Origin: Bacillota bacterium
GTDB lineage: Bacteria > Bacillota > UBA994 > UBA5500
DNA: 46,707 nt
Direction of reading: 5' to 3'
Assembly (NCBI GenBank): GCA_012735505.1
Contig: JAAYHE010000005.1
Span: forward strand, 1-46,707
Shown here one piece after another: positions 1 to 46,707 of the stretch. The position numbers and the translations under genes are program-made. The notes beneath the pieces were generated by a model. It was given only the letters and a program-made list of their open reading frames with translations. It searched no databases and was not told where the DNA came from. Each line of letters begins with the position of its first letter. Position 1 is the first letter of the stretch.

Positions 1-136
1 CCCACGCGTTACTCACCCGTCCGCCGCTATCCGAAAACATGAGACCGAAGTCTCTCGTTTCCAGCCCGCTCGACTTGCATGTATGAGGCATGCCGCCAGC
101 GTTCGTCCTGAGCCAGGATCAAACTCTCCGATAAGA
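1..136 (-). rRNA. rrs: 16S ribosomal RNA, 5' end (partial)
   Basis: The reverse strand carries the universal 16S 5' block, with GAGAGTTTGATCCTGGCTC followed by the ACGAACGCTGGCGGC segment. The gene is read leftward and runs out of the window at base 1, so only about the first 136 nucleotides are present. The mature 5' end is placed at about 136 by analogy with other Firmicutes and is approximate. The operon promoter and leader lie to the right, up to about 401. Confidence 0.97.
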
Positions 137-371
137 TTATTGTATGGGCTTTTGCCCCTACTTACTCTTTCAGTGAGCCTGTGGCTCCATATAAATCAGA
201 CGCTATGCGTCCTATAAAGAATTGCGGGTCTTAATTAAGACCTCGTGTTTTGCATGTCTTATGACATACTTTACACCAAGGTTTCGTACTTAGTTATGCA
301 ACCAGCAAAACCGTACGCTACTCATTGTTCAGTTTTCAAGGATCATCTGCCGTCGTGGTGGCGGCTTTACA
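137..371 (-). other. rRNA operon leader with boxA-like antitermination region
   Basis: This is the transcribed leader between the rrn promoter and 16S. On the reverse strand it contains CCTTGAAAACTGAAC at about 325-341, the block typical of the boxA region ahead of Firmicute rRNA genes. Two small inverted repeats nearer 16S are likely processing or folding elements: a 16-bp palindrome GGTCTTAATTAAGACC at 227-242, and GACGC/GCGTC at about 200-212. No protein gene is seen here. From 402 to 525 there is only the AT-rich region upstream of the promoter. Confidence 0.7.
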
Positions 372-401
372 AGTTTAACATGAAACTTGTCGACTTGTCA
401 A
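372..401 (-). promoter_or_regulatory. rrn operon promoter (sigma-A type)
   Basis: On the reverse strand TTGACA (396-401) is followed after 18 bp by TAAACT (372-377). It lies about 235 bp upstream of 16S and precedes the boxA-like leader, as expected for an rRNA promoter. Confidence 0.75.
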
Positions 402-525
402 GCCTATTTTAGAAAAATGTCGACGCCTCTTAGTAACAAAACCTGTTCGCAAGGCGTAATCACTACTATACACGGGTTATAGTTTTCTGGCAAGCAACAA
501 ATTATTCCTTTTATCAACTAGCATA

Positions 526-1233
526 TTATGGTGTTTTGTCGGGCTCGACAGACTGATAGCCTGAACCTAATGGGAACGGCAAATCGATAACAGTTTGAGG
601 TACATCGCCTAGGTAGGTTACATCCGCAATGGGGACTTTACTGTGTACCTGTACCGTACGAGTGACAAACGGAATAACGATTTGTACGTCAGTAAAAACC
701 TCTAAGTAGATTTTGTGACGAGTTTGGTTGATCCCGGCTTGCTCAAAAGCATCGGTTACTTCAACATTCACTGTACCTACAGGCACTATAGTAAAAGGAA
801 TTCGTGGCCCCATATTCGCAAACAACTGGCTATTGAAGGCTTGCCCTAATGGTATGCGCAATACCTCGCCTCGGATAGTTCCCAAAATCTCCTGCACCCG
901 CATAGTAGTAGCCGCAACTATGCGATTTACCTCCATGGTATTCACTTGAGCCCAAGACGGTTTACCATTATAGTCGGTATGAACCGTTATTAGTAGACCA
1001 TACTTTATTTCTTGTGCAATCTTCGTATTAATAGCATCATTAATTGCTTGAGTAGCGATTACTTTCGCCCTCGCCTCAGCAATAGCTTCTAGAGTAGGGC
1101 GTAAGTTTCTATCTAATAACATCAGCACTTGTAAAACACAAAAGGTAATAAGGATTAGAGAGATAGTAACTTTTTGCTTTTTGTTTAGCTGAAGACTGCC
1201 TCTAAAGCCCAGCCGCTGCCGTTTAGGAAACAT
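526..1233 (-). CDS. yunB: YunB-like sporulation protein
   Basis: The product is about 235 aa. It has one N-terminal membrane segment (roughly residues 22-42), then an extracytoplasmic domain rich in beta-type alternating hydrophobic sequence. The overall pattern, including the early RPTLEAIAEARAKVIATQAI region and the late VQVHSKVPIADVTYLGDVPQ region, matches YunB, a protein of the mother-cell sigma-E regulon in Bacillus needed for efficient sporulation. The biochemical role is unknown. The ATG at 1233 is chosen over an upstream in-frame GTG at 1242 because GAGGTG lies six bases before it. The gene diverges from the PBP gene to its right and has the rrn operon downstream on the same strand. 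Confidence 0.85.
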   Translation of the reverse strand: MFPKRQRLGFRGSLQLNKKQKVTISLILITFCVLQVLMLLDRNLRPTLEAIAEARAKVIATQAINDAINTKIAQEIKYGLLITVHTDYNGKPSWAQVNTMEVNRIVAATTMRVQEILGTIRGEVLRIPLGQAFNSQLFANMGPRIPFTIVPVGTVNVEVTDAFEQAGINQTRHKIYLEVFTDVQIVIPFVTRTVQVHSKVPIADVTYLGDVPQTVIDLPFPLGSGYQSVEPDKTP

Positions 1234-1327
1234 AGCCCTCACCTCTATTAGTTAAACCTATGCGTCTTTACTGAGGTGGTATGTTTAACTTCTCAATTTA
1301 ACCGTATAAGTAAAAATGGCGCTGTGG

Positions 1328-1333
1328 TATAAT
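1328..1333 (+). promoter_or_regulatory. Extended -10 promoter element for the PBP gene
   Basis: TGGTATAAT at 1325-1333 is an extended -10 (TG-N-TATAAT). No good -35 is seen at the right spacing. It sits about 25 bp upstream of the GTG start at 1357, so the mRNA leader would be very short. Confidence 0.5.
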
Positions 1334-1356
1334 TAGTGTCTAAAGGAGGAGTTTTT

Positions 1357-3675
1357 GTGGTAACAGAAACTAAGCGCAGAAGCCAACCTTCTCGTCGCGC
1401 CAAAAAAAAGAAAAAAATCGGGATTAGTAAGCGGTTTGCGCAGATAGCGCGAATTACGTTCTCTGTCCTTTTAATTGCTGCCGTCCTCTTTGGAGGGGGA
1501 TTCTTCGTATATTCTGTGGCAACTATCCCCCCCTACGATCCGGGCAAACTCGATTTCGATGCTACTTCCAAAGTATACGATATCAACGGAGAGTTAATAG
1601 CTAATCTACATGGCGAAGAAAATAGGACACCCGTCTCCCTAGACCGAATTCCTTGGGAGCTGCAAAAAGCCGTCTTAGCCATGGAAGATAACCGCTTCTA
1701 CGAGCATCATGGCTTTGACTTTAGAGGCATCACCAGAGCTTTGTTCCGAACATTAACGGGTCGTAGGCTTGAGGGTGGTAGCACTATTACTAATCAGGTC
1801 GCTAAGATGGCTTTCCTAGTAGAAGATCGAAAATTAAGCCGTAAGATTCAAGAGGTGTTCGTGTCGCTACGCCTCGAAAAAGACTATACGAAGGATGAAA
1901 TATTAGAGTTCTATTTGAACCGCCTCTTCATGGGGGGCTCTGCCTATGGTATGCAAGAGGCAGCCATGTATTACTTTGGCAAAGATGTATCAGAGCTCAA
2001 TCTAGCCGAGTCGGCCATGCTAGCTGGGATTATACCGGCCCCCAACTACTATTCTCCCTATGTCAGTATGGAAAGGGCTAAGAGTAAGCAAAAAGAAACC
2101 TTAAACAACATGGTTCGCTTCGGTTATATATCGGAAGAAGAACGACAGGCGGCATTAGAGCAGCCAATCGTTTTGGCTAATCGTTCCCAGAAAAATAAAA
2201 CTAATGCCAGCAGCTATTTTGTATCCTATGTACGCGATCAGGTTATCAAAATATTGCAGGACAAAGGGTATTCTTTGCGAGAAGCCCAGCAAGAAGTTTT
2301 TACAGGTGGTCTTACTATCAACACCACTTTAGACTTGCGCATGCAGCGGGCTGCAGAGCAAGGAATGGAAGAAATCTTAAACAGATACCTGGTATCCAAG
2401 CTTGCTAACAAAGAAGAAAGGAACGCCCAGGGCATTTTGCAACCACAGAGTGCCGTCATTTTGCTTGACGTTAAAACTGGTGGTGTGCGCGCTATGATCG
2501 GGGGGCGTGAACCTGCCAACGATAAGCACAATCGGGCTGTGCAGCTGCTAAAACAACAACCAGGGTCAGCAATCAAACCGCTTACGGTTTTCGGCCCGGC
2601 TATAGAAAGTGGCAAATTTACTGCAGCCAGCATTATCGTTGACGAACCCATATACGAAAATGGGCCTGAGAATCCACCTTACCCGGTCAACTATAGTGGC
2701 ACTTATGCAGGGCCTGTTACTCTCAGGTACGCCATTCAGCAATCTCTGAACGTCCCTGCTTGGAAAATCGGTAAAGAGAACGGCATCACCAGCATGATTG
2801 AATTTGCTAAACGATTGGGCATTACTACTTTGGTTGAAAAGCCAATCGATGGTCATGATGACCGTAATCTAGCCGCACTGGCTATCGGTGGCCTCACCCA
2901 CGGAGTTATCCCTATCGAAATGGCGCAAGCATTTAGCGCTATTGCTAACAAAGGCGTTTTGAACGAAACGTTCACTATCAGCAGTATTATAGATAGCCGT
3001 GGTCAGGTCATCTATGAATACAGACCTCAACAAAAGGTCGTATTAAGTGAGGAAGTCGCCTTCATTCTTAACAGCCTGTTGGAGAATCCAGTGAACCATG
3101 GCACCGCCAGTTCGGTTCGCTCCCTTGGCGGCTACCATGGCCCGGCTGCTGGTAAAACTGGCACCACCAGCTATAATAGAGAAGTATGGTTTGCTGGTTA
3201 TACACCTGACATTGCAGCTGCTATTTATATCGGGCACGACAGCAACACAACCGGGTATAAAGCCGGTGACGGTGGCTATGGCCGCTTATTGCCGGAAGGC
3301 TCTAGTAGTTACATTACATCCGCCATGTTCGGGAAAATTATGAGCAATATTTATGCCCAAATGCCTGCCCCCACGGAGTTTTACTCCAGTATGCCAGAAA
3401 ATGTTGTTAAGCTGGCTATTGATCGCAAAACGGGTTTGTTGGCTGGTCCTGATTGCCCTGGAGAAAACATTATAGAAGAATATTTCATTGTGGGCACAGA
3501 ACCCCAAGAAGTGTGTAGTGCTCACAGCCAGCCTGTACTACCGGAAGAACCTATAGAAGAGCCTGGCGACGAGATATCACCCGAAGAACCAGGTTTGGAA
3601 GATCCGCAACAACCACTGGATCCAGACGACGCAAACCCCGGCGAAGATGAACCTAACATTGAGCCTAATGGCTAA
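1357..3675 (+). CDS. Class A penicillin-binding protein (PBP1A family)
   Basis: This is a bifunctional peptidoglycan glycosyltransferase/transpeptidase of about 772 aa. It has a basic cytoplasmic N terminus, one membrane anchor at about residues 22-48, then a GT51 domain with the EDNRFYEHHG motif (catalytic Glu about 110) and GGSTITNQ. The penicillin-binding domain shows the three active-site motifs: SAIK (Ser about 404), SLN (Ser about 463) and KTGTT (Lys about 600). The tail after about residue 725 is low-complexity, rich in Pro, Glu and Asp. The second Asn of STITNQ replaces the more usual Gln. The GTG at 1357 follows AAAGGAGG at 1342-1349; an in-frame GTG at 1336 has no such site. A strong terminator follows. 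Confidence 0.95.
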   Translation: MVTETKRRSQPSRRAKKKKKIGISKRFAQIARITFSVLLIAAVLFGGGFFVYSVATIPPYDPGKLDFDATSKVYDINGELIANLHGEENRTPVSLDRIPWELQKAVLAMEDNRFYEHHGFDFRGITRALFRTLTGRRLEGGSTITNQVAKMAFLVEDRKLSRKIQEVFVSLRLEKDYTKDEILEFYLNRLFMGGSAYGMQEAAMYYFGKDVSELNLAESAMLAGIIPAPNYYSPYVSMERAKSKQKETLNNMVRFGYISEEERQAALEQPIVLANRSQKNKTNASSYFVSYVRDQVIKILQDKGYSLREAQQEVFTGGLTINTTLDLRMQRAAEQGMEEILNRYLVSKLANKEERNAQGILQPQSAVILLDVKTGGVRAMIGGREPANDKHNRAVQLLKQQPGSAIKPLTVFGPAIESGKFTAASIIVDEPIYENGPENPPYPVNYSGTYAGPVTLRYAIQQSLNVPAWKIGKENGITSMIEFAKRLGITTLVEKPIDGHDDRNLAALAIGGLTHGVIPIEMAQAFSAIANKGVLNETFTISSIIDSRGQVIYEYRPQQKVVLSEEVAFILNSLLENPVNHGTASSVRSLGGYHGPAAGKTGTTSYNREVWFAGYTPDIAAAIYIGHDSNTTGYKAGDGGYGRLLPEGSSSYITSAMFGKIMSNIYAQMPAPTEFYSSMPENVVKLAIDRKTGLLAGPDCPGENIIEEYFIVGTEPQEVCSAHSQPVLPEEPIEEPGDEISPEEPGLEDPQQPLDPDDANPGEDEPNIEPNG

Positions 3676-3690
3676 AGAAATAACACAAAC

Positions 3691-3717
3691 AAAAAAGCTG
3701 CCCGAGGCAGCTTTTTT
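3691..3717. terminator. Bidirectional intrinsic terminator between PBP gene and mutS2
   Basis: A perfect 12-bp inverted repeat (AAAAAAGCTGCC / GGCAGCTTTTTT) with a 3-base loop, U-rich in both directions. It serves the convergent PBP gene (+) and mutS2 (-). Confidence 0.95.
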
Positions 3718-3720
3718 CTT

Positions 3721-6099
3721 TTACTTTAATTCTACTATGGTTACGCCAGTACCGCCTTCAGCAGGCCCACCGAAACGATACGAAAGGACATGTCCATGCT
3801 TGCTGATAAATTCACGTACCGCATTGCGTAACACCCCAGTGCCTTTGCCATGAATGATGGAGACCGATTTCATGCCTGCCACGCTAGCATCATCTAAGTA
3901 TTTATCAACCCTTAACAAGGCCTCATCTACGGTTTGCCCCCGCAAATCGAGTTCTAAAGGCACTCGGCTACGACTGCGGTTAATCATTTGAAAGCTCGTC
4001 CGCTTATTGTCCCGCTCCTCAACCGCCAATTTCTCAAGCTGATCCAAGCGGCAAGTGAGGCGTAATGCCCCCAACTGTACCTGCACCTCGCCTGCTTCTG
4101 TAGGGTCATCTAGTAAAGTTCCCCTTTGGCCCAAGTGTTTAACTAACACTGTATCGCCTGCCTGGAAATCACGATCAGGAGCAACCTGGGCTGGCGTTAT
4201 TTTTGGCGTTGCCGCAGCTAGGGACGGAGCTACCTCGTCTTGCAGCCTGTGCATTTTTCGCCGTGCTGTTTCTGCTACCTGCGCTGCTTCTTTGACGCTA
4301 TCGGCTTTCACTCGCTCAATAGTCTGCTTGAGTTCGGCCAGTAATTGATCCATTTCTTGTCTATATCTTTGCACCAGCGATCGGGCTTCCTGTTTCGCCC
4401 GTTCGATGATTTTTTCTTCCTCCCGCTGCACGGCTTGCAAGCGTTTATCTAATTCGGCCGCTTTGGCGGCTGCTTGTCGCCGCAATACCTGGGCCTCACT
4501 CCGATCGGCCCAAGCCTCCTGACGACTAACCTCCAATTGTCGCAACAGATCTTCCACGCGTAGTTGTTCGCCTGTCAAGTAGCCACGCGCATTATCGATT
4601 AGGTGTTCCCCTAATCCCAGACGGCTAGCAATTTCAAAAGCATTGCTCTTACCCGGCAAACCAATCCGCAAGCGATAGGTAGGTTGTAAAGTTTCTACAT
4701 CGAATTCGACGTTAGCGTTTTGGACACCCGGCGTTTGGTAAGCATATAGCTTTAATTCGCTATAGTGGGTAGTAGCTACTAAGCGACAACCGAGCCCATG
4801 TAGGTAATCGATAATTGACATAGCAAGGGCTGCGCCTTCGATTGGGTCGGTACCTGCGCCTAACTCGTCTAGCAGGACTAATGATTGATGATCGGCTCGC
4901 TGGGTAATTTCAATAATGTTAGTCATATGGGAGGAAAAGGTGCTTAAATTCTGTTCAATACTCTGCTCGTCCCCTATATCAGCAAAAATCTGCTGGAAGA
5001 CAGCCATTTCGCTCCCCTCATCTGCGGGGATATGCAGGCCGGCTTGAGCCATAAGAGCTAGCAAGCCGACTGTTTTCAGGGTTACAGTTTTTCCCCCGGT
5101 ATTAGGGCCAGTAATAAGCAAGACGTTAAAATCTTTGCCGAGATAAACGGTGCTAGGGACTACCGTCTCTGGCTGCAAAAGGGGATGCCGAGCATTTTTT
5201 AAGTGCAGATAGCCAGACTCGTTGATCAGTGGTGCAGTGGCTTTTTGTAGATAACTTAACTTGCCTTTGGCCATAGCTAAGTCTAACTGGGCTAGCAAGG
5301 CCAGGTTCTTCTGTAACATTGGGGCCGCAGCTTGTACTTCTAATGATAACTCACCTAAAATGCGTTCGATTTCTTGTTCTTCCTCCGCTTCTTTACGGCG
5401 TAAATCGTTATTGATTTCCACTACCGCCATCGGCTCTACGAACAAGGTCGCACCGCTAGCAGATTGATCATGAATTATTCCTGGTACCTGGCCCCGGTAT
5501 TCTTGTTTTACAGGAACCACATAGCGATCGTTGCGCACTGTCACAATGGGTTCTTGTAGAAACTTTTGCACAGCAGGTGATCGGACCATTGTATCTAACC
5601 GTTGTTTCAGCCGGCTTTGTAGTGTACGTATGTCATTACGAATTTTTCTTAGCGTGCTGCTAGCACTATCTTTTACATCGCCAAACTCGCTAATAGCGCT
5701 GTCTATAGATTCTTCTAATTCACGACATACCACCAATTGCTGTCCGTAACTGCTGAGCAAAGGGTAGTTCTCAGCCTTCTTACCAAAAAATTGATGCGCC
5801 CTTCGACTACACGCGCAAACAGCCGCTATTTCTAGCAAGTCTTCCGGTTGCAATGTAGCACCAAGCAAAGCACGGCGCAAACTAGGGCGCACATCAATTA
5901 ATCCTTGGAGGGGAAAGCTTTCAGTGCGGTAAATGGCGCGGGCTTCTGTTGTCTCCTGTAAAGCCTGTACCACGCTAGCTGTGTCGGTCATCGGCTGCAA
6001 TTCATCTATTTTTTCCCGTCCTAAAGATGACGAGGCCTGTGCTAAAAGCTGCTCTTTGATTTTCGCGAATTCCAGTACGCGCAGGGTTTTTTCGTTCAC
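3721..6099 (-). CDS. mutS2: Endonuclease MutS2 (MutS family ATPase with Smr domain)
   Basis: A 792-aa protein, normal for MutS2. It lacks the MutS mismatch-recognition domain and begins with the core/lever region. Walker A (GPNTGGKT) lies at about residues 331-338 and the Walker B region (LVLLDELGAGTD) at about 403. A long Glu/Arg/Lys-rich coiled coil spans about 510-620. A C-terminal Smr nuclease domain (about 717-792) has the LDLRG start and HGKGTG motif. Family members restrain recombination and act on stalled or collided ribosomes in Bacillus. The GTG start at 6099 is preceded by GGAGG. It is the last gene of the leftward block, about 250 bp from cvpA. Confidence 0.97.
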   Translation of the reverse strand: MNEKTLRVLEFAKIKEQLLAQASSSLGREKIDELQPMTDTASVVQALQETTEARAIYRTESFPLQGLIDVRPSLRRALLGATLQPEDLLEIAAVCACSRRAHQFFGKKAENYPLLSSYGQQLVVCRELEESIDSAISEFGDVKDSASSTLRKIRNDIRTLQSRLKQRLDTMVRSPAVQKFLQEPIVTVRNDRYVVPVKQEYRGQVPGIIHDQSASGATLFVEPMAVVEINNDLRRKEAEEEQEIERILGELSLEVQAAAPMLQKNLALLAQLDLAMAKGKLSYLQKATAPLINESGYLHLKNARHPLLQPETVVPSTVYLGKDFNVLLITGPNTGGKTVTLKTVGLLALMAQAGLHIPADEGSEMAVFQQIFADIGDEQSIEQNLSTFSSHMTNIIEITQRADHQSLVLLDELGAGTDPIEGAALAMSIIDYLHGLGCRLVATTHYSELKLYAYQTPGVQNANVEFDVETLQPTYRLRIGLPGKSNAFEIASRLGLGEHLIDNARGYLTGEQLRVEDLLRQLEVSRQEAWADRSEAQVLRRQAAAKAAELDKRLQAVQREEEKIIERAKQEARSLVQRYRQEMDQLLAELKQTIERVKADSVKEAAQVAETARRKMHRLQDEVAPSLAAATPKITPAQVAPDRDFQAGDTVLVKHLGQRGTLLDDPTEAGEVQVQLGALRLTCRLDQLEKLAVEERDNKRTSFQMINRSRSRVPLELDLRGQTVDEALLRVDKYLDDASVAGMKSVSIIHGKGTGVLRNAVREFISKHGHVLSYRFGGPAEGGTGVTIVELK

Positions 6100-6276
6100 A
6101 GATTATTCGCTCCTCCACAGCTTGCTTTTCTACTTATATTCTACCATTCCCATACATCTAAACTAAGGCAAAGTCTATTTCGTACTCATCTTCTACACAC
6201 AAGAAAAGAGCCTGCGACGACAAGCTCTCTTTTATCCGTATACTACTACAGTTGAGACCACTGGAGTATGCTGATA

Positions 6277-6333
6277 GGGCGCAGGAAGGTCCAGTCGTGC
6301 GCTTTACACATGTCATGCGACCTTCCCGCACCC
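6277..6333. repeat. Imperfect 15-bp inverted repeat, stem-loop of unknown role
   Basis: GGGCGCAGGAAGGTC at 6277-6291 pairs with GACCTTCCCGCACCC at 6319-6333, two mismatches, with a 27-base loop. It lies just after the cvpA stop and before mutS2. A short U-rich run (TCTTTTC) follows only in the + direction, so it is not a textbook terminator for cvpA. A second weak hairpin (AGAGC/GCTCT) lies at about 6207-6231. Confidence 0.5.
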
Positions 6334-6349
6334 TCTTTTCAGCAACGTC

Positions 6350-6931
6350 CTAAAGTTGCATCGGCGTTACCCAAATGCGGCTGACGAGTTCCTGCAAATA
6401 TTGATAGAGAACAGGGCTGATATATCGCACTTGCGCCCCAATATAGGAACGCTGCCCGATTTCCCCCAACTTGGTGCTGGCTGGCAAAAAGGAGATCAGG
6501 CTAGCCACAATAAAAACAATAACTCCTCCTTTAAGCGCGCCTAGAATAGCTCCACCCAACTTGTTGGCTGAAGAAATAAGCGGCAGCCGTGTTACCGAAT
6601 CTAGAAAGGCACCCAGCAGCCTAATGGCTATGCTGACAGCCAGCCAGACCAGCAAATAACTAAGCACCGATAAAACTATTGGCTCCAGCCTATAGTCGCC
6701 GAACACTGGGAAGAAGCTACGCTGCAGCCAAGAGCTAATATTGAAGCTGTTATTGAGCCAGTTAGCAACTACTGGCGACCAACGGCCGGCCAAAAACAGG
6801 CTAATGAATAGCCCGGCGAAACCTAGGGCTTGCTTCACCAACCCCTGTCGAAAACCTTCTAGTATCGATAGCGCTAAGATTGCTAACAGCACCCAATCGA
6901 GCCAGACGAAAGTTAGGCTCGCTTCTTGCAT
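6350..6931 (-). CDS. CvpA family membrane protein
   Basis: About 193 aa with four hydrophobic segments (roughly residues 10-30, 33-50, 78-105, 130-160 in the chosen frame), the layout of CvpA/colicin V production proteins (PF02674). The role in Firmicutes is unsettled; links to cell division, envelope or purine metabolism have been proposed. The ATG at 6931 is chosen because AAGGAGG lies just upstream; a longer reading frame to 6967 would overlap zapA. It begins two bases after the zapA stop, so the two genes are translationally close and probably co-transcribed with pheST. Confidence 0.9.
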   Translation of the reverse strand: MQEASLTFVWLDWVLLAILALSILEGFRQGLVKQALGFAGLFISLFLAGRWSPVVANWLNNSFNISSWLQRSFFPVFGDYRLEPIVLSVLSYLLVWLAVSIAIRLLGAFLDSVTRLPLISSANKLGGAILGALKGGVIVFIVASLISFLPASTKLGEIGQRSYIGAQVRYISPVLYQYLQELVSRIWVTPMQL

Positions 6932-6932
6932 A

Positions 6933-7268
6933 CTAACGCCTCCTTCGTTTGGCTCGCTTTGCTGCAATAGCTTTAGCTCGAGCCAGTTCGGTCTGCATCT
7001 TAGCTTTCGTAGCCTGGGTTTCTTTCAGCTGGGAGGTCAGCTGCTCCACTTTTTTCTCTAGAGACATAATTTGGTCTGCCATGATCATGCCCGCCATCAC
7101 AGCGGCCCGCGTCAGCCCTAAACGCGGGTCTCGATCCGTAATCTCTCGGATTCTTTCTTCTACTAAATGGGCTAATTGTATTATATACTCCGGCTCAGCC
7201 GGGCTAACAAAAACATAATCTTGCTTACAGATGCGAACCTTCACCTTGTTGCGATCGGATATTGACAC
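6933..7268 (-). CDS. zapA: Cell division protein ZapA
   Basis: A 111-aa ZapA homologue. The N-terminal half holds the small globular domain (KVKVRICKQDYVFVSPAEPE then VEERIREI), followed by a helix and a coiled coil at about residues 65-100. The last dozen residues are almost all Arg, Lys and Ala. ZapA bundles FtsZ protofilaments at the division site. The GTG at 7268 follows a moderate GAGGGGTG site. The order pheT-zapA-cvpA-mutS2 is the common clostridial one and supports the call. Confidence 0.88.
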   Translation of the reverse strand: MSISDRNKVKVRICKQDYVFVSPAEPEYIIQLAHLVEERIREITDRDPRLGLTRAAVMAGMIMADQIMSLEKKVEQLTSQLKETQATKAKMQTELARAKAIAAKRAKRRRR

Positions 7269-7333
7269 AAAGTCACCCCTCGCTGCCAGATTTCTCTCTT
7301 CCCGTGTTCGGCATCCGCTTAGACTATTCCTGC

Positions 7334-9751
7334 CTAACGCAACTCTGCTCCTAAACGGCTGTTAAGCTCGGCCACTATTTTCTCATGCAGGGTGGCTATT
7401 TCGTTGTCCTGTAAAGTCTTGTTAAGGCTCTGCCAAGTCAGAGCATAAGCCAGGCTCTTTTTTTGTTCAGCAATCTGTTCGCCTTGATAAACGTCGAACA
7501 GTTCTAATGCCACCAAAAGCTCACCGCCGACTTCTCGGATAATACTTTCAACCTCAAAAGCCGGTATATGCTGATCAACAACTACTGCCAGATCCCTTTC
7601 TACAGCTGGGTATTTTGGTATTCCTTGATAAGGCAATAAGTGGTCAGCATTTCTTAATACTGGCTCTAACTTCAGCTCGGCTACTACTGCCCGCTGCCTC
7701 AAATCATAGCGCTGCACAATATCCGGATGTAGTTCACCTACATATCCTAAAGGAGCCTCTTTCCAATATATGACTGCGGCCCGACCAGGGTGTAAGAATG
7801 GCTCAGTCGCTCTGCGCCAAACTAGTTCGGACATGTTGTATTTGGCCAAAATTGTCTCGAGCAGGCCCTTAACATAGAAGAAATCATAATCACTGGTAGT
7901 GGTTTGCCAGCCACCTGAGCGCTTGCCCATACAAGCAATACCCAAATGCAAGGGCTCTTCGGGCTGCTGCAAACTTTCACCTGGCAGTGGCTTAAACACC
8001 GTCGCTATCTCAAATATAGCCAGATCATGTTGCTGACGGGCCGCATTGTAAGCTAAAACATCGAGCAAGCCCATTAACAAGGATGGGCGCATTAAGCTCC
8101 GCTCGGATGACAATGGATTCTGCAAAACAAGGCCTTGGTTCCAAGGATGATCAGGGCCTACCAACTGCTTCACCGCCGCCGGGTTGCTAAAGCTAAGGGT
8201 AAGCACCTCTGTTAGCCCTAGGCCGAGCAAATGATGCCGCAGGTTTTGTTCAGCTTGCTGATAGGCATTTAGACCTCCTTGCATCACCGGCCCTCGCATT
8301 GAACTAGCCGGTATGTTTTCAAAGCCATGGAGGCGTGCAATTTCCTCAATTAGATCTACTTCCTGCTGCAAGTCAGGCCGGCGGCTCGGAGCAATCACCT
8401 GCCATGGTAGCTGCTCTGTGTCTACGGTTAAGCCGAGGCGCTCCAGCAGATTGCGCATAGTATCCTCAGGGATGGATACACCTAGTAGCTTCTCCACCCT
8501 TTCTGGGCGCAAGCTAATGCTTTGGGTCAAGGGCATTTCCGCCATAGAACCGACAGCAACCAGTTCCACTCGACCACAACCTACCTCCTGCAGCAAATAG
8601 CCTGCTCGCTGGAGTGCCGCCAAGACACGACCAGGGTCTACACCCTTATCGAAACGGCTAGATGCATCGGTGCGTAATCCGAGTCTACGAGAAGATCGGC
8701 GGACACTACGATAATCAAAGTAGGCTGATTCTAAAAGCACACGACGGGTGCTACTGCTTACCTCGGCCACCTGGCTGCCCATAATACCAGCGATAGCAAC
8801 CGGTCGGGCTCCATCAGCAATAACTAGGTCTTCTTCTGATAACGTCCGCGGCACATCGTCTAAGGTAATAATTTCCTCACCAGCTTCTGCTCGCCGCACT
8901 ACAATACGATTTTCGGCTAGGCGATCCATATCAAAAGCGTGTAAGGGCTGGCCGAGCTCCAATAATACATAGTTAGTAATGTCAACTAGGTTGTTTATCG
9001 GTCTGAGGCCTGCTGCCTGTAGGGCATTCTGCATCCAGAGGGGTGAAGGCCCTATTTGCACATCTTCCACCACCAAGCCTAAATAACCAGCACATAAATC
9101 AGTTGCCTTAATTTCTATAGTTATCTTGGGGTGGGTAGGCTGGGTAGTTAAAGACAAGAGCTGGGGCAAGCGAACCTCAAGCCCGGTTAAGGCGGCTACT
9201 TCGTAAGCTATTCCTAGCATACTCAGGCAGTCGGAGCGATTGGGCGTCAGATCAAGCTCTAAGACGTAATCGTTCAGTCCCATTACCTCACAAATATCAA
9301 GGCCTGCTGCAACAGTTGCAGGCAAGATATAGATGCCATCCCGCATCTCCGGCGGCACCATCTTGTTGTCAATACCCAGCTCTTCTGCCGAGCAAAGCAT
9401 ACCTGCCGATCTCACACCACGAAAATCAACCTGGCCAATAGCTTGTCCGCTGGGTAATTTAGCGCCCGCAAGGGCCGTGGGGACGATAGCTCCAGGGAAA
9501 ACGTTATCTGCCCCCGTAACAATAGTGACCAGCTCTGGCTGCCCTACATTTACCCGACATACCTGTAGCTTGTCTGCATTAGGATGAGGTGCCAGCTCTA
9601 CTATCTGGCCCGTCACTACCCCTTCCAAGCCGTGGCCACGGAATCTAACCAGTTCAACTGCTACCCCGCTCATGGTTAGGCGTTCTGCCAGTCCTTCCGG
9701 CCCCCAAGGGATATCAACATACTGCTTTAGCCAATTATAAGAAACATGCAT
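7334..9751 (-). CDS. pheT: Phenylalanine-tRNA ligase beta subunit
   Basis: An 805-aa protein, full length for bacterial PheT. Domains in order: N-terminal hairpin, EMAP-type tRNA-binding domain (about 40-150), B3/4 editing domain (about 205-390), B5 (about 400-475), catalytic-core-like domain (about 490-690), and a C-terminal FDX-ACB anticodon-binding domain (about 710-805, beginning KYPAVERDLAVVVD). It forms the alpha2-beta2 enzyme with PheS and clears mischarged Tyr-tRNA-Phe. The ATG at 9751 has AGGAGG upstream. It lies 14 bp after pheS and shares the T-box leader. Confidence 0.98.
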   Translation of the reverse strand: MHVSYNWLKQYVDIPWGPEGLAERLTMSGVAVELVRFRGHGLEGVVTGQIVELAPHPNADKLQVCRVNVGQPELVTIVTGADNVFPGAIVPTALAGAKLPSGQAIGQVDFRGVRSAGMLCSAEELGIDNKMVPPEMRDGIYILPATVAAGLDICEVMGLNDYVLELDLTPNRSDCLSMLGIAYEVAALTGLEVRLPQLLSLTTQPTHPKITIEIKATDLCAGYLGLVVEDVQIGPSPLWMQNALQAAGLRPINNLVDITNYVLLELGQPLHAFDMDRLAENRIVVRRAEAGEEIITLDDVPRTLSEEDLVIADGARPVAIAGIMGSQVAEVSSSTRRVLLESAYFDYRSVRRSSRRLGLRTDASSRFDKGVDPGRVLAALQRAGYLLQEVGCGRVELVAVGSMAEMPLTQSISLRPERVEKLLGVSIPEDTMRNLLERLGLTVDTEQLPWQVIAPSRRPDLQQEVDLIEEIARLHGFENIPASSMRGPVMQGGLNAYQQAEQNLRHHLLGLGLTEVLTLSFSNPAAVKQLVGPDHPWNQGLVLQNPLSSERSLMRPSLLMGLLDVLAYNAARQQHDLAIFEIATVFKPLPGESLQQPEEPLHLGIACMGKRSGGWQTTTSDYDFFYVKGLLETILAKYNMSELVWRRATEPFLHPGRAAVIYWKEAPLGYVGELHPDIVQRYDLRQRAVVAELKLEPVLRNADHLLPYQGIPKYPAVERDLAVVVDQHIPAFEVESIIREVGGELLVALELFDVYQGEQIAEQKKSLAYALTWQSLNKTLQDNEIATLHEKIVAELNSRLGAELR

Positions 9752-9765
9752 GCTATTGCCACCTC

Positions 9766-10785
9766 CTAAAACTGACGCAGGAACCGGATATCATTAGTGA
9801 ACAAATGCCGCATATCGTCTACTCCGTATTTTAACATGGCGATGCGCTCGACCCCCATGCCAAAGGCGAAGCCGCTTACCTGCTCAGGATCATAGCCTGA
9901 AACTGCTAGCACCTGTGGGTGCACCATGCCGGAGCCAAGAATTTCAATCCAGCCAGTATCTTTACACAAGCGGCAGCCAGCTCCTTCACACAAGAAGCAG
10001 GATATATCAACTTCGGCACTAGGCTCGGTGAAAGGGAAAAAGCTTGGGCGGAGCCTGATCTCTCGCTGTTCACCAAAAATGCTGCGAGCAAAGGTCAGCA
10101 ATACGCCCTTTAACTCTGCCAAAGTAATATGCTCATCGACGGCAAGTCCTTCCACCTGGTGAAACATGGGTGAATGAGTAGCATCATCATCTCGGCGATA
10201 AACCCGCCCTGAGGCAATAATTCGCACCGGCCGCGGCCGCATTTTTTCCATCGTGCGTACCTGCACGGAAGAGGTATGCGTACGCAGTAAAAGTTCTGGT
10301 CCAAAATAGAAGGAGTCTTGCATATCCCGCGCCGGGTGGTTAGCTGGTATGTTAAGCGCCTCAAAATTATAGTAGTCGGTTTCTACCTCGGGCCCTTCCG
10401 CTAGGCTGAACCCCATGCCAGCAAAAACTCGCTGTATCTCCTCCAAAGTACGAGTAATTAAATGCTGATGCCCTAAAACAAAGGGTGTACCCGGCAGGGT
10501 GATATCCACAAATTCTGCCTGCAATTTAGCCAACTTAGCTTGTTCTGCTAAGCGGGTCGTTTTGGTGGATAAAGCCTGCTCGAGTTGTTTGCGTATGTCA
10601 TTGGCTAGCTGCCCTATCACTGGGCGCTCCTCGGGTGCCAATTTGGCCATGCCGCGCAAAATAGCTGTAAGCTTCCCTTTCTTGCCCAAATATTGAATGC
10701 GTAAATCCTGTAATTGGGGCAGATCTTCAGCCTGCTCTACAGCCAACAAAGCCTCTCTTTCTAACGTTTTTAGTTGTTCTCGCAT
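9766..10785 (-). CDS. pheS: Phenylalanine-tRNA ligase alpha subunit
   Basis: A 339-aa catalytic subunit. It has an N-terminal coiled coil (to about residue 85) and a class II aminoacyl-tRNA synthetase core. Motif 2 lies around [11 protein letters not shown] and motif 3 around [13 protein letters not shown] near the C terminus. A Cys cluster ([12 protein letters not shown]) is typical of Firmicute PheS. The ATG at 10785 follows AAAGGAGT; the upstream in-frame ATGs lie inside the T-box terminator and are not used. It is co-transcribed with pheT and controlled by the T-box ahead of it. Confidence 0.98.
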
Positions 10786-10804
10786 GACGACACTCCTTTC
10801 AAAG

Positions 10805-11046
10805 AAAAAAGCCATCATCCACTAAGGGACGATGGCGCTCGTGGTACCACCCTTATTCAGCTGCTACAGCTACAGCAGCTCTCGTATGGATAACGGTTAA
10901 GAATTAACCGACACCACCTACTAAACTTCAGCGGTGTAGCTCCAGAGCGAAGGTTCATTGTAGAACTGCCAGAAACGCTTCCAGTCTAGACGCTTCCTCC
11001 CTAAGACAGTCTCCCTACAACTACTGATCTCTTTCATCGCGGTAGG
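10805..11046 (-). promoter_or_regulatory. T-box leader (tRNA-Phe) of pheST
   Basis: The reverse strand carries the T-box AGGGTGGTACCACG (10840-10853). It is followed by a terminator stem (10811-10820 with 10826-10836) and a U run at 10805-10810. Stem I begins near 11046; AGTA lies opposite GAACC, followed by a TTC specifier at 10949-10951, a Phe codon. The UGGU of the T-box bulge pairs with the ACCA end of tRNA-Phe. Uncharged tRNA-Phe should stabilise the antiterminator and allow pheST transcription. Confidence 0.93.
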
Positions 11047-11050
11047 CTTA

Positions 11051-11158
11051 TTACATTGCAGTCTGGTTTAGTGATAGTTTCCGGTACATCAAATAGGCGA
11101 AGATAGAACCCGTTTCCGTAAATATCCTCCAGAAAAACGCGGCTGTCCACTTCTGCAA
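11051..11158 (-). CDS. YqzL-like small protein
   Basis: A short reading frame of 35 codons, TTG at 11158 to TAA at 11051-11053, lies between trmH and the pheS T-box. AAAAGGGG at 11167-11174 is eight bases before the TTG; a GTG at 11167 in the same frame overlaps that site and is less likely. The product (AAFFWRIFTETGSIFAYLMY is its core) resembles the small YqzL family of Firmicutes, whose pattern is FW-x2-F-x2-TGSI-x-AYL. Function is unknown. It would be transcribed from the promoter at 11210-11239, and read-through would continue into the T-box. The family match is from memory of a short motif, so confidence is moderate. Confidence 0.6.
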   Translation of the reverse strand: MQKWTAAFFWRIFTETGSIFAYLMYRKLSLNQTAM

Positions 11159-11209
11159 AAGATGCACCCCTTTTCAGAATCTAGATTTATATTTGTCAGA
11201 CTTGGGGCT

Positions 11210-11239
11210 ATTATATCACACGCCGTCTGCGCTGTACAA
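11210..11239 (-). promoter_or_regulatory. Promoter for yqzL-like gene and pheST leader
   Basis: On the reverse strand TTGTAC (11234-11239), an 18-bp spacer, then TATAAT (11210-11215). It lies just past the trmH stop and would start transcription near 11203, upstream of the small gene and the T-box. Confidence 0.65.
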
Positions 11240-11245
11240 GTAAGT

Positions 11246-12043
11246 TCAAGAAGCGGAAACAGCCAGCTGAGCTAATAAAATTCCAGTTGCTACTGCTACA
11301 TTAAGCGACTCTGCCGGTGGTCTAATAGGAATACGAACAGCAAGATGGGCTACATCTAACCAAAAAGATGAGACGCCTGCTCCTTCATTGCCAACTACCA
11401 ATGCTACCCGTGATCGATAAACTGCATGGTGATAAGGCACGCTCTCGCCCAAGGCGGTTGCCACAATTTGTATATCATGCTGCTTTAATCGCTTTAAGAT
11501 GACCTCGTTGGTTTGATTATGTAATAATGGCAAGCGAAAGATTGCACCCATGGCAGAACGAATTACTTTACTGTTATAAGGATCTACCGTTCCTTTGAGG
11601 GCCACGACCCTATCAACCCCAAAGGCTTCTGCCGTACGCAGGATCGTGCCTAGATTGCCCGGGTCTTGTACCCCGTCAATAAGTAAGAACAACTTGCCTG
11701 CCGCCCAGAAAGCCTCATCTGAAGCGATTGCTGGAGACGGTAGTTCGGTAGCTACTAAAATACCTTGCGGGCGTTCGGTATCGGCTAATTCACAAAGCAG
11801 ACGATCAGATATGTGTTGGGGAACAACCCCTAGATTCGCCAGTGCGTGCAGACAATCGATTCCGCGTTGGCTGCGTTTTAAATAGTCGCTATATATTGCA
11901 TACCTGATAGGTATGCCTGAAGCGATAGCTTCTTCTACCAAACGTACACCTTCCAGTAAATACAGGCTGGCTTTCTCTCGCCCTGAACGGGTGCGCAAAG
12001 ATTTCAGCAGCTTATACGAGGAATTTTGGCGACTGGTTATCAT
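11246..12043 (-). CDS. TrmH/SpoU family RNA 2'-O-methyltransferase
   Basis: A 265-aa SPOUT-fold methyltransferase. The N-terminal substrate-binding domain (about 1-95) is followed by the SpoU domain. That domain has motif 1 in LIDGVQDPGNLGTILRTAEA, motif 2 in VVGNEGAGVS and motif 3 in IPIRPPAESLNVAVAT, which form the trefoil knot and S-adenosylmethionine site. The target is probably a ribosomal or transfer RNA ribose, as in RlmB and TrmH, but cannot be told from sequence. The ATG at 12043 follows AAAGGAT; an in-frame ATG at 12076 lies inside ktrA and is disfavoured. TrmH next to pheST is a common Firmicute arrangement. A second paralogue lies at 28161-28982. Confidence 0.92.
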   Translation of the reverse strand: MITSRQNSSYKLLKSLRTRSGREKASLYLLEGVRLVEEAIASGIPIRYAIYSDYLKRSQRGIDCLHALANLGVVPQHISDRLLCELADTERPQGILVATELPSPAIASDEAFWAAGKLFLLIDGVQDPGNLGTILRTAEAFGVDRVVALKGTVDPYNSKVIRSAMGAIFRLPLLHNQTNEVILKRLKQHDIQIVATALGESVPYHHAVYRSRVALVVGNEGAGVSSFWLDVAHLAVRIPIRPPAESLNVAVATGILLAQLAVSAS

Positions 12044-12062
12044 TGCAACTATCCTTTGCCTC

Positions 12063-12713
12063 CTATTGTTGCTCAAAGCGTTTCAAATCTTCCTTGAGGC
12101 CCAGCAACACAAGAATGTTGTCTTTGTGAATGCGGTCTTTTCCCCCAGGAGTAATATTGACATCGCTGCCATGTTTGAGAGCGATAACGTTGATATTATA
12201 TCGGTTGCGTAGATCTAATTCTCTTAGCGTCTTGCCCACCGTATTAGCCGGGGCGACAATTTCAATCATACCTACATCAGGGCTGAGCTCGATATATTCC
12301 AAGATGTTAGAGGAAATGAGATTATGCGCAACCCTGACACCCATATCCCGTTCGGGAAAGACAACCCGGTCAGCACCGACTCGGTAGAGCACTTTGCCGT
12401 GTAATTCGCTTTGGGCTTTGGCTACCACATATGGAACTTCCATCTCTTTCAGCATCAACGTGATCATGATACTAGCCTGGATGTCGCCTCCGATACCGAC
12501 AATCACCACATCAAAATTACGCATAGCCAAAGACTTCAGTACAGTTTCATCGGTAGCATCGGCTGCTACGGCCCGCGTGGAATGCTGCACTATATCACGA
12601 ACACGATCTTCGTCTGCATCGATTGCCAACACCTGGTATCCCATAGAGTATAGCGTCGTGACCACGCTAGAGCCAAACCTACCTAGGCCAATAACAGCAA
12701 ACTGTTTCTTCAC
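12063..12713 (-). CDS. ktrA: Potassium uptake regulator KtrA (RCK domains)
   Basis: About 216 aa. It has an N-terminal RCK_N Rossmann domain with the GLGRFG nucleotide-binding loop (about residues 7-12), acidic IDADEDR at the end of beta-2, and a C-terminal RCK_C domain (about 135-215). It forms the cytoplasmic ring that gates KtrB in response to ATP/ADP and, in Firmicutes, c-di-AMP. GTG at 12713 is preferred over GTG at 12722 because GAGGTG lies seven bases upstream. It lies 26 bp after ktrB and ends 20 bp before trmH, so the three probably form an operon. Confidence 0.93.
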   Translation of the reverse strand: MKKQFAVIGLGRFGSSVVTTLYSMGYQVLAIDADEDRVRDIVQHSTRAVAADATDETVLKSLAMRNFDVVIVGIGGDIQASIMITLMLKEMEVPYVVAKAQSELHGKVLYRVGADRVVFPERDMGVRVAHNLISSNILEYIELSPDVGMIEIVAPANTVGKTLRELDLRNRYNINVIALKHGSDVNITPGGKDRIHKDNILVLLGLKEDLKRFEQQ

Positions 12714-12739
12714 GATTATCACCTCAACAAGAAGTATGC

Positions 12740-14077
12740 CTAGCCTACAGTGATCTTTTCTTCAGGATAACGGATTTTTGCATTGACACGATCGTGTGCT
12801 AGCGCAAAGGCGAAACTCATCGGGCCAAGCCTGCCAATAAACATGGCGACGGTTAAAATTAAACGGCTAAGCGGTGTCAGCAGCGGAGTCAGCCCTAGGC
12901 TATATCCCACCGTTGCTAGGGCAGAAGTGGCTTCAAAGAGAACGGGCAAGAAGGGTTGTCCATCAATCAGGGATATTAACATGGTTACCGTTAACACCAG
13001 TGCCAGAGCAATAGTGATAATGGCCACCGAACGTCTGACAATAGCATCAGGAATGCGACGGTTAAATAACCGCACTTCGTCATGCCCACGGATACTAGAT
13101 ACGACCAAGGCCAGCAAGGTACCAAAAGTAGTTGTTTTAACGCCACCGCCGGTTGAACCTGGCGATGCCCCGATAAACATCAAGATAGTCATCAGGAGAA
13201 GGGTAGCTGAATGAAAAGAGCCTAGTGGTAAAGTGCTAAAACCTGCCGTACGGGGAGCGACCGCATGAAACAGAGCTGCAAGAACCTTTGTCGGCCAGGG
13301 TAGCTGGGCAAGCCCTCGATCCCATTCCACTATGAGAATAAAAACAGCACCAAACAAGATAAGCCAAGCTGATGCCGAAATCACTATTCGAGCATGTAGA
13401 GACAGAGTGCGCCGCATATCCTTTCGCTTCTGCCAGATTTCCAAGATCACACTAAAACCCAAGCCACCCACGATTATCAACGACATGATGACAATGTTGA
13501 CTAGCCAATCTCCAACATATGGCGCTAGGTTGCGAAAACCTCCCATTAGATCAAAGCCAGCGTTGCAAAATGCCGCCACACTATGAAAAATTCCATACCA
13601 AACAGCCCGTGGCCATCCAAAGTCAGGCAAGAAGCGGATAGTCAAAACAACAGCCCCCATACCTTCACACAAAAAGGTAACGGCTCCCACAGCCTTGATC
13701 AGGCGCACTAACCCTTCTAGGGAAAACTGGTTAAGGGCCTCTTGCATAATCAGGTGGTTACGCAAGCTAATGCGTCGCCCCAACAAGATGGCCATCATAG
13801 ACGCAATCGTCATCAAGCCTAGCCCACCTAACTGAACCAGCAGGATGATCACTATCTGTCCAAACAAAGTAAATTGAGTTAGGGTATCTACTACAACCAA
13901 GCCGGTAACACAGACGGCAGACGTAGCGGTAAACAATGCGTCCACGAAGCCTAATGGTTCTTGCCGCGAGGCGACAGGCAAGCTGAGGAGCAGGCTTCCG
14001 ATAACAATCAGAGCCAAAAAGGTAAATATCAAGATTTGAGTTGGGCTCCATTTGGAAAACCAGTTTTTCGTCTTCAC
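12740..14077 (-). CDS. ktrB: Potassium transporter KtrB (TrkH family)
   Basis: A 445-aa polytopic membrane protein of the Trk/Ktr/HKT superfamily. Four pore-loop signatures are visible in order: TSAVCVTGL, AAFCNAGFD, VAPRTAGFS and ALATVGYS, each with the conserved filter glycine. There are about eight or more membrane segments. With KtrA it forms the Na+-assisted K+ uptake system. The GTG at 14077 has only a weak purine-rich site (GTGGGGTG), and no better start is seen. It lies downstream of the rplT terminator and has its own unseen promoter. Confidence 0.94.
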   Translation of the reverse strand: MKTKNWFSKWSPTQILIFTFLALIVIGSLLLSLPVASRQEPLGFVDALFTATSAVCVTGLVVVDTLTQFTLFGQIVIILLVQLGGLGLMTIASMMAILLGRRISLRNHLIMQEALNQFSLEGLVRLIKAVGAVTFLCEGMGAVVLTIRFLPDFGWPRAVWYGIFHSVAAFCNAGFDLMGGFRNLAPYVGDWLVNIVIMSLIIVGGLGFSVILEIWQKRKDMRRTLSLHARIVISASAWLILFGAVFILIVEWDRGLAQLPWPTKVLAALFHAVAPRTAGFSTLPLGSFHSATLLLMTILMFIGASPGSTGGGVKTTTFGTLLALVVSSIRGHDEVRLFNRRIPDAIVRRSVAIITIALALVLTVTMLISLIDGQPFLPVLFEATSALATVGYSLGLTPLLTPLSRLILTVAMFIGRLGPMSFAFALAHDRVNAKIRYPEEKITVG

Positions 14078-14134
14078 CCCACGGGTATCAGGCCCCCCTC
14101 AACTAAGTGTCTCCCAGAGTTCCTTCTAATAAAT

Positions 14135-14165
14135 AAGGCTGACTCATCAACGCTGAGTCAGCCTT
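14135..14165 (-). terminator. Terminator of infC-rpmI-rplT operon
   Basis: A perfect 12-bp inverted repeat (AAGGCTGACTCA / TGAGTCAGCCTT) with a 7-base loop, followed on the reverse strand by ATTTATTAG. It lies 15 bp past the rplT stop. Confidence 0.88.
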
Positions 14166-14179
14166 CCTTACCTGTCACT

Positions 14180-14536
14180 CTAGGCCAACTGCTGTTTAGC
14201 AGTTTCCACCAATTGACTAAAAGCAGCAGCATCATTGACTGCTAAGTCAGCCAACATCTTGCGATTGACTGCTACACCTGCCTTCTTGAGACCATGCATG
14301 AGATTGCTGTAGGATATACCGTTAGAGCGTGCAGCCGCATTGATACGAGTTATCCAAAGGCGACGGAAATCGCGTTTGCGGCGCTTACGATCACGAGTAG
14401 CATAACTTTGAGACTTAAGCAACTGGGTTGCCGCTGCTCTGTATAGTCTACCCTTGCTTCCCCGGTACCCTTTGGCTAACTTGAGAGTTTTCTTATGACG
14501 CGCTCTCGCGGTAACACTCGATTTTACACGTGGCAT
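14180..14536 (-). CDS. rplT: Large ribosomal subunit protein bL20
   Basis: 118 aa, standard length, with the highly conserved basic N-terminal extension ([15 protein letters not shown], then [11 protein letters not shown]) and C-terminal globular domain ([20 protein letters not shown]). It binds 23S rRNA early in 50S assembly and in Firmicutes represses its own operon through the infC leader. It is third in the infC-rpmI-rplT operon, 26 bp after rpmI, with AGGAGG before the ATG. Confidence 0.99.
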
Positions 14537-14562
14537 AGTTGCCTACCTCCTATTTGCTGTTA

Positions 14563-14763
14563 CTAGAAATGATAGGGCATCATTTTCTTGACGCGGCGCA
14601 CATCAGCGTCTTTGAGTAAATGCTGCTTATCTAGACGACGTTTCTGGCTACCGGATTTAGCGGCAAATTTATGAGCATTGTGGGAGCTGTTACGCTTCAC
14701 TTTACCAGTGCCGGTAACTTTGAAGCGCTTGGCGCTTCCCTTGTGTGTTTTCATCTTTGGCAT
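14563..14763 (-). CDS. rpmI: Large ribosomal subunit protein bL35
   Basis: 66 aa, full length, highly basic, with the family pattern MPKMKTHKGSAKRFKVTGTG at the N terminus and the LLKDADVRRVKKMMPY end. It is a 50S subunit component. It is the middle gene of the infC operon, 15 bp after infC. Confidence 0.99.
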   Translation of the reverse strand: MPKMKTHKGSAKRFKVTGTGKVKRNSSHNAHKFAAKSGSQKRRLDKQHLLKDADVRRVKKMMPYHF

Positions 14764-14778
14764 CAGAGCTTATCCTCC

Positions 14779-15309
14779 TTAATTTTCCGCCTTATCGGTT
14801 TTAGGCGCCATAATCATAATCATATTGCGCCCCTCGATACGTGCTTCTCTTTCCACTACACCGTTTTCAACGGTATTCGCGAACTGTTCGAAGACCTTTT
14901 TGCCTAAATCGGCATGCACAATTTGGCGTCCGCGAAACCGCATGACGACCTTAATCTTGTTGCCATTCTTAAGCATACGATCGGCATTCCTGGCCTTAAT
15001 CTGCAAATCCCGCTCTTCAATAGTCTGGCTAAGTTGGACCTCTTTGACAGTGATCACTTTCTGTTTCTTGCGCATTTCGCGCTCATGTTTGTTTTGCTCG
15101 TACTTGTAACGACCATAGTCCATGATTTTGCAAACCGGTGGATTTGCTGTAGGCGCGATATTCACCAAGTCCAGATTACGCTCCCGCGCTATTTGTAGCG
15201 CCTCCCGGGAAGACATTATGCCCAACTGCTTACCATTTTCATCTACGAGGCGTACCTCGCGCAAACGAATTTGCTCGTTAACCTGCGGGTTCCTGCGATC
15301 CCTACTGAT
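14779..15309 (-). CDS. infC: Translation initiation factor IF-3 (ATC start)
   Basis: About 176 aa. The N-terminal domain (VNEQIRLREVRLVDENGKQL) and C-terminal domain (from about residue 85, KEVQLSQTIEERDLQIK) are joined by a Lys/Arg-rich linker. It binds the 30S subunit and enforces start-codon and initiator-tRNA selection. An ATC codon at 15309 is taken as the start: GGAGG lies about nine bases upstream and the protein then begins where the family normally begins. The in-frame ATG at 15339 has no ribosome-binding site and lies in the leader hairpin region. Rare AUU/AUC/AUA starts are the known basis of IF-3 autoregulation. Confidence 0.92.
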   Translation of the reverse strand: MSRDRRNPQVNEQIRLREVRLVDENGKQLGIMSSREALQIARERNLDLVNIAPTANPPVCKIMDYGRYKYEQNKHEREMRKKQKVITVKEVQLSQTIEERDLQIKARNADRMLKNGNKIKVVMRFRGRQIVHADLGKKVFEQFANTVENGVVEREARIEGRNMIMIMAPKTDKAEN

Positions 15310-15348
15310 AAGTAACCCCCTCCATTTTCTAAAGTTCATGAAAATTAG

Positions 15349-15475
15349 AAAGCGAGCGGCCAAAGCCGCTCGCCTACAGTTAACACAGCAATATAAACAT
15401 TGCTATTACACTACAGACCTTGTAACTACCCGAGGGCGTCGCAAGGTGAGAAGCGGCTGGCTTCTACTTTACGAA
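15349..15475 (-). promoter_or_regulatory. infC operon leader (L20-type) with attenuator hairpin
   Basis: The transcript from the promoter at 15480-15508 would have a leader of about 165 nt. It contains CAGCCGCTTCTCACC, a sequence I associate with clostridial infC leaders. It ends in a GC-rich hairpin, CGAGCGGC/GCCGCTCG (15354-15373), followed by CTTTCTAATTTT. This looks like the transcription attenuator through which L20 controls the operon. The function is inferred from the family. Confidence 0.75.
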
Positions 15476-15479
15476 AGTA

Positions 15480-15508
15480 ATATTAACATAGAGTATGGGC
15501 AACGTCAA
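15480..15508 (-). promoter_or_regulatory. Promoter of infC-rpmI-rplT
   Basis: On the reverse strand TTGACG (15503-15508), a 17-bp spacer, then TAATAT (15480-15485). It overlaps the end of thrS and gives a start near 15473. Confidence 0.85.
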
Positions 15509-17425
15509 CTAGGATATGCGCTTGCTAACAATAGCTTCTTGTAATTCCTCTATCAGCTGGTGTAAATCCATAGTTCCCAAGTCGCCTCGTTCGCGATGCC
15601 GTACCGCTACCACACCAGCCTCGGCTTCCCGATCACCAACAACCAGCATGTAGGGTATTTTTGCTAGCTGGGCTTCGCGAATCTTAAAGCCTATCTTTTC
15701 GTTGCGATCGTCGAGCTCCACCCTCAGGCCAGCATCAAAAAGGGTCTGGTATACGCTAGTGGCATAGTCGTGCACCCGATCGGTGATGGGCATAACCTTT
15801 ACTTGTACAGGCGCCAACCAGAGTGGGAAAGCACCGGCAAAATGCTCGATAAGAATAGCTAGAAACCGCTCAATGGCTCCAAAAGCTACGCTATGCACTA
15901 CTACTGGCGTATGGCGCTCGCCATCTTCTCCGATATAGTAGAGGCCAAACTTTTCAGGCATCTGAAAATCTAGTTGGATGGTGGCACACTGCCAAGACCT
16001 GCCGAGGCAGTCAGTTAGGTGAAAATCGATTTTCGGGCCGTAAAATGCGCCATCGCCTTCGTTAATAGTGTAGGAGATCTTCTTGGCATCGAGCACCTTC
16101 TGCAATGCCCCTTCTGCTAACTCCCAAACTTCATCTGATCCCATGGAGTTTTCTGGCCGCGTAGACAATTCTACGTGATAAGTAAAGCCAAATACCTGAT
16201 AAAAATGATCTACTAGATCAATACGCATGGAAAGCTCCGATTCAATCTGTTCTGGAGTCATAAATACATGGGAATCATCTTGATTAAAAGCCCTAACCCG
16301 CATCATGCCGTGTAAGACGCCCGACTTTTCATGACGGTGCACTAAGCCAATTTCGGCGAGACGCAGAGGCAAGTCTTTGTAAGAATGTAGTTTATTGCGG
16401 TAAGCAAGCATGGCCCCGGGACAGTTCATGGGTTTGATGGCATAATCATTATCGTCAATTTGCGTGAAATACATGTTTTCCCGGTAATGATCCCAGTGCC
16501 CGCTGCGCTCCCACAACTGCCTATTCAATATGATAGGGGTGCGGATTTCCAGATAACCTGCTCGTCGGTGCTCCTCGCGCCATAATTGCTCTAACTCGTT
16601 GCGCACTACCATTCCTTTAGGCAGGAAGAATGGGAAACCAGGTCCTTCATCCTCTATAGTAAATAACTCCAGTTCTCGTCCTAACTTGCGATGATCTCGT
16701 TTCTTAGCCTCTTCGATGCGCTGCAAATGTGCTTCCAGTTCAGACGCCTTGGCAAAAGCAGTGCCGTAGATACGTTGTAGCATCGGGCGCCGCTCATCGC
16801 CACGCCAATAGGCACCCGCTAACGACAACAAGCGTACTGCCTTAACAAAACCCGTATGCGGCACATGGGGGCCGGCGCACAGGTCGATGAATTCGCCTTG
16901 CCGGTAAAATGAAATCTCAGCGTCTTCGGGCAAATCTTCTATAAGTTCAACCTTAAAATCTTCCCCCTGCTCAGCAAGAAACTGCAAAGCCTCTTGTCGG
17001 TCCATAACTGCTCGCTGCAGCGGCAACTTTTCAGCGATTATTTTCCGCATTTCTGCTTCAATGCGCGGCAAGTCTTCGGGCGAGAGGGAATGGTCCATAG
17101 CAAAATCATAGTAGAAGCCATCTTTAATGGCAGGGCCTATAGCCAGTTTAGTACCAGGAAACAACCGACAAACAGCCTGAGCCATGACATGCGCCGCCGT
17201 ATGACGCATTGCTTCTAGCGCTTCATCCGATTCGAAGGTCAAAATTTCCACATCGGCACCATCGGGTAAGGGAGCATCCAAATCTTGAATGACGCCGTTT
17301 ACCTTGGCTAAGACGGCCTCCCGTGCCAGACGTGCACTAATTGTGGCCGCCAAATCTGCCGCCGTGCTACCATGCGGTATTTGACGCTCGGTTCCGTCTT
17401 TAAGTCTTACTACCATCGATTGCAT
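15509..17425 (-). CDS. thrS: Threonine-tRNA ligase
   Basis: 638 aa, full length. It has an N-terminal TGS domain (1-62), an editing/SAD domain with HTAAH (about 75-79) and CAGPHVPHTG motifs, and a class II catalytic core with the zinc-site region around MNCPGAMLAY. The C-terminal anticodon-binding domain starts near residue 540 (PVQVKVMPITDR). It charges tRNA-Thr and edits Ser-tRNA-Thr. The ATG at 17425 follows TAGGAGGT. It is controlled by the T-box leader at 17440-17716 and followed by the infC operon with its own promoter. Confidence 0.99.
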   Translation of the reverse strand: MQSMVVRLKDGTERQIPHGSTAADLAATISARLAREAVLAKVNGVIQDLDAPLPDGADVEILTFESDEALEAMRHTAAHVMAQAVCRLFPGTKLAIGPAIKDGFYYDFAMDHSLSPEDLPRIEAEMRKIIAEKLPLQRAVMDRQEALQFLAEQGEDFKVELIEDLPEDAEISFYRQGEFIDLCAGPHVPHTGFVKAVRLLSLAGAYWRGDERRPMLQRIYGTAFAKASELEAHLQRIEEAKKRDHRKLGRELELFTIEDEGPGFPFFLPKGMVVRNELEQLWREEHRRAGYLEIRTPIILNRQLWERSGHWDHYRENMYFTQIDDNDYAIKPMNCPGAMLAYRNKLHSYKDLPLRLAEIGLVHRHEKSGVLHGMMRVRAFNQDDSHVFMTPEQIESELSMRIDLVDHFYQVFGFTYHVELSTRPENSMGSDEVWELAEGALQKVLDAKKISYTINEGDGAFYGPKIDFHLTDCLGRSWQCATIQLDFQMPEKFGLYYIGEDGERHTPVVVHSVAFGAIERFLAILIEHFAGAFPLWLAPVQVKVMPITDRVHDYATSVYQTLFDAGLRVELDDRNEKIGFKIREAQLAKIPYMLVVGDREAEAGVVAVRHRERGDLGTMDLHQLIEELQEAIVSKRIS

Positions 17426-17439
17426 ATTCTACCTCCTAA

Positions 17440-17716
17440 CAAAAACCCCTCTCGTTCCTAACGCAGCTAAATAGCTGCGCCAGGGACGAGAGGGAGTTTT
17501 CCCGTGGTTCCACCCTGCTTGACGACCCATATGTGGTCGCCCACTTACTTACCAACGCGTAACGTGCGTTGCTACGCTAGCCTTAATCGTTGCCATAACA
17601 ACGTTTTCGGCTAGCAGCTCCAAGGTGGTGGACAATTACACTAGTTTCGAGCACTTTCAGCCCGAGGTGCTCGTCTCTGCCAAACCGCGTGTAACGTCGT
17701 CCTTTTCATCACTGTT
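17440..17716 (-). promoter_or_regulatory. T-box leader (tRNA-Thr) of thrS
   Basis: The T-box AGGGTGGAACCACGG lies at about 17502-17516. It is followed by a long terminator stem (CTCTCGTCCC paired with GGAACGAGAG, about 17450-17491) and a U run. The specifier ACC (Thr) is at 17627-17629, at the same position in stem I as TTC in the pheS leader. The UGGA in the T-box fits a tRNA with U at position 73, as in Firmicute tRNA-Thr. Confidence 0.93.
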
Positions 17717-17722
17717 GGCACT

Positions 17723-17751
17723 AGTATAAAGTTACAATACTTTGTTGTCAA
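17723..17751 (-). promoter_or_regulatory. thrS promoter
   Basis: On the reverse strand a perfect TTGACA (17746-17751), a 17-bp spacer, then TATACT (17723-17728), just upstream of the T-box stem I. Confidence 0.9.
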
Positions 17752-17769
17752 GCATTGAGTTGAGTCATA

Positions 17770-18678
17770 TCAAGTCTCCGGTTGCGGGTTAGCCAAAACG
17801 CCAGAGCAGTAATCACAAATGCGGCATATTTCTACCCGCTGAGCAAAAACTTGCGCGAGCAACTTTAAGGTCTTAGGTCTACTTTGAAAAGTGCCTGCGT
17901 GTAATACCAATTTGCTAGGAGCAACCGAAAGTAGAACACTAAGTAGCATGTCAGCATGGTCAGCTTGACTTAACGGTGTCTCGGGCTCAAAACTGAGATT
18001 GTCTATGGGAATAACGTGCCCTTGCTCGTCTAGAATACTAAACTCTTGCGCTGACTTTAGCACTACATGTACCACTTCATGCTTGGGTTCCAGGATTTCC
18101 AAGAAATGCTGCAAAAGTCCCACGAACTCCTGCTGTTCCTTCTCTTGCAGATACTGGTTGATCGCCAAATAGAGGACCGACTCCAACTCTTCCCAATGAG
18201 AGCGCAAACGAAAATGAAGAAATCCATCAAGGTTAATATAGCTTTCTTCCTTTAGCCAGGCTGATAGCAGTTCCCGGGCTCTACTCTTGCGTGCCGCCCG
18301 ATAGAAATGTCCGTTAGGTCCGGCATCGTACTGCTCTAGAATCTCTTGCGTTAGCCTAATTATCTGTTCCCTTTCATGAGCTTGAAAGCAATGAAAGCGG
18401 CGATTAAAGAGGCGATGTAAAGTGCTTTCTTGCCAGTCATCTATTAGCACATCAGCCAAAAGATGCGCTATGTATTGACGTCCCAACTGGCGGCGCTGCT
18501 GCGGCGCCAGTGCGGTTTTGCTGTAATCAAGATTACAGATGAGAAAATGAAAAAAGCGCGAACGCCTGCTTGTAATATTCACCTTAATATCGTCGGTAGC
18601 GAGGCAGATTTCCTGCCTTAGCCGTATTTTCAAGTCCTCCAGGGAAGTTTGCGCACCAATGCAGATCACATCCGTCAT
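17770..18678 (-). CDS. ytxC: Putative sporulation protein YtxC
   Basis: About 302 aa, soluble and helix-rich, no membrane segment. It resembles the YtxC family of endospore formers, and ytxC lying directly upstream of thrS matches other Firmicutes. Visible features are a charged middle (HLLADVLIDDWQE, RRFHCFQAHEREQI), a region of alternating hydrophobics before the C terminus (SKLVLHAG), and a C-terminal CRICDYC cluster that could bind metal. Molecular function is unknown. The open frame continues to 18891, but the ATG at 18678 fits the family start and has AGGGAG about ten bases upstream; the extra 71 codons look unlike the family. Confidence 0.8.
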   Translation of the reverse strand: MTDVICIGAQTSLEDLKIRLRQEICLATDDIKVNITSRRSRFFHFLICNLDYSKTALAPQQRRQLGRQYIAHLLADVLIDDWQESTLHRLFNRRFHCFQAHEREQIIRLTQEILEQYDAGPNGHFYRAARKSRARELLSAWLKEESYINLDGFLHFRLRSHWEELESVLYLAINQYLQEKEQQEFVGLLQHFLEILEPKHEVVHVVLKSAQEFSILDEQGHVIPIDNLSFEPETPLSQADHADMLLSVLLSVAPSKLVLHAGTFQSRPKTLKLLAQVFAQRVEICRICDYCSGVLANPQPET

Positions 18679-19108
18679 TAGACCCCACTCCCTTCCCAGG
18701 TAGTATATGATTGCTACAAAAACCATATACAGGCGGCGCTCTCTAGCTGATCTTAAGACAAGAAACCGGTGCTTTAGGAGGCTGCTGAAAAAGGCCTCTA
18801 GGGTACGGGGAGGCCTATCCATGCCGGCCCATCGTTCCGGTCGGTCGTGGTTATGCTCGCGCGCATTGTCCGCCGCTGGCGTTGCGGTCATCCTCGTGCG
18901 CTGGTAGCCAGCGGCTGTTGGTAAGACTTAGTCGCCAAGGGGAGCGGCCAGAAGTCAGGAAACCAAAATTTATTGCTGCCCGCTCCTTTATCCTCGGCTC
19001 CTTCGCTCTTTTGGCTATAGCTTCCATGCGCTCTGCGGATGATGCGCAACGCCGCTTGTGTACAGGTAGATGAGCAATAATGGTTCGCTTTAAGCGATAG
19101 GTTTTATA
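18679..19108. other. 430-bp GC-rich intergenic region with possible mobile-element remnant
   Basis: No convincing gene is seen. The middle (about 18760-18930) is richer in G+C than its surroundings and is open on both strands only as chance frames. GGCTGCTGAAAAAGG at about 18779-18793 looks like an insertion-sequence terminus, but no second end or transposase is visible. CATATACTA (reverse strand, about 18699-18707) resembles a sporulation sigma -10 element ahead of ytxC, without a clear -35. Confidence 0.4.
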
Positions 19109-20740
19109 TCAGCCCTGCAGCAAGCTGTGTAGGAGCCTCTCGAGCAGCTTAGGCAAGATCTCCCGGGAAAATGGCACATGGATCCTCTCGGTGAACTTAT
19201 GAATATCGCGCCCGAAGGCACCCATATTGACAGCGGGGGCATCAATATGGCTGAGGTCTTCTAAAGGCAAATGATATGCCGTCCCCCAAGTCGGACAATT
19301 AGCTTTCATCACTTCCACTACTTCGGCAGCATCTTGTAATGAAACGTAGCTGCTATCCGAAATGCCGAGATAAAATTCTTCGTGCTTGAGACGCACCCCT
19401 AGTTCAGAAGCATAAGCCTGTAAATCACACACGGCTTGCATCACATGCAGCTCTTTGGCTGTTTCACGCCGATTGCGGATATGTGGGTAATAAGGTGGCG
19501 CCAGGGCGATCACAATTTTTGGATCGCGGTTGGGACAATGGCGATGGGTCTCGTGCACTAACTCTAAGGTTAAGCGTTGCAGATCTGTCCCTTCGGCCTG
19601 CAAACGGCTCGTCAGATTTTCTATATTTTGCAGTAGCTCATCGCCATGAGCTGCAAGACTTTGCTCCCATAATTCGGCGAAGGTCAAGACCTGGGGTTGC
19701 CATTCTAAACGGCTAAGGGGTTTGCCAGCGATTTTCTCCCAGGCTTGGGTCGATGCCCGATACTTGTCCCAAGCTGCTGCCATTGCTTCCTCGCACAAGG
19801 CAACTAACTTATCCATCATCACTTGGGGCGAAGCAGCTAAAGTAAAGAGGTTAAAGAATCCCCAAGCAGCTACCGGCGTGGAAACATTATATTTCTCTTT
19901 CATATCTCCAGCTACCAATAAGGTTGGAGGAAAGGAGACCTCTCCTGCCACGCTGTCGCAGAATTCAGGATTTAACTCCAGTCGGCTGGTGACTTCGGCT
20001 AACAGTAGGTGCGAGTTAAGGCCACTATAGATAGTACCTGCATGTGTCTCCTTGCCTACACAATAGATCAGAGGCAGCAGTTTACCATCGCTACCCGTCT
20101 GGATAACATGCCCTTCATCGACAATGCCATGTGACTCGCTATTGAGCGCAGCCACGTAATCTAGCCCATGCTCGAGTTGCAGTTGACGCAGGAGCCCGAT
20201 AGCATGCCGCATCCCAAGCGAGTTATTTTCTTCATCGGGAACAGTCAACAAGAGGAGGTTACCAGAAAGTTCTTCCAGATTTGCCGCATATTTTTCGATC
20301 AAAGCCACATGACTAGCCAGCCCATAGAGCATATCCATAGTGCCGCGCCCAAAAAGCCATTCTCCGCTTTCCAGGTCGGCGCACGCAGCTTCGGGCAAGA
20401 TTTCTGGGTTTGACTTAAAGGCTTGGGTTAGTTTTTCAGCATCAAAGGCTAGATCTTTAAAAACTCTATAATCTTCAATCCCTACAACGTCATGATGACT
20501 TAATAAGATTATTGTTCTATCTCCCTTGCCACGCACTAACGCCGCCACTACTGCTGGTTTGTTAGGAGCATCTAATGGTAGTAGGTGCAAATAATCGGGG
20601 TGTGACTGAAAATAAGGATTTTCGGCTAGCAACGAGTGGACGTAACGCGCTAATTCTCCTTCTCCAGGGCTTTGCGTCACGCTCTGATAAGACATGAATT
20701 GGGGCAGTAGCTGCCATGCCCGTTCACCAATAGTCATCAT
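19109..20740 (-). CDS. RocB-like M20 family peptidase
   Basis: About 543 aa, matching the length and motifs of the RocB group of M20 zinc peptidases, implicated in arginine utilisation in Bacillus. Metal-site motifs are SHHDVVGIED (about 83-92), GRGTMDMLYG with the bridging Asp, and VPDEENNS with the catalytic and ligand Glu residues. No signal peptide. The substrate is not known. The start is the ATG at 20740, six bases after GGAGG; the next codon is also ATG and either could be used. Being longer than usual M20 enzymes (about 400 aa) is normal for RocB. It diverges from the cas genes, with about 240 bp between them that hold no clear feature. Confidence 0.85.
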   Translation of the reverse strand: MMTIGERAWQLLPQFMSYQSVTQSPGEGELARYVHSLLAENPYFQSHPDYLHLLPLDAPNKPAVVAALVRGKGDRTIILLSHHDVVGIEDYRVFKDLAFDAEKLTQAFKSNPEILPEAACADLESGEWLFGRGTMDMLYGLASHVALIEKYAANLEELSGNLLLLTVPDEENNSLGMRHAIGLLRQLQLEHGLDYVAALNSESHGIVDEGHVIQTGSDGKLLPLIYCVGKETHAGTIYSGLNSHLLLAEVTSRLELNPEFCDSVAGEVSFPPTLLVAGDMKEKYNVSTPVAAWGFFNLFTLAASPQVMMDKLVALCEEAMAAAWDKYRASTQAWEKIAGKPLSRLEWQPQVLTFAELWEQSLAAHGDELLQNIENLTSRLQAEGTDLQRLTLELVHETHRHCPNRDPKIVIALAPPYYPHIRNRRETAKELHVMQAVCDLQAYASELGVRLKHEEFYLGISDSSYVSLQDAAEVVEVMKANCPTWGTAYHLPLEDLSHIDAPAVNMGAFGRDIHKFTERIHVPFSREILPKLLERLLHSLLQG

Positions 20741-20979
20741 AGCCCACCTCCAAGCCAATGGTTATTACTTAATCCTAAGAAATAGAAGCATTCTTGTATT
20801 CATATTGGCTCTGGGTATGCATTTGTCCTGCTAAAGTGAAAGCGAAAACTATTTAGTGTCGCAGAACTAAATTGTTCGCATATTCACCCCAAAAAAACAG
20901 TTTTTATTTTTAGGAGGTAAATACCTTGGCGAAATAGAATGATAATATAGTGCAATCACACAACGAGAGGAGGGTTACC

Positions 20980-22446
20980 ATGTTGCAGTATACGGGGCAT
21001 CCCTTTATTGATATCGGTATAGCAACGATTGTGGCTTTCGCAAGCAAGACTCATCCCCAACAACTCGAGCTAGAAGATCTCGATGCTATAGCCGATTACT
21101 TGGAGGAGTGCTATACCCAGCAACCTATGACTTCCTTTCTTTCGGTGGTGTTCCCAAATTCGGGCTTTACGCAACCAGCTTACAATAAACTGCCGCAAAA
21201 GCGAATCCAATATGCCCGGAAAGTGCTGCGCTTGTACCGGCCAGAATCTTTGCGTGCAAAAAATACCCGATGCATTTTTACCGGCCAACCAGCAGCGGGG
21301 ATGCCCCTCGACTTAGATAATAAATTGCCTCCCGGCCATAGTTACAGACAACATATACCCTTAACCACTGGCGAGGGCATTATCAACTACCACCCCAACG
21401 AGATGAATGGCATACCTATTTCCGGGCAAGCACTTCTAGCTTTACATGCACTGCCTTTAGGCTGCGCTAAGGTAGGAGGACGCCTATTAGCGATACACGC
21501 TAGTGACAACGATGCGACGCTCTATTGCGCCAGACACTTCCTACATAACAACATGCGCAGCATCGAGAAAGCAAGGGAAATTGGTGCTACTAAATTACCA
21601 GAACCTGCAGAAAATGTGGCGACCCTCTTAATTAAACAGTTACTAGCAATGATAAAGGAACGGCAAAAACAACAAGAATTCGATGCACCTGCTTCTATTA
21701 CCGCCTACTACTTTACAAACAGCGGCCAAGGTCCGGACCTACAAATCTTTCATATACCACTAGAAGTTTACGATTTTCTTTCTACCATGCTAAGTGACGA
21801 TTACCGACAAAAATGGGAGCAAATCTGCGAACGAGCCTGGGAAGTTTCAAGCCAACTCTCAGCTAAACAAAATAGTGAGGAGCCTCCCCCGACTTATAAC
21901 ATTTTGTATGAAGAACTCTTACAGCTACCAACAACTGCAGCTCACTTTATTAGTCATTATTTATTACGCCGGCCGTTTGTCTCCAAACGCAAAGGTGACC
22001 CTCGTAGGTTTTATTCAACAATAAATGAAGCGGAACTGGTGTCATGGCGGCTGACAGAATCATTTTTGAGAAAGGTGGTTTCTATGGAGCCAGCACGTAT
22101 TGCCGAAATCAAAAATCTAGGCGACTCTCTGGCAGAGTATATTCACAGCGAAAATGATAAACGACTTTTCAACAGTCTGCTAAATGCTCAACGCTACGAC
22201 CAATTGCGAGCAGCCCTAATTCGAGCTAATGTGGCCTGCCTACGCAGACGTCAAGAACCCCTATTGCGCCTGAAACCCTATCTGGCAGTTTTTGAAGAGG
22301 CGGAAGGCCTCCAATATGCAGATTGGCGTTTAGCGCGTGACCTCGTGATTATTCGCGTAGTAGAACAGCTCCACGAATATGGGTGGCTAAAAGCACATGC
22401 CGATGACTTAGATTTAGATCAGGGTCCAATCGAAGCTGCTAGATAA
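20980..22446 (+). CDS. cas8b: CRISPR-associated protein Cas8b/Cst1 (type I-B)
   Basis: About 488 aa. It matches the Cst1 large-subunit pattern of type I-B Cascade: a helical N terminus, a central HIPLTTGEGIINYHPNEMNG stretch, the ALLALHALPLG-x-GGRLLAIHASD region, and a long helical C-terminal half. In the complex this subunit recognises the PAM and recruits Cas3. The CXXC...CXXC pair that names the family is largely lost: only Cys 98 of the first pair remains (CIFTG) and the second site reads ISGQA. The ATG at 20980 follows GAGGAGGG; the GTG at 20950 has no site. It leads a three-gene rightward operon, 21 bp before cas7. Confidence 0.82.
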   Translation: MLQYTGHPFIDIGIATIVAFASKTHPQQLELEDLDAIADYLEECYTQQPMTSFLSVVFPNSGFTQPAYNKLPQKRIQYARKVLRLYRPESLRAKNTRCIFTGQPAAGMPLDLDNKLPPGHSYRQHIPLTTGEGIINYHPNEMNGIPISGQALLALHALPLGCAKVGGRLLAIHASDNDATLYCARHFLHNNMRSIEKAREIGATKLPEPAENVATLLIKQLLAMIKERQKQQEFDAPASITAYYFTNSGQGPDLQIFHIPLEVYDFLSTMLSDDYRQKWEQICERAWEVSSQLSAKQNSEEPPPTYNILYEELLQLPTTAAHFISHYLLRRPFVSKRKGDPRRFYSTINEAELVSWRLTESFLRKVVSMEPARIAEIKNLGDSLAEYIHSENDKRLFNSLLNAQRYDQLRAALIRANVACLRRRQEPLLRLKPYLAVFEEAEGLQYADWRLARDLVIIRVVEQLHEYGWLKAHADDLDLDQGPIEAAR

Positions 22447-22467
22447 GTAAAAAAAGGAGCATTAAAA

Positions 22468-23535
22468 ATGGCTTTCATCACCGGCTTAGTACTCATCGAC
22501 GCCCCTGCTTCTGCCCTCAATAATATCGGAAAAATAGAAGGGACTCTGACAGACAATAGCACGGGTGTAAAATTCATTCGCACTAGAGAAGGAGCCTTTC
22601 CTTATGTTTCAGCCCAGGCATTTCGCTATTGGTGGCGGCGCACCTTAGAAAAAGGTAACTGGGGATGGAAATCTGCCCCTGTTTTTCGGGAGGCGAAAAT
22701 TGCTTATACCGAAGCCAACCCTATCGCCTGGTGGGATGATGACTTATTTGGCTACATGCGAGCGCCAGCAAGCAAAGCGTCAGCACGCAAGAAGACTGCT
22801 GATGTAGGCTTGCCTGTCAAAGAAGCCGTTACTCGTATTTCTCCCCTACGCGTTGGTACCCTAGTCGCCCTGGCGCCTGTACCACTCGTTAACGATTTTG
22901 GTGTTATGGCACGTCACGAAGGAGACCCGGTGCCCTTTGAACACCAATTCTATCGAGCAACCCTACACACACTCCTATCGCTAGACCTGCATGCGGTCGG
23001 GACTTTTACCTATATTAAGCGCTCTGGCCATTTACACCTAGACGAAATTCGCGTAAAGGAAGCAGAAAAAGCCGGTCTAGAAAAATTGCCGGCTGCAAAA
23101 GCTTATCGCTTACCCCTAGAGGAACGCTTACTCCGCATTACAGCGCTATTGGAGGCCCTAACTAGGCTGGAGGGTGGCGCCAAACAAGCTATACACTATA
23201 CCGATGTTAGCCCCGACATTTTGGTTTTGGCTGTGACAAAAGGTGGCAATCACATTTTTCGCCATATATTCACCACCGATGCTCAAAGGCAGCCCCAGCT
23301 ACACCTAGCAGCCCTACGTGAAACCCTGACGGCATGCGCCGATGATATCCTCTCTCCTATTTATTTCGGCTGGCCCCACGGGTATCTTGACCACGAACGC
23401 GAACGCCTAGAAGCAGCGCTAGCCAGTAACCAACTCGGGGCAGGCTGGGCTAACCGCGTGGTAATTCAACATCCACGCCAAGTAGTGGCCGCCCTGTGCC
23501 GAGATTTGGCCGATAATCCTACTTGGTTAGCTTAG
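22468..23535 (+). CDS. cas7: CRISPR-associated protein Cas7 (Cst2/DevR family)
   Basis: 355 aa. The N terminus (GLVLIDAPASALNNIG) and the FPYVSAQAFRYWWRRTLE block are the usual opening of Cas7 proteins of the Cst2/DevR type, with the RRM-like fold that forms the Cascade backbone on crRNA. Later, RISPLRVGTLVALAP and the DFGVMARHEGDPVPFEHQFY block (about 140-170) are also family-like. The C terminus includes SPIYFGWPHGYLDHER. GGAGC precedes the ATG. Cas7 typically also cleaves nothing itself in type I; its role here is crRNA/target binding. It lies between cas8b and cas5 in the standard I-B order. Confidence 0.92.
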   Translation: MAFITGLVLIDAPASALNNIGKIEGTLTDNSTGVKFIRTREGAFPYVSAQAFRYWWRRTLEKGNWGWKSAPVFREAKIAYTEANPIAWWDDDLFGYMRAPASKASARKKTADVGLPVKEAVTRISPLRVGTLVALAPVPLVNDFGVMARHEGDPVPFEHQFYRATLHTLLSLDLHAVGTFTYIKRSGHLHLDEIRVKEAEKAGLEKLPAAKAYRLPLEERLLRITALLEALTRLEGGAKQAIHYTDVSPDILVLAVTKGGNHIFRHIFTTDAQRQPQLHLAALRETLTACADDILSPIYFGWPHGYLDHERERLEAALASNQLGAGWANRVVIQHPRQVVAALCRDLADNPTWLA

Positions 23536-23547
23536 GGGCAAAGCTAT

Positions 23548-24258
23548 ATGCGAGTGTTAAGAATTGTAGCGGAGGGAGACGTAACATCCTTTCGCTATCC
23601 CTACTTCATGGTGGGGGTCCAGCCAACTTACGAAATGCCACCGCCAGCCACCATTTATGGGCATGTATGTAGCGCCTTAGGCGAATGGCTCGACCCTGAA
23701 GGCGTACAATTTGCTTATCATTTTACTTACAAAACTCGTTTTGTCGATCTAGAGCACACCCACCTAGTCAAGGCTAGCCGTGGCAAGATGCCAGATAGTA
23801 ACCATGCAAAAGCATTAGAGGGCAAGATTAACCCGCTGCAGCGTGAACTGCTCTTTAAACCTCGCCTAGTTCTTTACCTAAACCGACCCGAATGGAAAGA
23901 CAACTTTGCGAGTCCTCGTTACGCAGTGGTTCTCGGCAGGTCGCAAGATCTATTTACGTATACTAGTATTGAAGTTATCGAACTAGAGCAAAGGCAGGAA
24001 GCATACTTAGAACACACCATAGCACCAATAGATATGGCGGCGCGCACTCCGAGAGGTGTTGTAACTTTAATGCCTCGTTTTATTAGTTACCAGCAGCATC
24101 GATTTCCCACTTTTGAACGCTATGTTGTTTTGACCCGCCGGGTTAGGACCCAGGAGCTGCTGCGCTCGCCCCAAGAATCCTTGACTTTCTGGACAGACCC
24201 TTCTGCACCTAAAGTTAACGGGCTCCAACTGGGCTTGCTTTTTCATCGCTGGGTTTAA
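23548..24258 (+). CDS. cas5: CRISPR-associated protein Cas5 (type I-B)
   Basis: 236 aa. The N terminus (VAEGDVTSFRYPYFMVGVQP then PPPATIYGHVCSALGEWL) is the characteristic Cas5 RAMP opening, and the length is normal. Cas5 caps the 5' handle of crRNA in Cascade. It starts 13 bp after cas7 with only a weak ribosome-binding site, so it probably relies on translational coupling. It is the last clear gene of the rightward operon; cas3, cas4, cas1 and cas2, which normally follow in I-B loci, are missing. Confidence 0.9.
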   Translation: MRVLRIVAEGDVTSFRYPYFMVGVQPTYEMPPPATIYGHVCSALGEWLDPEGVQFAYHFTYKTRFVDLEHTHLVKASRGKMPDSNHAKALEGKINPLQRELLFKPRLVLYLNRPEWKDNFASPRYAVVLGRSQDLFTYTSIEVIELEQRQEAYLEHTIAPIDMAARTPRGVVTLMPRFISYQQHRFPTFERYVVLTRRVRTQELLRSPQESLTFWTDPSAPKVNGLQLGLLFHRWV

Positions 24259-24262
24259 CCCA

Positions 24263-24347
24263 TGCTAATGACCTGACATAAGGGACTGAAATGAAATATT
24301 CGCTTCTAGTGACCAATAGCTTTGACCCGCTTAAAGGGGATTGTAAC
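24263..24347 (+). repeat. Pair of degenerate CRISPR-repeat-like sequences
   Basis: Two segments between cas5 and its terminator end like clostridial I-B repeats (typical 3' end AAGGGATTGAAAC): CATAAGGGACTGAAAT at 24277-24292 and TTAAAGGGGATTGTAAC at 24331-24347. Both are preceded by TGACC (24269, 24323). They match each other at about half of 30 positions ungapped and better with one gap. The interval between the presumed repeats is about 25 nt, shorter than usual. It may be a decayed array, a guide-like RNA or chance. Confidence 0.35.
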
Positions 24348-24368
24348 ACAGCAAGCGCAAATTATTGA
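24291..24368 (+). CDS. Possible 25-codon ORF between cas5 and terminator
   Basis: ATG at 24291 preceded by AAGGGA (six-base spacing) opens a 25-codon frame ending TGA at 24366. The peptide begins MKYSLLVTNSFDPLKG and matches nothing I recognise. It overlaps both repeat-like segments, and the Shine-Dalgarno-like AAGGGA is also the repeat-like core, so the two readings compete. It could be the stump of a lost downstream cas gene. Confidence 0.2.
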   Translation: MKYSLLVTNSFDPLKGDCNTASANY

Positions 24369-24383
24369 TAGGAGCCCAAAGGA

Positions 24384-24418
24384 AAAACAGGGGAAACGTT
24401 AAGCGTTTCCCCTGTTTT
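24384..24418. terminator. Bidirectional terminator between cas5 and cas6
   Basis: A perfect 15-bp inverted repeat (AAAACAGGGGAAACG / CGTTTCCCCTGTTTT) with a 5-base loop. It is U-rich on both sides and separates the rightward cas8b-cas7-cas5 genes from leftward cas6. Confidence 0.95.
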
Positions 24419-24431
24419 ATACTCCATTTAT

Positions 24432-25391
24432 CTATCCAGCAGACTGACGATTCTTGACGCGATATTGCCCCAGGCCGAAAGCAGTATTCTTCCCTACGTG
24501 CAATACTTCTCCCCAGCGAACTAAGGGCATAAACGGAGCTAAATCCCCTTGTAACACTACCCTACCGACCAAACCCCCTAGTTTCATGCGGCTCTTTTGG
24601 CGCCTAGAGTAACGCTCCCAATCAAACCATTCTAGTGAGCTTTCGCTAATAGCAATATCGGCAGCTTGCAGCAATAGTTCATCGTGTGCTCCTACGGGGC
24701 TGCCCTGCACCGATGAAAGATCATAGACTCGCCTAAGCAACGCCCGCACTAGTAGTTCAAACGTAAAATCATCCCGCAATCTGCCCTCCCGCTTTAGCCT
24801 GGTCGGGGTGATAAATTCGAGCACCATGTTTGTCGCCGGACCATCAAAGACTAAGTCAGGGGTTGTGATAATAAGATCATCTACTGCTTCAATGATGTTT
24901 TGGCCTGCAGCATAAATCGTCATACCCTGCTGGCGGTAAGGATGTTGTGCCCTAACCTCTTGCAAAGCCATTCTCCCTCGGCCTCTACCGATGCCGTTAT
25001 GCCCCATCTTCTGCAAAGCAATTACGAGGTAGGGCAAATAATCCAAAGCCTGCCCAATAAGAACCAAGCCAAATTCCATTACTTCCCCAGGGTAATAAAT
25101 CGTTCTCTGTGTTAGCGGTGGCTTAATCACATAAGGACGAGCAACTGCTTGCTTGTCCCGCACAGTGGCAAAAATGTTGCGGTAAATACACCGGTCACTC
25201 ACTAGGCAAGAATCACAATCTGGCGGTATTGTTACACACATCATCTGGCGCAAAGCACTACCTAAAGCTCCGCGCAAAGTAGAGCCCTGATAGGGCGGCA
25301 AATAGAGTTCTTCCTCCGCCCGATAGCTAACCCAAAACATTCCAGCCCGGAGCGGTGCCATTAGTTCTGCTACATGAAAGAATGACGACAT
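24432..25391 (-). CDS. cas6: CRISPR pre-crRNA endoribonuclease Cas6
   Basis: 319 aa. It fits the Cas6 family with the C-terminal domain of PF10040. The N-terminal half has the PYQGSTLRGALGSALRQMMC block and a Cys motif (C59, C62, C68 followed by IYRNIF) seen in this family. The C-terminal RAMP glycine-rich segment (LGGLVGRVVLQGD, GKNTAFGLGQYRV) lies at about 271-312. The enzyme would cut repeat RNA to make crRNAs. It is transcribed towards the other cas genes from the tRNA side, so it has its own promoter. Its presence without an array in the window suggests arrays elsewhere or a relic system. Confidence 0.85.
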   Translation of the reverse strand: MSSFFHVAELMAPLRAGMFWVSYRAEEELYLPPYQGSTLRGALGSALRQMMCVTIPPDCDSCLVSDRCIYRNIFATVRDKQAVARPYVIKPPLTQRTIYYPGEVMEFGLVLIGQALDYLPYLVIALQKMGHNGIGRGRGRMALQEVRAQHPYRQQGMTIYAAGQNIIEAVDDLIITTPDLVFDGPATNMVLEFITPTRLKREGRLRDDFTFELLVRALLRRVYDLSSVQGSPVGAHDELLLQAADIAISESSLEWFDWERYSRRQKSRMKLGGLVGRVVLQGDLAPFMPLVRWGEVLHVGKNTAFGLGQYRVKNRQSAG

Positions 25392-25573
25392 TGCCTACAC
25401 GCCTTTCAGATGTCTTAGCGCTGACTTCTGCATCGTCCTTTGCTTTTCCTTTATGTATCAGAATACAAGTGGCTACTTTCACGTTAGCAAGCCCCTATTC
25501 AAAAAATTAGTTTGGGCCGGATGAAAAAACGGAAGAACTTTTGATTTTGGAGAGCAGCTTGCAGAAAACAAAA

Positions 25574-25604
25574 ACGCCGTGAGGGCTACAAACCCTTACG
25601 GCGT
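25574..25604 (-). terminator. Terminator of the tRNA cluster
   Basis: On the reverse strand ACGCCGTAAGGG pairs with CCCTCACGGCGT across a 7-base loop, followed by TTTTTGTTTTC. It lies 14 bp past tRNA-Val(GAC). Confidence 0.92.
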
Positions 25605-25617
25605 CATTATTATCATA

Positions 25618-25694
25618 TGGTGGGAGCAACAGGGATCGAACCTGTGACCTCTACCGTGTCAAGGTAGCGCTCATCCCAACTGAGCTATGCCCCC
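25618..25694 (-). tRNA. tRNA-Val (GAC)
   Basis: A 77-nt cloverleaf with encoded CCA. The anticodon stem CTACC/GGTAG encloses loop TTGACAC, anticodon GAC. The acceptor stem GGGGGCA pairs with TGCTCCC. It is last in the leftward cluster. Confidence 0.97.
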
Positions 25695-25710
25695 ACGTTA
25701 TACACATAAT

Positions 25711-25799
25711 TGGTGCCGAGGACCGGAATCGAACCGGTACGGACCTCGCGGTCCGCGGGATTTTAAGTCCCGTGCGTCTGCCTGTTCCGCCACCCCGGC
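25711..25799 (-). tRNA. tRNA-Leu (TAA)
   Basis: An 89-nt class II tRNA with a long variable arm (GCGGACCGCGAGGTCCGT region) and encoded CCA. Anticodon loop CTTAAAA gives TAA. Acceptor GCCGGGG pairs with CCTCGGC. Confidence 0.97.
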
Positions 25800-25806
25800 A
25801 TCTATC

Positions 25807-25881
<75 letters not shown>

Positions 25882-25914
25882 TCGCTAGCCGCGCTGGCAA
25901 AAAAGGGCAAAATA

Positions 25915-25989
25915 TGGAGCGGAAGACGAGATTCGAACTCGCGACCCTCGCCTTGGCAAGGCGATGCTCTACCACTGAGCTACTTCCGC
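25915..25989 (-). tRNA. tRNA-Gly (GCC)
   Basis: 75 nt with encoded CCA. Anticodon stem CGCCT/AGGCG with loop TGCCA region gives GCC. Acceptor GCGGAAG pairs with CTTCCGC, discriminator T. Confidence 0.97.
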
Positions 25990-26001
25990 TAATAATCAAA
26001 G

Positions 26002-26077
<76 letters not shown>

Positions 26078-26082
26078 ATGTA

Positions 26083-26158
26083 TGGCGGTGCCGAAGGGAA
26101 TCGAACCCTCGATCTCCGGCGTGACAGGCCGGCATGTTAACCGCTACACCACGGCACC
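26083..26158 (-). tRNA. tRNA-Asp (GTC)
   Basis: 76 nt with encoded CCA. Anticodon loop CTGTCAC gives GTC. Acceptor GGTGCCG pairs with CGGCACC. The discriminator G is the usual one for tRNA-Asp. Confidence 0.97.
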
Positions 26159-26161
26159 GCA

Positions 26162-26237
26162 TGGTGGGCACAACAGGGCTCGAACCTGTGACCCCCTGCT
26201 TGTAAGGCAGGTGCTCTCCCAACTGAGCTATGCGCCC
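26162..26237 (-). tRNA. tRNA-Val (TAC)
   Basis: 76 nt with encoded CCA. Anticodon loop CTTACAA gives TAC. Acceptor GGGCGCA pairs with TGTGCCC (one G-U pair). It is the first tRNA after the promoter at 26251-26279. Confidence 0.97.
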
Positions 26238-26250
26238 ATGACAGTTTCTA

Positions 26251-26279
26251 ATTATACAGGATGTTAGCCCTTTGGTCAA
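26251..26279 (-). promoter_or_regulatory. Promoter of the seven-tRNA operon
   Basis: On the reverse strand TTGACC (26274-26279), a 17-bp spacer and a perfect TATAAT (26251-26256), about 14 bp upstream of tRNA-Val(TAC). Confidence 0.92.
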
Positions 26280-26410
26280 GACTTCATTTTCCTGTATGCC
26301 GCGCATGAATCTAACATCGGCGGCGCAGAATCTACTATAGCACTTTTCTCGTTGAATGTAAATGGAATATATTTGTAGACAATCTCGCTCAGCAAGATCT
26401 GTTTTTCTTA

Positions 26411-26485
26411 TGGTACGCCCGAGAGGAATCGAACCTCCGCACCCAGATCCGGAGTCTGGTGCTCTATCCACTGAGCTACGGGCGC
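26411..26485 (-). tRNA. tRNA-Arg (CCG)
   Basis: 75 nt with encoded CCA. Anticodon loop CTCCGGA gives CCG. Acceptor GCGCCCG pairs with CGGGCGT (one G-U pair). It stands 173 bp apart from the other seven and has its own promoter. A 7-bp hairpin (ATCTTGC/GCGAGAT) lies at about 26382-26398 but has no U run. Confidence 0.97.
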
Positions 26486-26499
26486 ATCTTCACTAGAAC

Positions 26500-26528
26500 A
26501 TTATAACCGAAAACGAACAAAAGTGCAA
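26500..26528 (-). promoter_or_regulatory. Promoter of tRNA-Arg(CCG)
   Basis: On the reverse strand TTGCAC (26523-26528), a 17-bp spacer and TATAAT (26500-26505), 14 bp upstream of the tRNA. Confidence 0.88.
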
Positions 26529-26589
26529 GTTGGCACCTTCAGTTGCTTCACCTGACTGCTAGTAGCTAGCGCTAACACTATTTTATGTG

Positions 26590-27990
26590 TCAATCTAGCT
26601 CGTTTACCAACTGCTTAAAAACTCGTCCTCTTTCTTCAAAGTCTCGAAACATGTCAAAGCTAGCGCAAGCTGGTGATAAAACAACTGCACTGCCAGCACG
26701 TGCCTGCTGCTGCGCCCATAGCAGCGCATCCCGCAAGGAGGAGAATTGTTCCATAGGCATGGTTGCCTCTTGTTTCTCGAGCTCTCGCTCTACCGCTTGG
26801 GCAATGGCAGGTGCAGTTTGGCCAATTAGGGCCAGTGCGTCTACTCGCCCGACCACAGCTTGAGCCAAGGGTTCAAATGGAATTTTTTTATCATAGCCGC
26901 CGGCGATGAGAACAACCGGGTATGGCAGTGCTGCCAGACCGGCACACGTCCGAGTAGGGGAGCTAGCAATCGAATCATTGTAATAGCGAACGCCATGCAG
27001 CTCTCGTACTAACTCCAGCCGGTGCTCAACCCCAGTAAAAGATGTAGCGACCTGCCGCATGGCGGCTAGCGACACACCTTTAGCTTGACAAAGGGCAGCA
27101 GCAGCCATGACATTTTCGATATTGTGGTCGCCCAACAGCTGAATTTCATTAATATGGCAGAGTACCCTGTCTTGCCCATCGCGACGCAGTATTATCTGCT
27201 GATCTTGTAGAAAAGCTCCTTCTGTTACAGTCGACTGGCGACTGAAATAACAAACATATCCCGGCGTGAGGGACGCAAACCCTCGTGTAAGCTCGTCGTC
27301 GTAATTGAGCACTGCTACATCTTGTGGCTTTTGCCAACGGAGCACATTAGTCTTGACATCCTGATATTCAGCTAAGGACGTATGATAATCAAGGTGATTC
27401 GGGCTCAGGTTAGTAACAATGGAAGCACCAGGGCTGACTTGCATCTGCATCAGCTGAAAACTGCTCAACTCTAGCACTATTTCGGCTGTAGCCGGAATAC
27501 TAAGTACTTCTTCGATTAAGGAATAACCAATATTGCCCCCCAGATGAACCTCTCGCCCGTCAGCCTTTAGCATCTCGGCTACTAGAGTCGTAGTTGTAGT
27601 CTTACCATCGCTACCTGTAATGCCAGCGATAGGCGCTGCTGCCAAAGCAAAAAGCAGTTCGATTTCACTAGACAAGCGAGCTCCAGCCGCGACTGCCTGC
27701 TTCAGTTCGGGCAAATCTGGCCGCATAAAGGGCGTACGGAAAAGAAATTGGCAACCGTCTAGATGCTTCAGGTAATCAGACCCCAGATGAAGTTCCAAGG
27801 GAATATCCTGCAGAGCTGCCAACTCTTGCGATAGCTGCTCGGCTTCTTTTTGGTCGCAAGCCATCACCTGGCAACCAATAGAGTGTAAGAAGCGGATAAG
27901 CGGCACCCCACTGCGCCAGCCGATCCCTAAGACTCCCGCTTTCTTGCCTTTCAATTCTTCAATTATGGCCAACTGCCTAGCGGTGAGCAT
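26590..27990 (-). CDS. murD: UDP-N-acetylmuramoyl-L-alanine--D-glutamate ligase
   Basis: About 466 aa, the normal length. It has an N-terminal Rossmann-like domain, a Mur ligase central domain with the P-loop GITGSDGKTTTTT (about 117-129), the NLSPNHLDYH segment with the metal and phosphate ligands, and a C-terminal ligase domain (YNDSIASSPTRTCAGLAALP, then DALLWAQQQA and LSPACASFDMF). The SPACASFD motif is diagnostic for MurD. It adds D-Glu to UDP-MurNAc-L-Ala in the cytoplasm. The ATG at 27990 follows GAGGAGG; an in-frame ATG at 28011 lacks a site. It stands alone here instead of in a division/cell-wall cluster. Confidence 0.97.
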   Translation of the reverse strand: MLTARQLAIIEELKGKKAGVLGIGWRSGVPLIRFLHSIGCQVMACDQKEAEQLSQELAALQDIPLELHLGSDYLKHLDGCQFLFRTPFMRPDLPELKQAVAAGARLSSEIELLFALAAAPIAGITGSDGKTTTTTLVAEMLKADGREVHLGGNIGYSLIEEVLSIPATAEIVLELSSFQLMQMQVSPGASIVTNLSPNHLDYHTSLAEYQDVKTNVLRWQKPQDVAVLNYDDELTRGFASLTPGYVCYFSRQSTVTEGAFLQDQQIILRRDGQDRVLCHINEIQLLGDHNIENVMAAAALCQAKGVSLAAMRQVATSFTGVEHRLELVRELHGVRYYNDSIASSPTRTCAGLAALPYPVVLIAGGYDKKIPFEPLAQAVVGRVDALALIGQTAPAIAQAVERELEKQEATMPMEQFSSLRDALLWAQQQARAGSAVVLSPACASFDMFRDFEERGRVFKQLVNELD

Positions 27991-28160
27991 GGTAGCCCCT
28001 CCTCGTTCCATATAAGTGGCACAATTTGTCCCCTCTCAGTTTATCGCGCCAGGCGCAAGGGTTCAAGCCAAGGCTAAGCCTCAGGCACGGGCTGCAAAGA
28101 TTGCTGCATCAATTCTAATGCACACTGGAGATGGGATGCTTAGGCTTATATCTCTGCCGC

Positions 28161-28982
28161 CTAAGGATTGCCTTGTTCAAAGATCTCATACAAGACCACA
28201 CTGGTGGCCACGGCTAGATTAAGGGAATCGGCCCTGCCCACCATGGGGATGCTGACCAGTTGGTCACAAGCTTTTTGCAAAGACACCGAAAGCCCCTTCT
28301 GCTCACTACCGCTTAGCAGGAGCAGGGGTTTTGGATAACTGATTTGGCGATAGTGTTGGGGAGCAGCGCCTGAGGTACCAACCCAAAAGAAATTGCAGTC
28401 GGTTTTCCACGCTAGGAACTCGCTGATGCTAGCCTTCACCAAACGTAACGCAAATATCGATCCCATACTGCCTCGTACAGCGGCGGTATCGTAGGGATCG
28501 GTACAGTTTCCCACCAATATTAGTCCGGCGCAGCCGACAGCATCTGCCGTTCGCATGATGCTACCCAGGTTGCCAGGATCCTGCACCGCTTCTAGAGCGA
28601 CCCAAGTATCCTCCTTTGTACCAGGCGCAGGCAACTGGCCCCACGCTTGTCGTACTACTGCTCCCAGGCCTTGCGGACCCTCTTTTGACGATAAACTTCT
28701 AAAAACGGCTGCTGTTACTGCCAGACAAGGGACCCCCCGCCCCTGCAGCTCATCTACTAGCTCTCGCCCAAATTGGCTGATTAACAAGTCGGGAGCTACT
28801 ACCACAAGCTCGATTTGAGCCCTCATCTGTGCCGCCTCGCCTACCAAGCGAATTCCTTCTAACCAAAAGCAGCCCGTTTGCTCCCGTCCTTTGCGCGAAT
28901 GCAGACTGCGGATCTCCTTGATAGTCCTATTCTTAGTACTCGAGATCAGGGGACCACCGAACACAAGTCGAGTATTCGACAT
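28161..28982 (-). CDS. TrmH/SpoU family RNA 2'-O-methyltransferase (second copy)
   Basis: 273 aa, the same architecture as the protein at 11246-12043. An N-terminal substrate domain (HSRKGREQTGCFWLEGIRLV) precedes the SpoU domain with motifs EAVQDPGNLGSIMRTADAVG, LLLSGSEQKGLS and IPMVGRADSLNLAVATSVVL. Motif 2 reads SGSEQKG where the other copy has VGNEGAG; motif 3 keeps the Ser-Leu-Asn. The target RNA is not known. The ATG at 28982 overlaps no gene and lies four bases after the M20 gene stop, with a weak ribosome-binding site, so translation is probably coupled to that gene. Confidence 0.9.
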   Translation of the reverse strand: MSNTRLVFGGPLISSTKNRTIKEIRSLHSRKGREQTGCFWLEGIRLVGEAAQMRAQIELVVVAPDLLISQFGRELVDELQGRGVPCLAVTAAVFRSLSSKEGPQGLGAVVRQAWGQLPAPGTKEDTWVALEAVQDPGNLGSIMRTADAVGCAGLILVGNCTDPYDTAAVRGSMGSIFALRLVKASISEFLAWKTDCNFFWVGTSGAAPQHYRQISYPKPLLLLSGSEQKGLSVSLQKACDQLVSIPMVGRADSLNLAVATSVVLYEIFEQGNP

Positions 28983-28986
28983 AACT

Positions 28987-30162
28987 TTAGCCTAACCCAG
29001 CAGCAAATTCGGCCCGTATCTGCTGGCGCAAATCCTTGTTGATCAACACATCTAATCCACTCAAGGCCATGGCTTTGCCTGCTAGCAACATAGCTGACAG
29101 AGCTTGCGGTGAGGCAGCTGCCTGGCAAAATTCGTGAGTATGACTGACTAGAGTTTTCGGGCCGATACTCATATTGGGATGAATCGCAGGTGCCACGTGG
29201 CTAACATTTCCCATATCGGTGGACCCTTTGTTATCGCTAGGCGGCTCGATGTCTGTAACACCTAAGGCCTGCAGATGCGAAGCATAGACATCGGCTAAGG
29301 TCTTATTCGTAACCATATTGTCATTGGAAAACTCGAAATTCCGTATTTCTAACCTACATCCGGTAGCCAAGGCCGCCCCTTCTGCCACAGCCTTGGCTCT
29401 GGCAACCACCTGGTTCAAATAGTCCCTTTCTGCCGCTCTGAAATAGAAGCGGGCTACTGCTCGTTCTGGCACGATATTGGGGGCCACTCCGCCTTCGGTG
29501 ATAATGCCATGAATGCGCACATCGCTAGTCAAATGCTCGCGCAAAGCATTGATATTGTTGAAAAGGGAAATGACTCCATCGAGGGCGTTAATACCCTCGT
29601 GGGGTACGGCTGCCGCATGGGCCGGTTTACCCAGGAAAGTGAACTCAAGGGCGTCTATGGCTAACGACTGGGCATACACCCTTGTGCGAGCCCCTGGGTG
29701 CACTATCATGGCAGCATCGTAGCCATTGAAAAGGCCTGCAGCCGCCATTACAACCTTGGCACCGTTGGTTTCTTCCGCTGGTGTGCCAAACAGAGTAACT
29801 TGCCCCTCCACCTGGTCTAAGACCTCGGCCAAGCCGACAGCTGCCGCTGTACTAGCCATAGCAATCAGATTGTGGCCACAAGCATGGCCAAGCTCGGGCA
29901 AGGCATCATATTCGGCAAGAAAAGCGACTTTTGCCCCGTTGCCATGGCGATAATCGGCTACGAAAGATGTGGGGATATCGGCCACACCCTTGGTAACAGT
30001 AAAGCCCTGTTCGGAGGCATATTCTGTTAAGACTCGCTGAGCTAGAAATTCCTGCCCGCCTGTTTCCGGATTAGCATGCAAGGTCAGAGCTATTTCCCGC
30101 AAGCGCGTTGCTTGCTCGTCAATTTTAGCAACAACTTGATGCCTGAGTTCTTCTATCTGCAA
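28987..30162 (-). CDS. M20D family amidohydrolase (AbgB/HipO-like)
   Basis: 391 aa, typical of the M20D metallo-amidohydrolases acting on N-acyl or aminobenzoyl amino acids. The metal-site motifs are EYDALPELGHACGHN (about 83-97) and GTPAEETNG (about 126-134). Later come the dimerisation domain (about 170-285) and the GSTDMGNVSHVAPAIHP segment near residue 320. No signal peptide is seen, so it is cytoplasmic. The exact substrate is unknown. The TTG at 30162 has GGGAG about ten bases upstream and the protein starts where the family starts. The trmH-family gene follows after four bases. Confidence 0.88.
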   Translation of the reverse strand: MQIEELRHQVVAKIDEQATRLREIALTLHANPETGGQEFLAQRVLTEYASEQGFTVTKGVADIPTSFVADYRHGNGAKVAFLAEYDALPELGHACGHNLIAMASTAAAVGLAEVLDQVEGQVTLFGTPAEETNGAKVVMAAAGLFNGYDAAMIVHPGARTRVYAQSLAIDALEFTFLGKPAHAAAVPHEGINALDGVISLFNNINALREHLTSDVRIHGIITEGGVAPNIVPERAVARFYFRAAERDYLNQVVARAKAVAEGAALATGCRLEIRNFEFSNDNMVTNKTLADVYASHLQALGVTDIEPPSDNKGSTDMGNVSHVAPAIHPNMSIGPKTLVSHTHEFCQAAASPQALSAMLLAGKAMALSGLDVLINKDLRQQIRAEFAAGLG

Positions 30163-30227
30163 TCTTGTCTCGCTCCCTATCCTTTTTTCTTAGTTTAGCA
30201 TGCCACAAGCACGAAGCAAATGAAACA

Positions 30228-30250
30228 GGCTACTCTTATGGAAAGTAGCC
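30228..30250 (-). terminator. Terminator after crotonase gene
   Basis: GGCTACT and AGTAGCC form a 7-bp stem around a 9-base loop. On the reverse strand TGTTTCATTTG follows. It lies between crotonase and the M20D gene. Confidence 0.65.
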
Positions 30251-30273
30251 CGTGCCAGATTCAATTCTCTCAG

Positions 30274-31050
30274 CTAGCAATCCCTAAAATTAGGTTGCCT
30301 TTTTTCTAAGAAAGCGCTCATGCCTTCTTTTTGGTCCCAAGTTGTAAAGCAATCTGCAAAACGTTCGGCTTCCAAAGCCAAACCTTCATGCAACTTTAAG
30401 TCTAAGCCGGCGCTAACAACCTCTTTCAAGACTTGCAGCGTCTTCGCACTCTTAGCCGCAATCTGATCTGCTAAAGCAAGGGCAGTGTCTAGCAGCTCGT
30501 CTTGAGGTACTAAACTATTAACTAGCCCTAAATTCAATGCTTCTGCCGCACTGATGGTTTTTCCGGTGAATAGCAATTCTTTAGCTCGCGCTGCTCCAAT
30601 CAGGCGGGGTAAACGCTGAGTAGCGCCAAAACCGGGGATGATACCCAGGCCTATCTCGGGCTGGCCGAGCTTCGCCTGCTCAGAAGCAAGGCGCAAATCA
30701 CAGGCTAAGGCCAACTCTAGCCCCCCTCCTAGGGCAAAGCCATTAATAGCCGCAATGCTCGGCTGGGGCATGGTAGCCAAACGATTAAAAAGGCTGTGAC
30801 CCAAGGCCGCAAATTCTTTGGCCTCTTTTGCTGACATATCCTTCATCTCAACAATGTCTGCCCCTGCCACAAAGGCACGCCCCTTACCGGTAATAACCAG
30901 CACTTTTATGGTGCTATCGGTGCTTACTCGCTCTAAGACGCTACCCAACTCCTGCAAAACGGCTCGATTTAATGCGTTTAAAGCTTGTGGTCGTTTGATC
31001 GTTATTAGTGCTACACCATTTTCCCTAGTTTGCAGGCCAATAAACTCCAT
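30274..31050 (-). CDS. crt: Enoyl-CoA hydratase / crotonase
   Basis: 258 aa. Crotonase fold with the oxyanion-hole segments (FVAGADIVEM, about 60-69, and ALGGGLELALACD, about 106-118). The two catalytic glutamates expected of a true hydratase are present (Glu 112 and Glu 132 in GQPEIGLG). It would hydrate crotonyl-CoA to 3-hydroxybutyryl-CoA, or the reverse, in butyrate-type metabolism. GGGAGG precedes the ATG. It lies 25 bp after the 3-hydroxybutyryl-CoA dehydrogenase gene, so the two are probably one operon. Substrate length cannot be judged from sequence. Confidence 0.93.
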   Translation of the reverse strand: MEFIGLQTRENGVALITIKRPQALNALNRAVLQELGSVLERVSTDSTIKVLVITGKGRAFVAGADIVEMKDMSAKEAKEFAALGHSLFNRLATMPQPSIAAINGFALGGGLELALACDLRLASEQAKLGQPEIGLGIIPGFGATQRLPRLIGAARAKELLFTGKTISAAEALNLGLVNSLVPQDELLDTALALADQIAAKSAKTLQVLKEVVSAGLDLKLHEGLALEAERFADCFTTWDQKEGMSAFLEKRQPNFRDC

Positions 31051-31075
31051 CTAACCCCTCCCGGCTCGCATATAA

Positions 31076-31930
31076 TTAGCGATCATAGTTGTAGAAACCC
31101 CGACCTGTCTTGCGCCCCAGATAACCTGCCGCTACCATTTGGCGAAGAAGCGGGCACGGCCGATACTTATCGTCACCCAGGTCGCGATGCAACACATCCA
31201 TGATCGACAAACAGACATCTAGGCCTATCAGATCCGCCAGGGCTAAGGGGCCCATAGGATGATTAGCTCCTAGCTTCATAGTAGTATCAATGGCTTCTGC
31301 ACTGCCTACACCCTCCATCACACAGAAGATAGCTTCGTTGATCATCGGTATCAGCATGCGGTTGACAGCAAAACCTGGCGTGTCGGCGATTTCAACCGGG
31401 GTCTTGCCTAGCTGTATAGCTACTTGCTTAACATGCTTCACTACTTCCTCACTGGTGGCTAGGCCTTTGACCACTTCCACTAGCTGCATGACTGGCACTG
31501 GGTTGAAGAAATGCATGCCTATCACTGCCTGAGGTCGTTTGGTGAAGGACCCTAGCTTAGTAATTGAAAGCGATGAGGTATTGCTAGCAAAAATAACATG
31601 CGGCGGGGCTATTTGGTCTAGCTCAACCAAAATCCCCCTTTTCACATCCAATTTTTCTGTTGCCGCCTCAATTACCAAATCGGCTGCAGCTGCATGGCCA
31701 AGATCCGTAGTGGTGTTAATATTGCCTAAGATTTGCTCCTTATCTGCAGCCGTGAGCCGGCCGCGCTCGATATTACGCTGTAGTTGTCGTTCGATTGTTT
31801 GCAGTGCGCGCTCTAGATATTGTTGATCAAGATCATGCAGGAAAACTTTTAGCCCTGCTTGCGCAGCCACCTGAGCGATACCACTGCCCATCTGACCAGC
31901 GCCAACCACCATGATTGTGTTGACTTGCAC
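31076..31930 (-). CDS. hbd: 3-hydroxybutyryl-CoA dehydrogenase
   Basis: 284 aa, the usual length of the bacterial short form. An N-terminal NAD-binding Rossmann domain begins with GAGQMGSG (about 10-17). The signature [15 protein letters not shown] (about 138-152), with the catalytic His, precedes the C-terminal helical dimerisation domain ([11 protein letters not shown] onward). It interconverts acetoacetyl-CoA and 3-hydroxybutyryl-CoA. The GTG at 31930 follows GGAGGG. It pairs with crotonase downstream; thiolase, butyryl-CoA dehydrogenase and Etf genes are not in the window. Confidence 0.95.
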
Positions 31931-32094
31931 AGAATCCCTCCATTTAAAAACAATCTCTTTTGCTTAATTTTTCTGCGCATTGCTCAACTTTTCCTGCCGT
32001 ATTTCTTAGCTGCACTAATATTATTACAAATTCATCGTAATCCCCCAAAAGTAGTCTTTTGTGCTATACTTAGCTTGCACAGGAGGTAGATGTA

Positions 32095-32655
32095 ATGGAC
32101 AATAATAGATCCATAAGCCTGACCCAGCTGTTTATTATTTTTTTCCGGGTTGGCGCTTTTACTTTCGGCGGGGGCTATGCCATGCTTCCCATTATCCAAC
32201 GCGAATTGGTTGATAAACAAGGCTGGCTCAAGGAAGAAGACTTCATAGACATGATCGGCTTGACCCAGTCGGCACCAGGCCCAGTTGCGGTAAACTCTGC
32301 TATCTACTTGGGTTATCGCCTGCGGGGCTTGGGAGGCGCCGTTAGTTCTGTTATCGGCTGCGTTTTGCCTTCATTATTAGTAATTATGGGCATCGCTTGG
32401 GCCCTTAGCCGCTATAATCTTGATCTCCTCAACCGAGCCTTTGCCGGTGTACGTCCGGCCGTAGTCTCGCTAATCACTTATGCTGCTTGGACGATGGGGA
32501 AAAAGGTGTTAAAGAACCCGCAAACTATAGTCTTTGCAACGGTAGCGGCAGTGGCAATTATAGCCTTTGACCTACATCCAGCAATAGCTATAGTCACTGG
32601 CGCCTTGCTAAATATAGGTCTAAATCGCCCCCGTAAGGAGGAAAGCCAGGCATGA
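32095..32655 (+). CDS. Chromate-type transporter, first half (CHR domain)
   Basis: 186 aa, single CHR domain. It has the N-terminal signature FTFGGGYAMLPIIQRE and the SAPGPVAVNSA block, then four to five membrane segments. AGGAGG precedes the ATG. Short single-domain CHR proteins occur in pairs with opposite membrane topology and are thought to work as a heterodimer equal to the fused ChrA. The substrate here is uncertain; chromate export is the family label. The stop overlaps the start of the next gene (ATGA). Confidence 0.9.
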   Translation: MDNNRSISLTQLFIIFFRVGAFTFGGGYAMLPIIQRELVDKQGWLKEEDFIDMIGLTQSAPGPVAVNSAIYLGYRLRGLGGAVSSVIGCVLPSLLVIMGIAWALSRYNLDLLNRAFAGVRPAVVSLITYAAWTMGKKVLKNPQTIVFATVAAVAIIAFDLHPAIAIVTGALLNIGLNRPRKEESQA

Positions 32656-33173
32656 TGATCTTGTGGAAGCTTTTTGCGACTTTCGCCTTTATCGGCTCTT
32701 TGGCTTTCGGCGGGGGATACGTCATGATCCCTTTAATTGATAGCCAAGTAGTGGAAACCTTAGGCTGGTTAACTAGTACCGAGTTTGCTGATATTGTGGC
32801 TATTGCTGAGATGACACCCGGGCCCATAGCTATTAATACAGCTACCTATGTCGGTTTTAGAATGGCTGGAGTTTTAGGCTCGGTCGTCGCTACTGCTGGA
32901 GTTGTCTTTCCCTCTTTTGTGATCGTAATGATTTTGGCTCGAGTAGTTGCACACTTCAGCAATTCTGTCTATCTCCAGACGGCTCTCGGAGGAATCCGCC
33001 CAGTAGTTGTAGGCCTAATTGCTAGTGCTGCCTGGTCTTTTGGCGCCAAGACCTTAATTGATCTCAAATCTTGGTTGGTAGCTGCTGCGGTACTGCTTGC
33101 TCTTGCCAAAACCAAGATTAACCCCATCTTGCTCATCATCGCTTCCTTTGGAGTCGGCATTCTGTTCTTCTAG
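32652..33173 (+). CDS. Chromate-type transporter, second half (CHR domain)
   Basis: 173 aa, the second CHR domain of the pair. The same signatures recur (LAFGGGYVMIPLIDSQ, MTPGPIAINTA), followed by hydrophobic segments to the C terminus. It starts inside the stop of the first half (ATGATG/TGA overlap), so the two are translationally coupled and presumably interact. A terminator follows at 33199-33225. Confidence 0.9.
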   Translation: MMILWKLFATFAFIGSLAFGGGYVMIPLIDSQVVETLGWLTSTEFADIVAIAEMTPGPIAINTATYVGFRMAGVLGSVVATAGVVFPSFVIVMILARVVAHFSNSVYLQTALGGIRPVVVGLIASAAWSFGAKTLIDLKSWLVAAAVLLALAKTKINPILLIIASFGVGILFF

Positions 33174-33198
33174 CTTGGCAACAGCTGCATAAATAGAC

Positions 33199-33225
33199 AA
33201 GGCCCTCCTTTTCGGGATGGGCCTT
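33199..33225 (+). terminator. Terminator after chromate-type transporter pair
   Basis: AAGGCCC/GGGCCTT plus inner TCC/GGA pairing, followed by TTTTTGTTTTG on the + strand. Confidence 0.92.
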
Positions 33226-33381
33226 TTTGTTTTGCGGATCTAATAGCTTCTGGGTGGAAAACTCCCTCTGACACAGTTACTAGCGACATACCATATATTA
33301 TTGGTGATGCCTTTAGCATAATCAGCATGTTTTGTCCGAGCCAAAGGTAGAGAAGACATTTGTTAGTGGGAGGGAAAGTGG

Positions 33382-33972
33382 TTGGTAACGAATATCTTCA
33401 CCCCCTATTCCCCCATCAGCAGTTACGACCAGGCAGAGTTACATAAGCAGTTCAGCCGCCTAGCCTTAGTAACCGGTGGAAAACTTAATACTCTCGGCTT
33501 ACAACCGAATCAACCGGCACAAATCTTAATCAGCGACTTACAGTGGAAAAGCTACTCCGGCGATATTCAGCTCTTGCGCACTTGGGCTGTGCAAACCATT
33601 ATTCGCTTACATATAAGAAGTTCGACCACAGGTCAGCTACTGTGGGGCAACGTTTACGGTTCTGCCTCGGGCGTGCCGCTAATTGGAGGCACACGCCTGT
33701 TATCCAACTGGCCAGTAGCACTACTAACAAAATTGCTGCCAACTACGGCCTATTGGCAGCTAGCCCACACCCAGGAACCCTTCACTCTACGCATCTGCGG
33801 CTCTCACGTCAGTTTAAGCGTCTATCGTTTTTATGAAAGCAATTTTTATCTCGCAGCCTTAGATTATCTGGCGGATCTCGCCAGACGTTGCCAGGACGTG
33901 CTGGACGATGAACGGCCTACAGTTTGCACCCGTTTAGTGGACCTGCCTTACAACCAAGACAAACAAACCTAA
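33382..33972 (+). CDS. Hypothetical protein
   Basis: 196 aa; I do not recognise a family. It has no signal peptide or membrane segment. The middle (ILISDLQWKSYSGDIQLLRT to TTGQLLWGNVYG) alternates hydrophobic and polar residues like beta strands, and the C-terminal 50 residues look helical (FYESNFYLAALDYLADLARR). TTG at 33382 follows GGGAGGG at an eight-base spacing, a good site despite the rare start. It lies 156 bp after the transporter terminator and 77 bp before the NUDIX-like gene, on the same strand. Confidence 0.6.
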   Translation: MVTNIFTPYSPISSYDQAELHKQFSRLALVTGGKLNTLGLQPNQPAQILISDLQWKSYSGDIQLLRTWAVQTIIRLHIRSSTTGQLLWGNVYGSASGVPLIGGTRLLSNWPVALLTKLLPTTAYWQLAHTQEPFTLRICGSHVSLSVYRFYESNFYLAALDYLADLARRCQDVLDDERPTVCTRLVDLPYNQDKQT

Positions 33973-34049
33973 CAAGAGGCCAGCTAGACAACCCCTAAGC
34001 CCTAGGATACTATTAAATCACATGTCAGAACGCATAAGGAGATTAGACC

Positions 34050-34661
34050 ATGATGAACCATTTACAACAACGTTACGGCGACGAGCAAGTGTTGGTGATA
34101 CCAGCGTCACTAGTAGACCATCTACCAGGCGGCCTATTACCTCTGATAGATTTAACCAATCTACCGTATGAATTCATTTTTCGTTACCAAGCGGAGCACA
34201 ACCCGGCCTGGCGTCAGTTAATACCGTATATCGTCCTCAAACAAGCAAACCGTTATTGGCTTACCCGGCGGCTCAGCACCCAAGGGGAACAACGCTTGCA
34301 TAACCGCTATGCCCTAGGCGTAGGCGGACATATCAACCCTGTCGATAAGCAAGGCACCTCGCCCATCATCAGCGCCCTCTACCGCGAATTGGAAGAGGAG
34401 CTAGACTTAGGAGGTTGGCTACCCCTTGATCCTCAACCGCAGGCACTGCTAAACGATCTGACTTCTGCCGTCAGCCGCGATCACCTCGGGTTAGTATTTG
34501 TTATCGAAGTGCCTAAGTCAGTAACTGTGAGGGTAAAAGAACGAGAAAAAATGGTCGGCCGGTGGGCTGATCTAGTGACTATTCGCCAGCGTTTCTACGA
34601 ACTGTTAGAAGGCTGGTCCCAATTAGTGCTTAGATATTTGGAAAAACAAGAAAGACCCTAG
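34050..34661 (+). CDS. NUDIX-like hydrolase
   Basis: 203 aa. A C-terminal NUDIX-type segment (about 90-185) carries RELEEELDL, which matches the RE-x2-EE-x-x core of the Nudix box, preceded by GVGGHINPVD. The first Glu of the classical G-x5-E is not seen at its usual place; Asp is near. The N-terminal 80 residues (PEFIFRYQAEHNPAWRQLIPY region) are typical of longer Firmicute NUDIX proteins annotated as phosphoesterases. Substrate unknown. GGAG precedes tandem ATGs at 34050 and 34053. Confidence 0.8.
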   Translation: MMNHLQQRYGDEQVLVIPASLVDHLPGGLLPLIDLTNLPYEFIFRYQAEHNPAWRQLIPYIVLKQANRYWLTRRLSTQGEQRLHNRYALGVGGHINPVDKQGTSPIISALYRELEEELDLGGWLPLDPQPQALLNDLTSAVSRDHLGLVFVIEVPKSVTVRVKEREKMVGRWADLVTIRQRFYELLEGWSQLVLRYLEKQERP

Positions 34662-34682
34662 AGAAATTTTCCTCTCGGGTCT
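34653..34682 (-). terminator. Terminator after the DUF4392 gene
   Basis: AGACCC/GGGTCT with an inner GAG/CTC pair. On the reverse strand TTCTTGTTTTTCC follows. It overlaps the end of the NUDIX-like gene, which is convergent. Confidence 0.65.
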
Positions 34683-34714
34683 CCCAGGACTTATGCACGC
34701 GAAAACTGTACGCT

Positions 34715-35611
34715 CTAATTGCCTTCCCCTACTACTACCTGAGCCAGGGGCGGTAGGGCGGCTTGTAATTGATTAAACGTAGCCAGTTCTACGGTCAAGG
34801 GTAATCCGTCTACAGTTAAGGTGCGTTGTCCGCTAATGCCATCTATAGCACCTGCCGCTACCATGCTTGCCAGTGTTTCTTTCAGCATAGCTTCACTACA
34901 AGCCAACTCGCTGCGCTTAAGCCATGTTAGCAAAACTGCTAAAGCATAACCACCCCAATTGCTAACCCCACAAGCAATAAGGATAGAGGCCGGCGACACA
35001 CAGGCGATCCATTTTTCCGGTCCTAACAATATCTCGGCTTCGTGCAAACGTGTACCAAAACCAAGTTCGTTGCCGCCATCTCCTACTGCAATGGTAGGAA
35101 TTCCTGCAGCCTTGGCCCCTACAAACAAGGGGTCAAAATGCGCCACCTGCTCTGTTACCTCTATACCACTCGCATTGTAATACCTACCATTAGCCGCTTG
35201 CCCGCAGCGTTCTATTGCCACCACTGCATCTGGCTCATACTGGAGGAGCCTGTCCAATGTAGGAGCAACCCCTGGCTCAAAACCAAGTAGCGGCAATTGC
35301 AAATTGAGTGTTTGCGTGCCAGCTGCAAAAATAGGAACAGCGCCTGCATCAGTAAAGATGATAGGCCTGGTACCCACCTGCTGCAGCGCTAGCGCTAAGA
35401 CTAACGTGCCTAGCGGGCCGTCTGTCTCCCAAGCGCTAAAGCGGCCGATATAAAAACCACTAATTAACACTACTGTTCGGGCTTTGCGTAACACATTAAC
35501 TGCTTCTGCCAAAGCCTGAGGGCATGCCAACACCGGGATACGCCGGCGGCCAGGATCCTGGGCCAAAACTGTTGCTAGTTCTTGACATCTGGCTTGCATT
35601 GTTCTTTTCAC
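34715..35611 (-). CDS. DUF4392 protein, D-glutamate cyclase-type C-terminal half
   Basis: 298 aa. The sequence fits the DUF4392 domain: a Rossmann-like fold with [49 protein letters not shown] and a Gly-rich [12 protein letters not shown] near residue 180. In the vertebrate enzyme DGLUCY this domain is fused to a DUF1445 domain and the protein converts D-glutamate to 5-oxo-D-proline. Here the two are separate genes sharing a GTGA overlap, so they very likely act together. The GTG at 35611 has AAGGAC upstream. Activity in bacteria of this type is inferred. Confidence 0.85.
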
Positions 35612-36393
35612 CAGTCCTTCAATAATTCTACATTGCTTAGATCCGTGACCAACATATGTCCGGGAGCATGCGTGATCATGATAGGTGGCTTGCTAGCTAA
35701 AGCGGCAGCTTGCGGAGTGACGCCACAAGCCCAAAAAACTGGTATTTCACCCTGGCGCACGGGCACCGGGTCTCCATAATCAGGCTTGTCTAGATCACTA
35801 ATGCCGATCAGGCTAGGGTCACCTAAATGAATGGGAGCTCCATGCACTGCTCGCAGACGGCTAGTAATTTCGATAGCTTGAATGGCTTGATTGGCTAACA
35901 TGGGGCGCATACTCACAACCATTGGCCCCTGAAAACGGCCCGCTGGGCGGCAAGGAATATTGGTGCGATACATGGGCACATTACAGCCGAGTTCGATATG
36001 CCTAACGGGGATATTTGCTGCCAACAATTCTGCTTCAAAGCTGAAGCTACAGCCTATCAAGAAACCAACAAAATCATCCTGCCATAGCTCTGCGATATCC
36101 AACACTTCGTCCACCAGTTCTCCCTGCCGGTAAACACGATAACGCGGCAGGTCGGTACGCAAGTCGGCACCAGGAGCAACTAAACGCAAGAAGGGATTCC
36201 CCACATCGGTAACCTCGAGTACAGGGCATGGTTTAGGATTAGCTTGACAAAACCGCAGGAAATCAAAGGCCCAATCGGCCGGTAAAATTGCTAGGTTGGC
36301 TTGGGCATAGTCGCCACACAGTCCGGCAGTAACGCTGCTCCATTTTCCCATTCGGCAAGCATGACGTACATCCCTAGGCGAATCAAATCTCAC
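35608..36393 (-). CDS. DUF1445 protein (putative hydro-lyase), D-glutamate cyclase-type N-terminal half
   Basis: 261 aa, the normal length for the DUF1445/UPF0317 putative hydro-lyases. Conserved blocks seen: [22 protein letters not shown]-like [26 protein letters not shown] (about 111-124), RTNIPC near residue 148, VVSMRPM, and a C-terminal [11 protein letters not shown] with THAPGHM. The clustered Cys, Ser and His residues are plausible active-site parts. The GTG at 36393 follows AGGGAGG. It precedes and overlaps the DUF4392 gene by four bases. Confidence 0.88.
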
Positions 36394-36518
36394 GATAATA
36401 CCTCCCTGCCATTTTCCCTTTGTAACTAATTCTTGCTGTAATGCCCAATCCCTTGTAGGTGACAGAATATTATATAAGGCTAGCGCAATAAACTAGCCGA
36501 GTCACAAGAAAGGGGGCT

Positions 36519-37040
36519 ATGCCGTTGTCTACTTTGAAAAAGACAGGTGTTCTAGTACTGATGTTAGTGCTGCTTTGCAGCTGCGCCACCGTCCCTCTAA
36601 TTGATAGCCCTGCTCAATCGGAAGAAATAACAGTAACCCTGTATTTTGCCGACGCCACTGCTAGCTATCTCAAAGCAGAGGAACGAGTGTTAGAGCGAAC
36701 TGACGAGCCGGTAGCCGCCTTAATTGTCAAAGCGCTGATTGCCGGGCCTCGGGAGAAAAGCTTGTATCCAACTATACCACCGGAAACACAACTCTTAGGC
36801 CTAGAAGTTAGCGATGGTATTGCTCATGTCAACTTTAGTCCGGAGATTGCCACTAAGCACTGGGGCGGTTCTACAGGCGAACTACTCACCATCGGCTCTT
36901 TGGTGAATAGTTTGACTGAACTGTCGGAGATCAAGGCTGTGCAGTTTCTTATTGATGGAGAAATACGTGAATCGATTTGGGGACATGGCATCACCTCAGA
37001 ACCCATTGAACGCTTACCTGAGCTGATCGCCCCAAATTAG
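36519..37040 (+). CDS. GerM-domain (GerMN) lipoprotein
   Basis: 173 aa. The signal peptide ends in a lipobox (LLCSC, lipidated Cys about residue 22), so the protein is anchored outside the membrane. One GerMN domain follows (about 37-165), with VTLYFADATASYLKAEER, ALIVKALIAGP and VQFLIDGE. GerM in Bacillus is needed for sporulation and germination and has two such domains; this protein has one, as in many clostridial homologues. AAAGGGGG precedes the ATG. The gene is followed directly by the promoter of the small RNA at 37085. Confidence 0.9.
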   Translation: MPLSTLKKTGVLVLMLVLLCSCATVPLIDSPAQSEEITVTLYFADATASYLKAEERVLERTDEPVAALIVKALIAGPREKSLYPTIPPETQLLGLEVSDGIAHVNFSPEIATKHWGGSTGELLTIGSLVNSLTELSEIKAVQFLIDGEIRESIWGHGITSEPIERLPELIAPN

Positions 37041-37048
37041 CTTAACTT

Positions 37049-37078
37049 TTGACAAGCAAATCACTGTACGGCTATAAT
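37049..37078 (+). promoter_or_regulatory. Promoter of the small RNA gene
   Basis: A perfect TTGACA (37049-37054), an 18-bp spacer and a perfect TATAAT (37073-37078). It starts just after the gerM-like stop and no coding sequence lies downstream on this strand before pyk. Confidence 0.92.
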
Positions 37079-37084
37079 AAATTG

Positions 37085-37217
37085 GATTTGGAAAAATGCC
37101 TTGGGTCCCGCACCGATAGGTGGCAGGTCCGAGAGCGACCCTTACTTGTCCTTAGATACACCGTGGACAGAGAGATCCAGGAGCAAGTTCCAGTCGGAAC
37201 GCCCTTGGGTCTTTTTA
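37085..37217 (+). ncRNA. Orphan structured small RNA, unassigned
   Basis: The predicted transcript is about 133 nt, from the strong promoter to a U run at 37212-37216. Visible stems are CACC/GGTG (37111-37122), GGTC/GACC (37126-37140), TGTCC/GGACA (37147-37169) and a terminator made of GATCCAGGAGC (37174-37184) with GCCCTTGGGTC (37201-37211), enclosing GTTCC/GGAAC. CCTTGGGTC also occurs at 37099-37107, so it could pair with GATCCAGG instead of the terminator arm. That is a riboswitch-like arrangement, yet no gene follows in sense; it ends 44 bp from the pyk stop. It does not match 6S, SRP or a riboswitch class I know. Confidence 0.75.
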
Positions 37218-37260
37218 TTTGGGGGTGATGGCTTAGCAGAAAACTGCGCGCAACCTCAGT

Positions 37261-39012
37261 TTAATCCCGAATAGTAGCTATACCGCGATAAACGAGCCCG
37301 TGGGTTACATCTAGCGTTACGAGCTGCTCGTCGGTGAAGCGTTTAGTGGCTCCGGTAACGCCTACAATCACAGGCAAACCGAGGTTTAGACCTACGATTG
37401 CACCATGGGACGTCAGTCCTCCTTCCTCGGTAATCAGCCCGGCTGCTTGTTCTAAAGCTGGAATGTACACTTTATTGGTACTGGTTGTCACCAATATGCT
37501 GCCAGGTTTCATCTTCCGAGTGGCCTCGGCAGCTGTCTTGCAGACAACTACAGGCCCAGTGGCAGCACCCTTGCCGAGCCCCGTACCGCGAGCCAACACG
37601 TCACCCACAACTTGCACTTTGATTAGATTGGTAGTGCCTGGTACGCCTACTGGCACCCCAGCAGTGAGTACGACTAGATCACCGTTCTTAATCAAGCCTG
37701 CATTTAAAGCTGCGGCAATAGAAGCGCTTATCATTTCATCGGTATTAGTCACCCTGTCTCCTAAGACAGGATGTACTCCCCAGGATAGGTTCAGTCTACG
37801 GGCCACCTCGTCTTTGATTGTGAAGGCAATAATAGGGGTCTGCGGCCGATAACGGGACACCATACGAGCCGTACTACCCGATTCGGTAGAGGTGATGATG
37901 GCGGCCGCCTTCAGATCTGCGGCTGCTTGCACAGTAGCATGACTAATGGCATCAGTAATATTGGCTGCACGGCTTGATTCACGATCCGCCAAGATGCGGG
38001 GTTTTAGCGCTTGCTCCACTCGCAATGCAATGCGCACCATGGTTTGTACCGCTTCCAGTGGATAATTGCCATTGGCCGTTTCTCCCGAGAGCATGACAGC
38101 ATCGGTACCATCTAAAATGGCATTGGCAACGTCACTCGCTTCAGCTCGAGTAGGTCGGGGTGAGCGGATCATCGAATCGAGCATTTGGGTAGCTGTGATA
38201 ACTGGTTTCCCGGCCCAATTGCAGGCAGCGATCAGATCCTTCTGCAACAAAGGCACTTCTTCTACGGGAATTTCCACACCTAGGTCGCCCCGCGCTACCA
38301 TGACGCCGTCGGCTACTTGCAAAATGCTGGCGATGTTTTCAACCCCCAGCCGGTTTTCTATCTTGGCGATAATGGGAATATCGCCACCTAGTTCTTCTAA
38401 GAGTCGCCGTAGTTCCAAAACATCGGCAGCGTTACGCACAAACGACTGGGCAATAAAATCAACACCTAATTCTACTCCTAATCTGATATCAGCTATATCT
38501 TTAGCCGATAGCGTAGGCAAAACAATATTGGCTCCTGGCACGTTGACACCTTTGCGACTGTCTACTAGGCCACCAACAACTACGCGGCAATGGATATCAG
38601 GCCCTTGTTTATCCATCACTGTCAGCTCTAGTAAGCCATCATCCAGTAAGATTTGGTCACCTAACTCCACGCCCTCTACTAATGCAGGCCAAGTGATGCT
38701 GACGCCGCGCTCATCTCCCAAACGGTCGGTGCCGTACAAGGTGAAGAACTGGCCTGGTTGGAGGTGGACTGGCCCATGGGCAAAGGATCCAAGACGTATT
38801 TCAGGCCCTTGCGTGTCAAGAATGATAGGCACAAACTTACCTACCGCTTGGCCAACCGCCCGAATACGCTGCAAGCGTGCTCTATGTTCTGCGTGGGAGC
38901 CATGGGAAAAATTAAGCCTGGCTACGTCCACACCAGCCCTAATCAGTTTCTCTAACATCTCTGGTGCATCACTAGCCGGGCCTATGGTAGCAACTATTTT
39001 AGTCTGACGCAT
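37261..39012 (-). CDS. pyk: Pyruvate kinase with C-terminal PEP-utilising domain
   Basis: 583 aa. The barrel carries TKIVATIGPAS at the start, LDTQGPEIRLG, FIAQSFVRNAADV and the VARGDLGVEIP and KPVITATQMLDSM substrate-site motifs (about 240-275). The regulatory C domain spans about 350-470. An extra domain of about 105 aa follows (from GKGAATGPVVV, with TEEGGLTSHGAIVGL), as in Bacillus and clostridial pyruvate kinases; its LTSHGAI resembles the phosphohistidine loop of PEP-utilising enzymes. It makes ATP and pyruvate from PEP. ATG at 39012 with AAGGGGGG upstream. Convergent with the small RNA gene. Confidence 0.98.
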   Translation of the reverse strand: MRQTKIVATIGPASDAPEMLEKLIRAGVDVARLNFSHGSHAEHRARLQRIRAVGQAVGKFVPIILDTQGPEIRLGSFAHGPVHLQPGQFFTLYGTDRLGDERGVSITWPALVEGVELGDQILLDDGLLELTVMDKQGPDIHCRVVVGGLVDSRKGVNVPGANIVLPTLSAKDIADIRLGVELGVDFIAQSFVRNAADVLELRRLLEELGGDIPIIAKIENRLGVENIASILQVADGVMVARGDLGVEIPVEEVPLLQKDLIAACNWAGKPVITATQMLDSMIRSPRPTRAEASDVANAILDGTDAVMLSGETANGNYPLEAVQTMVRIALRVEQALKPRILADRESSRAANITDAISHATVQAAADLKAAAIITSTESGSTARMVSRYRPQTPIIAFTIKDEVARRLNLSWGVHPVLGDRVTNTDEMISASIAAALNAGLIKNGDLVVLTAGVPVGVPGTTNLIKVQVVGDVLARGTGLGKGAATGPVVVCKTAAEATRKMKPGSILVTTSTNKVYIPALEQAAGLITEEGGLTSHGAIVGLNLGLPVIVGVTGATKRFTDEQLVTLDVTHGLVYRGIATIRD

Positions 39013-39161
39013 TAGGAACCCCCCTTATCAACCACCCTATCGTTTTGCAACTACAACTCTTACTAATAGTTTAGCGTAAGGCGGGCGTTATCCTGCAATC
39101 TCCTATGATAGTTGGTAATAAGGGAGGATCTATAAAACAGAATCAGGAGGGTAATACGCAT

Positions 39162-40283
39162 ATGTTAATTTGCTCTAAATGCGACACTAGATATCAAGCG
39201 GATCAACCCCGCTGGCGATGCGACTGCGGTAGCTATTTACATTTATCGGGCACTGGCATGTTTGCCAAAGCCGATTTGCATACAAGGCCACAGACCTTAT
39301 GGCGCTATTTCGAGTCTCTCGGCATCAGCAATCGCGATAACATAGTCAGCCTCGGAGAAGGCTGCACGCCTCTGCTAGAAGATGAGATTTACAATCAGCC
39401 GGTTCTTTTCAAGATGGACCAACTCTGCCCGACCGGCTCCTTTAAGGATCGCGGCACTACCGTGATGGTCAGCAAACTGAAGGAATGGGGCGTGAGACAC
39501 GTAGTCGAAGATTCTTCTGGCAATGCAGGCGCTTCAGTTTCCGCCTATACTAGTAGAGCCAAAATCCAGGCAGACATTTATATACCTGGCTATACTTCTG
39601 GCGGCAAAGCAACCCAAATAGCTCTGTATGGCGGCAACCTGGTAAAGGTGCCGGGCACACGAGAAGATACGGCTCGAGCCGTATTAGAAGCAGCCGAATC
39701 AAGCTTCTACGCCAGTCATAACTGGAGTCCCTACTTTGTAGCCGGGTTAAAAACAGTTGCTTATGAGGTGGCGGAACAACTCGATTGGCGTAGTCCTGAT
39801 TGGATAGTCCTACCTGTAGGTGGGGGCAGCCTATTTATCGGCGTGTATTTAGGCTGGCGTGAGCTGGTAGAAGCCGGCTATGTTGAAAAAATGCCGCGCC
39901 TGGTAGCAGTGCAGGCAGACAACTGTGACCCTATCTATCAAGCATGGAAACAGGGTCTAGACACGGTACCCGAAATATCCAAACGCGAAGGTGCAGCTGA
40001 AGGAATTGCTATTTCGCAACCGGTAAAAGATAAAGACATCCTCCAAGCAATACGGGATAGCGATGGAATAGCATGCACAGTTACCGACGAGGAAATCTGG
40101 GAAACCTTAAGACTGCTAGCGCGACGAGGCGTTTACGTGGAGCCCACGTCAGCAGCTACCTCAGCAGCTATTAAGCAATTGTCTGCCGATGGCATCATTT
40201 CACCACAAGACCGGGTAGTAGTTCAGTTGACAGGTATGGGATTAAAGGCTACCGATAAAATTGTAGAGCATTTCGGTAACTAA
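39162..40283 (+). CDS. thrC: Threonine synthase family PLP enzyme
   Basis: 373 aa. An N-terminal zinc-ribbon-like piece has Cys 4, 7, 20 and 22. The fold type II PLP domain has the Schiff-base lysine in GSFKDRGT (Lys about 95), SSGNAGASVSAY for phosphate/substrate binding, and a Gly-rich PVGGGSLFIG loop (about 226). The best call is threonine synthase (O-phosphohomoserine to threonine), but related enzymes such as cysteate synthase share these motifs. ATG at 39162 with AGGAGG upstream; an in-frame ATG at 39105 has no site. No other threonine genes are adjacent. Confidence 0.83.
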   Translation: MLICSKCDTRYQADQPRWRCDCGSYLHLSGTGMFAKADLHTRPQTLWRYFESLGISNRDNIVSLGEGCTPLLEDEIYNQPVLFKMDQLCPTGSFKDRGTTVMVSKLKEWGVRHVVEDSSGNAGASVSAYTSRAKIQADIYIPGYTSGGKATQIALYGGNLVKVPGTREDTARAVLEAAESSFYASHNWSPYFVAGLKTVAYEVAEQLDWRSPDWIVLPVGGGSLFIGVYLGWRELVEAGYVEKMPRLVAVQADNCDPIYQAWKQGLDTVPEISKREGAAEGIAISQPVKDKDILQAIRDSDGIACTVTDEEIWETLRLLARRGVYVEPTSAATSAAIKQLSADGIISPQDRVVVQLTGMGLKATDKIVEHFGN

Positions 40284-40305
40284 ACTTGGGCTAAACAAAA
40301 CAAAG

Positions 40306-40333
40306 AGCACAGCCTACTTGTGAGGGCTGTGCT
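40306..40333. terminator. Terminator between threonine synthase and cca genes
   Basis: AGCACAGCC pairs with GGCTGTGCT across a 10-base loop, followed by TTTTTTA on the + strand and U-rich CTCTTTGTTTTG on the other. The last codons of the leftward cca gene lie inside the stem. Confidence 0.88.
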
Positions 40334-41759
40334 TTTTTATGCCAGCATGGGCGTGAAGCGGGTTGGCCTGCAACCATTGCTGAAACCAAGCAATAGCCTG
40401 TTCCTGCGTTTGCACCTTGCCCGCCACCTGCGCTTCTAGCAACTGCTGTCGAGCCTGACGCAACCAGGGTCCTGCCCCCCTCTGAGCTATACCTTGCATT
40501 GCATGGCCATCTAGTAATGGTTTAGGCTTTACCACTTCATCATAGTGGCAGAAGTAGGCCTCTAAAAAGGTAACGACCATCTCTCGGTGGGCTGCAAATT
40601 CTTCTGAAACAGCTACGTTTTCGCCTTTCGCCAGATGATCGGCCAGGGTAAATACCACAATGAGGGGACCATACTGGCCTGCCCGCTGGTAAAAACGATG
40701 AATCAGGCGGGGACCAAGTTTGCCAGTCCGCCAAAGTTGCATCGGATACATATGCAGCCTAACAACAGCAGCAAGCAAATCTGTTTGCGCCGAGCTGAGT
40801 TTTAGGCGTTGGGCAATATCACGGGCCATCTTGGCCCCGACAGTTTCATGATCATAAAAGGCGACTCGCCCTTGGCGTACAGCGCGAGTAACTGGTTTAC
40901 CAATGTCGTGCAGCCAGGCTGCTAACATTGCGGCTACTTGCTGGGGTGGTGTTAGCTGCAACCAATAATCCCGAAACCATGCTTGCGCCTTAATCGGCAG
41001 ATAGCGGCCTGCATGCACGATAGACACAAAAGCAGCAAAAGCCCTATGGCTATGCTCACCTACCGTGAATTGATGATATTTGTTCTGGGTCACTTGGTTC
41101 ATCGCTATCACTTCAGGAAATAGTGATCGGGTCACCTCTATCTGGTCTAGATAGGCTAGGCCCGCTGGTGCTCGCGCATGCAAGAAGATAAGGCTTAATT
41201 CAGCCATAATGCGTTCGGCGGGCGAGTGCGCTAGTAGTGGAGCAGTTTCTTCCATAGCCGCCGCAGTCGCTCTATCTATAGACAGCCCCTTTTCCAGCAT
41301 AAGCCGCACGCCACGTAACACCCGTATCGGATCGTCACGCAAGGCTTCTGTACTGACAAGCCGCAGACGGCGAGCAGCCAAATCTCCTTGGCCATGCCAA
41401 GGATCAACGAGGGCATCTTGTCCCTGTAACCAATCAGATAAGGTTTGGGCCATGGCGTTGACAGTGAAATCACGGCCCGCCAAATCTGCAAGGATATTTT
41501 GCCCCTGCAACGGGCCGAAATCAAGGGTCTGTCCGGCGGGAAAAATAGCGCGTAATATTTGTCGCTCCTGATCGAGCCAAAATGTTTTCGCACCTGCTTT
41601 TTGCCAGAGACTAGCCGGCAGGTGCTTGGGAGAAAAATTGAGTACTAAGTCTATTTCGTTGATAGGGAACCCTAACAGGCGGTCCCGCAAGGCGCCACCG
41701 ACTACCCAAGCCTCTCCCCTACTCTGCAGATAAGCATTTAGAACCCATAAAAATTCCAT
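40314..41759 (-). CDS. cca: CCA tRNA nucleotidyltransferase / poly(A) polymerase family, with HD domain
   Basis: 481 aa. The class II nucleotidyltransferase head has VVGGALRDRLLG (about 19-30) and a carboxylate pair in NEIDLV, where the first acidic residue is Glu instead of the commoner Asp. RDFTVNAMA and the RDDPIRVLRG motif of the neck follow. A central HD phosphohydrolase-like domain has AAWLHDIGKP (about 280-289) and YDHETVGA. It repairs or adds the CCA end of tRNAs, although all eight tRNAs here already encode CCA. The enzyme could also be a poly(A) polymerase. GGGAGG precedes ATG 41759. Confidence 0.9.
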   Translation of the reverse strand: MEFLWVLNAYLQSRGEAWVVGGALRDRLLGFPINEIDLVLNFSPKHLPASLWQKAGAKTFWLDQERQILRAIFPAGQTLDFGPLQGQNILADLAGRDFTVNAMAQTLSDWLQGQDALVDPWHGQGDLAARRLRLVSTEALRDDPIRVLRGVRLMLEKGLSIDRATAAAMEETAPLLAHSPAERIMAELSLIFLHARAPAGLAYLDQIEVTRSLFPEVIAMNQVTQNKYHQFTVGEHSHRAFAAFVSIVHAGRYLPIKAQAWFRDYWLQLTPPQQVAAMLAAWLHDIGKPVTRAVRQGRVAFYDHETVGAKMARDIAQRLKLSSAQTDLLAAVVRLHMYPMQLWRTGKLGPRLIHRFYQRAGQYGPLIVVFTLADHLAKGENVAVSEEFAAHREMVVTFLEAYFCHYDEVVKPKPLLDGHAMQGIAQRGAGPWLRQARQQLLEAQVAGKVQTQEQAIAWFQQWLQANPLHAHAGIKKHSPHK

Positions 41760-41809
41760 GGGGAAGCCTCCCTAGATTCTTCACTAAACCAAACTAGGTG
41801 CAAGGAAGC

Positions 41810-41833
41810 AAGGCAGGCCCAGTAGCCTGCCTT
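41810..41833 (-). terminator. Terminator after SASP gene
   Basis: A perfect 9-bp inverted repeat (AAGGCAGGC / GCCTGCCTT) with a 6-base loop, 11 bp past the SASP stop. On the reverse strand only GCTTCCTTG follows, so the U run is weak. Confidence 0.65.
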
Positions 41834-41844
41834 GGCAGCGTGCC

Positions 41845-42075
41845 CTATTGGGGGGGCTGAGAAGTGGCGCGTGCAACCATCTCTCTTTCTGCATAACGGA
41901 TCATCTTCTTGACCATGTTACCACCGATCAAGCCAACCTCACGAGTAGTCATTTCTCCCCAACCGCGTTCTGCGATATCATCTGCAAGCCCTAGTTCTTC
42001 TGTTACTTCATATTTCAGCCGCTCCAAGGCACGCTTTGCCTGTGAAAGTTGTGGTCGGTTGCGTCGGTTGGTCAC
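41845..42075 (-). CDS. Small acid-soluble spore protein, alpha/beta type
   Basis: 76 aa. It matches the alpha/beta SASP core: LKYEVTEELGL (about 20-30), then WGEMTTREVGLIGGNMVKKMI (about 39-59), including the Glu that is the germination protease cleavage region. These proteins coat DNA in the dormant spore and protect it from UV and heat. The N terminus is Arg/Asn/Gln rich. The GTG at 42075 is preceded by AAGGAGG with a somewhat long spacing of 11 bases. A forespore-type promoter candidate lies at 42101-42131. Confidence 0.95.
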   Translation of the reverse strand: MTNRRNRPQLSQAKRALERLKYEVTEELGLADDIAERGWGEMTTREVGLIGGNMVKKMIRYAEREMVARATSQPPQ

Positions 42076-42100
42076 GCTTTACCAAACCTCCTTCCAAGAC

Positions 42101-42131
42101 GAGTATGCCTTAGGAAGGGGCGTACTATGAA
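42101..42131 (-). promoter_or_regulatory. Candidate forespore sigma (G/F-type) promoter of the SASP gene
   Basis: On the reverse strand TTCATA (42126-42131), an 18-bp spacer and CATACTC (42101-42107), close to the sigma-G/sigma-F pattern (GCATA-like -35, CATACTA-like -10), about 26 bp upstream of the start codon. The assignment is inferred from the SASP gene's usual control. Confidence 0.55.
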
Positions 42132-42174
42132 TAAAACGCTCCAGTCCGCTTACTTATATTCTAGACCAAGCAAA

Positions 42175-42227
42175 GCAGGCCGTGCCAGCCGCCGGATCTC
42201 GGAATTGCCGGCAGCAGCACGGCCTGC
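42175..42227 (-). terminator. Long hairpin downstream of the subtilase gene
   Basis: GCAGGCCGTGC pairs perfectly with GCACGGCCTGC (11 bp), with an inner GCCGG/CCGGC pair. On the reverse strand TTTGCTTGG follows. It lies 24 bp past the subtilase stop and probably ends that transcript. Confidence 0.7.
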
Positions 42228-42250
42228 GCGATTAACCTAGCAGTTTGCTA

Positions 42251-45200
42251 TCAGTCAACTTGGCCGGTAGCGTTCTCGTTAGGCACCCCGATTAGGTTGA
42301 AGTCTATCTTCAGGGGTTTAAAGTTCTTCCACTGGGGTATATGAGCTGTTATATCAACCTTTTGATTTCCCATGCCCACTACTTCAGTGTCCCAGGAGAA
42401 GGTTCCGTCTTCTGCCAAGGGGATGACTTCACCATTGATCCTTACCTCCACACCCGGTATTGCCCGGCCTGATACGGTATATGGACCTGGTAACACGCGG
42501 TGGACACGCGGATTGTCTAAAGTAACAGCCTTAAATTCAAAGTCCTGCGTGGTTGCGTTGCCAGCAACGTCAGTGGCCTCCAGCCTAAAGTTTATGCCTT
42601 TCTTCAGATCTACCGGGATGGGATCCGAGGCAAAAATACCCAAGTCATAGCCAAGGCCAGATTCCCCTGGAGGTGGCAAAACAGCATGGCTGGTGACAAC
42701 TAGCTTTTCGCCATTCAGGCGTACGTCACCGCCAAGGTCTAATAGGGCAAACAAGGCATCATCTACGAAACCTTGTACGATTACGTGACCCTCAACATCA
42801 CTTATCACAGGTGTAACATCGACGAACTTGGGTGGTAGGCTATGCACCATGATTCTGGCGTAGGCCATTGCGCCCTGATTGCCCGTATTGGTCATATTCA
42901 CCCAAGGGCCGCCCTCATACAGTTGATACTGGGGATAGATGGTGATATATCCATCACTGATGGTCACGTTTTCATCGTCTACGGTACCATCCCACTCAAA
43001 ACTATAGGTCCCTGCTGCTAAAGGCCCCGTGTAGCCAAAATAGCTATTAGACAAGCCATGCACGCGGAAACGAACGTCATGTACATCGCTACCTAAAGTA
43101 TAGGTAAAGGTAACCGTTCTCTGCGTGGCTTCAGGATTCAGAGACATATAGTCAGGGGCAACCGTAAACTGACTAACTGGCTGTTGATAAACAAAATGAT
43201 ACGGCAAGCGATAATAATCATCTGGATTATTCTTGTTGATGAAGTAGATGTAACCGCAGTATTCGCTTTCACCTAAGACGGAAGGTGGCAGCGTTGGGTC
43301 AATCTCCAGCGTGATCGGTAGCGTTTTGGTTTCGCCTGCTTTCAGTTCAACCTCGTCTGCTAGCAGAATCCGATATTGGTTCTCTGGATTATGCATAGCA
43401 ACCCTTATTTCATAAGAGTTGGTCTCATTACTGATGCTTTCCAATGTAACGTTCTTAGTCAGCTCCTCGACTGCAGCATCTCTAAAGGAAAGGCTTCCCG
43501 GTTTGATAAAGAGTTGAGTCTTGAGAGCACGCATAACGTTGATCAAACCAGCACCCTGGTCAATCGGACGGTACGATTGACCGTTTTCCTGCTTTATATC
43601 TACCGCCGTATTCATCAGGGCTAGTTTAACCTGCTCAGGTGTCCAATGAGGATACGCCTGCCGCAAAATTGCCGCGGCACCAGCAACTTGGGGAGTAGCC
43701 ATGCTAGTACCACTCAGGTTAGCATACCAGCCTCCATTTTCACGCTGTGTCGCACCACTCACAGGTTCTTCGCCCTCGGCCGGGAATGGAACAGCAGCAA
43801 TAACGACAGTACCTGGTGCTGATACGTCAGGCTTAATATCTAGCATGGAGGTTGGGCCCCGAGAACTGCCGTTGTTCATTACAACATAACTATCGTTAGA
43901 GAACTCGATAGTCTTGTTGCTCTGTGCCTTGAGTAACTGACCATCGGCCTGGCTGCTGCCTATGATGGGGATATCGCCATCGTTATAAATGGTACCGCTA
44001 ACTACCCCATCGGGCACATTATTGTAGACAATAACGGCAACCGCTCCGGCATCGCGGGCATTGTCATGTTTGAGATAGAAAGAAGTAGCGCCAGATGGCC
44101 CCCCACGGGATACGAGAGCTACCTTGCCCTCCACCAAGCTCCTGCCTTCTTCTACAATCCCATCCTCATAGAAGTCGCTTAGATAGCCACCATAGCCGCA
44201 GTCAACATATTCAAAGGTCTGTCCCTCTAGTTCGTCTAATTGCGGAGAATAGGTGAAAAGTCTAGCGAGGTGGGTCTGGCCTGTGCCATGCGAGAAAAAC
44301 TGTTTCATTCTGGCATCGGCATTACCTACCGAAATGGCCAACTGCGACTGTGCATAACCACCGGTAGTGCGCTCTACTGGGCCGTTATTACCGTTAGAGC
44401 AAACGAAAACAATTCCAGCTAATACGACATTGTCAATTGCCCTGGCACGCGGCGTATCAGGATGCCCATAGGTGCTGCCTATACTCATAGACACCACATC
44501 CACCTTATCTCTAACGGCCATCTCCATAGCTGCTAGAATGCGTGCCAGCGTACCACTGCCTCCCCAGAGTACACGGTAGTTCCTTATAGATGCCCCTGGC
44601 GCCGTAGCGGCAACTGTTGCTGCAACATGCGTGCCATGGCGGCCATCAACACCAATGTTGACCGACTCCTCGAGGGGTTGGTTGAGTATGAAATCCCAGC
44701 CACCGATAACACGATAGCCAGGCCCAATCCCTTCACCGAATTCGGGATGCATCCAGTCGACCCAACCATCAATCACACCCACTACGATACCTGAGCCATC
44801 ATAGCCGGGCGGGAGTTCCCAAGCTGACGGTGCATCGATAGTTGGCAGGCTGTTTTCTACGTCCTCGTAGTATACCTCGTCGGGATATACTGCCTTGACC
44901 CCAGAGATGGCCTCCAACTGTGCCACTTGGTTAGCCGGCAATTCAATTGCCATACCGTTGAATATCTTCGTATATCCAAAATGCAATTTGGAGGAGAGGC
45001 CCAGCTGACGCATACCCATCAGCGCCGTTTGTTGCTGTGCCTGTAATAGAATTTCATGGCTCTTCTCTTGGGCAGCAGTAACAAACATCCCCTGTGCTTG
45101 TAGATTTGCTCGCTGCCGTACTACTGGCTCATCTTCTAGTTCGACGATAACTGTAATGTTTTCCGATGAAGTTAGGTCATAGCCTTCAAACCGGCTTAGC

Positions 45201-45322
45201 AGCTCAGAACCTGGTTCTGGTGCTGCCTGTGCCGACAATGGTGAGAATGTACCCAAACCAACTAATAACGAAACCAACAAGACGAATGCTATCTTCTTGT
45301 ACCAGGTGTTTCCACTATACAC
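42251..45322 (-). CDS. Secreted S8 family serine protease (subtilase) with PA domain
   Basis: 1023 aa. A signal peptide (about 1-33, cleaved near AQA-AP) is followed by an I9-type propeptide (about 54-150, ITVIVELEDEPVV). The S8 domain has catalytic Asp 185, His 232 (GRHGTHVA) and Ser 540 (LSGTSMATPQVAG), with oxyanion Asn in SNGNNGP. A PA domain is inserted at about 395-465 (GKVALVSRGG, AGAVAVIVYN). About 420 residues of beta-sandwich-like modules follow to the C terminus, as in Vpr or C5a-peptidase-like enzymes. The Asp motif reads VIDGWVDW instead of the usual D-T/S-G. No sorting signal is seen. The GTG at 45322 has only a weak site. Confidence 0.95.
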   Translation of the reverse strand: MYSGNTWYKKIAFVLLVSLLVGLGTFSPLSAQAAPEPGSELLSRFEGYDLTSSENITVIVELEDEPVVRQRANLQAQGMFVTAAQEKSHEILLQAQQQTALMGMRQLGLSSKLHFGYTKIFNGMAIELPANQVAQLEAISGVKAVYPDEVYYEDVENSLPTIDAPSAWELPPGYDGSGIVVGVIDGWVDWMHPEFGEGIGPGYRVIGGWDFILNQPLEESVNIGVDGRHGTHVAATVAATAPGASIRNYRVLWGGSGTLARILAAMEMAVRDKVDVVSMSIGSTYGHPDTPRARAIDNVVLAGIVFVCSNGNNGPVERTTGGYAQSQLAISVGNADARMKQFFSHGTGQTHLARLFTYSPQLDELEGQTFEYVDCGYGGYLSDFYEDGIVEEGRSLVEGKVALVSRGGPSGATSFYLKHDNARDAGAVAVIVYNNVPDGVVSGTIYNDGDIPIIGSSQADGQLLKAQSNKTIEFSNDSYVVMNNGSSRGPTSMLDIKPDVSAPGTVVIAAVPFPAEGEEPVSGATQRENGGWYANLSGTSMATPQVAGAAAILRQAYPHWTPEQVKLALMNTAVDIKQENGQSYRPIDQGAGLINVMRALKTQLFIKPGSLSFRDAAVEELTKNVTLESISNETNSYEIRVAMHNPENQYRILLADEVELKAGETKTLPITLEIDPTLPPSVLGESEYCGYIYFINKNNPDDYYRLPYHFVYQQPVSQFTVAPDYMSLNPEATQRTVTFTYTLGSDVHDVRFRVHGLSNSYFGYTGPLAAGTYSFEWDGTVDDENVTISDGYITIYPQYQLYEGGPWVNMTNTGNQGAMAYARIMVHSLPPKFVDVTPVISDVEGHVIVQGFVDDALFALLDLGGDVRLNGEKLVVTSHAVLPPPGESGLGYDLGIFASDPIPVDLKKGINFRLEATDVAGNATTQDFEFKAVTLDNPRVHRVLPGPYTVSGRAIPGVEVRINGEVIPLAEDGTFSWDTEVVGMGNQKVDITAHIPQWKNFKPLKIDFNLIGVPNENATGQVD

Positions 45323-45649
45323 GAAAGCACCCCCATACAGTTTTTTTGGCTGACTACAAGTTATATCAGTTCACCTCCCTCCGACGTAGCCAAGCCCCTT
45401 GTGCTAACCTTTTTTCAACATGCAGGCAAACATTTCTTCCGAATGTTCTTATTTTTCGTTCGACTGATTTCGCCGAGCACGGTGCAATTTGCTCGAACTA
45501 AGCCAACACAGCTAGAAGTGGGGATCATACTGTCGAAAAACTTGTGCAGGCAGATGGCAGGCTGGGAAGGCAGGCTATGCTATTTACAGCCCGAGTCGGC
45601 TGGGATATATTGAGATGGGACTATTAAGCGAACAAAAAGGGGGCAGCAA
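45323..45649. other. 327-bp intergenic region, no gene seen
   Basis: This divergent region separates the subtilase and GNAT genes. I see no convincing gene or riboswitch. GGCAGGCT occurs twice at about 45562 and 45575, with a related GGCAG upstream, and ACATTTC/GAATGT gives a weak inverted repeat near 45430-45446. A T-rich run (TTTTTTTGG, about 45341) lies near the subtilase start. Confidence 0.4.
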
Positions 45650-46540
45650 ATGGATATCAGACGAGCACAGGCGCAGGATCGCGCTGTCGTATTAGCGCTC
45701 ATCAATGCTATAGATCCAGATGATTATATTCCCTACTGTTGGGATGAATGGGTGGCAGACTATGAAAATGGAATACCTTTAGTAGCTTGGTTCGACGGTT
45801 CCTTGCTGGGCCTTGCTCACGTGCAATTCCTTAGCCAGCGAGTAGCTTGGCTGCAGGCGCTACGAGTAGCGCCGACGGCTAGACGGCTAGGTGTTGGCAC
45901 TGCCCTCACCGAGGCGTGTTTACGCTCGGCTGCAAGGGCTAGACGCCATATCGCCCGCCTCCTAATCGATATTGACAATCGTGCTTCTCTTAGCCTAACT
46001 GCGAAAGCAGGTTTTACCCAGATAGCCGAATGGCTTCGCCTAGAAAAAAGCCTCGTAGCCTCTCCCAGCGCACCCCTGATGCGCTCGCCCCTGCCCGAGC
46101 ACCTGCCCCAGCTAGTGAAGCTGGCTCGACAACACGGCTTGGATTTGTGGCATACCGATTGGCAAACTTACGACCTGGACATCGAAGCGCTACAAGTATC
46201 ATTACGGAAGGGGAGCTTGCAGGTTCTGGCCGATAAGCCTACTGCAACTATGCTCGATATCGTCTATGATGAGGACGATCAGGAATATAAGACATATAAC
46301 CCGGTCGGCGACCCAGGAGCTACTCTAGAATTGTTGCAGGCAATGGAACAGGCTGCCTATCAGCAAGGACTGCCGCGAGTAGCCGTCTTGTTAGCCGCAG
46401 ATTCACCTTTCGTCCCGCACTTACAGCAGTTGGGTTATGAATTTGCCCGCGTGCAAACAGCCGACGGTAAATATATCAAAGATGGGGTCACAATTTGGGA
46501 GTATGATTTAACCACCTTGTTAGCAGCTGAGACCAACTAA
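45650..46540 (+). CDS. GNAT family N-acetyltransferase
   Basis: 296 aa. The N-terminal half (about 1-140) is a GNAT domain: RRAQAQDRAVV start, LQALRVAPTARRLGVGTALT as motif A for the acetyl-CoA pyrophosphate loop (R-R-L-G-V-G-T), and NRASLSLTAKAGFTQIAEW as motif B. The C-terminal half (about 150-296) looks like a second, degenerate GNAT-like module ending in FVPHLQQLGYEFARVQT. The substrate is unknown. AAAGGGGG precedes the ATG. The stop lies 12 bp before the insertion-sequence end. Confidence 0.88.
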   Translation: MDIRRAQAQDRAVVLALINAIDPDDYIPYCWDEWVADYENGIPLVAWFDGSLLGLAHVQFLSQRVAWLQALRVAPTARRLGVGTALTEACLRSAARARRHIARLLIDIDNRASLSLTAKAGFTQIAEWLRLEKSLVASPSAPLMRSPLPEHLPQLVKLARQHGLDLWHTDWQTYDLDIEALQVSLRKGSLQVLADKPTATMLDIVYDEDDQEYKTYNPVGDPGATLELLQAMEQAAYQQGLPRVAVLLAADSPFVPHLQQLGYEFARVQTADGKYIKDGVTIWEYDLTTLLAAETN

Positions 46541-46552
46541 AGGAAAATAATC

Positions 46553-46707
46553 GGGGCTGTTGCACTAATGGAGGCTCGCGTCACAACCAAAGAAGGAATT
46601 CTCTTACGTCAAAACCGTTCCATCCAGGTTGAGGGAGCCTTCGGTGTCATAAAACAAGACATGGGCTTTAGACGTTTTCTACTGCGAGGTCAGGTAAAAG
46701 TGGAAAC
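46553..46707 (+). pseudogene. Internally deleted IS1182-type element (terminus plus transposase 3' fragment)
   Basis: GGGGCTGTTGCACTAA at 46553-46568 resembles a terminal inverted repeat of IS1182-like elements. Right after it an open frame reads MEARVTTKEGILLRQNRSIQ, then VEGAFGVIKQDMGFRRFLLR, to the window edge. That is the C-terminal DDE part of such transposases (PF13751), normally some 350 or more residues in. The front of the gene is therefore missing between the terminus and the fragment. The piece continues beyond the window. It is inactive by itself. Confidence 0.75.

What the first reader, a model, noticed from the sequence alone, without database searches (positions are those of the whole stretch)
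37047..37217. Orphan small RNA with consensus promoter and a switch-like terminator
A perfect TTGACA-N18-TATAAT drives a 133-nt transcript with three internal hairpins and a long terminator stem. CCTTGGGTC occurs at 37099-37107 and again as the terminator's 3' arm at 37203-37211, so GATCCAGG can pair with either copy. That is how riboswitches and attenuators work, but nothing is encoded downstream in sense and the next gene, pyk, is convergent. The RNA may be a free-standing regulator, a 6S-type RNA, or a control of read-through antisense to pyk.
Basis: partly seen in the sequence, partly recalled or inferred. Interest (0 to 1): 0.66.

Follow-up and report, generated by a model that had tools for sequence, protein, structure and literature searches.

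The report
Relic ppGpp-type riboswitch without its genes
The supposed orphan small RNA is the decayed leftover of a known kind of RNA sensor (a ykkC-class, probably ppGpp-sensing, riboswitch) whose transporter genes, still present at the same spot in related bacteria, have been lost here; it is a neat evolutionary relic rather than a new regulator.

Summary
The sequence features are real: TTGACA-N18-TATAAT, a ~133-nt transcribable leader, and a terminator whose 3' arm repeats CCTTGGGTC. But the RNA is not a free-standing novelty. A permissive Rfam scan gives one sub-threshold hit, Guanidine-I (ykkC). In three genomes of the same family an intact ykkC riboswitch, with the same promoter and spacing, lies beside the orthologue of window ORF 34050-34661. 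It is followed by a natA-like ABC transporter operon (the published gene context of ppGpp, subtype 2a, riboswitches) and, where contigs reach, the convergent pyk. The window RNA aligns with those three at about 70% identity (z 13-14.5), gene order is conserved on both sides, and a ribosome-binding-site-like remnant follows the terminator; the transporter operon is gone.

The aptamer is broken. Four of six P1 pairs are lost (at most one in 42 other ykkC RNAs), P2 keeps three of six, conserved positions have changed, and the score against a model built without it is 24 bits, versus 99-101 for its orthologues. Promoter and terminator persist. Best reading: an orphaned, decaying ppGpp-type riboswitch that now probably makes only a short, constitutively terminated RNA. 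6S and attenuator readings are rejected. Retention for a new role cannot be excluded, but nothing supports it.

The parts
37049..37078 (+). Promoter: TTGACA (37049-37054), 18-nt spacer, TATAAT (37073-37078); orthologous to TTGACA-N18-TAGAAT in G001-G003
37089..37190 (+). Degenerate ykkC-class aptamer (orthologue of an intact subtype-2 aptamer upstream of natA-like ABC genes)
37095..37100 (+). Former P1 5' strand (AATGCC); four of six pairs broken
37127..37134 (+). GTCCGAGA: conserved GGUCCRAG motif. The last base (37134) is A, where the ABC-linked relatives have C, the position the literature uses to tell guanidine-I (A) from subtype 2 (pyrimidine)
37135..37140 (+). Former P1 3' strand (GCGACC; GGCACT in G001-G003)
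37157..37163 (+). UACACCG: conserved ligand-pocket strand, retained
37173..37216 (+). Intrinsic terminator: hairpin 37173-37212 and U tract 37212-37216; its 5' arm includes the P3 3' strand and the P0 3' strand
37221..37237 (+). GGGGGTGATGGCTTAGC: apparent remnant of the ribosome-binding site and first codons of the lost ABC ATPase gene
   Evidence: shuffle p 0.005-0.02
34050..34661 (+). Upstream anchor gene (uncharacterised; no Pfam or NCBIfam hit), 62-65% identical to the gene directly 5' of the intact riboswitch in relatives
37261..39012 (-). Downstream anchor gene pyk, 72-73% identical to the pyk beyond the ABC operon in relatives

Best explanation
The element is the orphaned, decaying remnant of a ykkC-class riboswitch, most likely the ppGpp-sensing subtype 2a. 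In the ancestor a sigma-A promoter transcribed an aptamer whose ligand-stabilised P3/P0 pairing prevented the terminator and let polymerase read on into a natA-like ABC transporter operon (mechanism inferred from the published family). In this genome the ABC operon was lost, apparently from close to the start of its first gene, and the aptamer drifted: P1 and much of P2 no longer form and conserved bases changed. Promoter and terminator persist, so the present product is predicted to be a short RNA (about 130 nt) terminated regardless of ligand. Shown by computation: homology, synteny, operon loss, helix breakage. Inferred: ancestral ligand, present expression, loss of binding.
For: The only Rfam signal is ykkC (Guanidine-I, 20.7 bits). 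Same-family genomes carry intact ykkC RNAs (99-101 bits) at the syntenic site, followed by ABC ATPase (PF00005) and two PF06182 permeases and, in G001 and G002 where the contig reaches that far, the convergent pyk. Window and relatives align at about 70% identity from promoter to terminator, z 13-14.5, with identical promoter spacing. A model built without the window finds it at 24.3 bits, E 6e-6 over 1.2 kb. Decay: P1 has 2 of 6 pairs (5-6 of 6 in all 42 others), P2 3 of 6, six of 27 near-invariant columns changed; P1 duplex -1.6 versus -8 to -10 kcal/mol in G001-G003. Internal control: the genome's other two ykkC RNAs still score 103 and 99 bits. The closest ABC proteins elsewhere in the genome are distant paralogues, 41% and 28% identical. 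natA-linked ykkC RNAs are ppGpp riboswitches (PMC5912903; a natA aptamer that binds pppGpp/ppGpp is used in PMC12373219).
Against: Promoter and terminator look functional, and the -10 box matches consensus better than in the ABC-linked relatives, which would also fit continued selection on transcription. The Rfam score is far below the gathering score (20.7 versus 63). The remnant ribosome-binding site is only modestly significant. Only one genome of this genus is held, so decay cannot be confirmed across species, and the genome is a draft in 87 contigs.
Confidence: 0.84

Rival explanations
1. Exapted free-standing small RNA: after losing its operon the leader was kept as a trans-acting or ligand-modulated RNA, comparable to riboswitch-derived RNAs described elsewhere.
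For: Full consensus promoter and a surviving terminator; overall fold still better than shuffles.
Against: Found in a single genome. Aptamer helices broken, terminator about 7-10 kcal/mol weaker than in the orthologues, no new conserved structure seen. No target examined.
Confidence: 0.06
2. Working riboswitch with changed specificity that controls read-through antisense to pyk.
For: Position 37134 is A as in guanidine-I rather than C as in the ABC-linked relatives; the ACACC pocket strand is kept; pyk lies directly downstream in antisense.
Against: P1, which pairs in essentially every ykkC RNA examined, is lost, as is much of P2. In the related genomes G001 and G002 pyk has its own hairpin terminator and is not downstream of the leader without genes between.
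Confidence: 0.03
3. The terminator hairpin persists because it now ends the convergent pyk transcript or protects pyk from the strong facing promoter; the aptamer itself is dead. This is a refinement of the relic reading, not an exclusive alternative.
For: The strong pyk terminator hairpin seen in G001 and G002 is absent in the window, and the riboswitch hairpin is the nearest strong hairpin beyond the pyk stop.
Against: On the minus strand the hairpin is followed only by UCUCUCUGU, a poor U tract; the stem is weaker than the ancestral one.
Confidence: 0.2
4. 6S RNA, amino-acid attenuator with leader peptide, or another known RNA family.
For: An ATG (37096) begins a 7-codon frame, MPWVPHR, near the expected 5' end.
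Against: No 6S or other Rfam match, even at E up to 5. The orthologues lack this ATG. No regulated gene follows.
Confidence: 0.01

Closest known systems
ppGpp riboswitch (ykkC subtype 2a), natA-linked
   Same: Orthologous site, promoter, aptamer sequence (about 70% identity) and terminator; orthologues precede natA-like ABC operons, the published 2a context
   Different: No downstream operon; P1 and much of P2 broken; the subtype-2 marker pyrimidine is replaced by A; conserved loop and motif bases changed
Guanidine-I riboswitch (RF00442, ykkC subtype 1)
   Same: Same scaffold; only Rfam family hit (20.7 bits)
   Different: Far below the gathering score; orthologues are subtype 2 by sequence and gene context; no recognisable guanidine gene nearby
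PRPP riboswitch (ykkC subtype 2b)
   Same: Same scaffold; probable examples by sequence in this genome and G001 (L037, L039), upstream of a permease-like gene
   Different: The orthologues lack the G at the position thought to be G96 and do not precede purine genes
Trans-acting or solo riboswitch RNAs (e.g. SreA, Rli55, EutX; named from memory, not tested)
   Same: Terminated riboswitch transcript without its own sense gene
   Different: No evidence here of a partner, target or ligand binding; one genome only

Membership tests
ykkC class (descent) | Recognisable by a covariance model of the class | tested here: met
   Rfam 20.7 bits (sub-threshold); own model without the window 24.3 bits, E 6e-6 over 1.2 kb and 0.0096 genome-wide
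ykkC class (descent) | Orthologous intact member at the syntenic site in relatives | tested here: met
Guanidine-I RF00442 | Score at or above the curated gathering threshold | tested here: not met
   20.7 versus 63 bits
ppGpp riboswitch (subtype 2a) | Complete P1 helix | tested here: not met
   2 of 6 pairs; 5-6 of 6 in all 42 other sequences
ppGpp riboswitch (subtype 2a) | Pyrimidine at the position that separates subtype 2 from guanidine-I (C49 in PMC6031431) | tested here: not met
   A at 37134; C in the ABC-linked orthologues L062-L064; numbering mapped by alignment
ppGpp riboswitch (subtype 2a) | Downstream amino-acid or natA-type genes | tested here: not met
   Lost in the window, present in G001-G003
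ppGpp riboswitch (subtype 2a), for the orthologues L062-L064 | Subtype-2 pyrimidine, no G at the G96 equivalent, natA-like operon downstream | tested here: met
   criteria from PMC6031431 and PMC5912903; numbering mapped by alignment, so approximate
ppGpp riboswitch (subtype 2a) | Binds ppGpp and switches termination | not testable with these tools
   needs probing and in vitro transcription
6S RNA | Match to Rfam 6S models | tested here: not met

The most novel reading that the evidence does not exclude
After operon loss the riboswitch leader was retained and remodelled into a stand-alone RNA, or a changed-specificity switch gating antisense transcription into pyk, so that riboswitch 'orphaning' is a route to new regulatory RNAs.
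Probability: 0.06. Interest if true: 0.6.

Novelty: new member of a known kind. Interest (0 to 1): 0.27.

Why it matters
It is a well-anchored example of what happens to a riboswitch when the genes behind it are lost: intact orthologues show the before state, and the window shows aptamer helices breaking while promoter and terminator persist. It also warns that riboswitch-like orphan leaders can be relics, and that a sub-threshold Rfam hit plus synteny can identify them.

Tried and rejected
6S and other Rfam families: no hit. DNA-level search of 100 relatives found no convincing homologue; the homologues appeared only through the covariance search. Leader-peptide attenuation (MPWVPHR): the ATG is absent in orthologues. 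ABC operon moved elsewhere in the genome: only distant paralogues found. Unanchored local alignment of the 37217-37262 junction was not significant; only alignment anchored at the terminator was. A literature search for degenerate or orphaned riboswitches gave nothing directly relevant.

Full report
OBSERVATION. The promoter TTGACA (37049) - 18 nt - TATAAT (ends 37078) is present and is a 12/12 match. The two CCTTGGGTC copies and GATCCAGG lie where stated. The leader folds better than dinucleotide shuffles (z -2.5) and ends in a hairpin with a TTTTT tract. There is no sense gene before pyk, which is convergent. The claim of three internal hairpins is not borne out by the predicted fold.

IDENTITY. 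At Rfam's curated thresholds the region has no hit. A permissive scan gives exactly one, Guanidine-I/ykkC, 20.7 bits, E 0.11, aligning CUUGGGUCCCG...CAGGUCCGAGAGC...UACACCG to the ykkC signature. On its own this is weak. A search of 101 genomes with RF00442 found strong ykkC RNAs in the same genome (C41, 71.5 bits; C33, 61 bits) and in the three other held genomes of the family.

SYNTENY. In G001 (L062/L113), G002 (L063/L114) and G003 (L064/L115) a ykkC RNA lies directly downstream of the orthologue of window gene 34050-34661 and is followed by an ABC operon: ATPase PF00005 and two PF06182 permeases (the two permease calls were made on G001). The convergent pyk lies beyond it in G001 and, after two further genes, in G002; the G003 contig ends inside the operon. 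Gene order matches the window over about 12 genes on both sides: the 28161-28982 gene, an M20-like peptidase, enoyl-CoA hydratase-like, hydroxyacyl-CoA dehydrogenase-like, two ChrA-like genes, 33382, 34050, then pyk, a threonine-synthase-like gene and a tRNA nucleotidyltransferase-like gene. (Names without a cited family search are readings of the sequences.) The window lacks the ABC operon and a prs copy, and has gained two D-glutamate-cyclase-like genes and a GerMN-domain lipoprotein. The ABC proteins have only distant paralogues elsewhere in the genome.

HOMOLOGY OF THE RNA. From promoter to terminator the window aligns with each of the three intact leaders at about 70% identity (120-125 of 173 positions), 13-14.5 standard deviations above shuffles. 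The promoter spacing is identical, 18 nt in all four. After the terminator, GGGGGTGATGGCTTAGC aligns with the GGAGGTG ribosome-binding site and start region of the ABC ATPase gene (shuffle p 0.005-0.02). The loss therefore appears to have begun at the start of the operon and run to near pyk.

DECAY. A covariance model from 20 relatives, without the window, scores the three orthologues 99-101 bits, all 42 other ykkC RNAs in the comparison 41-103, and the window 24.3. The window keeps 2 of 6 P1 pairs, against 5-6 of 6 in all 42 others; P2 keeps 3 of 6 (a few others are as low there). It changes six of 27 near-invariant columns; only one other sequence (L073, five) comes close. P1 duplex energy falls from -8 to -10 kcal/mol in G001-G003 to -1.6. 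The structure itself is well supported in the set, with covariation score 0.695 against 0.19 in shuffles. The two other ykkC RNAs of the same genome score 103 and 99, so the decay is specific to the orphan. The terminator is also weaker (-20 against about -27 to -30 kcal/mol) but still formed.

LIGAND OF THE ANCESTOR. Published work assigns natA-linked ykkC RNAs to subtype 2a, which senses ppGpp (PMC5912903), and a natA aptamer that binds pppGpp/ppGpp is used as a reporter part (PMC12373219). The pyrimidine that separates subtype 2 from guanidine-I, and the absence of G at position 96 that separates ppGpp from PRPP aptamers (PMC6031431), fit L062-L064 by alignment. In the window the marker position is A (37134), best read as drift because P1 is gone. 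Calling the PF06182-linked ATPase 'natA-like' rests on my knowledge of how such transporters are annotated.

MECHANISM. In intact members the 3' strands of P3 and of the add-on helix P0 also form the 5' arm of the terminator; ligand binding favours the aptamer and read-through (published for the family; PMC6031431 notes that the end helix takes part in the expression platform). This is inference; expression and binding were not tested.

ALTERNATIVES. A retained stand-alone RNA or an antisense-pyk switch is possible but has no positive support. A more modest possibility is that the hairpin is kept because it protects or ends pyk: G001 and G002 have a strong hairpin terminator directly after pyk that the window lacks.

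LIMITS. Only one genome of this genus is held, so relaxed selection is inferred from one sequence. The genome is a draft; a misassembly could in principle mimic operon loss, but would not explain the aptamer changes.

Noticed in passing
L071:4778-4869 (G004): Another apparently damaged ykkC RNA: the 5' half (CTAGGGTTCC...GGTCCAAGCGG) is kept but the P3/terminator part is missing, directly before what reads as the same permease-like gene that follows the intact ykkC RNA L037/L039; a possible second case of riboswitch decay in this class (35.8 bits).
   Followed up: partly
window 33972-34050: A ribose-phosphate pyrophosphokinase (prs) copy lies between these two genes in G001-G003 but not here; the genome keeps one other prs (C39, 50% identical).
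   Followed up: partly
window 34715-37040: Two D-glutamate-cyclase-like genes (PF14336, PF07286) and a GerMN-domain lipoprotein (PF10646) stand between the anchor gene and the riboswitch promoter here, not in the relatives; apparently a local insertion.
   Followed up: partly
window 37217-37261: The strong pyk terminator hairpin of G001 and G002 is missing; the riboswitch hairpin is now the nearest strong hairpin downstream of pyk.
   Followed up: partly
window 20950-25391: CRISPR-associated gene cluster next to tRNA genes (Cas6 PF10040; a Cas7-like protein with borderline PF01905; neighbours look Cas5/Cas8-like by eye). No CRISPR array found in 19000-26600, where the direct repeats are tRNA genes.
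   Followed up: partly
L061 (own genome C33) and L065 (G003); L072 and L075: Subtype-2-like ykkC RNAs upstream of a sodium:neurotransmitter-symporter-like gene (L061, L065) and upstream of a shared membrane-protein family (L072, L075): gene contexts that I did not check against the literature.
   Followed up: no
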